Shown: one piece after another, positions 1 to 33,454 of the stretch
Layout: each line of letters opens with the position of its first letter
How positions within the stretch are numbered: position 1 is the first letter of the stretch
Assembly: GCA_009692185.1 (NCBI GenBank)
Contig: SHZT01000002.1
Location: 1 to 33,454 of the forward strand
Source: Gemmatimonadota bacterium
Lineage (GTDB): Bacteria > Gemmatimonadota > Gemmatimonadetes > Gemmatimonadales > GWC2-71-9
Direction of reading: 5' to 3'
Length of the DNA: 33,454 bases
Program-made: the position numbers and the translations under genes
Notes under the pieces: model-generated
The model's input: the letters and a program-made list of their open reading frames with translations, nothing else
Database searches by the model: none
What the model was told of the DNA's origin: nothing

Positions 1-2
1 AC

Positions 3-73
3 TGGCCCCTCGTCCAACGGCAGGACAGCGGACTTTGGATCCGCGAATCGTGGTTCGAATCCACGGGGGCCAA
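3..73 (+). tRNA. tRNA-Gln (anticodon UUG)
   Basis: A full cloverleaf can be drawn. The acceptor stem pairs 3-9 with 66-72 (7 of 7). The D stem pairs 12-15 with 23-26. The anticodon stem pairs 28-32 with 40-44 around the loop CTTTGGA, with anticodon TTG at 35-37. The T stem pairs 49-53 with 61-65 around the loop TTCGAAT. The discriminator base is A73. The next bases are TGG, so the 3' CCA is not encoded and must be added after transcription. It decodes CAA, and CAG by wobble. It ends 6 bases before the stop codon of the convergent gene. Confidence 0.97.
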
Positions 74-78
74 TGGTG

Positions 79-654
79 CTACTGCGTCACCGGCTTGAAG
101 GCCCGCGTCTGGTACGCAACCTCGACGTGCTTCTCTTCCGGCTCCAGGGTCAGGTGTACCGAGTTCCCCGTCAACGGCTCCGTCCACACCGTGGACCACG
201 CCGCCTTTCCCGCGGCGGCCGCATCGCAGAAGGCCACCGTGGGATCGTCGTGCCGGCGCGTTTCCTGCGGCTTGATCGAGGGATTCAGGCGTTGCACGAA
301 CGTCCGGAATTTCTGAAACACGGTCTCGCAGTCTGATCCGTCTCCGTACGACGCGCTGTACACTCCCTTGACCAGGCCCTTGGCGCGGTCGAGGTAGAAC
401 AGCGCCAGCACCGACTTGGCCAGGACATTGTCCTTGTAGACAATCACCCGCACGCTGTCGGGCATGACCTGATCCATGAGCGGTTCGCCGTAGGCGTTCA
501 GCACGTCCTTGCCGGTCGCGCCCCAGTTCATGGCCAGGAAACCCGAGATGCCCGCGCTGGGAGACGCGGGGTTGGCCGCCGGCTGCTGGGCCGCGAGGGG
601 AGAAGCAAATGCGGCCATCAGGCCGACCACACCGACGCGCGTGCTCAATTCCAT
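79..654 (-). CDS. Secreted protein of unknown function
   Basis: 191 residues from an ATG at 654 that overlaps the end of the threonine ammonia-lyase gene by 10 bases, which suggests translational coupling. The N-terminus is a good Sec signal peptide: Arg at position 6, a hydrophobic core, and an Ala-rich end before AQQ, so cleavage is likely near residue 22. The mature part begins with a Pro/Ala-rich stretch and then a segment reading NWGATGKDVLNAYGEP, a WG...V...GEP pattern common in small exported proteins where it pairs with a beta-rich fold. Two cysteines (in DCETVF and AFCDAA) could form a disulfide outside the cytoplasm. I do not recognise a family and assign no function. A longer reading frame continues upstream, but it only overlaps the neighbour and lacks a signal peptide. 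Confidence 0.75.
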   Translation of the reverse strand: MELSTRVGVVGLMAAFASPLAAQQPAANPASPSAGISGFLAMNWGATGKDVLNAYGEPLMDQVMPDSVRVIVYKDNVLAKSVLALFYLDRAKGLVKGVYSASYGDGSDCETVFQKFRTFVQRLNPSIKPQETRRHDDPTVAFCDAAAAGKAAWSTVWTEPLTGNSVHLTLEPEEKHVEVAYQTRAFKPVTQ

Positions 655-1628
655 TTCATGCCCCGCAACCGCTCGAGGTTCACGTTCCCACCTGACAGGA
701 TCGCCACGACCTTCGCGCCCTTCGGCGCATCCACCAGGCCGGCCAGCAGGGCCGCGACCGATGCCGCCGCCGCTCCCTCCACGACCAGCTTGCTGTAGTG
801 CATGACCCAGAGCATAGCGTCGAACATCGCTTCGTCCGGAAGTGTGACCACCTTCTCCACGCAGGCCTGGACCGCCCGGAACGTGTGCTCCCCGACCCGC
901 TTCACCTTGAGTCCGTCGATCACGCAATCGAGCCGATCCAGGGTGACGACCTTGCCCTCCGCAATGCTCCGCTGCATGGCCGGGGCGCCGGAGGACTCGA
1001 CCCCGATGATCCGGATATCGGGATTCAGGCCCTTGAGGGCCATGGAGACCCCCGCGATCAGGCCGCCGCCGCCGATGGGCACCACCACGACGTCAACCTC
1101 GGGCCAGTCATCGTGGATCTCGAGGCCCACGGTTCCCTGCCCCGCAATGAGTTCCAGGTCGTCGAACGGGTGGACATACGTAAGTCCCTGCTCCGCGACC
1201 AGTTGTTTCGCCTTTTCGTTGGCCTCGTCCCACATCGTCCCGTGCAGGACGACCTCCGCCCCATACCCCCTGGTCGCGTCGATCTTGGATGGCGTGGCGT
1301 TCTCGGCCATCACCACCACCGCGCGGATCTTGTGGATGGCCGCGGCGAGCGCGACCCCCTGGGCGTGGTTGCCGGCCGATGAACACACGACGCCCCGCCG
1401 TTTCTGCTCGTCGGTCAGGCGAGGCAGCTTGTTCAGCGGGCCGCGGAACTTGTAGGACCCCACGCGCTGGAAGATCTCCGCCTTGAACCGGACATCGAAC
1501 CCGGTCAGGCGCGAGAGCGTCCGGGAACCCAGCAAGGGGGTGTGATAAGCGTGTTGGGAGACGTAGCGCCGGGCGTCCTCGAAGGCCGCCAGCGGCAGTG
1601 GAATGGTGGCAGGGGAAACGGTGCTCAT
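645..1628 (-). CDS. ilvA: Threonine ammonia-lyase (threonine/serine dehydratase), short form
   Basis: 327 residues. A PLP fold-type II enzyme that deaminates L-threonine to 2-oxobutanoate, the entry step of isoleucine synthesis or of threonine catabolism. The PLP lysine is K60 in GSYKFRGP. The substrate loop SSAGNHAQG is at about 83-91, the phosphate-binding tetraglycine at 186-189 (PIGGGGLIAG), and the late LSGGN motif near the C-terminus. There is no C-terminal ACT-like regulatory domain, so it resembles the short TdcB/serine-racemase-like forms more than the long feedback-inhibited IlvA. The choice between threonine dehydratase and serine racemase cannot be made from sequence alone. The start is the ATG at 1628. 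Its stop overlaps the start of the downstream secreted protein. The symbol ilvA is used in the broad sense. Confidence 0.9.
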   Translation of the reverse strand: MSTVSPATIPLPLAAFEDARRYVSQHAYHTPLLGSRTLSRLTGFDVRFKAEIFQRVGSYKFRGPLNKLPRLTDEQKRRGVVCSSAGNHAQGVALAAAIHKIRAVVVMAENATPSKIDATRGYGAEVVLHGTMWDEANEKAKQLVAEQGLTYVHPFDDLELIAGQGTVGLEIHDDWPEVDVVVVPIGGGGLIAGVSMALKGLNPDIRIIGVESSGAPAMQRSIAEGKVVTLDRLDCVIDGLKVKRVGEHTFRAVQACVEKVVTLPDEAMFDAMLWVMHYSKLVVEGAAAASVAALLAGLVDAPKGAKVVAILSGGNVNLERLRGMKWN

Positions 1629-1685
1629 TCAGCCTCGGGGGCAGCGGCGGCGCGTAAGGTGGCGGGGCCCGCCGCTGAACGGAAG

Positions 1686-1698
1686 GCCCCGCCGGGGC
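1686..1698 (-). terminator. GC-rich hairpin after the lipoprotein gene, possible terminator
   Basis: GCCCC (1686-1690) and GGGGC (1694-1698) form a 5-bp stem with a 3-base loop, directly downstream of the lipoprotein stop in the direction of transcription. A second GC-rich inverted repeat lies slightly further on. There is no T-run, so this is at best a weak or Rho-assisted terminator, and it may simply be a chance hairpin in GC-rich DNA. Confidence 0.2.
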
Positions 1699-1700
1699 GG

Positions 1701-2135
1701 CTACCCGTTGGTGTACACGTCGCTCTGGAGGAACAGCACGAGCTTGTTGGTCATGTAGTCAACGCCTTCCCACGCGCCATCGGCTTCCCACGAAATCCGC
1801 TGGCTTCCGCAGTCCCAGAGGGCCAGGTTGTCCCCCTGCACGATCACGAACCCATCCAGCGTTGGCCGCTGGTCCCCGGCGCAGAGCGCCTTGGCGGCGT
1901 CGATTTCGTTGTCCCACCGGCCCTTTACGTTCGCGACCGTCACGACCCGTGCGAGGCGGATGCGCTGTCTTGCCCGTTGGGCCATGACGACGTGCTCGCG
2001 CCGGGATCCCCCGGCGATCACCGCGATCGTCTGGTAGTGGGTCGTCTTGAATCGGGGGTCCACCCGCTCGCTGGGCTTGGGAGCGCAACCCATTCCCGCC
2101 GCCACCGCCACTAACAGCACCGTTGCCGACCGCAT
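1701..2135 (-). CDS. Small lipoprotein of unknown function
   Basis: 144 residues from an ATG at 2135 with a good ribosome-binding site (GAGGTG ending four bases before the ATG). The N-terminus MRSATVLLVAVAAGMGC is a lipoprotein signal with its lipobox cysteine at C17, so the mature protein should be acylated and membrane anchored. After the cysteine comes a Pro/Lys/Ser linker and a segment PRFKTTHYQTIAVI, a start seen in several small envelope lipoproteins. Two later cysteines (ALCAGD, LWDCGS) may pair in the periplasm. I do not recognise the family. It is transcribed divergently from prs; the 148-base gap between them must hold both promoters. The next gene on the same strand, the ammonia-lyase, starts 72 bases downstream. 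Confidence 0.72.
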   Translation of the reverse strand: MRSATVLLVAVAAGMGCAPKPSERVDPRFKTTHYQTIAVIAGGSRREHVVMAQRARQRIRLARVVTVANVKGRWDNEIDAAKALCAGDQRPTLDGFVIVQGDNLALWDCGSQRISWEADGAWEGVDYMTNKLVLFLQSDVYTNG

Positions 2136-2283
2136 ATCACACCTCGAATCCGGTTTTTTCAGAATCGCCCGGCCGCCGTGGGGCGGCACAAACGTTCAGA
2201 CCCCGGCGGGCCCCCCGGTGTTCCCGGCAACTCGCGGGGTGACTTGGCTTAACCGCCTGAGCCCGCTACTTTTGAGGGCTTTT

Positions 2284-3237
2284 ATGGCTGACGTCTCCCT
2301 CGCGCGCAGTGAAATGCTCCTCTTGGCGGGCACGGCCAACCGGCCGCTCGCCGAGGCGATTGCCAGTCACCTGGAGCGGCCGCTCTGCCGGGTAACAATT
2401 CGGCGCTTCGCCGACGGGGAAATATTCGTCCGGATCGACGAGAACGTCCGGGGCCGTGACGTGTTCATTTTCCAGTCCACGAACCCGCCGGCCGAGAACA
2501 TGTTGGAGCTGCTGATCCTGATCGACGCGGCCAAGCGGGCCAGCGCGGCGCGGGTCACGGTGGTGATCCCGTATTTCGGGTATGCGCGGCAGGACCGCAA
2601 GGACCAGCCGCGGGTGGCCATCAGCGCGAAGCTCATGGCCAACCTGGTGACGAAGGCCGGGGCGGACCGGGTGATGGCGGTGGATTTCCACCAGCACCAG
2701 CTCCAGGGGTTCTTCGATATCCCGGTGGATCACATGTACGCCGCGCCGGTGTTCGTCCAGCACTACCGGCAAAAGGCGCTGAAGGACCTGGTGGTGGTGG
2801 CGCCGGACGTAGGCGGCGCGAAGATGGCGCGCGGGTTCGCCAAGCGGCTGAACGCCTCGCTCGCGATCATCGACAAGCGCCGGCCATCAGCCAACATCGC
2901 CGAGGTAGTGAACGTGGTCGGCGAAGTCGGCGACCGGGATTGTTTGATCGTCGACGACCTGATCGACACGGCGGGGACCGCCGCCGAGGCGATCATGGCG
3001 TTGAAGCGGCTGGGGGCGAAAGATGTGTTCGTGTGCGCTTCGCACGCGCTCCTGTCGGGACCGGCGGTCGATCGGCTCATGGCGTCGGGCGTGACCGAGG
3101 TGGCGGTGACAAACACGGTGCTCCTGCCGTCGTCCAAGGTGTTCGACCAGCTCAAGGTGCTATCCATTGCGCCGCTGCTGGCGCAGGCGATTCGCTATAC
3201 GCATTCCGACCAGTCTGTCAGTTCGTTGTTTGATTGA
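2284..3237 (+). CDS. prs: Ribose-phosphate pyrophosphokinase (PRPP synthase)
   Basis: 317 residues, the usual length for class I PRPP synthases. It makes 5-phosphoribosyl diphosphate from ribose 5-phosphate and ATP, feeding purine, pyrimidine, histidine, tryptophan and NAD synthesis. The flexible-loop motif ARQDRK is at 101-106, the metal/ATP region around VDFHQHQLQGFFDIP at about 133-147, and the PRPP-binding loop DDLIDTAGT at 224-232. The ATG at 2284 is chosen because GAGGG lies at 2274-2278; the open frame extends upstream but that part is not conserved. A weak promoter-like pair (TTGGCT 2244-2249, 17 bases, TACTTT 2267-2272) would give a very short leader, but it is too poor to list separately. 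It starts the plus-strand ribosomal/translation cluster; rplY follows 42 bases later. Confidence 0.96.
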   Translation: MADVSLARSEMLLLAGTANRPLAEAIASHLERPLCRVTIRRFADGEIFVRIDENVRGRDVFIFQSTNPPAENMLELLILIDAAKRASAARVTVVIPYFGYARQDRKDQPRVAISAKLMANLVTKAGADRVMAVDFHQHQLQGFFDIPVDHMYAAPVFVQHYRQKALKDLVVVAPDVGGAKMARGFAKRLNASLAIIDKRRPSANIAEVVNVVGEVGDRDCLIVDDLIDTAGTAAEAIMALKRLGAKDVFVCASHALLSGPAVDRLMASGVTEVAVTNTVLLPSSKVFDQLKVLSIAPLLAQAIRYTHSDQSVSSLFD

Positions 3238-3240
3238 ACG

Positions 3241-3264
3241 ACGGCATGACGGCATAACGGCATA
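3241..3264 (+). repeat. Three tandem octamers ACGGCATR between prs and rplY
   Basis: Three head-to-tail copies of an 8-base unit: ACGGCATG (3241-3248), ACGGCATA (3249-3256) and ACGGCATA (3257-3264). They fill most of the 42-base gap between prs and rplY and are followed by GGGGAACGAAC, which could act as the rplY ribosome-binding region. The pattern is direct and exact; its meaning is unknown. Similar 8-base periodic stretches are at 12188 and 22475. Confidence 0.85.
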
Positions 3265-3279
3265 GGGGAACGAACAGCT

Positions 3280-4038
3280 ATGGCACACAAGGTTGCGATT
3301 TCCGCAGAGCGGCGCGTCGCCAAGGGCAAGGGCGGAGCGCGGCAACTTCGGCTGCAGGGGAAGGTCCCGGCGGTCATCTACGGACACGGCCGCGAGCCGG
3401 AGAACCTCGCCCTGTCACTCGGTGAGCTGGAAAAGGCGCTGGTGGGCGTGGCGGCCGAAAGCACCGTGATCGACCTGTCGGTCGAGGGGACCGCGGTCAA
3501 GACGCTCATTCGCGAAATTCAGCGCCACCCGGTGCGCACCAAGATCATTCACGTCGATTTCTACGAGATCCACGCCGGCGAGAAGATCACGCTGGCGATT
3601 CCGGTGCTGCTCGTCGGAACGCCCGAGGGCGTGAAGAACGGCGGCGGCGTGCTGGACCAGGTGCTCCGCGAGGTGCAGATCCTGGTGGACCCGGCGAACA
3701 TTCCCGAGCACATCACCGCCGACGTGACGGCGCTGATCATCGGCCGGTCGCTGCACGTCCGCGACCTCAAGTTCGAGGGCGGCACGATCATCACCGACGG
3801 TGACAGCACGCTCTGCACCGTGGTGGCGCCGCGGGCGGAAGAAGTGACCGCTCCGGTCCCGGGCGCGATCGACGTGGCGGAACCCGAGCTTATCCGGAAG
3901 CCAAAGGACGAGGAAGAAGGCGAAGAGGGCGAGGCCGAAGCCGAAGGCGGGAAGCCCAAGGCCGAAGCCGCGAAGCCCAAGCCAGAAGGAAAGAAAGAAG
4001 GGGCCCGGGAAGCCAAGAAAGAACCCAAGAAGGCCTAG
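3280..4038 (+). CDS. rplY: 50S ribosomal protein L25, long Ctc/TL5 form
   Basis: 252 residues. The N-terminal L25 domain (about 1-90) binds 5S rRNA. The C-terminal beta-rich TL5/Ctc domain (about 95-190) has typical stretches such as IPVLLVGTPEGVKNGGG and LDQVLREVQI. From about residue 205 the chain becomes an acidic then Lys/Ala/Glu/Pro-rich low-complexity tail ending in KKEPKKA, longer than in the E. coli protein, which has only the first domain. The ATG at 3280 starts the conserved MAHKVAISAERR segment. It is the usual upstream partner of pth, and its last codons (AAGAAGG at 4027-4033) also supply the only Shine-Dalgarno-like sequence for pth. The stop is TAG at 4036-4038. Confidence 0.95.
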   Translation: MAHKVAISAERRVAKGKGGARQLRLQGKVPAVIYGHGREPENLALSLGELEKALVGVAAESTVIDLSVEGTAVKTLIREIQRHPVRTKIIHVDFYEIHAGEKITLAIPVLLVGTPEGVKNGGGVLDQVLREVQILVDPANIPEHITADVTALIIGRSLHVRDLKFEGGTIITDGDSTLCTVVAPRAEEVTAPVPGAIDVAEPELIRKPKDEEEGEEGEAEAEGGKPKAEAAKPKPEGKKEGAREAKKEPKKA

Positions 4039-4041
4039 CCC

Positions 4042-4620
4042 CTGCGCGTCGTCGTCGGGCTGGGCAACCCGGGCCGGAAGTACGCGCGAACCCGGCACAA
4101 CGCCGGGTTCCTGCTGGCCGACGCGCTGGTGGCCCGCTGGAAGCTGGCCCCGGAAAAACTGGCCGCCGGGGCCGACGCGTTCAGCGGGTCGTTTGGGGCG
4201 GAGCGGCTGGTCGTGCTGAAGCCGACGACCTTCATGAACAACAGCGGCAATGCGCTGGCCTTCCTGGCGTACACGAACCTCGACCCCGCCCGCGATCTTC
4301 TCGTCATTTCCGACGACTTCGCCATTCCACTGGGCACGTTTCGCCTGCGGCATTCGGGCTCCGCAGGCGGTCACAACGGGCTGGCGAGTGTCGAGCAGGC
4401 CCTGGGCTCGAATCAGTATCCTCGCCTCCGGGTGGGGGTGGGGCCGCTGCCGGCCGGTCTCCGCGATTGGGCCGAATTCGTGCTCGCGCCCTGGGCCCCC
4501 GATGAAGAACGCGTCGTGGACGACCTGTTGCCCGTGATGGCCGACGCGGTAGAGTGCTGGGTCGAGCACGGGATCGAGACCGCCATGACCCGCTTCAATC
4601 GCAAGGTGCCCCCAGGTTAG
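4042..4620 (+). CDS. pth: Peptidyl-tRNA hydrolase, apparent CTG start
   Basis: 192 residues if begun at the CTG at 4042. It frees tRNA from drop-off peptidyl-tRNA. The conserved N-terminus VGLGNPGRKYARTRHNAG is present, with the catalytic histidine H19 in RHN, the MNNSG segment at 65-69, the aspartate pair D91/D92 before FAIPLG, and the GSAGGHNGL motif. The only ATG/GTG/TTG in frame near the 5' end (GTG at 4129) would remove the catalytic His and the whole first strand, so it cannot be the real start. Upstream of CTG the frame has only CCC and then the rplY stop TAG. AAGAAGG at 4027-4033 is spaced 8 bases from the CTG. The frame is the same as that of rplY, so rare TAG readthrough is a formal alternative. 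Confidence 0.9.
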   Translation: MRVVVGLGNPGRKYARTRHNAGFLLADALVARWKLAPEKLAAGADAFSGSFGAERLVVLKPTTFMNNSGNALAFLAYTNLDPARDLLVISDDFAIPLGTFRLRHSGSAGGHNGLASVEQALGSNQYPRLRVGVGPLPAGLRDWAEFVLAPWAPDEERVVDDLLPVMADAVECWVEHGIETAMTRFNRKVPPG

Positions 4621-4693
4621 ATTGTGGGCACTACATGTCCCCTACTCCGCTCCACACCAGGGCGGGGTCGCCACACGACCAAAGGGAGGTGTC

Positions 4694-5056
4694 ATGACTC
4701 GTCGTTACGAGATCGTCTACATTTTCGATGGCGCACTTTCGGAGGAGCAGGTGACCGGGCACTTGACCCGTCTCCATGCCCTGCTCGCCGCTCCGGACAA
4801 CCTCGAACCGGTTACCCAAGTCAGCCACTGGGGCAAGCGACAGCTGGCGTTCCGCATCAAGCGGCACGACACCGGCTATTACGCGGTCGTGCAGTTCAAG
4901 ACCAAGCCCACGCAGCTGGTCGAATTCGAGCGCGCGGTGAAGCTGGAAGAATCAGTCATTCGCCACATGCTGGTGGAGAACGAAGGCGAAGCCCCGCGGG
5001 CTCCAGTGGCCGCCCGCACAACCGATGACAACGGCGATGGGGACGGTGACGAATGA
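4694..5056 (+). CDS. rpsF: 30S ribosomal protein S6
   Basis: 120 residues starting [20 protein letters not shown], the classic S6 opening strand. The ATG at 4694 follows an excellent ribosome-binding site, AAAGGGAGG at 4681-4689. S6 pairs with S18 in the platform of the small subunit, and the partner gene rpsR overlaps it by four bases (ATGA at 5053-5056). The C-terminal tail after residue 100 is acidic ([10 protein letters not shown]), as in many S6 proteins. The 73-base leader after pth could hold the S6:S18 autoregulatory RNA hairpin known upstream of rpsF in many bacteria, but I could not draw the conserved motif with confidence. Confidence 0.96.
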
Positions 5057-5274
5057 GACGGACCCGAAAGACCTGCCCGGTATGCGAATCCGGCGTTCGC
5101 GTAGTGGACTACAAAGACGAACGGACGCTGTCCCGCTTCACGACTGAGCGTGGCAAGATTCTCCCCAGCCGGCTGTCCGGCATGTGCGCCCGGCACCAGC
5201 GCATGGTGTCGGTCGCGGTGAAGCGCGCCCGCCAGATCGCGCTGCTGCCGTTCATCCGGGGGTACACCCGTTAA
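5053..5274 (+). CDS. rpsR: 30S ribosomal protein S18, zinc-binding form
   Basis: 73 residues, the usual S18 length. The sequence has the conserved core [25 protein letters not shown] followed by a short RNA-binding tail. It carries CPVC (C8 and C11) plus a later Cys and His in MCARHQ, the zinc-ribbon (C+) version of the protein. The ATG at 5053 lies inside the end of rpsF as ATGA, so the two partners are translationally coupled. The stop TAA is at 5272-5274. Confidence 0.96.
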
Positions 5275-5371
5275 GCCCGCCGGCGGCATCGGCCGGCTGG
5301 CGCTGGCCACGGCGGCGTTCGCGCTCTTCGCGCCGCTGCCGCTCCTGACGTTCCCGCTCGCGGCGCTGCTC

Positions 5372-6205
5372 ATGGCGACGCCGTCGCGGGGCCGCGCCGA
5401 ACTCATCACCGGGGTCCTGGCCGCTGCGACCAGCATCGCGTGGATGCTGTTGCCCGGCCCCCTGCCCGAGCAGATGGTCCGCGCGGCACTGGTGTTCGCC
5501 ACGGTGACGTTTGTCGGGTTGACGCTAGTATCACGCCTGTCCTTCACCCACCGGTCGCTCCTCGCGCTCGGCGTGGCGGTCGCAGGCATCGCCTTGTTGT
5601 TCGGCCTGCTGGGCTGGTCGTGGGACGAGGTGACCTGGTGGGTGCGGTCCCGCACGAGTTACGCGACGCGCCTGGCGGTCAGTGGTCTCCGGGTCGCAGC
5701 ACGGGCGGAAGATTCGCCCGCGCTCGGCCAGCAATTCGACGCCTGGATCGCCACAAGTTCGGACATCGCGTCATCCTTTTTCCCGGCGCTGGTCGCCCTC
5801 GAAATGTTCCTGGGAATGGCGCTGGCCACCACGCTGTACCACCGGATCTCACGCGCTCCCCGCGGCAAGCCCCTGGGACGGCTCCGGGAGTTCCGGTTCT
5901 CCGAGCATCTCGGCTGGCTGGCGGTGATTCCGCTGGTCATTGTGCTCCTGCCGCGGCTCGCGGTATTGAAGCTGGCGGCGTCCAACCTCCTGCTCGTCAC
6001 CGGGGCGCTGTACGCGCTCCGGGGGATTGCCGTAGCAGTGGCCGGAGCCGCGCTGGCCGGTAGTGGACCGCTCACCGCGGTGTTCGCCGTGGTGACGGGG
6101 TTTTTCCTGTTGCCCGTGGTACTCGGCGGCGCCGTGCTGCTGGGAGTGCTTGACGCGGGCGTGGACCTGAGACGGCGGTGGACACAGCCGCCGGCGAGTG
6201 ACTGA
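5372..6205 (+). CDS. DUF2232-type integral membrane protein, true start uncertain
   Basis: 277 residues from the ATG at 5372. At least five hydrophobic spans are visible, including AALVFATVTFVGLTLV, LLALGVAVAGIALLFGLLGW, a span after residue 135, LAVIPLVIVLLPRLAVL and the two C-terminal spans. The PLGRLREFRFSEHLGW segment and the ending VVLGGAVLLGVLDAGVDLRRRW are what I associate with DUF2232/YybS-like proteins, which often sit between rpsR and rplI. The frame stays open upstream to 5222 and encodes one more strong membrane helix (5297-5371), but that stretch has no ATG, GTG or TTG. The real protein therefore probably starts at a non-standard codon, CTG at 5297 or 5303 being candidates. Function unknown. 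It ends two bases before the ATG of rplI. Confidence 0.82.
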   Translation: MATPSRGRAELITGVLAAATSIAWMLLPGPLPEQMVRAALVFATVTFVGLTLVSRLSFTHRSLLALGVAVAGIALLFGLLGWSWDEVTWWVRSRTSYATRLAVSGLRVAARAEDSPALGQQFDAWIATSSDIASSFFPALVALEMFLGMALATTLYHRISRAPRGKPLGRLREFRFSEHLGWLAVIPLVIVLLPRLAVLKLAASNLLLVTGALYALRGIAVAVAGAALAGSGPLTAVFAVVTGFFLLPVVLGGAVLLGVLDAGVDLRRRWTQPPASD

Positions 6206-6207
6206 CC

Positions 6208-6651
6208 ATGGATATCATCCTGAAGGCCGACGTGACGCACCTGGGCAAGGCGGGCGATGTCCTGAAGGTGAAGGACGGCTACGCCCGTAACTACCTGATC
6301 CCCCGCGGACTCGCCAACGAGGCGACCGAAACGGCCAAGCGCCTGTACAACGAAGGCGCGAAGCGCCGGGCGACGCAGGGCGCGGCCGCGCAGGCCACGG
6401 CCGAGGAACTGGCGGCCAGGCTCGGCGGCGTCGAGCTCACCTTTACCGCGAAAGCGGGCGAGGGCGACAAGCTCTTCGGCTCGGTGACCGCGGGCGACAT
6501 CGGCGCCAAGCTGGCGGAGAAGGGGTTCACCATCGACAAGCGCGACATCGAACTGGAAGAGCCGATTCGCGCCGTCGGGGCGTTCAAGGTGCCGGTGCGG
6601 CTGCATCCGGCGGTGCGGGCTGAAGTCCGGGTGTCGGTAGTTAAGGAATAG
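6208..6651 (+). CDS. rplI: 50S ribosomal protein L9
   Basis: 147 residues, the standard length. The N-terminal RNA-binding domain starts MDIILKADVTHLGKAGD and contains the signature VKDGYARNYLIPRGLA. A long connecting helix rich in Ala, Glu and Arg follows (about 42-75), and the C-terminal domain closes with VPVRLHPAVRAEVRVSVV. The ATG at 6208 comes two bases after the stop of the membrane-protein gene. The stop TAG at 6649-6651 lies two bases before the GTG of the next gene. Confidence 0.97.
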   Translation: MDIILKADVTHLGKAGDVLKVKDGYARNYLIPRGLANEATETAKRLYNEGAKRRATQGAAAQATAEELAARLGGVELTFTAKAGEGDKLFGSVTAGDIGAKLAEKGFTIDKRDIELEEPIRAVGAFKVPVRLHPAVRAEVRVSVVKE

Positions 6652-6653
6652 GG

Positions 6654-8486
6654 GTGAGTCCCGCGTCGGCCGGGATCACCTACCTCGACGGCCGCCGGCT
6701 CAGCCGGTCCCTGCTGGCGGCCGCCGACTGGGTCGATTCTCGACGCGAGGACCTGAACCGCATCAACGTCTTCCCCGTTCCCGACGGGGATACCGGCACC
6801 AATTTCGCCATGACCCTGCGCGCCGGCGCCGAAGCAGTTCGCCATCTGGAGGACGCGTCGCTGGCCACCGTCGCCTCCGCGGCGGCAGAGGCCTGCATGG
6901 ACTCGGCTCGCGGCAACTCCGGGCTCCTCCTCTCCCAGTTCTTCCTCGGCTTTCGCGACGCGATCGGCGACCGTGAAACGCTCGATACCCACGAACTCGC
7001 CGCGGCAATCCGGCGCGGCGCCGACCAGCTCGGAGCGGCGCTGGACCAGCCGGTGGAAGGCACGATCCTCACAGTATGCCGGGACGTGGCCGCAGCGGCG
7101 GAAGTCTCCGCCGGGAAGACGTCGCGTCACGATGAGCTCCTGCGGGGCGTTCTCCAGAGCGCGTGGGAAAGCCTGGAACGCACCCCCGACCTCCTGCTCG
7201 TCCTCCGTGAAGCCGGGGTGGTGGACGCTGGAGCCAAGGGCTTCGTGCTCGCCATCGAGGGCGTGGTCAGGATGATGGACGGCCGAACCGGCACAGAGAG
7301 CAATGGAAAGGCGCGCGACGCCGCGCCGCCGCCGGTGCTCCGCTCCGCGGCCGCGTCGGCGAAGGTCGCCAAGGAGCGGGATTTCGGGTTCTGCACCGAG
7401 GTGCTGGTCCGTTCCGATCGCCTCCCGGCGACGGCCACGGTGCGCGCGGCGCTTCGTCCGCTGGGCGGGTCGATCGTCGTCCTGAGCACGGGCAAGGCGC
7501 TCAAGGTGCATGTCCACACCGACACCCCGGAACAGGTGTTCGAGCTGGCACGGCGCTGGGGCACCGTCGAGAAAACCAAGGCAGAAAACGTGCGGGCCCA
7601 GCACCGCGCCCTCGCGGGGCGGGCGGGTATCACTGTGGTCGTGGACTCCACCTGCGACCTGCCCGATGCCTCACTCGAGCGCTACGGCATAGAAGTCGTG
7701 CCAATCCAGGTCATTGCGGGGGACCGCACCTACCTGGACCGGGTGGACCTGCGGCCCGACGAGATCTATGCCCTGGCCGAAACCGCGCCGCAGCCACTCA
7801 CCACCTCCCAGCCGGCCCCCGGCGCGTGGGCGCGGGCCTTCCGGGACACCCGGGCGGGCGGGAGCGAGGTCTTCTGCCTGACGCTGGCCGGGGCCCTCTC
7901 GGGCTCGTACACGTCGGCGCAGGCGGCCGCCCGGTCCATCACCGGTGGTGGTGTGTCCGTGTTTGACTCCCGGACGACATCGCTCGGTCTTGGGCTGCTG
8001 GCAATCCGGGCCGCAGAATTGGTGGCCGAAGGGAAAAACGCGCCGGAGATCGCGACCGAGCTCACGCGAATCCGCGATCAGTCCAGCGGCATCTTCACGG
8101 TGGACACGTTCGACCAGCTGCTCCGGTCCGGTCGGGTCGGCCGGGCCCGCGCGTGGCTGGGTTCCGTGCTCCGGGTAAAGCCGATCCTGGAAATCGAGGC
8201 CAGCGGGCAGATTGTCCCGCTCGAGCGCGTGCGCGGACAGGAGGCGCTGGTCCGGCGCGTGCTCGACCTCCTGGATGAGCGCCTCACCCCGCGGCCACGG
8301 TCGCTCCGGTTCGGCGTGGTTCATGCGGACGCCGAGGCGGTCGCGACGCGGATTCGCGACGATCTGGCAAGCCGGTTCGGGAAGGTCGAATGCCTCGTGA
8401 GCCCGGTCACGCCCGCGATCGGCGTACACACCGGGCGCGGTGCCTGGGGTGTGTTCTACCAGGTTGAAGACCAATTGGGGAACTAA
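6654..8486 (+). CDS. Fused fatty-acid-kinase-like protein (DAK2/FakA plus DegV/FakB)
   Basis: 610 residues from a GTG at 6654. Residues about 10-210 are a DAK2 (FakA N-terminal) kinase domain with the Mg-ATP motif NVFPVPDGDTGTN, acidic residues D44 and D46, and SARGNSGLLLSQ. Residues about 235-315 match the FakA middle domain, with C247 in FCTE and H286/H288 in HVHT, positions that bind zinc in FakA. From about 324 to the end is a complete DegV/FakB domain: VVVDSTCDLPD, TSQPAPG, LSGSYTSAQAAA, SGRVGRARAWLG and a final GVHTGRGAWG. In Firmicutes FakA phosphorylates fatty acids held by a separate FakB to give acyl-phosphate for phospholipid synthesis. Here both parts are one chain, so exogenous or recycled fatty-acid activation is the likely role. 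This is inferred, not proven. Confidence 0.88.
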   Translation: MSPASAGITYLDGRRLSRSLLAAADWVDSRREDLNRINVFPVPDGDTGTNFAMTLRAGAEAVRHLEDASLATVASAAAEACMDSARGNSGLLLSQFFLGFRDAIGDRETLDTHELAAAIRRGADQLGAALDQPVEGTILTVCRDVAAAAEVSAGKTSRHDELLRGVLQSAWESLERTPDLLLVLREAGVVDAGAKGFVLAIEGVVRMMDGRTGTESNGKARDAAPPPVLRSAAASAKVAKERDFGFCTEVLVRSDRLPATATVRAALRPLGGSIVVLSTGKALKVHVHTDTPEQVFELARRWGTVEKTKAENVRAQHRALAGRAGITVVVDSTCDLPDASLERYGIEVVPIQVIAGDRTYLDRVDLRPDEIYALAETAPQPLTTSQPAPGAWARAFRDTRAGGSEVFCLTLAGALSGSYTSAQAAARSITGGGVSVFDSRTTSLGLGLLAIRAAELVAEGKNAPEIATELTRIRDQSSGIFTVDTFDQLLRSGRVGRARAWLGSVLRVKPILEIEASGQIVPLERVRGQEALVRRVLDLLDERLTPRPRSLRFGVVHADAEAVATRIRDDLASRFGKVECLVSPVTPAIGVHTGRGAWGVFYQVEDQLGN

Positions 8487-8506
8487 ACGGTGCGGAAGCC
8501 ATTATT

Positions 8507-8875
8507 ATGGGTATAGAGCGGAAGCAGCAGCCGCCGACCGAGATTTGGCTCGCGGTCGAAGCGCTGGAAGCGCGCAAGGCGCAGGATGTGGTGGTGCTGG
8601 ACCTGCGAGGATTGTGCGATGCGACCGATTATTTCATCATCGCGTCTGGAACCTCAGACACCCACGTGCGCGCGCTCGCCGATAGTGTGATCGAGGCGGA
8701 GCGCGTGGGGGGCCAGCGACCGCATCACGTCGAGGGGCTCCCGGCAGGCCGGTGGGTGTTGCTCGACTTCGTGGACTTCGTGGTTCACGTGTTTCATCCG
8801 ACGCTGAGGGGGTTTTACCAGTTGGAGCGGCTGTGGGCGGATGCGCCCGCCGTTTCCACGGGCTCGTCCCGGTAG
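8507..8875 (+). CDS. rsfS: Ribosomal silencing factor RsfS
   Basis: 122 residues. RsfS (Iojap/YbeB family) binds L14 on the 50S subunit and blocks subunit joining in poor nutrient conditions. The family core is clear: ALEARKAQDVVVLDLRGLCDATDYFIIASGTSDTHVRALAD, then GRWVLLDFVDFVVHVFHPTLRGFYQLERLW. A short Ser/Pro-containing tail follows. The ATG at 8507 is preceded by GCGGAAG and lies 20 bases after the preceding stop. Its stop TAG (8873-8875) is part of the AGGGGG that serves as ribosome-binding site for the next gene. Confidence 0.94.
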   Translation: MGIERKQQPPTEIWLAVEALEARKAQDVVVLDLRGLCDATDYFIIASGTSDTHVRALADSVIEAERVGGQRPHHVEGLPAGRWVLLDFVDFVVHVFHPTLRGFYQLERLWADAPAVSTGSSR

Positions 8876-8882
8876 GGGGCAC

Positions 8883-11800
8883 ATGCGCAATCGTCTGGCG
8901 GTCCTGGCTCTTCTTGCCCTGTTCGGCGTTCCCAGCCTGCAGGCACAATACTTCGGGCAGAACAAGGTGCAGTACCGGCACCTGAAATACGCGGTCATCC
9001 AAACCGAGCATTTCGAGATCCACTACTACCAGGGCCTGCGCGACGCGGCGCTGGATGCGGGTCGCATGGCCGAGCGGGCCTACGCCCGCATGTCCCGCGT
9101 GCTGAACCATCAATACCGCGAGCGGCAGCCCATCATCCTGTTCGCGTCAAACACCGAATTTCAGCAGACCAACGTGACGGACATCCCGGAGGGGGTGGGC
9201 GGCGTAACCGATCCGTTCCGCCACCGCGTCATGCTGCCCTTCACCGGCGCGTACAAGGACTTCGAGCACGTCCTCATGCACGAGATGGCGCACCAGTTCC
9301 AGTTCGACGTGTTCGCGCGCGGCCGGGTCGGCGCGGGCCTGCAGCGGCTGGTCTCGATCAACCCGCCGCTCTGGTTCATGGAGGGAATGGCCGAGTACCT
9401 CTCCGTCGGCCCGATCGACGCGCACACGACCATGTGGCTCCGCGACGCCGCACTCGAGGGCACGCTGCCGACGATCGAGCAGCTGACCATCGACCCGCGG
9501 GTGTTCCCGTATCGGTTCGGGCACGCCTTGTGGGCCTATATCGGCGAACGGTGGGGCGACGAGGTGGTCGGCGAGATCCTGCACGGCGTGTCCACGTCGG
9601 GCATCGAGACCAGCTTTCGCCGCGCCCTGGGCATCACGCTGGACCAGTTGTCCGATGACTGGCGGGACGCCGTACAACGCACCTACCTGCCTGAGATCAC
9701 CGATCTCAAGATGGCCCGGCACTTCTCAAAGCCACTGCTCAACGAGAAGAATTCCACCGGCTCGCTGCACATTTCGCCCGCGCTTTCCTACGATGGAAAA
9801 CAGGTCGCGTATTTCAGTGAGGGGACGACGTTCTTCATCGACCTCTACCTCGCCGATGGCGAGACGGGGCGAGTGAAGAAGCGGCTGATCAAGAGCGCGT
9901 TCCGGAGTGATTTCGAGAGCCTGCGATTCCTCTACTCGGCTGGTTCCTGGTCGCCGGATGGACACTATTTCGCGATCGCCGTGAAGAATGGCGGACGCGA
10001 CGACCTGGTCATCTACGACGTCAAGCGGGGTACGGTCCACCAGCGGATCACGGTCGAGTTCAACGGCCTCACCAACCCCACGTGGTCGCCCGATGGCAAG
10101 AAGCTCGTCTTCACCGGGTACGACGGCGGATGGTCGGACCTCTTTATCGTGGACGTCGACGGCCAGAACCTCCAGCGCCTGACCAACGACCGCTACGCGG
10201 AGTTGCACCCCGTGTGGTCCCCCGACGGCAAGACCATCGCCTTCGCGACCGACCGCGGCCCGGATTCCGACGTCGAGAACCTCAAGTTCAGCAGCCTCAA
10301 GATCGCCTTGTACAACTTGGAGACCCACGGCATCGAAGTCCTCCCATCCATGCCGGGCGGGAACGTCAATCCGCAGTGGGCTCCGGACGGCCGGTCCATC
10401 GCATTCGTCTCGGATCGCACGGGCACATACAACCTGTTCCTGCATGACCTCGGCGACTCCCGGACGTACCAGCTGACCAACGTGTACACGGGCATCGCGA
10501 GCTTCTCGAACCTGTCTCCGGTCATTTCCTGGGCCCGCGGGGCCGACCGCATGGTCCTCACGTACTACGAAAAGGGCGGATACAACGTCTACTCGATCGA
10601 CAACCCGCGTTCGCTGAAGACCCGACCGTACGAGCTGCCGGTGGGAGGAGTCCCGATCGCGTCGCTCATCAAGGTGGGGTCGCCGCGAATGGCTCCGCCC
10701 TCCCGCGTCGCGACGACCAGTCCCGACGGGTCGCTCAAGTCCTCGGTGCCGGTAGCGGTAACGGTGGTCGGCCAGGACGGAGTGCCCGTTCCGCCGGAGC
10801 CCGTCCCGGCAGGGACGCCGGCGGCGGCCGCCGCGGACACGACGCCCCAGGCACCGCCGGCCGGGTCCATGTACCGGGCAGCGGGAGGCTTCCGGCCGTC
10901 GGCGGAAACGCCGGAAGCGCCGGCCCCCGGGTCAGAACCGGTATCGGTGAAGGCGCTGCTGGATAGCGCCACGCTCGCGTTGCCGGACACCGCTGACTTT
11001 GCGTTCCGCAAGTATTCCCCGAAGCTCGCGACGGACTTCATTGCCCGGCCGAGCATCGGGTACTCGCGCGACAACTTCGGCAACGGCGTGTTCGGCGGGT
11101 CGGCCATTTCGTTCTCCGACATCCTGAATAACCGCCAGCTCCTGCTGGCGCTGCAGTTGAACGGGCGAATCGAAGAAGCCCAGGCGGCGGCGCTCTATTC
11201 CAACATCGGCCGGCGAACCAGCTGGTCGGTGGGATACCAGCAGCAACCGCTCTTCTTCTTCTCGGGCAGCGAATTCGGGCTCGACCGCCGGGGCCTGGCG
11301 ACGTTCACCACTCACCTCGAGCGGTACCTATATCACCTGGGGGTGGTTTCCATTTCCCGCCCCTTCACCCGTTTCCGCCGGGTGGAGGTCGGAGTACGCG
11401 CGGTGAACGTCGCGCGGGCCACGCAGGATTTCGTGCAGTTTTACGACCCGCGGACTTCGCTGGTCTACGACGCCCAGATCGAGACCACCGAGCTGGACAA
11501 CGCCAACTACGTGCAGCCGCTGGTGGCCCTGGTGTTCGACAACTCGGTTTCGACGTGGACCGGGCCGGCGATGGGTCAGCGCTCGCGTCTCGAGTACGCG
11601 CCTGCATTCGGGGCCTGGCAGTTCCACGAAGTGGTTGGCGACCTGCGGCGGTATGACGTCGTGTTCTCGCCGGTAACCCTGGCCACCCGGGCCATGCTCT
11701 TCGGGCGCTTCGGGCGGAACACGGATCAGTTCCGCTATTTCGTCGGCTCCCCGGACTTCATGCGGGGCTACACCGCCGGGTCGTTCCGCCGAAACGAGTG

Positions 11801-12182
11801 TCTGTCTGAACGGCCGGAGGCCCAGATCCTCTGCGACGACCTGAACCAGCTGATCGGCTCGCGCATCGCGCTGGTGAACGCCGAGCTGCGGTTCCCGCTG
11901 ATCCAGCAACTCAACCTGTCCGTCCTGCCGATCGGGTTCCCGCCGATCGAGGGCGCCATCTTCCTCGACATCGGAATGGCCTGGAATGCCGGCAACAGCA
12001 TCGTGTGGCGGCGGGCGGAGGGCGATGACAAGAACACGGTACGCCAGCCGCTCAAGGCCTGGGGAATGTCCATTCGAGCAAATATGGGCGGGTTCCTGAT
12101 CTTGCGCGTGGAATACACCCAGCCGCTGGACCGCGGCACCTTCCACCCCTACTGGACCGTCAGCATCGGCCCGACGTTCTAG
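8883..12182 (+). CDS. Secreted gluzincin metallopeptidase with TolB-like propeller and Omp85-like C-terminal barrel
   Basis: 1099 residues. The ATG at 8883 follows AGGGGG and gives a clean signal peptide ending LQAQ. Residues about 20-260 are a peptidase-MA-like domain with HEMAH (H133, E134, H137) and WFMEGMAEY, where E167 is the expected third zinc ligand. Residues about 290-590 carry PD40/TolB propeller repeats: SYDGKQVAYF, SPDGHYFAIA, SPDGKKLVFTG, SPDGKTIAFATD and APDGRSIAFVSD. A Pro/Ala/Thr-rich linker spans about 620-710. The last 380 residues look like an outer-membrane barrel: alternating beta strands, RGYTAGS, GSRIALVNAELRFPL as in BamA/TamA barrels, and a terminal aromatic GPTF. I infer an outer-membrane protein carrying the protease and propeller in the periplasm or outside. 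The substrate is unknown. It is the last gene before a strong terminator. Confidence 0.88.
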   Translation: MRNRLAVLALLALFGVPSLQAQYFGQNKVQYRHLKYAVIQTEHFEIHYYQGLRDAALDAGRMAERAYARMSRVLNHQYRERQPIILFASNTEFQQTNVTDIPEGVGGVTDPFRHRVMLPFTGAYKDFEHVLMHEMAHQFQFDVFARGRVGAGLQRLVSINPPLWFMEGMAEYLSVGPIDAHTTMWLRDAALEGTLPTIEQLTIDPRVFPYRFGHALWAYIGERWGDEVVGEILHGVSTSGIETSFRRALGITLDQLSDDWRDAVQRTYLPEITDLKMARHFSKPLLNEKNSTGSLHISPALSYDGKQVAYFSEGTTFFIDLYLADGETGRVKKRLIKSAFRSDFESLRFLYSAGSWSPDGHYFAIAVKNGGRDDLVIYDVKRGTVHQRITVEFNGLTNPTWSPDGKKLVFTGYDGGWSDLFIVDVDGQNLQRLTNDRYAELHPVWSPDGKTIAFATDRGPDSDVENLKFSSLKIALYNLETHGIEVLPSMPGGNVNPQWAPDGRSIAFVSDRTGTYNLFLHDLGDSRTYQLTNVYTGIASFSNLSPVISWARGADRMVLTYYEKGGYNVYSIDNPRSLKTRPYELPVGGVPIASLIKVGSPRMAPPSRVATTSPDGSLKSSVPVAVTVVGQDGVPVPPEPVPAGTPAAAAADTTPQAPPAGSMYRAAGGFRPSAETPEAPAPGSEPVSVKALLDSATLALPDTADFAFRKYSPKLATDFIARPSIGYSRDNFGNGVFGGSAISFSDILNNRQLLLALQLNGRIEEAQAAALYSNIGRRTSWSVGYQQQPLFFFSGSEFGLDRRGLATFTTHLERYLYHLGVVSISRPFTRFRRVEVGVRAVNVARATQDFVQFYDPRTSLVYDAQIETTELDNANYVQPLVALVFDNSVSTWTGPAMGQRSRLEYAPAFGAWQFHEVVGDLRRYDVVFSPVTLATRAMLFGRFGRNTDQFRYFVGSPDFMRGYTAGSFRRNECLSERPEAQILCDDLNQLIGSRIALVNAELRFPLIQQLNLSVLPIGFPPIEGAIFLDIGMAWNAGNSIVWRRAEGDDKNTVRQPLKAWGMSIRANMGGFLILRVEYTQPLDRGTFHPYWTVSIGPTF

Positions 12183-12187
12183 CGAGG

Positions 12188-12211
12188 GAACGAGCGAACG
12201 GCGGAACGCCT
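12188..12211 (+). repeat. Octamer-periodic GAACG repeat forming a terminator arm
   Basis: GAACG recurs at 12188, 12196 and 12204, exactly 8 bases apart. The second and third copies make the left arm of the terminator hairpin. This is the same 8-base period as the repeats at 3241 and 22475, though the unit differs and only five of the eight positions are fixed. Confidence 0.6.
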
Positions 12212-12232
12212 TCGTTCCGCCGTTCTTTTTTT
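12196..12232 (+). terminator. Strong intrinsic terminator after the barrel-protease gene
   Basis: A perfect 13-bp stem, GAACGGCGGAACG (12196-12208) against its complement (12213-12225), with a 4-base loop CCTT and a run of seven T (12226-12232). It starts 13 bases after the stop codon at 12182. It closes the plus-strand run that began with prs and separates it from the SPOR-smc run. Confidence 0.95.
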
Positions 12233-12283
12233 GGCCCACGCCGGGACTCCCACCCGGGCTCGGCCGCGCTAGCTTTCCCTCTC

Positions 12284-13669
12284 GTGGCAGCCTCCCGAAT
12301 CGCGCCCCTGCTGATCCTTTCCACCGGCCTCGCGGCATGCGGGTCCGGGTCAGACGGGAACCCCATAAAAGCGGCATTTGCCCAGCGCCCCGCCTCGCGG
12401 TTGAGCGTACAGCCGGTGGCGTTCCGCCTCCCGGCGGTGAGCGGGTCTCCCGTGCGCCTGTACCGTCTCCCCCGGTTCGACGAGGTCGCCCGGCGGTTCG
12501 AGACGCCGGGCTTTACGGCCGCGCGGGTCGTTTCTTTTTCGGACGATGACGACCAACTCTACGTGTTGTCGGTGCGGGGGACGCTCATGTCGCTTGACAT
12601 GGGCACCGGCCGCTCGCGCAGCATTGATTCCGGCGTGGTCGCGGCGACCGCCGGGCCCGACGATGCCCCGCACGTGACGCACGCCGACGGGAGCGTGGCG
12701 GTGGTCGAACACCGGGTGCCCAAGCTCTGGCCCACCAAGCTGACCGGCGAACCCACGGTCCTGCTGGGCGCCGGCCGTGGCGTCCTCCTGGCCGACTCGC
12801 GGAATGGAGCACGGCGAACCCTCATTGCGGCATTCGCCAATCGCGCGGCCATCACCCAGCCGATGCCGGACGGGCCCGCGGTAGCCTCGCGCTGGGGGGA
12901 CCTGGTCGCGATCGGCGCGGACTCCGGCGTGGTGATCCTGGATCCGCTGAAAGTGCAGCCTCCCGAATTCATCGGCTTGCCCGAGCGCCCCAAGGCCGTG
13001 GGATTCTCCCCGTCGGGACACCGGGTCTACGCCATCCACGGATCGCACCTGGTCGCGGCGGACCGCTACTCCGGCAAGGTCGTCAACTCGCGGGACCTCC
13101 CGGGCGAGGCTTCCGACCTCCGGGTTGATCCGCTGGGGCGTCTCCTCCTGGTCCGCCCCACCCGGGGCGATTCGGTCTGGATCGTGGATGCCGCAACCAA
13201 TCGCTATATCGCGACGGTCGGCGGTTCGTGGAGCTGGGATCTCCCCGCGGTAGCACCCGATGGCACGGTGCTCACGCGCCAGGGCTCCGACCTCGTGGCG
13301 CTGGCCGGCGACTCCCTCACACCGACCGGCAGGGTGCGGGGCACGCCCAACGACCGGTGGCTCGCGGTCACGTGGGACCCGCGGCGCCCGGTCATCGAAC
13401 TCGAACAGGCGGCGATCACGTCGGATTCGGGGAGCGTCTTGTATGTGCAGGTGAGTTCCAGCTCCAACGAAGCGTGGGCGCAGGATTTCGCGACTAACCT
13501 GAAGCGCGCGGGCCTCAACGCGTCGGTGCTTTCGCCCAGCGGGCCGGATGACAGCTACCGCGTCGTCCTGGGCCCCTACGCGAGCCGCGAAGCCGCCGAG
13601 GACGCGGGCCGAAAGCTGGGCCGCTCGTTCTGGGTGTTCTCCCGCGACGAGGCACCGTCCACGCCATGA
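12284..13669 (+). CDS. Lipoprotein with beta-propeller-like body and C-terminal SPOR domain
   Basis: 461 residues from a GTG at 12284. The N-terminus is a lipoprotein signal with lipobox LAAC (C19), followed by a Gly/Ser linker. Residues about 60-380 are a repeated beta-rich body that reads like a WD40/YVTN-type propeller (for example FSPSGHRVYAIHGSHLVAADRYSG, DAATNRYIATVGGSW). Residues 386-461 are a SPOR domain (LYVQVSSSSNE...YRVVLGPYASREAAEDAGRKL), which binds glycan strands stripped of stem peptides at division sites. No ribosome-binding site is seen; TAGCTT at 12270-12275 lies so close that a leaderless transcript is possible. The stop overlaps the next ATG (ATGA at 13666-13669). Likely role: envelope protein recruited to the septum. 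Confidence 0.85.
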   Translation: MAASRIAPLLILSTGLAACGSGSDGNPIKAAFAQRPASRLSVQPVAFRLPAVSGSPVRLYRLPRFDEVARRFETPGFTAARVVSFSDDDDQLYVLSVRGTLMSLDMGTGRSRSIDSGVVAATAGPDDAPHVTHADGSVAVVEHRVPKLWPTKLTGEPTVLLGAGRGVLLADSRNGARRTLIAAFANRAAITQPMPDGPAVASRWGDLVAIGADSGVVILDPLKVQPPEFIGLPERPKAVGFSPSGHRVYAIHGSHLVAADRYSGKVVNSRDLPGEASDLRVDPLGRLLLVRPTRGDSVWIVDAATNRYIATVGGSWSWDLPAVAPDGTVLTRQGSDLVALAGDSLTPTGRVRGTPNDRWLAVTWDPRRPVIELEQAAITSDSGSVLYVQVSSSSNEAWAQDFATNLKRAGLNASVLSPSGPDDSYRVVLGPYASREAAEDAGRKLGRSFWVFSRDEAPSTP

Positions 13670-14964
13670 CGGTCAGGGTCCTCGCGCCCCTGCGACTCGG
13701 GGAGATGGTGCCGCCCCTGTTCGCCGACCGACACCTCGTCATCCTCGTTCCCGCCACTGCCAACACCGAATGGGCTGTCCAGGGGGCGTGGGCGTTCGCG
13801 CGCGCGGCCTCCACCGGAAGCCGCAGTGTCCTCCTGATCGACCTTTCGGCCGACGGCCCCATGCTCGACTCGGGCGCGACCGGCCGGGCGTCGCGCGGGA
13901 TCGCCGACGTGTTCCTCACCGACGAGCCGCTCAACGAGGCCGCCAGCCCCCAGGACGCCCCCGGATTGTTCTACATCCAGCGGGGGGCGCGGGCAGGCGG
14001 GTTCGAACCGGTCTGGGGAAGCGACCGGTGGGCCAAGCTGGCGCGCGGCTTTGCCAGCGAAGGCGCCTTGCTCCTCCTGTTCGCCCCGCCGGGAGCGCTG
14101 TCGTATTTCCCGGTCGAGCCGGACGGCCTCGTGGTCCTTGCCCCGCAGGGATACGACCCGGCCGACGGGACGTTCCCGCATATCGCCAAGCGGGTCGAGC
14201 AGGGAACGCCACTCCTCGCGGTCGTGGGCGAAGAAACGAAACGCCCAAGCGGGGGCGTCCGAACGAGCAGCGCCTCCCAGCGGCCACCAGCCCGACGGAG
14301 TTCGGCGGGCGTGCGCCGGCCCGCGGCCGGCGGGGGACGCTTCCGGTACGTCACTGCCGCCCTCGTGGCGCTGGCGGCGGTGGCGAGCGCGGTCGCGGTC
14401 TGGGCGGGCCGCCCCAGCGCGGCGGTCACCCCTGCGCGCGGACAGGCGTACGTCGCCGCGCCGCTCGATGCGGATGCCGGCGCCGGGGACTCGCTCTACT
14501 ACTCGGTGCAGGTCGCGGCGTTCAACACGCTGGAACAGGCCATGACGCGCGCCGCCGAGCTGGAAGGCGATGGCGCCCCCGCGATCGTGACGCCGGTCCG
14601 GATGGGCGGCCAGGGAACCTGGTACCGGGTCCTCACGGGAGCCCTGCCATCCGCCCGGGCCGCGGATTCCCTGCTCCAATCCCTCTGGCAATCCCGCCGG
14701 ATCGAGCGGCCACAAGGCACGATCCTGCGGACATCCGAGACATACCGTGTGGGGCGGCGGGTGCCCGTGGCCGACGCGGAAGTCGATGCGCGGGGGCTAC
14801 GAGCCCGCGGTATCCCGGCGTATATTGTTGGGGCGCCCGACGGCACCGCACGCGTCTACGTCGGGGCATTCGACCTCCCGGAACAGGCGCACGCCGTCGA
14901 CTCACTGCTCACCACCGCCGGGCTCACCGGCACACTCGTGCAGCGCATGGGGACCACGCCATGA
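13666..14964 (+). CDS. Degenerate ParA/MinD-like membrane protein with two periplasmic SPOR domains
   Basis: 432 residues. Residues about 20-190 resemble a ParA/MinD-type Rossmann domain: ILVPATANTEWAVQGAWAFARAAS followed by SRSVLLIDLSADGPML, where the Walker A' strand is kept, but the P-loop lysines and glycines of GKGGVGKT are gone, so ATP binding is unlikely. A basic Pro/Ser/Arg-rich stretch (192-226) precedes one membrane helix (about 228-247). Outside the membrane are two SPOR domains, about 279-345 (YYSVQVAAFNTLEQA...WYRVLTGAL) and about 372-428 (ARGIPAYIVG...RVYVGAFDLPEQA). The ATG overlaps the preceding stop, and its own stop overlaps the smc ATG (ATGA at 14961-14964). A link between septal peptidoglycan and the chromosome machinery is inferred from this coupling. 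Confidence 0.82.
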   Translation: MTVRVLAPLRLGEMVPPLFADRHLVILVPATANTEWAVQGAWAFARAASTGSRSVLLIDLSADGPMLDSGATGRASRGIADVFLTDEPLNEAASPQDAPGLFYIQRGARAGGFEPVWGSDRWAKLARGFASEGALLLLFAPPGALSYFPVEPDGLVVLAPQGYDPADGTFPHIAKRVEQGTPLLAVVGEETKRPSGGVRTSSASQRPPARRSSAGVRRPAAGGGRFRYVTAALVALAAVASAVAVWAGRPSAAVTPARGQAYVAAPLDADAGAGDSLYYSVQVAAFNTLEQAMTRAAELEGDGAPAIVTPVRMGGQGTWYRVLTGALPSARAADSLLQSLWQSRRIERPQGTILRTSETYRVGRRVPVADAEVDARGLRARGIPAYIVGAPDGTARVYVGAFDLPEQAHAVDSLLTTAGLTGTLVQRMGTTP

Positions 14965-17900
14965 GGCTCACCCGCCTCCAGCTGTCCGGGTTCAAGTCGT
15001 TCGCGGATACCGTCGAGCTGGTCATCAATGACGGCGTGACCGCCGTCGTCGGCCCGAACGGCTGCGGCAAGTCGAACATTTCCGATGCGGTCCGGTGGGT
15101 GCTCGGCGAGCAGCGGGCCCGGATTCTCCGCGGGGCGCGCATGGAGGAAGTGATCTTCCAGGGCTCCTCCAAGCGCCGCGCGATCAACATCGCGGAAGTC
15201 TCCCTGCATTTCGACAACAGCGCCGGCACGCTCCCGGTTGCCTACTCCGAAGTCGTCGTTACGCGCCGGCTTTCCCGCAGCGGCCAGAGCGAATACCTCC
15301 TCAATCAGAACCCGGCCCGCCTGCGCGACGTGCAGGACCTGCTCCGCGGCACCGGCATGGGGAGTGACGCAGGCGTGGTAATCGAGGCGGGCATGATCGA
15401 GCGGCTGTTGTCCGAGCGGGCGGAGGAGCGCCGGGCCCTGTTCGAGGAAGCGGCCGGCATCGGGTTCTACCGGGACCGCAAAGACAGCACCCAGCGGCGC
15501 CTCGAGAAGACCGGCGAGGACCTCCAGCGCCTCGACGATGTGATTTCCGAAGTGCAGACACAGGTCCGGAGCCTCGCGCGGCAAAGGGGGCGGGCCGAAC
15601 GCCACAAGAAACTGATGGACGACCGCTTCGAGGTGGTCATGACGCTGGCCCGCCGGGAACTGGCCCTGGCCGACGCGCAGGCGGCCGCCCTCCAGGCGCG
15701 CCGCGCCGAGCTCCAGGTGACCATTCCGCAGGCGCGCGACGCAGTGGCCGACCGGGAACGGGACCGGGAGGCCCGGGTGCAGGACCGGGCGACCGCCGAG
15801 GTTCGCCGGGTCGAAGTGGAGCGGCGCCTGTCGGCGACGCGAGTCGAGGTCGAGCGGCTGGAAGGTGACTTGAATCTCGCGGCCGAGCGGTTCCGCAACG
15901 CGGCGGCGCGGCGCACCCGCGCCCAGGAAGAACGGGCCCAGGCCGACGCGCGAGCCGCGCAGGCACAGCGGGAACGGGATGCCGCGCGGGCGGAGGGCCA
16001 AGCCGCGGAGGCCGCCCGGAAGTCCGTGCAGACGGAACTGGACCTGCGGGCCGCGAGCGAGGAGCAGGCGCGCACTGGCCTCGCCGGCCAGCGGGAACAG
16101 GTACGCGAACTGGAATCGGGCCTTCAGAAGCTCGTGGAGCAGCTGGCGGCGCTCGACGCGGAGCGGGCCGCCGCGGAGCGCGAGGCGGAGGACCTTGCTC
16201 CGCAGGTTGGCCGCGCGCACGTGCGCCGGGCCGAGCTGGAACGCGAGGGCCGGTCCACCCGCCAGCAGGTCGAGGCCATGCGGACGCAAGTGGCCGAGCG
16301 CGAGCGTGAGGAGCAGGAAGCGACCGCGGCGCTCGAGCGGGCCCGCTCTGCCCTGGCGGCGGCGCGGGAGGCGGAAGCAACGATCCGCATCCAGCGCCGG
16401 AACGCGGAGGAGCCGCTCGCGCAGTTGGGCGCGCGGCGGGGCGCGCTGGAGAAGCTGGAACGCGAGCGGGTTGGACTGGCGCCCGCTGCACGGCAGCTCC
16501 TGGACGCACGAGAACAGTTCGGCGAGGGAGCGGTCCTTGGGCCGCTGAGCGATTTCGTGCAGGTGACGGCGCACGGCGCGCAGCTGGCCGAGCGCCTGCT
16601 GGGCGACTGGTTGCACGCCATGCTGGTTCGCGATGCCGACGTGATTCCGCGGATTCGCGAATGGCACCGGGGGGCACAACCGGGTCCGCTCGTGTTGCTG
16701 CCCGTGGCGCCCGGCCCGGTTCAGCGGGGCGCGCCGGCGCAGGCGGCACCGATTTCGGCGCTGGCTCCCGCGGACGCGTGGGTCCGCGAGCTGGTTCGGG
16801 ACCACGAAGTGATCGACGACGGAGCGGTGCGCCGCGCGAACGGCGCCGTGTTTCTACCAGGCGCTGGGGAATCGAGCGGCCCGCTGACGCGGCGGGCGGA
16901 GCTGGATGCCCTCAGGGGCGACATCGCGACGGCGGAAGCGCTGGTCGCGGACCTCGAGCGGCGGGCGGGTGAGGCGGCTCGCGCGCACACAGAGGCCGAG
17001 CAGACGCTCAGGACCGTTGATGCGCGCGCCGAGCACACCCGGATCCAGCACCGCGAGGTGCTGACCGCGTACGACGATGCCCTCCGGGTATCCCAGCGAG
17101 TCGAGCGGGAGCGGAGCGAGGGCGAGGAAACGCGTGCCCGCCTGGTGAGCCGGAGCGAGGCGCTGGCGGCACGCCTCAAGCAGATCGCCTCGGATCTCTC
17201 GGAGGGCCGCGTTGAGCGGGAGCGGATCGAGGCCGGCCTCGCGACTCAGCGCGCCGGGCTGGGCGACCTCGAGGCCGCCCAGGAAGCCGCGCGGGAGCGG
17301 CGGGTCCACTGGCAGGTGGAGGAAGCCCAAGTCTCGGCACGGGAGCAGGGCGCCCGCGAGCGCGAGACACGGGCGGAGGAAGCGTGGGCGGCGGCGCGGG
17401 CTGAAATCGAGGCGCTCGACACCGAGACCGGGACGCTCAACCGCGAAGTAGAAGAGCTGGAACGGACGCGGGCCCAGTGGACCGACGCACTTGCCGAACG
17501 GCGGGTCGGCGCGCAGCAGCTCGAAGCCGCGGCCACTGCGGGCGAAGAGGGCCTGCATCGCGGCCAGGAGGCACTGGCGGCGGCGGAGACCGCGCTGGAG
17601 CAGGCCCGCACGCGATTCCACTCGCTGGGCGAGGAATCCCACCGACTCGAGCTGCAGGAAGCCGAGGCCCTGGGCTCGCGCCGAATCCTCCTCGAGCGCA
17701 TGGAGGCCGAGTGGCAGAAGCCCGCGGCGGACCTGCTCGCCGCGACGCCGGATGTCGAGGGCGAGGGGGACCATCTGCGCGAGGAAGCCGAGCGGCTGGC
17801 GAAGGAAATCGAGGGCATCGGCCCGGTGAACGCCCTGGCCGTGGATGAACACGCGGAAGAGGTCAAGCGGGCACTGTTCCTGACCACCCAGCGCGAAGAC

Positions 17901-18425
17901 CTCGTATCGGCGCGGGCGTCGCTCCAGCAGGCCGTCCTGGAAATCGACCAGACCGCCAAGGGGATGTTCGTCGAGACGTTCACGTCTATCCGGACGCATT
18001 TCCACTCGGTGTTCCGCACGCTGTTTGATGGCGGCGAGTGCGACGTGCGGTTGCTGGACGAAAGCGATCCGCTCGGAAGCGAGATCGAGATCCACGCGGC
18101 GCCGCGCGGCAAGCGCACGCAGCGCATCCACCTGCTGTCGTCCGGCGAGCGGGCGCTGGTCGCCATTTCCCTGCTCTTCTCGATCTACCTTACCAAGCCC
18201 AGCCCGTTCTGCGTGCTGGACGAAGTGGATGCCCCGCTCGATGACGCCAACGTGTCCCGTTTCGTGCGCCTGCTGGACGAGTTCAAGACCGGCACGCAGT
18301 TCATCGTGATCACCCACAACCCGCGCACGATGCAGGTTGCCGACGCGGTGTACGGCGTCACGATGCAGGAGCCGGGAGTGTCCAGCATCGTGGGCGTGCG
18401 GCTGGGTGAGGTTGAGACCGTTTGA
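14961..18425 (+). CDS. smc: Chromosome segregation protein SMC
   Basis: 1154 residues. SMC forms the ring-shaped condensin core with ScpA/ScpB. The N-terminal head starts MRLTRLQLSGFKSFAD and has Walker A GPNGCGKS at 31-38. Two long coiled coils rich in Arg, Glu, Ala and Gln (about 165-500 and 660-980) flank a hinge near 520-640 (GEGAVLGPLSDFVQV...). The C-terminal head has the ABC signature LSSGERALVA (1059 onward) and Walker B VLDEVDAPLDD with D1087 and E1088. The ATG at 14961 is preferred over any upstream start because it begins the conserved head and overlaps the previous stop. The open frame runs far upstream but only as a shadow of the SPOR genes. GC-rich Ala/Arg coding produces long spurious antisense frames here. 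Confidence 0.97.
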   Translation: MRLTRLQLSGFKSFADTVELVINDGVTAVVGPNGCGKSNISDAVRWVLGEQRARILRGARMEEVIFQGSSKRRAINIAEVSLHFDNSAGTLPVAYSEVVVTRRLSRSGQSEYLLNQNPARLRDVQDLLRGTGMGSDAGVVIEAGMIERLLSERAEERRALFEEAAGIGFYRDRKDSTQRRLEKTGEDLQRLDDVISEVQTQVRSLARQRGRAERHKKLMDDRFEVVMTLARRELALADAQAAALQARRAELQVTIPQARDAVADRERDREARVQDRATAEVRRVEVERRLSATRVEVERLEGDLNLAAERFRNAAARRTRAQEERAQADARAAQAQRERDAARAEGQAAEAARKSVQTELDLRAASEEQARTGLAGQREQVRELESGLQKLVEQLAALDAERAAAEREAEDLAPQVGRAHVRRAELEREGRSTRQQVEAMRTQVAEREREEQEATAALERARSALAAAREAEATIRIQRRNAEEPLAQLGARRGALEKLERERVGLAPAARQLLDAREQFGEGAVLGPLSDFVQVTAHGAQLAERLLGDWLHAMLVRDADVIPRIREWHRGAQPGPLVLLPVAPGPVQRGAPAQAAPISALAPADAWVRELVRDHEVIDDGAVRRANGAVFLPGAGESSGPLTRRAELDALRGDIATAEALVADLERRAGEAARAHTEAEQTLRTVDARAEHTRIQHREVLTAYDDALRVSQRVERERSEGEETRARLVSRSEALAARLKQIASDLSEGRVERERIEAGLATQRAGLGDLEAAQEAARERRVHWQVEEAQVSAREQGARERETRAEEAWAAARAEIEALDTETGTLNREVEELERTRAQWTDALAERRVGAQQLEAAATAGEEGLHRGQEALAAAETALEQARTRFHSLGEESHRLELQEAEALGSRRILLERMEAEWQKPAADLLAATPDVEGEGDHLREEAERLAKEIEGIGPVNALAVDEHAEEVKRALFLTTQREDLVSARASLQQAVLEIDQTAKGMFVETFTSIRTHFHSVFRTLFDGGECDVRLLDESDPLGSEIEIHAAPRGKRTQRIHLLSSGERALVAISLLFSIYLTKPSPFCVLDEVDAPLDDANVSRFVRLLDEFKTGTQFIVITHNPRTMQVADAVYGVTMQEPGVSSIVGVRLGEVETV

Positions 18426-20664
18426 CCTGAAGTCCGCAGTCCTCGCACTGGCCGCGCTCCTGACTCCCCTCGCTGCTGGTGCGCAGCAGCCCGCCGTGTC
18501 ACCGTTCGTCCAGCGACTCCTGTCCCGCGACACCACGCTCACCGTCTGGCTTTTTGTTCGTCCGGAGCGCCCGCTCGCTGATGTGACCGTGCTGGTCAGC
18601 CAGGCAGGCGGCCAGGTTCGGACGGCCAGCCAGTGGCTGCACGCGGTTTCCGCAAACCTCCCGACCGGCGCGTTGCGTTCACTCCGCCGGCGTCCCGAGT
18701 TGGAGCGCATTCAACTGGTTGCGCGGTTCGTCAGGCGACCGGAGCCGGCGGTCCAGGCGGTCGCCCCCTTCGCGCCGTCACCAGCGCCGGGCGCGGATGA
18801 TTTCGGGCCGTCCATCATGCCCTACAACCGGCTCAACCTCATGCCGCTCGTCAACCGCGGATTCCGCGGCCAGGGCGTGAAGATCGCGATCCTCGACACC
18901 GGGTTCGAGACCGGATTACCGGTGTTCGCCTCAACGACGGTTCTCGCTCAACGTGATTTCATCAACCACGACGGCGTGGTGCGGGAACAACCGGGAGAAT
19001 GCTCGAACTTTCATGGCACATCCACCTGGTCATTGCTCGGCGGCAACCAGCAGGGATTCATCCTTGGAATTGCCCGGGACGCCCAGTACATCCTGGCGAG
19101 GACCGAGGACGCCTGCCGCGAGGTGCGAACCGAGGAGGACAACTACGTGGCGGCACTCGAGTGGGCCGACTCGCTGGGCGCCAAGGTCGTCTCGTCCAGC
19201 CTCGGCTATTTCGACTTCGACAGTGGTTTCACGTACACCAAGGCCCAGCTTAACGGCGATTTCGCGGTTACCACCATCGCCGTAGACATTGCCGCACAGA
19301 AAGGCATCACGGTCGTCACCGCCGCGGGGAACGAAGGGCCCGGAACGCAGACACTCGGGACCCCGGCAGATGCGGATTCCGCCATCGTGGTCGGCGCGGT
19401 GGACTCGCTCGGGACCCTGGTGTTGTTCAGCTCGCGCGGCCCGACCGGCGACGTGAGGATCAAGCCGGACGTGACGGCGCCCGGGTTCAGGGTCTGGGTG
19501 GCGACTCCGACCGGTTTCAATCGGGCAGACGGCACTTCGTTCAGCACGCCCATCACCGCGGGCTCGGCGGCACTGCTCAAGCAGATCCACCCCACCTTCG
19601 GACCGATCGATATCCGGGACGCCCTGCGCGCGGCCGGCTCGAATGCGCGGACTCCAGACTCGAACCGCGGGTGGGGCACGCCGGATGTCGCCGCGGCCGC
19701 CACGTTTCCGCGGGGCATCATCGTGCAGAACCCGCGCGACTCCATTCTCACGAGCGTGACGCCGGACTTTTCCTGGGCAACGCCGGACGTGCCCGTGTTC
19801 GGCCTCCCCGCCCGCTACCGGCTCACGGTGACCACCGACGCAGCCTTCGCCACGGCGCCGGTCCTGGACACCACACTCACCGGCACGACCGTCGTGATGC
19901 CCCGAGCCCTTCGCCCGCTGGCCACCATGTTCTTCCGGATCATCGCCACCGGGGCGGATTCCGCGTCCCTCACGCTCGCCAGCGCCCAGTTCGTTTCTCC
20001 TCCCTGGACGAAGCTCGAAACGCTCGGCGGGCCCGGAAACGCGAACATTCGCGCCACCCAGCCGACGTTTACCTGGAGCTCGCCGGCGGTGACCGCCCCT
20101 GCCGGGCCGTTCACGTACGACGTCCGCGTCGTCCGCGCCGGCAACGGGGCGGTTGAACTGGATGTCCGCGACCTCACGACGACGACGCTGGTGCCGCCCC
20201 GGCCGCTCGCCTACAACGTCGCCTACCGGTGGCTCGTCACCGCGCGCCTAGGCACGGACACCGCGACCACCGCGAGCCCGGGGACGTTCACGGTGATCGA
20301 GGACGTATTCCCCACCCTCACCCTGCTGTTCCAGAACTTTCCGAACCCGTTCCCCGACCGGAATACGGGCCGGCGCAGTACCTGCATCTGGTTCGACCTG
20401 GCGACGAGCGGGCGGGTGCGGCTGGACATCATGGACATGCGTGGGCACGTGGTCCGCAGTCTCGTTCCCGGATCAGCCTTCGACCCCGAATTGACGGCGG
20501 GACACTACGGCCGCTCCGGCGCCGACTGTGACCCGGCGCTGGAGTGGGATGGCACGACCGTGAACGGGACGATGGTCCCCCAAGGGATCTACATTGCCAA
20601 GCTCGTCACGCCGGATGGGACCTCGTTCAAGCGGATCGTGTTCCTGGGCCCCGGGTTGTTCTGA
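18406..20664 (+). CDS. Secreted subtilisin-like serine protease (S8) with C-terminal sorting-type domain
   Basis: About 752 residues counted from a GTG at 18406; TTG at 18412 and CTG at 18427 (giving MKSAVLALAALL) are alternatives and the start is uncertain. A signal peptide ends AAGAQQ. An I9-like propeptide is at about 40-120. The S8 catalytic triad is intact: D164 in AILDTGF, H203 in NFHGTS, S378 in DGTSFSTP, with oxyanion N309 in AAGNEGPG. Two beta-rich Ig/fibronectin-like regions follow (about 450-640). The last 110 residues, from FQNFPNPFPDRN to the end, match the FlgD-Ig/type-IX-style C-terminal domain common on secreted proteins of the FCB group. It overlaps the end of smc by up to 20 bases and its stop is one base before the next GTG. 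Confidence 0.9.
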   Translation: MRLRPFDLKSAVLALAALLTPLAAGAQQPAVSPFVQRLLSRDTTLTVWLFVRPERPLADVTVLVSQAGGQVRTASQWLHAVSANLPTGALRSLRRRPELERIQLVARFVRRPEPAVQAVAPFAPSPAPGADDFGPSIMPYNRLNLMPLVNRGFRGQGVKIAILDTGFETGLPVFASTTVLAQRDFINHDGVVREQPGECSNFHGTSTWSLLGGNQQGFILGIARDAQYILARTEDACREVRTEEDNYVAALEWADSLGAKVVSSSLGYFDFDSGFTYTKAQLNGDFAVTTIAVDIAAQKGITVVTAAGNEGPGTQTLGTPADADSAIVVGAVDSLGTLVLFSSRGPTGDVRIKPDVTAPGFRVWVATPTGFNRADGTSFSTPITAGSAALLKQIHPTFGPIDIRDALRAAGSNARTPDSNRGWGTPDVAAAATFPRGIIVQNPRDSILTSVTPDFSWATPDVPVFGLPARYRLTVTTDAAFATAPVLDTTLTGTTVVMPRALRPLATMFFRIIATGADSASLTLASAQFVSPPWTKLETLGGPGNANIRATQPTFTWSSPAVTAPAGPFTYDVRVVRAGNGAVELDVRDLTTTTLVPPRPLAYNVAYRWLVTARLGTDTATTASPGTFTVIEDVFPTLTLLFQNFPNPFPDRNTGRRSTCIWFDLATSGRVRLDIMDMRGHVVRSLVPGSAFDPELTAGHYGRSGADCDPALEWDGTTVNGTMVPQGIYIAKLVTPDGTSFKRIVFLGPGLF

Positions 20665-20665
20665 C

Positions 20666-21430
20666 GTGGAGCTGACCGTGATCGGCACGGGCACGGTGTC
20701 GCCCTCCGCCGACCGGACCGCGTCGTCCTACTGGGTCGAGACGGACGGCGTGAAGCTCCTCATGGACTGCGGCGCCGGCACCATGCACCGGTGCGCGCAA
20801 TTCAGGATCCCGTGGCACCAGGCCACGCACGTCGCGATTACCCACTTTCACCAGGATCACTGGGGCGAGCTGCCGATGTTCCTCTTCGCCGGGCGATGGG
20901 GAACGCTGCCCGCGCGTACCGCCCCTCTCACGCTCATTGGACCGGTGGGGTTCCGGAACCGCCTGATGGTGCTGGCGGGGGCCGTGGGTGACTGGCTGCT
21001 GGACCCGGGATACCCGCTGGAGACGCGCGAGATCGCGCCGGGCGCCACGATGGACCTGGCGCGGGGCGTCACGCTCGAGGCGTGCAAGACGCCGCACACG
21101 GCCGAGAGCCTTGCCTATGGCGTGCGGGCCGGCGGGACGCGCCTGGTGTATACCGGAGACACGGGGCCGGATGATGCGCTGGGCCGCTGGGCGAAGGGTT
21201 GTGACCTGCTCGTGGCCGAGTGTTCGCTGCCCGATGGCCAGGGGATCAGCATACATTTAACGCCAACTCAGGCGGGTGCGTTGGCGCGCGCCGCGGGCGC
21301 GAACCGGCTGGTGCTGACGCATTTCTACCCGCAGATCGAGGGCACCGACCCGGCCGGAGTCGCCCGCCGGGCGTTCAAGGGCGACGTGGTAGCCGCCCAT
21401 GATGGCGACCGTTTCACGATAGGAAGCTGA
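20666..21430 (+). CDS. Metallo-beta-lactamase-fold hydrolase (RNase Z/arylsulfatase-like)
   Basis: 254 residues from a GTG at 20666, one base after the subtilase stop. The two-metal motif [10 protein letters not shown] gives H60, H62, D64 and H65. Further ligands are likely in [12 protein letters not shown], in YTGDTGPD (Asp) and in LVLTHFYP (His). The opening strand [16 protein letters not shown] and the motif order resemble RNase Z/ElaC and AtsA-type hydrolases. The specific substrate cannot be told from sequence; it is shorter than true tRNase Z and I see no clear exosite arm. It lies two bases upstream of the DAHP synthase gene and is probably co-transcribed. Confidence 0.86.
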
Positions 21431-21432
21431 CG

Positions 21433-22473
21433 ATGCTGGTGGTAATGGAGCACGGGGCCACCCCGGAGCATGTCCAGCGGGTGGTCAAGACAATCGAGGA
21501 GCTGGGCTACCAGGCCCGCCCGATGCCGGGCGCGCAGCGCACGGCCGTCGGCCTCGTCGGTAACGATGGACGAGTCGATTCCTCCCGTCTTGCCGCCCTG
21601 CCGGGCGTCAAGGAAATCATCCACGTCACTCAACCGTACAAGCAGGTGTCGCGGGAATGGCAGCAGGAGCCCACGCGCGTGCACGTGGCGGGCGGCATAG
21701 TGATCGGCGGGGACGACGTCGTGGTCATGGCGGGTCCGTGCGCCGTGGAATCCGAAACCCAGATCCTCACTGCGGCGCGGCAGGTGCGCGCCGCGGGCGC
21801 GGTGATTCTGCGGGGCGGCGCGTTCAAGCCCCGCTCCTCGCCGTACACGTTCCAGGGCCTCGGGCTCAAGGGCCTCAAGCTCCTGGTGCGCGCACGCGAG
21901 GAAACCGGCATGGCGATCGTCACCGAAGCAATGGACGCGGAAGGCGTGGACCAGGTGGCGGAACACGCCGACATCATCCAGATCGGCGCTCGCAACATGC
22001 AGAATTACTCCCTCCTCAAGCGGGCCGGCCGCGCGGGCAAGCCGGTCCTGCTGAAGCGCGGCATGTCGGCCACGATCACCGAACTGCTGCTGTCGGCCGA
22101 GTACCTGCTGGCCGAAGGAAACCGCGACGTGATTCTCTGCGAGCGCGGTATCCGGAGTTTCGACCCCGCGACCCGCAACGTGCTCGACCTGACCGCCATT
22201 CCGCTGGTGCATTCGCTTTCGCACCTGCCGATCATTGCCGACCCGAGCCATGGCACGGGCCGCCGGGACAAGGTCATCCCGATGGCGCGAGCGGCGGTGG
22301 CCGCGGGCGCCGACGGGATCATGGTCGAAGTGCACCCAGAGCCCGACCGGGCGCTCTCCGACGGCGACCAGACACTCTACCCTGATCAATTTGCCGAACT
22401 CATGCGCCAGATCCGGGGCATCGCCGACGCGATCGGCCGCCGGATCGCCGAGCCGGTGGGGGCGGAAGCCTGA
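21433..22473 (+). CDS. aroF: 3-deoxy-7-phosphoheptulonate synthase (DAHP synthase), type I beta
   Basis: 346 residues. It condenses phosphoenolpyruvate and erythrose 4-phosphate, the first step of the shikimate pathway. The first 70 or so residues ([20 protein letters not shown]...) form the ferredoxin-like regulatory domain seen in Thermotoga-type enzymes. The catalytic barrel has GPCAVES (101-107), [31 protein letters not shown] and [10 protein letters not shown] (270 onward), which hold the metal and phosphate ligands. There is no chorismate mutase fusion. The ATG at 21433 follows AGGAAGCTG at the end of the hydrolase gene. The stop TGA at 22471-22473 is immediately followed by octamer repeats and lolA. 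Confidence 0.95.
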
Positions 22474-22474
22474 A

Positions 22475-22506
22475 GCGGATAAGCGGATGGTCGGATAGGC
22501 GGATGG
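22475..22506 (+). repeat. Four tandem octamers of type KCGGATRR between aroF and lolA
   Basis: Four head-to-tail units are GCGGATAA (22475-22482), GCGGATGG (22483-22490), TCGGATAG (22491-22498) and GCGGATGG (22499-22506). The last unit contains the ATG proposed for lolA (22503-22505). Because eight is not a multiple of three, a change in copy number would shift the frame of anything translated through the array. Confidence 0.85.
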
Positions 22507-23141
22507 CCGTGCTCGCCGCCGCCGCAAGCTTTTTCGTCACTCCCCTGCGGGCACAGGGCGTCGCTACGATCCTCGCGGAAGCGGAGAAGGCGTACCACGC
22601 CAGTACGTCCTTCCGCGCCGATTTCGTGCAGACCATCGAGAACCCCATGCTCGGCAAGCCCGAAACGTCGCGTGGCGTCATGTATCTCAACCCGCCGGAC
22701 CGGTTCGCGATGCGGTTCTCTGAGCCCAAGGGCGACCGGGTCGTGGCCGACGGCCTCTGGATATGGCTGTTCGTACCCAGCTCGGTGCCCGACCAGGTCA
22801 TTCGCCAGCCGATTCCCCGCGGTGGGGCACAGACACCCAATTTCTTCGCGCAGTTCCTCGACAAGCCGCTCGAACGCTATCGCGCGACGCTGGTGGGGTC
22901 TGACACGGTGGCCGGCGTGACGGTGGACGTGGTCAAGCTGATCCCCAAGGTTGACCAGCCGTTCAGCGAAGCCGTGATCGCGATCGCCCGGTCGGATCGG
23001 ATGCTGCGGCGGGTGTCTCTGATCGAGGAAACCGGGCAGAAGCGCGTCATCGTGCTGCAGTCGGTATCGGCGGGCGTGCTGATTCCGGAGGACGAGTTCA
23101 AGTTTCGGCCGGGGAACGGAGTGAAGGTCGTTACGCCGTGA
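22503..23141 (+). CDS. lolA: Outer-membrane lipoprotein carrier LolA-like protein
   Basis: 212 residues from the ATG at 22503. LolA shuttles lipoproteins through the periplasm to the outer membrane. The body shows the family pattern: YHASTSFRADFVQTIENP, RGVMYLNPPDRFAMRFSEPKGDRVVADGLWIWLFVPSSVPDQVI, and later strands LIPKVDQPF and RRVSLIEETGQKRVIVLQ. The N-terminus MAVLAAAASFFVTPLRAQG is hydrophobic and ends with a likely cleavage site, but it lacks the usual positive start. If translation began at the CTG at 22470 (CTGA overlap with the aroF stop), the protein would begin with Lys-Arg followed by two more Arg, a textbook signal peptide encoded by the octamer array. The stop overlaps the next GTG (GTGA at 23138-23141). 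Confidence 0.85.
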   Translation: MAVLAAAASFFVTPLRAQGVATILAEAEKAYHASTSFRADFVQTIENPMLGKPETSRGVMYLNPPDRFAMRFSEPKGDRVVADGLWIWLFVPSSVPDQVIRQPIPRGGAQTPNFFAQFLDKPLERYRATLVGSDTVAGVTVDVVKLIPKVDQPFSEAVIAIARSDRMLRRVSLIEETGQKRVIVLQSVSAGVLIPEDEFKFRPGNGVKVVTP

Positions 23142-23815
23142 TCCTCGAACCCCTCGGCGACTCGGCACTCCTCATCCGCCTCGGGGATCAGATAGACGAA
23201 GCCACCCACCGCCGGGTCGCGGCCGCCGCCGCGCATATCGCCGCGCATCCATTCCCCGGGATGATCGAACACGTCCCCGCCTTCACGACCATCGCCGTAC
23301 ACTACGAACCGCTGCGCGTCCCGGGGACGGGATCGGCATTTGCGCGGGCGTCCGGCCTGGTTTCGAAGCTCTTGGCAGACGTACCGGACCTGGCTCTCGC
23401 GGAGTCTCCGCCGGTCGAGATCCCGGTCTGCTACGGTGGGGACCTGGGTCCGGACCTCGACGTCGTGGCGCAGCACGCGGGGATTACCGCCGACGAGGTC
23501 GTGAGGATTCACGCGGCGGGAGACTATCGCGTGTACATGATCGGGTTCTCTCCGGGCTTTCCCTTCCTCGGTGGCCTGGACGAACGGATCTCGGCGCCGC
23601 GCCGATCATCGCCGCGACTCGCGGTGCCGGCCGGGAGCGTGGCCATCGGCGGAAAGCAGACCGGCGTCTATCCGATCGAGACGCCGGGCGGCTGGCAGAT
23701 CATCGGGCGGACCAAGACCCGACTGTTCCGGCCGGACCTGAGCCCTCCCACGCTGATCCACATGGGCGCCCGCGTGCGATTCCGCGCCATGTCGCGGGTG
23801 GAGTTCGACCGGTGA
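23138..23815 (+). CDS. pxpB: 5-oxoprolinase subunit B (KipI/AHS1 family)
   Basis: 225 residues from a GTG at 23138 that overlaps the lolA stop. PxpB with PxpC and PxpA hydrolyses 5-oxo-L-proline to glutamate using ATP, disposing of a damage product of glutamine and glutamate. Family features visible are EPLGDSALLIRLGDQID at the start, the middle motif ETPVCYGG-like IPVCYGGDLGPDLD, and the strongly conserved YMIGFSPGFPFLGGLDERISAPRR followed by PAGSVAIGGKQTGVYPIETPGGWQIIGRT. The complete set pxpB-pxpC-pxpA follows in order with overlapping ends, which supports one enzyme complex. Confidence 0.95.
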   Translation: MILEPLGDSALLIRLGDQIDEATHRRVAAAAAHIAAHPFPGMIEHVPAFTTIAVHYEPLRVPGTGSAFARASGLVSKLLADVPDLALAESPPVEIPVCYGGDLGPDLDVVAQHAGITADEVVRIHAAGDYRVYMIGFSPGFPFLGGLDERISAPRRSSPRLAVPAGSVAIGGKQTGVYPIETPGGWQIIGRTKTRLFRPDLSPPTLIHMGARVRFRAMSRVEFDR

Positions 23816-24804
23816 AGGTCCTCAAACCCGGGCTCCTGACCACCGTCCAGGACCTCGGGCGGCACGGCTACCAGCGGGACGGTGTGAGCGTCGGCGGCGC
23901 CATGGACGCGCAGGCGTTGCGCGTCGCCAACCTCCTCGTGGGGAACCCGGAGAACGCCGCCGGTCTTGAGTTCACGCTGCTTGGGCCCACGCTCGAGTTC
24001 ACCGGGGACACGCTCTTCGCGGTCACCGGCGGTCACATGAGCCCAAGAATTGGGGACCGTTCCGTTCCCGAAGCGCGGCCGGTGCTGGCGCGCGCCGGCG
24101 CGACCCTGTCATTCAAGGAGTGCGTCAGCGGGGCCAGGGGCTACCTGGCGTTCGCCGGCGGCTTCGACGTCCCCGAGGTGCTGGGAAGCCGTGGGACTCA
24201 CCTGCGCGCGGGGTTCGGCGGCCTCGACGGCCGGGCGTTGCGTGCCGGAGACACGCTCCGGCTGGCTCCCCGAAGCGACTCGGCCGAGCGCGTGCTTCAG
24301 TCGCTCGCCCACCGGCCCGGCACATTCGTCGCGACGCCATGGAGTGTCAGCGCCTCCGCCCTCCCACGGTACGCCGCATCGCCCACGGTTCGCGTCATAC
24401 CCGGCATCCATTTCGCGCGGTTTGACGACGCGAACCGGCGGGCGTTCTTCCAGGACGGTTTTCGGATTACTCCGCAATCAGACCGCATGGGGTACAGGCT
24501 CGAGGGTCCCTTGCTCTCCCTTATCGAGCCTCTCGAGCCCATCAGCGAGCCGGTGTGCGCCGGAACAATCCAGGTTCCGCCCGAGGGTCAGGCCATTGTC
24601 CTCATGGCCGACCGGCAGTCCGCGGGCGGCTATCCGCGCATCGGGCAGGTCATTACGGTTGACCTGCCGCTGATTGCGCAAACGAAAGCGGGAGATACGC
24701 TGAGGTTTTCCGAAGTGTCGCTGGAACAGGCTGAGGAGCTGTACGTGGAGCGGGAGCGCACCATCGAGCAGGTTCGGCAGGGGCTGCTGCATGCGCCGCA
24801 TTGA
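23812..24804 (+). CDS. pxpC: 5-oxoprolinase subunit C (KipA/AHS2 family)
   Basis: 330 residues from a GTG at 23812 (GTGA overlap with the pxpB stop). It starts [45 protein letters not shown], the standard AHS2 opening, and later has the family stretches [32 protein letters not shown] and [30 protein letters not shown]. Related domains are found in urea carboxylase. It acts with PxpB as the ATP-using part of 5-oxoprolinase. Its last 14 bases overlap the start of pxpA. Confidence 0.95.
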   Translation: [330 protein letters not shown]

Positions 24805-25540
24805 CCTGAACTGCGACTTGGGCGAAGGCGCGGGGTCAGATGAGCAGATCCTGCCCCTGGTCACGTCGGCCAACGTCGCGTGCGGGGTTCACGCCGGCGG
24901 CCCGGGGGTCATGCGGCGGACGGTAGACGCGGCGATCCAGGCAGGTGTGGCGATCGGAGCGCACCCCGGTTTCCAGGACCTGCCCAATTTCGGACGCGTG
25001 AACATCGACCTGAGTCCCGGGGACGTGTTCGAGCTCGTTGTCTATCAGATCGGGGCGCTGGGGGGGTTCGTTACAGCCGCGGGCGGGCGCCTGGCGCACG
25101 TGAAGGCGCACGGCGCGCTCTATACGATGGCCGCCGAGGACGCGGCGCTGGCCGACGCCATTGCCCGCGCAGTAAAGGCCATGGATCCGGCGCTGATCCT
25201 CTTCGGCCTGCCGAAGAGCGAGTTGGTGAGGGCGGGCGCGCGAGCGGGGATTCCCACGGCCACCGAGGCGTTTGCCGACCGCACGTATCAACGCGATGGC
25301 ACGCTCACGCCTCGCGGTGAGGCCGGCGCGCTGATAGCCGATGTGCAGCAGGCGGCGGCGCAGGCTGTCCGCATCGTCACCGAAGGGAAAGTCCGCGCCA
25401 CCGATGGAACGGACATCGAGATTCAGGCAGACACGATCTGCCTGCACGGCGATGGCGCTCACGCGCTCGAGCTGGCGCGGGAGATTCGGCGGCGGATGGA
25501 AGACGCGGGCGTGACGCTTGCGCCCGTCGGCCGTCCCTAG
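24791..25540 (+). CDS. pxpA: 5-oxoprolinase subunit A (LamB/YcsF family)
   Basis: 249 residues from an ATG at 24791 inside the end of pxpC. It opens with the highly conserved RIDLNCDLGEGAGSDEQILPLVTSANVACGVHAGGP and contains GAHPGFQDLPNFGR, HVKAHGALY, EAFADRTYQRDGTLTPRGEAGA and the C-terminal ICLHGDGAHALELAREIR, which together mark PxpA. It completes the PxpABC set. The stop TAG (25538-25540) shares the palindrome CTAG with the stop of the convergent toxin gene, so there is no room for a terminator between them. Confidence 0.96.
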   Translation: MRRIDLNCDLGEGAGSDEQILPLVTSANVACGVHAGGPGVMRRTVDAAIQAGVAIGAHPGFQDLPNFGRVNIDLSPGDVFELVVYQIGALGGFVTAAGGRLAHVKAHGALYTMAAEDAALADAIARAVKAMDPALILFGLPKSELVRAGARAGIPTATEAFADRTYQRDGTLTPRGEAGALIADVQQAAAQAVRIVTEGKVRATDGTDIEIQADTICLHGDGAHALELAREIRRRMEDAGVTLAPVGRP

Positions 25541-25905
25541 GCCCAGGCCACTGGCACGCGGTACAGTTCGAACACCCTGTCAGCGGTGAGAATCGTCAGC
25601 CCTTCCTCGAGGGCCTGCGCTATCAGTAGCCGGTCAAACGGATCGGCATGATGCCCGGGCAGGTCACGCAAGAGGTCGGCGTGCCGGATCGTGACCGGCA
25701 AAGGCAGAAACCCGTGGCGTTCTACGATGTCTTCAACCGGTTCCTCCAGCTTGAGCTTTCCCAGCGCCCGCTTGATGGAAACCTCCCAGGCGCTCACCGC
25801 ACTGATCACAACGAGATCGGCCCGCTGGACGGTGCGAACCGCCGCGGGCCGAAGCGTGTCCGCGTGCCAGCGGATGAGCGCGTTGGTGTCGAGCAGGAGC
25901 CTCAG
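25537..25905 (-). CDS. vapC: PIN-domain toxin (VapC-like), apparent CTG start
   Basis: 122 residues if read from the CTG at 25905. PIN toxins are Mg-dependent RNases. The N-terminal strand LRLLLDTNALIRW contains the first catalytic Asp (D6), followed by SAVSAWEVSIKRALGKL with the conserved Glu and the DPFDRLLIAQALEEGLTILTAD segment with the late acidic residues. The first GTG in frame (25809) would drop the DTN strand and inactivate the enzyme. Upstream of 25905 the frame reads only Arg, Leu and similar codons with no ATG/GTG/TTG. CTG at 25905 overlaps the antitoxin stop as CTGA, the same geometry as ATGA and GTGA coupling elsewhere in the window. Confidence 0.85.
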   Translation of the reverse strand: MRLLLDTNALIRWHADTLRPAAVRTVQRADLVVISAVSAWEVSIKRALGKLKLEEPVEDIVERHGFLPLPVTIRHADLLRDLPGHHADPFDRLLIAQALEEGLTILTADRVFELYRVPVAWA

Positions 25906-26177
25906 CCGGCGCCGCCGCCGAACAATTTGAGCACCCCGGGTGGCAGGGGCGCATCAAAGTCACGGGCGATCCAGACCCTTCCCTTGGCGCCCCCCGGCTT
26001 CCGAACGTGGACGGCCCCCTTCGGCGCGAATGGCACCAGGCGCGCCTTGGGCTTCCCGGACTTGGCTATGACGAACTCACGCCCCAGCGCCGCCTGATCG
26101 ACGAGATCGGACAGGTGGGTCTTCGCATCGTAGAGACTGACGGATTCCTTGACCGCGCGGGCCCTCTTCTTCGGCAT
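25902..26177 (-). CDS. Phd/YefM-type antitoxin of the PIN toxin
   Basis: 91 residues from an ATG at 26177. The Phd/YefM fold is visible in VSLYDAKTHLSDLVDQAALGREFVIAKSGKPKARLVPF, the DNA-binding and dimer part. The rest (about 55-91, ending PLPPGVLKLFGGGAG) is the disordered tail that would wrap the toxin. The N-terminus is very basic (PKKRARAVK). No Shine-Dalgarno precedes the ATG. The stop TGA overlaps the toxin CTG. Antitoxin first, toxin second, and an inverted repeat upstream is the normal layout of an autoregulated type II pair. Confidence 0.88.
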   Translation of the reverse strand: MPKKRARAVKESVSLYDAKTHLSDLVDQAALGREFVIAKSGKPKARLVPFAPKGAVHVRKPGGAKGRVWIARDFDAPLPPGVLKLFGGGAG

Positions 26178-26183
26178 GGAAGC

Positions 26184-26212
26184 AATGTCACTAAGTTGAC
26201 CAGATTGGTCAA
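26184..26212 (-). promoter_or_regulatory. Promoter and palindromic operator of the toxin-antitoxin pair
   Basis: A perfect 7-bp inverted repeat, TTGACCA (26196-26202) and TGGTCAA (26206-26212) around GAT, lies just upstream of the antitoxin ATG. Read on the minus strand, TTGACC (26212-26207) matches a -35 box, followed after 17 bases by GACATT (26189-26184), a weak -10. Only six bases separate this from the ATG, and there is no ribosome-binding site, so a leaderless mRNA is likely. The palindrome overlaps the -35, as expected for repression by the antitoxin-toxin complex. Confidence 0.55.
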
Positions 26213-27057
26213 GTCATGCCAATCAGGTCCTTATGCAGAAGCGAGAGGAACAGCCCCACGTCCGTCACAATCCCGATGGCCTGGGCTGACCCGCGGTCGG
26301 ACAGCTTCGTGACCGTCGAGACGCTGATATCCACGCACACCGTTGTGACCCACGACGGGATCATGTTCCCCACCCCAATCGAGTGCAGCATGGTCCCAGC
26401 ATCAGGATCATGTCGAGGCCGTCCACCGCATGCGCATAGGCTTCCTGCGCGGCAATCAGGTCCATGATGGTGTCCGGCAACGGGCCGTCATCGCGGACGC
26501 CCCCCGCGAGCACGAACGGCACTTTCCGGCGGACGCATTCGAACATGATCCCCGAGCCCACCACGCCGGACTCGACTGCCTGCCGGATACCCCCGGCGCG
26601 GTTCACGGCGTTGATCGCTCGCATGTGATTCTTGTGGCCGTCACGCACGGCGATGCCGGTCTCGAGATTCACGCCCAGTGACGTCTTGACGAGAGAATGC
26701 TCGATGTCGTGGACCGCGCCACTCGCCGCTGATGCGCACCGAGGTGCGGTGGTTGGTGGTCGAGTAGAAGTCGTCGGGCACGCACCGGTCCACCGTGGCC
26801 TTCTTCACCTGGGCATCGGTCTCGGCCGTCATGTAGCAGCCGAGCGGCATGAGTTCTTCCAGCAGGGCCACCAATTCGCCTTGCCCCGGCGCGGTGATGC
26901 GGAGGCGCGCCGTCGAGAACTCGGCGTTCGTCTTGCCGACGTTGAACTCGATGATCTCGAACTGCCCCTGGTGCTCAATGACCTTGTCGCAAATGCGGGT
27001 CATGAGCTGGGAGTCGATGAGGTGGCCGCGGGCCTCGACCGTTTCGGAGGCAGGCAT
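26209..27057 (-). pseudogene. Broken TIGR00300-type (LOR/SDH-like) gene: internal deletion plus frameshift
   Basis: Three pieces of one protein lie in order. Residues 1-113 (MPASETVEARGHLIDSQLMTR... to TSVRISGEW, 27057 to about 26719) match the N-terminal LOR domain of TIGR00300 proteins. Then the sequence jumps, in another frame, to AVHDIEHSLVKTSLGVNLETG and the conserved [35 protein letters not shown] and DMILML. From family length I infer that roughly 120 residues are missing. Near 26393-26398 one base is lost (CTGGGACC where CTGGCGACC is expected), and the family end [24 protein letters not shown]...[12 protein letters not shown] continues in a third frame to 26209. The family includes ornithine cyclodeaminase and arginine dihydrolase-linked enzymes. 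The ATG overlaps the stop of the DUF2520 gene, so it was once part of that operon. Confidence 0.85.
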
Positions 27058-27884
27058 CAGTCCAGCGCCTTTTCGACCGCGGAACGCCGGGCGGGGTCCA
27101 GGTCCGCGAGATCAGCGGCCTCACGCCCAAGCATGCGGTACAACTCCACCTCGTCTCCCGTGAGCGCCGCCAGGTGGCGGCGGATGGTATCGGCGTCGCC
27201 GCGGGCGGCGGGCCCGGTGAGCGCCTGTTCGGGGCCGCCGGCCGCGAGATTCTCCACTGTCCCGCGCAAGAGGCTCACCAGCCCGCGCCACGCGACATCT
27301 GGCGGCAGACCGGCCTGCTCGAGGAGCCGCCGCGCGACCGCCGCGAGTACGACGACGTAGTTGGACCCGAACACGCCTGCCGCGTGGTAGAGGACCTTGG
27401 ACGCCGAGGGGATCGCGACCGGGACAAGCCCGACGGCGGTGGCCAGCTCGCCCGCCACTTTGACCGCTCGCTCGTCGCCCTCGGTTACCGCGACGGACCC
27501 GCGGAGGCGTTCAGGAGCGGAGGCGGGATCGGAAAGTGTCTGCAAGGGATGGAGCGAGCCCAGCGCGGCCCCGGAAAACTCCAGCGAATGCAGAGCCGAG
27601 CGATCCAGCGCCCCGGAGACATGGAGGACCGTGTGCCGCCGGTCGACCACGCGGGCGCGGGCAAGGTCCGCCGCCACGGAGGCCACGGCGTCATCCGGCA
27701 CGGCGATGAGCACGACATCTACCAGGGGGACCCAGCCGGGCGTCCCGCCGGAGGTTCCGGTGATTTGTGGAGGAAGCGGTTTCGGGGTGCGGCCGTGCGC
27801 CATCACATGATACCCGGCGCGCACGAGGGCCAGCCCCAGGCCCAGCCCGACGCGGCCGGGCCCGACGACCCCGACCGCCGTCAC
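27057..27884 (-). CDS. Rossmann-like and DUF2520 domain protein
   Basis: 275 residues from a GTG at 27884 (GTGA overlap with the ctpA stop). The N-terminal domain has a nucleotide-binding glycine motif, VGVVGPGRVGLGLGLAL, followed by VDVVLIAVPDDAVASVAADLA, as in 6-phosphogluconate- and ketopantoate-reductase-like folds. The C-terminal DUF2520 helical domain starts near LHPLQTLSDP and includes YHAAGVFGSNYVVVLAAVA and LLRGTVENL. It is probably an NAD(P)-dependent dehydrogenase-like protein, but its substrate is not known. The stop overlaps the ATG of the broken TIGR00300 gene (TGATG). Confidence 0.88.
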   Translation of the reverse strand: MTAVGVVGPGRVGLGLGLALVRAGYHVMAHGRTPKPLPPQITGTSGGTPGWVPLVDVVLIAVPDDAVASVAADLARARVVDRRHTVLHVSGALDRSALHSLEFSGAALGSLHPLQTLSDPASAPERLRGSVAVTEGDERAVKVAGELATAVGLVPVAIPSASKVLYHAAGVFGSNYVVVLAAVARRLLEQAGLPPDVAWRGLVSLLRGTVENLAAGGPEQALTGPAARGDADTIRRHLAALTGDEVELYRMLGREAADLADLDPARRSAVEKALD

Positions 27885-29509
27885 GGTCGCCGGGCGTTCG
27901 CTCCGGGCGACGATGGTGCCGCCGCCAGCGCGATCAGTTCGCGCGGCGTGCGGGCCCGCTGGAGCAACTGGATGCCCTTCTGGATCTGCACGTCGTCCGC
28001 CGCGCGGCGCTTGAACTCCGCCACCTTGCTGAACGAGTAGTGCACCGCCTCGTAAGCGAGCTGCTGATCTATGAACTGGCGCACGCCGGACCACACCGAG
28101 TCGGGCAGTTCAACACCCTTGGCGCGAATCCGCCGCAGGAGTTCCGCCCGCATGGCCGCCGTCGGCGTGAACGTTTCGTTGGGCACCGCCTTCTGTACCT
28201 TGAGCTCGATCGCGTACGCAGTCAGCGCGTCACGGTACGTCGGGATCTTGGACCCGAGTGACTTGGCGAATTCGCGTTCCGCGGTGCCCAGCGAGTCAGA
28301 GCCCACCACCACATCCGGGTGAATGCCGCCAACACCCTGGAGAACACGCCCGCCGTCGGTCTTGAAGACCTTGGCGGCAACCGTGTCACGCTTGGCTGCC
28401 GTATCGGCGGCGGCGGCCATGGCTATGGCGCGGGCCTCGCCGGTCGGCACGCGCTGAATAAGCCGGCCGCTCGGCGTGTACCACTTGGCGGTCGTGATTT
28501 TCAAAGCCTCGCTCGCCGAAAGCTGGAACAAGGTCTGCACCAGGCCCTTGCCGAACGTCGCGGTCCCGACGATCAGGGCACGGTCGTGATCCTGCAGCGC
28601 ACCGCTGATGATCTCGGATGCCGAGGCCGTGTTGCCGTCCACCAGGACGACCACCGGCATGTCGGGCCAGGGCTGGGGCTCGTCGGCGGAGTAGGACTTT
28701 GTGGAACCCACACTCCGCCCCTTGGTCTCGACCACCACCTGGTCACGATCGAGGAAGAGGTCGGTCAACTTGACGCCCGATTCCAGCAGGCCGCCGGGGT
28801 TGTCACGCAGGTCGAGAATGAGGGCCTTCGCGCCCTGCTTCCGCAGGGTGTTGATGCCGTCCTTCATTTCTTCGGGGGACGACTCCGCCACCGTCCGGAG
28901 CTGGACGTATCCGATGCTCGGCGTGAGCAGGGTGACGAACTCGACCGAGCGGACGTGGATGCGGGCCCGGGTGATCTTGAAATCGAGGGAATCGCTGACG
29001 CCAGGCCGCGCCACGCGCACGGTGACGAGCGAGCCGGCCTCGCCGCGCAGCATCTGCACGGCCTTTTCTTCCTTCCAGCCGTAGGCGGACTGACCATCCA
29101 CTTCGATAATCCGGTCGCCGCCGGTGATGCCGGCCTTCTCGGCGGGCGTGTCGGGCAGCGGCGCGATGACCGTCACCCAGCCGTCGCGGACGCCGATCTG
29201 AATGCCCAGGCCGGCGTAGTTGCCCGTCGTGCTGAGCGTGAGATCCCGATATTCCTTTTCGCGCATGAACGTCGAGTAGGGGTCGTTCAGCTGCTCGAGC
29301 ATGCCGTCGATGGCCATGTCGTACAGCTTGCGTTCGTCCACGGAATCCACGTAGTAGTCGGCCACGTGGGAGACGATGTCTTCGAACAGGCGAGCCTTCT
29401 GGTACACCGACCCCGCCTGCGTGGAGCCGCGCTGCAACAGCCAGCCGCCGGACACGAACGAGACGACGCCCACCAGCGCCAGCACCAGGACCCCGCGCCC
29501 TCGCTTCAC
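27881..29509 (-). CDS. ctpA: C-terminal processing protease (S41 family)
   Basis: 542 residues from a GTG at 29509, with GGGGGCGAT just upstream. The N-terminus is basic (KRGRG) with one hydrophobic span (about 7-24), a signal anchor, so the protease is periplasmic. The PDZ domain is at about 95-180 (GLGIQIGVRDGWVTVIAPLPDTPAEKAGI). The catalytic dyad is S296 in DGNTASASEI and K321 in GTATFGKGLVQ, with the supporting glutamine Q325 four residues later. The substrate-loop DLRDNPGGLL is present. The C-terminal extension (about 400-542) is helical with many charged residues. It degrades or trims envelope proteins; the substrate is unknown. It lies 38 bases downstream of tmk and upstream of the DUF2520 gene. 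Confidence 0.95.
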   Translation of the reverse strand: MKRGRGVLVLALVGVVSFVSGGWLLQRGSTQAGSVYQKARLFEDIVSHVADYYVDSVDERKLYDMAIDGMLEQLNDPYSTFMREKEYRDLTLSTTGNYAGLGIQIGVRDGWVTVIAPLPDTPAEKAGITGGDRIIEVDGQSAYGWKEEKAVQMLRGEAGSLVTVRVARPGVSDSLDFKITRARIHVRSVEFVTLLTPSIGYVQLRTVAESSPEEMKDGINTLRKQGAKALILDLRDNPGGLLESGVKLTDLFLDRDQVVVETKGRSVGSTKSYSADEPQPWPDMPVVVLVDGNTASASEIISGALQDHDRALIVGTATFGKGLVQTLFQLSASEALKITTAKWYTPSGRLIQRVPTGEARAIAMAAAADTAAKRDTVAAKVFKTDGGRVLQGVGGIHPDVVVGSDSLGTAEREFAKSLGSKIPTYRDALTAYAIELKVQKAVPNETFTPTAAMRAELLRRIRAKGVELPDSVWSGVRQFIDQQLAYEAVHYSFSKVAEFKRRAADDVQIQKGIQLLQRARTPRELIALAAAPSSPGANARRP

Positions 29510-29547
29510 ATCGCCCCCATGTCGTAGAAGAAACACCGCATATCTCT

Positions 29548-30195
29548 TCAACCCGTCCGTCGGGGAAAGGTTTCCCCAAAACGGGTTCGTAACAAGGCCC
29601 ACGCGTCGGACTCGACCTCCTCGGCGGGCCGGTCAGCATCAAGATGAAACAACCCGTCCCCATTCGCCCGGGCAAAGGCCTCTCGCACCCGTTCGTGCAG
29701 GGCGTCTCCTTCCCGCTCCATGCGATCCTGTTTCTTCGCCGCACGCACCTGGCGGCCGCGCCCGACGCTGAGCGGGATATCCAGGACGATCGTCAGGTCC
29801 GGCCTCAATCCGCCGGTGGCAATCCGGTTGGCGTAGAACACCTCGTCCCGCGGGAGGCCACGCCCGGCCACCTGGTACGCCTCGGTCGAAAGGTCGAACC
29901 GGTCGGAGAGCACGAAGCGACCAACGCCCAGCGCCGGCCGGATCACCCGGTGCACGAGGTCCGCGCGCGCGGCCAGCACCAGGAACAGCTCGGCCCCGGG
30001 ACTCGCGCCCAAGGCAGGATCAAACGCGAGGCGGCGGGCCTCCTCGGCCAGCGGCGTGCCGCCGGGCTCGCGCACCACCAGCGGGTCCAGGCCCTCGGCG
30101 CGCAGGCGACCAGCGAGGCGTTCCACCAGCGTGCTCTTGCCCGCCCCATCAGGACCCTCGACCACTACGAACGCGCCTGCCTTGCCCCCGGGCAC
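29548..30195 (-). CDS. tmk: Thymidylate kinase
   Basis: 215 residues from a GTG at 30195. It phosphorylates dTMP to dTDP. The P-loop is VVEGPDGAGKST (about 12-22), followed by VVREPGGTPLAEEAR and the DRF motif VLSDRFDLSTEAYQVAGRGL, then a lid region with basic residues (RAAKKQDRMEREG). The length is normal. Its start lies two bases after the stop of ylbF, so the genes are coupled. Confidence 0.95.
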   Translation of the reverse strand: MPGGKAGAFVVVEGPDGAGKSTLVERLAGRLRAEGLDPLVVREPGGTPLAEEARRLAFDPALGASPGAELFLVLAARADLVHRVIRPALGVGRFVLSDRFDLSTEAYQVAGRGLPRDEVFYANRIATGGLRPDLTIVLDIPLSVGRGRQVRAAKKQDRMEREGDALHERVREAFARANGDGLFHLDADRPAEEVESDAWALLRTRFGETFPRRTG

Positions 30196-30196
30196 G

Positions 30197-30550
30197 TCAG
30201 CCCAGCGTGATGATGGGACTGGCCGCGCCCTTCTCGATGCCCTCGAGGATCTGCTCGTTCACCTTGAGCATGAGCTTGTCGAAATTGGATTGCGCCGAGA
30301 CGACGGTCTGGTACAGCGGATCGGCTTGGATCTTCGTGAGCAGCTCGTCGTAGCCCGCCACGTCCGCCTCGGCGGGCGGCGTGCCCCGCTCGGCCTGCTC
30401 TTCCAGCTTCATGGCCATTTTCCGGATCTGCTGCATGCGCTCCCGCAGCTCCGTGGCGCCTTCGACCCGGGTCTGCGCCCGCTTGAGCGCGCCGTACTCG
30501 TCGCTCTGGCCGATCAGCCGCCCCAACTCCCGCGCCTTGTCCGGTATCAC
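30197..30550 (-). CDS. YlbF/YmcA family protein
   Basis: 117 residues from a GTG at 30550. The protein is almost entirely helical, with the YlbF-like core KARELGRLIGQSDEYGALKRAQTRVEGATELRERMQQIRKMAMKLEEQ, and YETVVSAQSNFDKLMLKVNEQILEGI near the C-terminus. In Bacillus, YlbF with YmcA and YaaT acts on RNase Y and on development, but a role outside Firmicutes is not established. Its upstream region carries a fold-back repeat that reaches into the end of prmC. Confidence 0.85.
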   Translation of the reverse strand: MIPDKARELGRLIGQSDEYGALKRAQTRVEGATELRERMQQIRKMAMKLEEQAERGTPPAEADVAGYDELLTKIQADPLYQTVVSAQSNFDKLMLKVNEQILEGIEKGAASPIITLG

Positions 30551-30566
30551 GCGTGCTCCCCCATGG

Positions 30567-30641
30567 CCACGGATCTCGCAGAAAATGGCAGATGCACGCA
30601 GATCATCTGCGATTATCTGTGTGAATCTGCGTCATCTGTGG
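30567..30641. repeat. 75-bp fold-back element at the prmC/ylbF junction
   Basis: The element is bounded by CCACGGAT (30567-30574) and ATCTGTGG (30634-30641), inverted with one mismatch. Inside, the left half has CGCAGAA (30577), GGCAGAT (30587) and CGCAGAT (30597), and the right half has ATCTGCG (30605), ATCTGTG (30615), ATCTGCG (30625) and ATCTGTG (30634), spaced 9-10 bases. The centre, CGCAGAT-C-ATCTGCG (30597-30611), is a perfect palindrome. The DNA is far less GC-rich than its surroundings. It covers the last nine codons and the TAA stop of prmC. Confidence 0.8.
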
Positions 30642-31509
30642 CGATCAGAATGTATCGGTCGCGTCCCGTCGCATCCGGGAATACCCGCCCCTCCGGCCAG
30701 CCATGCTCCCGGACCACGGCAAGCACGTCATCGCGGCGCGAGGAATCTATCTCCAGCGCGATGAGGCCGCCGGGGTTCAGGTGGGCCGCGGCCTCACCCA
30801 GGAGTTCACGATACAGCGTCAGGCCATCCGGCCCGCCGTCGAAGGCCACCCGCGGCTCCCAATCCCGCACCAGCGGCAGGAGCCCGGTCCACTCGCCCGA
30901 GGTGACGTAGGGCAGGTTGGCGACGATCACGTCCACCCGCAGCGTGGCCAGGGGCTCGAGAAGCGCTCCCTGGCGGAGCTCGACCGGCGTCGGCGGTGAC
31001 ACGGACGCCAGGTTGATGCGGGCAACCTCCAGCGCCGCCGCCGAAACATCGATCGCGATGACCCGCTCGAACCTGCCCTCGGCCGCCAGCGCCAGTGCCA
31101 GGGCCCCGCTCCCCGTCCCGATGTCGGCCACCACGCCCCAGCGGCCCGCAGAGCGACGGCGCGCGTAGGCGAGCACGAGGTCCACCAGGCCCTCGCTGTC
31201 ACTGCGGGGAATCAGCACGCGGTGATCCACGTACAGGTCGAGGTGGCGAAAACCGACGAGGCCCACCGCGTATTGAAACGGCTCGCCGGCCACCTGCCGC
31301 TCGATGGCCCGACGGTAGCGGGCCTGGAACTCGGCGTCCGGGGTGTCGTCCCGCCGGAGCCACACCGCCCCGGGCGTCACTCGCTCCAGCGAGGCCCACG
31401 TACTGAGGGCAAGGATCTCGGGATGGGGAACGGCAGCGGTACGGAGGGCAATCGTCGCGGACTGCAGCTCGTCGCCGATGGTGCGTTCCTTACGTGCTCG
31501 CGGCGCCAT
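30613..31509 (-). CDS. prmC: Release factor glutamine methyltransferase
   Basis: 298 residues from an ATG at 31509, overlapping the end of prfA by 20 bases. PrmC methylates the GGQ glutamine of RF1 and RF2 using SAM, and the substrate gene prfA sits directly upstream. The helical N-terminal domain is at about 1-85, then IPRSDSEGLVD, SAM motif I DIGTGSGALALALA (GTGSG at 131-135), motif II VIAIDVS and the catalytic motif NLPY (198-201). Most family members have NPPY; Leu in the second position is a variation. The last residues ATDDADSHR and the stop come from the fold-back repeat, so the natural C-terminus has been replaced. Confidence 0.94.
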   Translation of the reverse strand: MAPRARKERTIGDELQSATIALRTAAVPHPEILALSTWASLERVTPGAVWLRRDDTPDAEFQARYRRAIERQVAGEPFQYAVGLVGFRHLDLYVDHRVLIPRSDSEGLVDLVLAYARRRSAGRWGVVADIGTGSGALALALAAEGRFERVIAIDVSAAALEVARINLASVSPPTPVELRQGALLEPLATLRVDVIVANLPYVTSGEWTGLLPLVRDWEPRVAFDGGPDGLTLYRELLGEAAAHLNPGGLIALEIDSSRRDDVLAVVREHGWPEGRVFPDATGRDRYILIATDDADSHR

Positions 31510-32557
31510 AGCGCTCTTCCTTGTACTTCCGCTGCAACAGCTCGATCAGTCCGTCCAGGTCCCCGTTCATCACGTCATCCAGGTTGTGGATGGACACATT
31601 GAGCCGGTGGTCCGTGACGCGGTTCTGCGGGAAGTTGTACGTGCGGATCTTGGCGGAGCGGTCCCCGTTGCCCACCATCGAGCGCCGTTCGCGCGAGCGG
31701 GCTGCCTCCTGCTCGGCCACCATCCGGTCGAACAGCCGCGCGCGGAGGACTTCCATGGCCCGGAGCTTGTTCTGGAGCTGGGACTTCTGGTCCTGGCACT
31801 GGACGACGAGGCCGGTGGGAAGGTGCGTCACTCGCACGGCAGAGTCGGTCGTGTTGACGCTTTGCCCACCGGGCCCACCGGAGCGGAACACGTCGATCCG
31901 CAGGTCTTTTTCTTCGATCTTGATGTCGATGTCTTCCGCTTCGGGAAGAATCGCCACCGTCGCGGCGGAAGTATGGATACGCCCCTGGGCTTCGGTCGCG
32001 GGAACCCGCTGCACCCGGTGGACGCCGGACTCGTAGCGGAGGAGACCGTAGGCGTTGGGCCCGCGCATCTGGGCGATGGCCTCCTTCACGCCTCCCAGCG
32101 CGGCGGTGGACAGCGTCACCACCTCAACGGTGAGTCCTTTCCGCTCGGCGAAACGCGTGTACAGCCGGAGGAGCTCGCCCGCGAACAGCGCGGCTTCGTC
32201 TCCGCCGGTGCCGGCGCGGATTTCCAGGATGGAGTTGCGATCGTCCAGCGGGTCGGGAGGCATGAGGAGCGTGTCCAGGTGAGACTCGAGCCGCGTCACC
32301 TCGGGGGTGAGACGGTCGATGTCCGCCCGGGCCAGCTCGATCATTTCCGGGTCGGGCGAGCGCGACACGTCCCGCGCCTGGGCAAGCTCGTCGCTCGCCC
32401 GGGCGAGCCGTTCGGAAGTGGCGCGGATCTTCTGAAGGCGGGCGTGTTCCCGCCCTAGCGAAGTGAGTTTCTTCGAGTCCCGCGCGGTGGCCGGATCGGC
32501 CAGCTCCCGTTCGACCTCGGCCGTGCGGGCAAGCGCGGCCGCAAGCCGCGCTTCCAG
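31490..32557 (-). CDS. prfA: Peptide chain release factor 1, apparent CTG start
   Basis: 355 residues if begun at the CTG at 32557, matching the usual RF1 length near 360. It reads UAA and UAG and releases the peptide. The codon-reading tripeptide PAT (RVPATEAQG, about 186-188) marks RF1 rather than RF2, and GGPGGQSVNTTDSAV holds the catalytic GGQ at 230-232. The first GTG in frame (32368) would give only 292 residues and lose the conserved first helices (LEARLAAALART, ELADPATARDSKKL, REHARLQKI). Upstream of 32557 the frame has CTA, GTC and GGA but no ATG/GTG/TTG. AAGGAG lies eight bases before the CTG. The gene starts two bases after the rpmE stop. Confidence 0.94.
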   Translation of the reverse strand: MEARLAAALARTAEVERELADPATARDSKKLTSLGREHARLQKIRATSERLARASDELAQARDVSRSPDPEMIELARADIDRLTPEVTRLESHLDTLLMPPDPLDDRNSILEIRAGTGGDEAALFAGELLRLYTRFAERKGLTVEVVTLSTAALGGVKEAIAQMRGPNAYGLLRYESGVHRVQRVPATEAQGRIHTSAATVAILPEAEDIDIKIEEKDLRIDVFRSGGPGGQSVNTTDSAVRVTHLPTGLVVQCQDQKSQLQNKLRAMEVLRARLFDRMVAEQEAARSRERRSMVGNGDRSAKIRTYNFPQNRVTDHRLNVSIHNLDDVMNGDLDGLIELLQRKYKEERYGAAST

Positions 32558-32559
32558 AG

Positions 32560-32784
32560 TTAGGACTCCTTCGACTCGACCGCGGGGCCCGTCTTGTAGC
32601 GCTGCCGAAACCGCTCAACGCGGCCGGCGGTGTCTACCATCTTCTGCTTCCCGGTGAAATACGGATGACAGCGGGCGCAGATGTCGACGTGGATCGAGGG
32701 CGTAGTCGAACGGGTCTCGAACGTACTGCCGCAGGCGCACTGCACCACAGCCAGCCGATACTTGGGGTGAGTTGAGGCTTTCAC
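32560..32784 (-). CDS. rpmE: 50S ribosomal protein L31, zinc-binding form
   Basis: 74 residues from a GTG at 32784, preceded by GGAG at six bases. An ATG four codons further upstream (32796) is possible but adds residues not seen in the family. The start KASTHPKYRLAVVQCACGSTFETRST is typical, and C16, C18, C36 and C39 form the zinc site (C+ form). The C-terminal part has VDICARCHPYFTGKQKMVDTAGRVERFRQRY. In zinc-poor cells this form is replaced by a Cys-free paralogue in some bacteria, but none is visible here. Its final codons carry the AAGGAG that serves as the Shine-Dalgarno of prfA. Confidence 0.94.
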   Translation of the reverse strand: MKASTHPKYRLAVVQCACGSTFETRSTTPSIHVDICARCHPYFTGKQKMVDTAGRVERFRQRYKTGPAVESKES

Positions 32785-32838
32785 GACATGCTCCATTTTC
32801 CCTGAATGTCCGCTTTTCTGGTGAACAACCGTCCTGCA

Positions 32839-32868
32839 AATATATCTCCCACAGAGAGTTGTGGGCAA
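32839..32868 (-). promoter_or_regulatory. Likely promoter of the rpmE-prfA-prmC operon
   Basis: On the minus strand TTGCCC (32868-32863) and TATATT (32844-32839) are separated by 18 bases, a sigma-70-type arrangement. The predicted RNA start would leave a leader of about 50 bases before the rpmE GTG. This AT-rich -10 box stands out in GC-rich DNA and lies in the divergent intergenic region. Confidence 0.5.
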
Positions 32869-32890
32869 TTGGCGACCCCGGGAGGCGAAA

Positions 32891-32919
32891 TTGACAGTCC
32901 GCTGAACCGGGGCTAAGCT
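32891..32919 (+). promoter_or_regulatory. Likely promoter of the Crp/HD-GYP chimera gene
   Basis: A perfect -35 TTGACA (32891-32896) is followed after 17 bases by TAAGCT (32914-32919), a partial match to the -10. The gene starts at 32960, leaving a leader of about 34 bases. It is divergent from the rpmE promoter; the two -35 boxes are about 22 bases apart. Confidence 0.5.
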
Positions 32920-32959
32920 TGGGCCGACTCTGCCGCGCCTCGGAGCCCAACCCACGTCT

Positions 32960-33403
32960 ATGTCGGTGGCCCAGTTCCTCCGACGTGTTCCGCTGTTTTC
33001 ACAACTCGGTGAGCCCGAGCTGTCTCGTCTTGCCGACGTGTCCCGTGAGCGGAGCTATCCCAAGAATTCGGTTATCCTCTTCGAGGACGACCCGGGCGAT
33101 GCCCTGTACATGGTCGTCGCCGGGCAGGTGAAGGTCGTGCTCATCGGTGAAGACGGCCGGGAGGTCATTCTCTCGATGCTCCGGGAGGGCGACTTCTTCG
33201 GCGAGATGATCCCGATCCAGACCCGCATGATGACGATCGCGGACATTTTCGACGCCCTCACGGCCTCGGACCGGCCCTACAAGCACGCCGTTCCCGCGCC
33301 CCGCGCACTCGACATCATGTCTACCGAGGTGAAGACGGGCATGCTCGACCCCGAGTTGTTCCGTTTGTTTGCGGACGGGAAGGTGTTCGAGAAGACGGAC
33401 TAG
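32960..33403 (+). CDS. Chimera: Crp-type sensor N-terminus joined to HD-GYP C-terminus
   Basis: 147 residues from an ATG at 32960. Residues 1-83 are the start of a cyclic-nucleotide-binding domain of the Crp/Fnr family ([70 protein letters not shown]). It stops in the middle of the phosphate-binding cassette, and the rest of the domain and the HTH are missing. From [28 protein letters not shown] onward (about 84-147) the sequence is the end of an HD/HD-GYP phosphohydrolase, without the HD and GYP metal motifs. Neither half can do its usual job. It is best read as the scar of a deletion that fused two neighbouring genes, or an assembly join, rather than a designed fusion. Confidence 0.8.
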
Positions 33404-33454
33404 ACGCCCGACCGGCCCCGTCGCCAGGCCATTCCTACCATTACCAGGCTCCCC

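What the first reader, a model, noticed from the sequence alone, without database searches (positions are those of the whole stretch)
8883..12182. Zinc peptidase, TolB-like propeller and outer-membrane barrel in one protein
The C-terminal 380 residues have RGY and GSRIALVNAELRFPL motifs of Omp85 barrels, while the N-terminal half is an intact gluzincin with HEMAH and EGMAEY and a PD40 propeller. A barrel-tethered protease with a propeller could process or insert outer-membrane proteins, or act as a surface protease. The mix of a TolB-like propeller and a BamA-like barrel on one chain is notable.
Basis: partly seen in the sequence, partly recalled or inferred. Interest (0 to 1): 0.55.

Follow-up and report, generated by a model that had tools for sequence, protein, structure and literature searches.

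The report
Outer-membrane-tethered metallopeptidase with propeller
Bacteria of the phylum Gemmatimonadota carry a protein that appears to anchor a zinc peptidase and a propeller-shaped domain to the outer membrane through a barrel; the propeller-plus-barrel plan was already published, and the added point is the conserved peptidase on it.

Summary
ORF 8883-12182 (1099 aa) has a signal peptide, a gluzincin-type peptidase (HEMAH 133-137, third ligand E167), a TolB-like propeller (~285-580), a Pro/Ala-rich linker and a C-terminal Omp85-family domain (~705-1099). No POTRA was found. Relatives occur in 147 of 150 Gemmatimonadota genomes searched; the window's genome has three paralogues. The window's copy directly follows rsfS at the end of a run of translation genes and precedes a strong terminator-like hairpin.

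The genome separately encodes BamA, a second POTRA-Omp85 and TolB-, Pal- and DegP-like proteins, so this is probably neither the insertase nor TolB. The peptidase is more conserved than the barrel in 778 of 780 pairs, and a Salinibacter plasmid has a 40%-identical version without a barrel. I read it as a periplasmic metallopeptidase whose propeller gates or docks substrate and whose barrel is an anchor. The periplasmic side is inferred from barrel topology and the PlpD precedent.

Propeller-Omp85 proteins were described as a subfamily in 2014 (Heinz & Lithgow), so this is a new variant of a known kind. The structure models were poor for barrel and peptidase; strand number is not settled.

The parts
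8883..12182 (+). whole gene, 1099 aa, ATG start just after a G-rich stretch that could serve as ribosome-binding site; 7 bases separate it from rsfS
8883..8948 (+). signal peptide, residues 1-22, type I by eye, no lipobox cysteine
   Evidence: read by eye, no signal-peptide predictor was available
8952..9731 (+). metallopeptidase domain, residues 24-283, MA clan / gluzincin type; weak matches to Peptidase_MA_2, BSP, M9 collagenase
9279..9293 (+). HEMAH zinc motif, residues 133-137
   Evidence: H, E, H identical in 40 of 40 family rows
9381..9398 (+). EGMAEY, residues 167-172; E167 is the likely third zinc ligand (HExxH-x29-E)
   Evidence: E167 in 40 of 40 rows; E171 in 38 of 40
9735..10622 (+). 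TolB-like PD40 beta-propeller, residues 285-580
   Evidence: fold match to TolB structures Z 24-25, rmsd 2.5-3.0, 242-251 residues aligned
10635..10994 (+). Pro/Ala-rich linker, residues 585-704; in 40 rows the stretch corresponding to 586-716 is 58-140 residues long
10995..12179 (+). Omp85-family C-terminal domain, residues 705-1099, ending in an OMP-type terminal Phe
   Evidence: terminal F in 38 of 40 rows, Y in 2
11763..11771 (+). RGY, residues 961-963, at the place of the Omp85 loop-6 motif
   Evidence: R 39, G 40, Y 30 of 40 rows; aligned to the RGF/RGY of Omp85 relatives
11799..11834 (+). Cys973 and Cys984, the only cysteines of the mature protein, in the stretch after RGY; possible disulfide
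   Evidence: C in 40 of 40 and 39 of 40 rows; disulfide inferred
12196..12232 (+). terminator-like hairpin (13 pairs, 4-base loop) with a run of seven T
8507..8875 (+). rsfS, ribosome silencing factor, immediate upstream neighbour, conserved position

Best explanation
A secreted zinc metallopeptidase held at the outer membrane. After export through Sec, the C-terminal Omp85-type barrel inserts in the outer membrane, and the peptidase and propeller hang in the periplasm on a flexible Pro/Ala-rich linker. The propeller either admits only certain substrates to the active site, as propellers do in S9 peptidases, or docks a periplasmic partner, as TolB's does with Pal. The likely job is constitutive processing or clearance of periplasmic or outer-membrane proteins or peptides. 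Shown: domain content by sequence, conserved catalytic residues, no detectable POTRA, presence across the phylum, gene position. Inferred: zinc binding and activity, barrel insertion, periplasmic side, propeller role, substrate.
For: HExxH residues are kept in 40 of 40 family rows, E167 in 40 of 40, and HExxH with the downstream Glu-Gly in 20 of 20 further paralogue or deep loci. Peptidase and propeller are more conserved than the barrel: mean pairwise identity 61%, 57% and 46%, linker 35%; the peptidase beats the barrel in 778 of 780 pairs and the propeller in 773 of 780. A Salinibacter ruber plasmid protein of 633 aa is 40.5% identical over residues 16-567 and ends without a barrel; the next gene encodes a serine carboxypeptidase-like protein, not a barrel. 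So peptidase + propeller looks like the unit kept together and the barrel like an anchor. Omp85 assignment: (27 of 41 members). PlpD keeps its N-terminal enzyme domain in the periplasm (abstract). rsfS lies upstream on the same strand in 42 of 42 family loci that hold upstream sequence.
Against: No activity, zinc or localisation data. The peptidase does not reach any curated Pfam cut-off (best E 0.00048 for the window domain alone). Model confidence is poor for barrel and peptidase (barrel alone mean pLDDT 37; full chain 50, with the peptidase part mostly under 60), so the folds and the topology rest on sequence homology. The hhalign match covers 135 columns (residues about 894-1040), not the whole barrel, and 14 of 41 family C-termini do not match PF01103 at E<=0.01. 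Whole-protein hmmscan did not list Omp85 for paralogue B, although the six-frame search did at 38.6 bits; paralogue C is below cut-off in both (19 and 17.2 bits). Only one barrel-less relative was seen.
Confidence: 0.6

Rival explanations
1. An outer-membrane assembly or translocation factor, a fusion resembling BamA with a BamB/TolB-like propeller (the suggestion of Heinz & Lithgow for WD40-Omp85 proteins); the peptidase trims or checks its clients.
For: Omp85 superfamily membership; published hypothesis; presence across the phylum and a position after translation genes.
Against: No POTRA detected, though the same search finds POTRA in two other Omp85 proteins of the genome. A bona fide BamA is present (372.6 bits, cut-off 297.15). 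The barrel is the least conserved of the three folded domains.
Confidence: 0.15
2. A surface protease: the peptidase and propeller are passed through or around the barrel and face outwards.
For: Salinibacter has a barrel-less relative that starts with a signal peptide by eye, so secretion of the unit is conceivable; PlpD was once thought to do this (abstract).
Against: The PlpD domain was then found to be exclusively periplasmic (abstract). Two folded domains of about 550 residues would have to cross the membrane; Omp85 barrels place their N-terminal domains in the periplasm (established knowledge).
Confidence: 0.13
3. A non-catalytic scaffold in which the peptidase fold only binds peptides or peptidoglycan and the propeller recruits Tol-Pal-like partners.
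For: Peptidase family scores are low; Pal-like and TolB-like genes exist as possible partners.
Against: Zinc ligands and the catalytic Glu are kept in every family row and every further paralogue locus examined, which a dead enzyme would not need.
Confidence: 0.07

Closest known systems
WD40-Omp85 subfamily (Heinz & Lithgow 2014, PMC4104836)
   Same: TolB-like beta-propeller N-terminal to an Omp85 barrel, no POTRA (section 10)
   Different: In the main text 'peptidase' and 'gemmatimon' occur 0 times and the WD40 passage names no enzyme domain; the supplementary tables could not be read, so whether these very proteins were in that cluster is unknown
'Metallo' Omp85 subfamily of the same paper
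   Same: Described as metalloprotease domain + Omp85 barrel
   Different: Their domain is PF00149, which I recall to be a calcineurin-like phosphoesterase rather than a peptidase; the present domain is a HExxH gluzincin
PlpD of Pseudomonas aeruginosa (PMC11116518; abstract and one passage seen)
   Same: Enzyme domain N-terminal to an Omp85 barrel, periplasmic
   Different: Patatin-like domain and one POTRA in PlpD; metallopeptidase, propeller and no detected POTRA here
TolB
   Same: Propeller fold, Z 24-25 to solved TolB structures
   Different: 132 bits against the TolB equivalog cut-off of 343; the match starts at position 191 of 418; a separate TolB-like gene near a Pal-like gene exists in the genome
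Microbial collagenases (M9) and basic secretory proteins
   Same: HExxH...E arrangement; profile matches to PDB 7wss (E 0.00055) and 7esi (E 0.0079)
   Different: Below curated cut-offs; no collagenase accessory domains listed by Pfam
Salinibacter ruber plasmid 'basic secretory protein-like protein' WP_118831798.1
   Same: 40.5% identical peptidase + propeller unit
   Different: Ends after the propeller; no barrel

Membership tests
Omp85/TpsB superfamily | Omp85 barrel domain (the paper's defining feature) | tested here: met
   by sequence: PF01103 30.2 bits over cut-off 24; 27 of 41 family members match at E<=0.01, best 2e-15; profile match to 29 Omp85 relatives of the phylum, prob 96%, E 3e-9 over 135 columns
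Omp85/TpsB superfamily | 16 transmembrane strands | tested here: inconclusive
   AlphaFold mean pLDDT 37 and 50; Foldseek rows for the barrel model are largely Omp85 barrels but none at E<=0.001 and from a low-confidence model; amphipathicity scan not discriminating
Omp85/TpsB superfamily | at least one POTRA (required by some definitions) | tested here: not met
   no POTRA match at E<=1; a search of the same library at E<=0.01 finds POTRA in two other Omp85 proteins of the genome. Absence in WD40 and noNterm subfamilies is described
BamA / TamA | match to the NCBI equivalog model (TIGR03303 / NF047950) | tested here: not met
   not among the 7 matches of P0001 at E<=0.01; met by the C8 protein for TIGR03303 at 372.6 bits
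WD40-Omp85 subfamily | TolB-like propeller followed by Omp85 barrel without POTRA | tested here: met
WD40-Omp85 subfamily | membership of the published sequence cluster | not testable with these tools
TolB | TolB equivalog score | tested here: not met
   132.4 bits, cut-off 343.15
Gluzincin / peptidase clan MA | HExxH plus a downstream Glu as third ligand, conserved | tested here: met
   H133, E134, H137 in 40 of 40; E167 in 40 of 40
Peptidase M9 / BSP (PF04450) / Peptidase_MA_2 | curated Pfam score | tested here: not met
   all below cut-off for the window protein, though 30, 35 and 20 of 36 members match M9, BSP and MA_2 at E<=0.01

The most novel reading that the evidence does not exclude
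A one-chain outer-membrane export device of Gemmatimonadota: the peptidase matures a periplasmic substrate chosen by the propeller, and the POTRA-less Omp85 pore passes the product to the surface, so processing and export are coupled in one polypeptide, present in three specialised copies.
Probability: 0.06. Interest if true: 0.75.

Novelty: new variant of a known kind. Interest (0 to 1): 0.36.

Why it matters
It gives the little-studied propeller-Omp85 kind of protein a predicted enzyme activity and a host group in which it is found in nearly every genome searched. Together with PlpD it supports the idea that Omp85 barrels were reused as anchors for periplasmic enzymes. It is testable in a cultured Gemmatimonadota species by gene removal and by an assay of the soluble peptidase + propeller part.

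Tried and rejected
Barrel structure: two AlphaFold jobs with six-sequence alignments gave poor barrels; in the full chain, residues 791-950 reach block means of 46-77. The Foldseek list for the barrel model (50 rows shown of 737) is about 38-40 Omp85 chains by their titles (BamA, TamA, Toc75, FhaC, Sam50), but also holds autotransporter, OmpA and other barrels, and nothing passes E 0.001; I give it little weight. The full-chain fold searches list mainly propeller-containing chains, aligned over the propeller, and test neither peptidase nor barrel. An amphipathic-strand count gave 22 peaks for the barrel, 22 for the Omp85 set and 17 for the propeller, so it does not discriminate.

PDB profile search with the barrel found one weak entry, 9ccg (E 0.0026). 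The idea that this is the genome's only BamA, TolB or periplasmic protease was rejected: BamA, TolB-like, Pal-like, DegP-like and M48 genes exist elsewhere (the DegP-, Pal- and TolB-like ones are below NCBI's equivalog cut-offs). One operon with the downstream SPOR genes was rejected as the simple reading because of the hairpin at 12196-12232; that scan found 5 terminator-like sites where shuffles give 3.4 on average, and I single this one out for its 13 pairs and T run. A SPOR1 homologue follows the gene in many relatives all the same. No sigma-70-type promoter was found in 8000-13800. Presence outside Gemmatimonadota was tested only in plasmids.

Rows dropped. A3 holds 41 of the 44 available rows (without L003, L037, L042); A4 holds 36 of 43 (without L032, L042, L043, L044, L048, L049, L056). 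Tree: also without L004 and L020; L020 was left out without good reason. rsfS count: without L037, L045, L046, which lack upstream sequence. The loci are best matches, not a random draw. One search scored only five candidates a genome, so its three misses may be false.

Full report
What is there. The ORF at 8883-12182 encodes 1099 residues. ATG 8883 is preferred over the in-frame ATG 8841 because it starts a plain signal peptide (by eye) and follows a G-rich stretch; 8841 would overlap rsfS. Pfam finds PD40 (E 3.6e-28) and Omp85 (30.2 bits, cut-off 24; residues 951-1084). With the N-terminal domain alone, weak matches to Peptidase_MA_2, BSP, DUF6055 and M9 appear, and a family profile matches solved microbial collagenases (7wss, E 0.00055). 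The metal motif is HExxH-x29-E.

Conservation. Relatives of the window protein occur in 41 of 41 genomes of the closest set, its own included (E<=1e-30), and in 147 of 150 genomes drawn from the phylum, its own included (E<=1e-40). The six named loci found are from Gemmatimonadetes or its subgroups. In 40 rows H133, E134 and H137 are identical, Arg and Gly of the RGY motif are kept in 39 and 40, Cys973 in 40 and Cys984 in 39, and the last residue is Phe in 38 and Tyr in 2; E167 is in 40 of 40. The peptidase (mean pairwise identity 61%) and propeller (57%) are more conserved than the barrel (46%) and linker (35%).

Omp85 evidence. Beyond the window protein, 27 of 41 family C-termini match PF01103 at E<=0.01 and 14 do not; in one family member, L019, the match spans positions 71-309 of 325. 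hhalign of the C-terminal profile against 29 Omp85 relatives of the genome's C5 protein gives 96% and E 3e-9 over 135 columns that include the RGY/RGF motif and the ELRFP stretch; the peptidase and propeller profiles give 0.1% and 0.2%. The first part of the barrel rests on context.

POTRA. None was found in this protein. The same library finds three stretches in the C5 protein and four in the C8 protein of the genome. C8 passes NCBI's BamA cut-off (372.6 against 297.15). A 434-residue Omp85 protein with no POTRA match also exists (C29).

Paralogues and history. The genome holds three such chains: C12 (window), C23 and C1. All have HExxH and a downstream Glu-Gly. The C1 copy's Omp85 match is below cut-off. 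A 61-row tree of the peptidase + propeller part (the Salinibacter protein entered twice) separates the C1 type (7 rows, 100/100) from all others, and within these a C23-type clade (13 rows, 100/100). The window's type is spread over several branches and I did not test its monophyly. The Salinibacter protein falls inside the C23-type clade, which suggests gene transfer or a root that I cannot fix. That protein has no barrel.

Neighbourhood. Upstream in the same direction lie ribose-phosphate diphosphokinase, L25, peptidyl-tRNA hydrolase, S6, a 73-residue ORF that reads as S18 (recalled, not searched), DUF2232, L9, a FakA-DegV fusion and rsfS. rsfS is upstream on the same strand in 42 of 42 family loci that hold upstream sequence, one record being counted twice. 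A 13-pair hairpin with seven T follows the gene. This looks like the last gene of a housekeeping operon, hence probably constitutive expression (inference).

Function. The enzyme residues are kept, the enzyme half is the best conserved part, a relative does without the barrel, and PlpD shows that an Omp85 barrel can carry a periplasmic enzyme (PMC11116518; abstract, outline and one passage seen). I therefore favour an anchored periplasmic metallopeptidase with a substrate-gating or partner-docking propeller. S9 peptidases, in which a propeller guards the active site (established knowledge), appear among the fold matches. TolB docking to Pal is the other model; the genome has a Pal-like gene close to its TolB-like gene on the same strand. 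The two Cys after RGY may form a disulfide; I recall that E. coli BamA has a loop-6 disulfide too.

Literature. Heinz & Lithgow 2014 (PMC4104836; abstract, sections 10 and 13 and passages read) define ten subfamilies including WD40-Omp85, liken the propeller to TolB and suggest a BamA-BamB-like role. The main text has no 'peptidase', 'PD40' or 'Gemmatimon'. In the held library 'Omp85' + 'PD40' gives no paper and 'Omp85' + 'Gemmatimon' gives two, seen only as listings. Listings (parts of 201 and 17 papers for the first two) showed, by title and abstract start, nothing on this peptidase-bearing chain. So I found no description of it in those searches; unlisted hits, most subscription papers, preprints and supplements were not covered.

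Verdict. Real, correctly read at the domain level, conserved across the phylum, and a variant of a published architecture; the enzyme domain and the distribution are the added value.

Noticed in passing
window 6654-8486 (+): DAK2 + FakA-like middle domain + DegV in one 610-residue chain: fatty-acid kinase catalytic and binding subunits look fused.
   Followed up: partly
window 12284-13669 and 13666-14964 (+): Two adjacent SPOR-domain proteins beyond the hairpin; a homologue of the first follows the gene in many relatives.
   Followed up: partly
window 18337-20664 (+): Subtilase (S8) gene.
   Followed up: no
L094 (C1 paralogue) and L101-L106: The C1-type paralogue ends in ...FFFGFNY or a close variant rather than ...F (7 of 7 loci), and the own-genome copy's Omp85 match is below cut-off; its barrel has diverged.
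   Followed up: no
mature N-terminus, residues 23-31 (window 8949-8975): YFGxNK(V/I/A)QY at the start of the mature protein is shared by the window protein, both paralogues of its genome and the Salinibacter relative; role unknown.
   Followed up: no
PMC4104836, section 10: The paper calls PF00149 a metalloprotease domain; I recall PF00149 as a metallophosphoesterase, so its 'Metallo' subfamily may be mislabelled.
   Followed up: no
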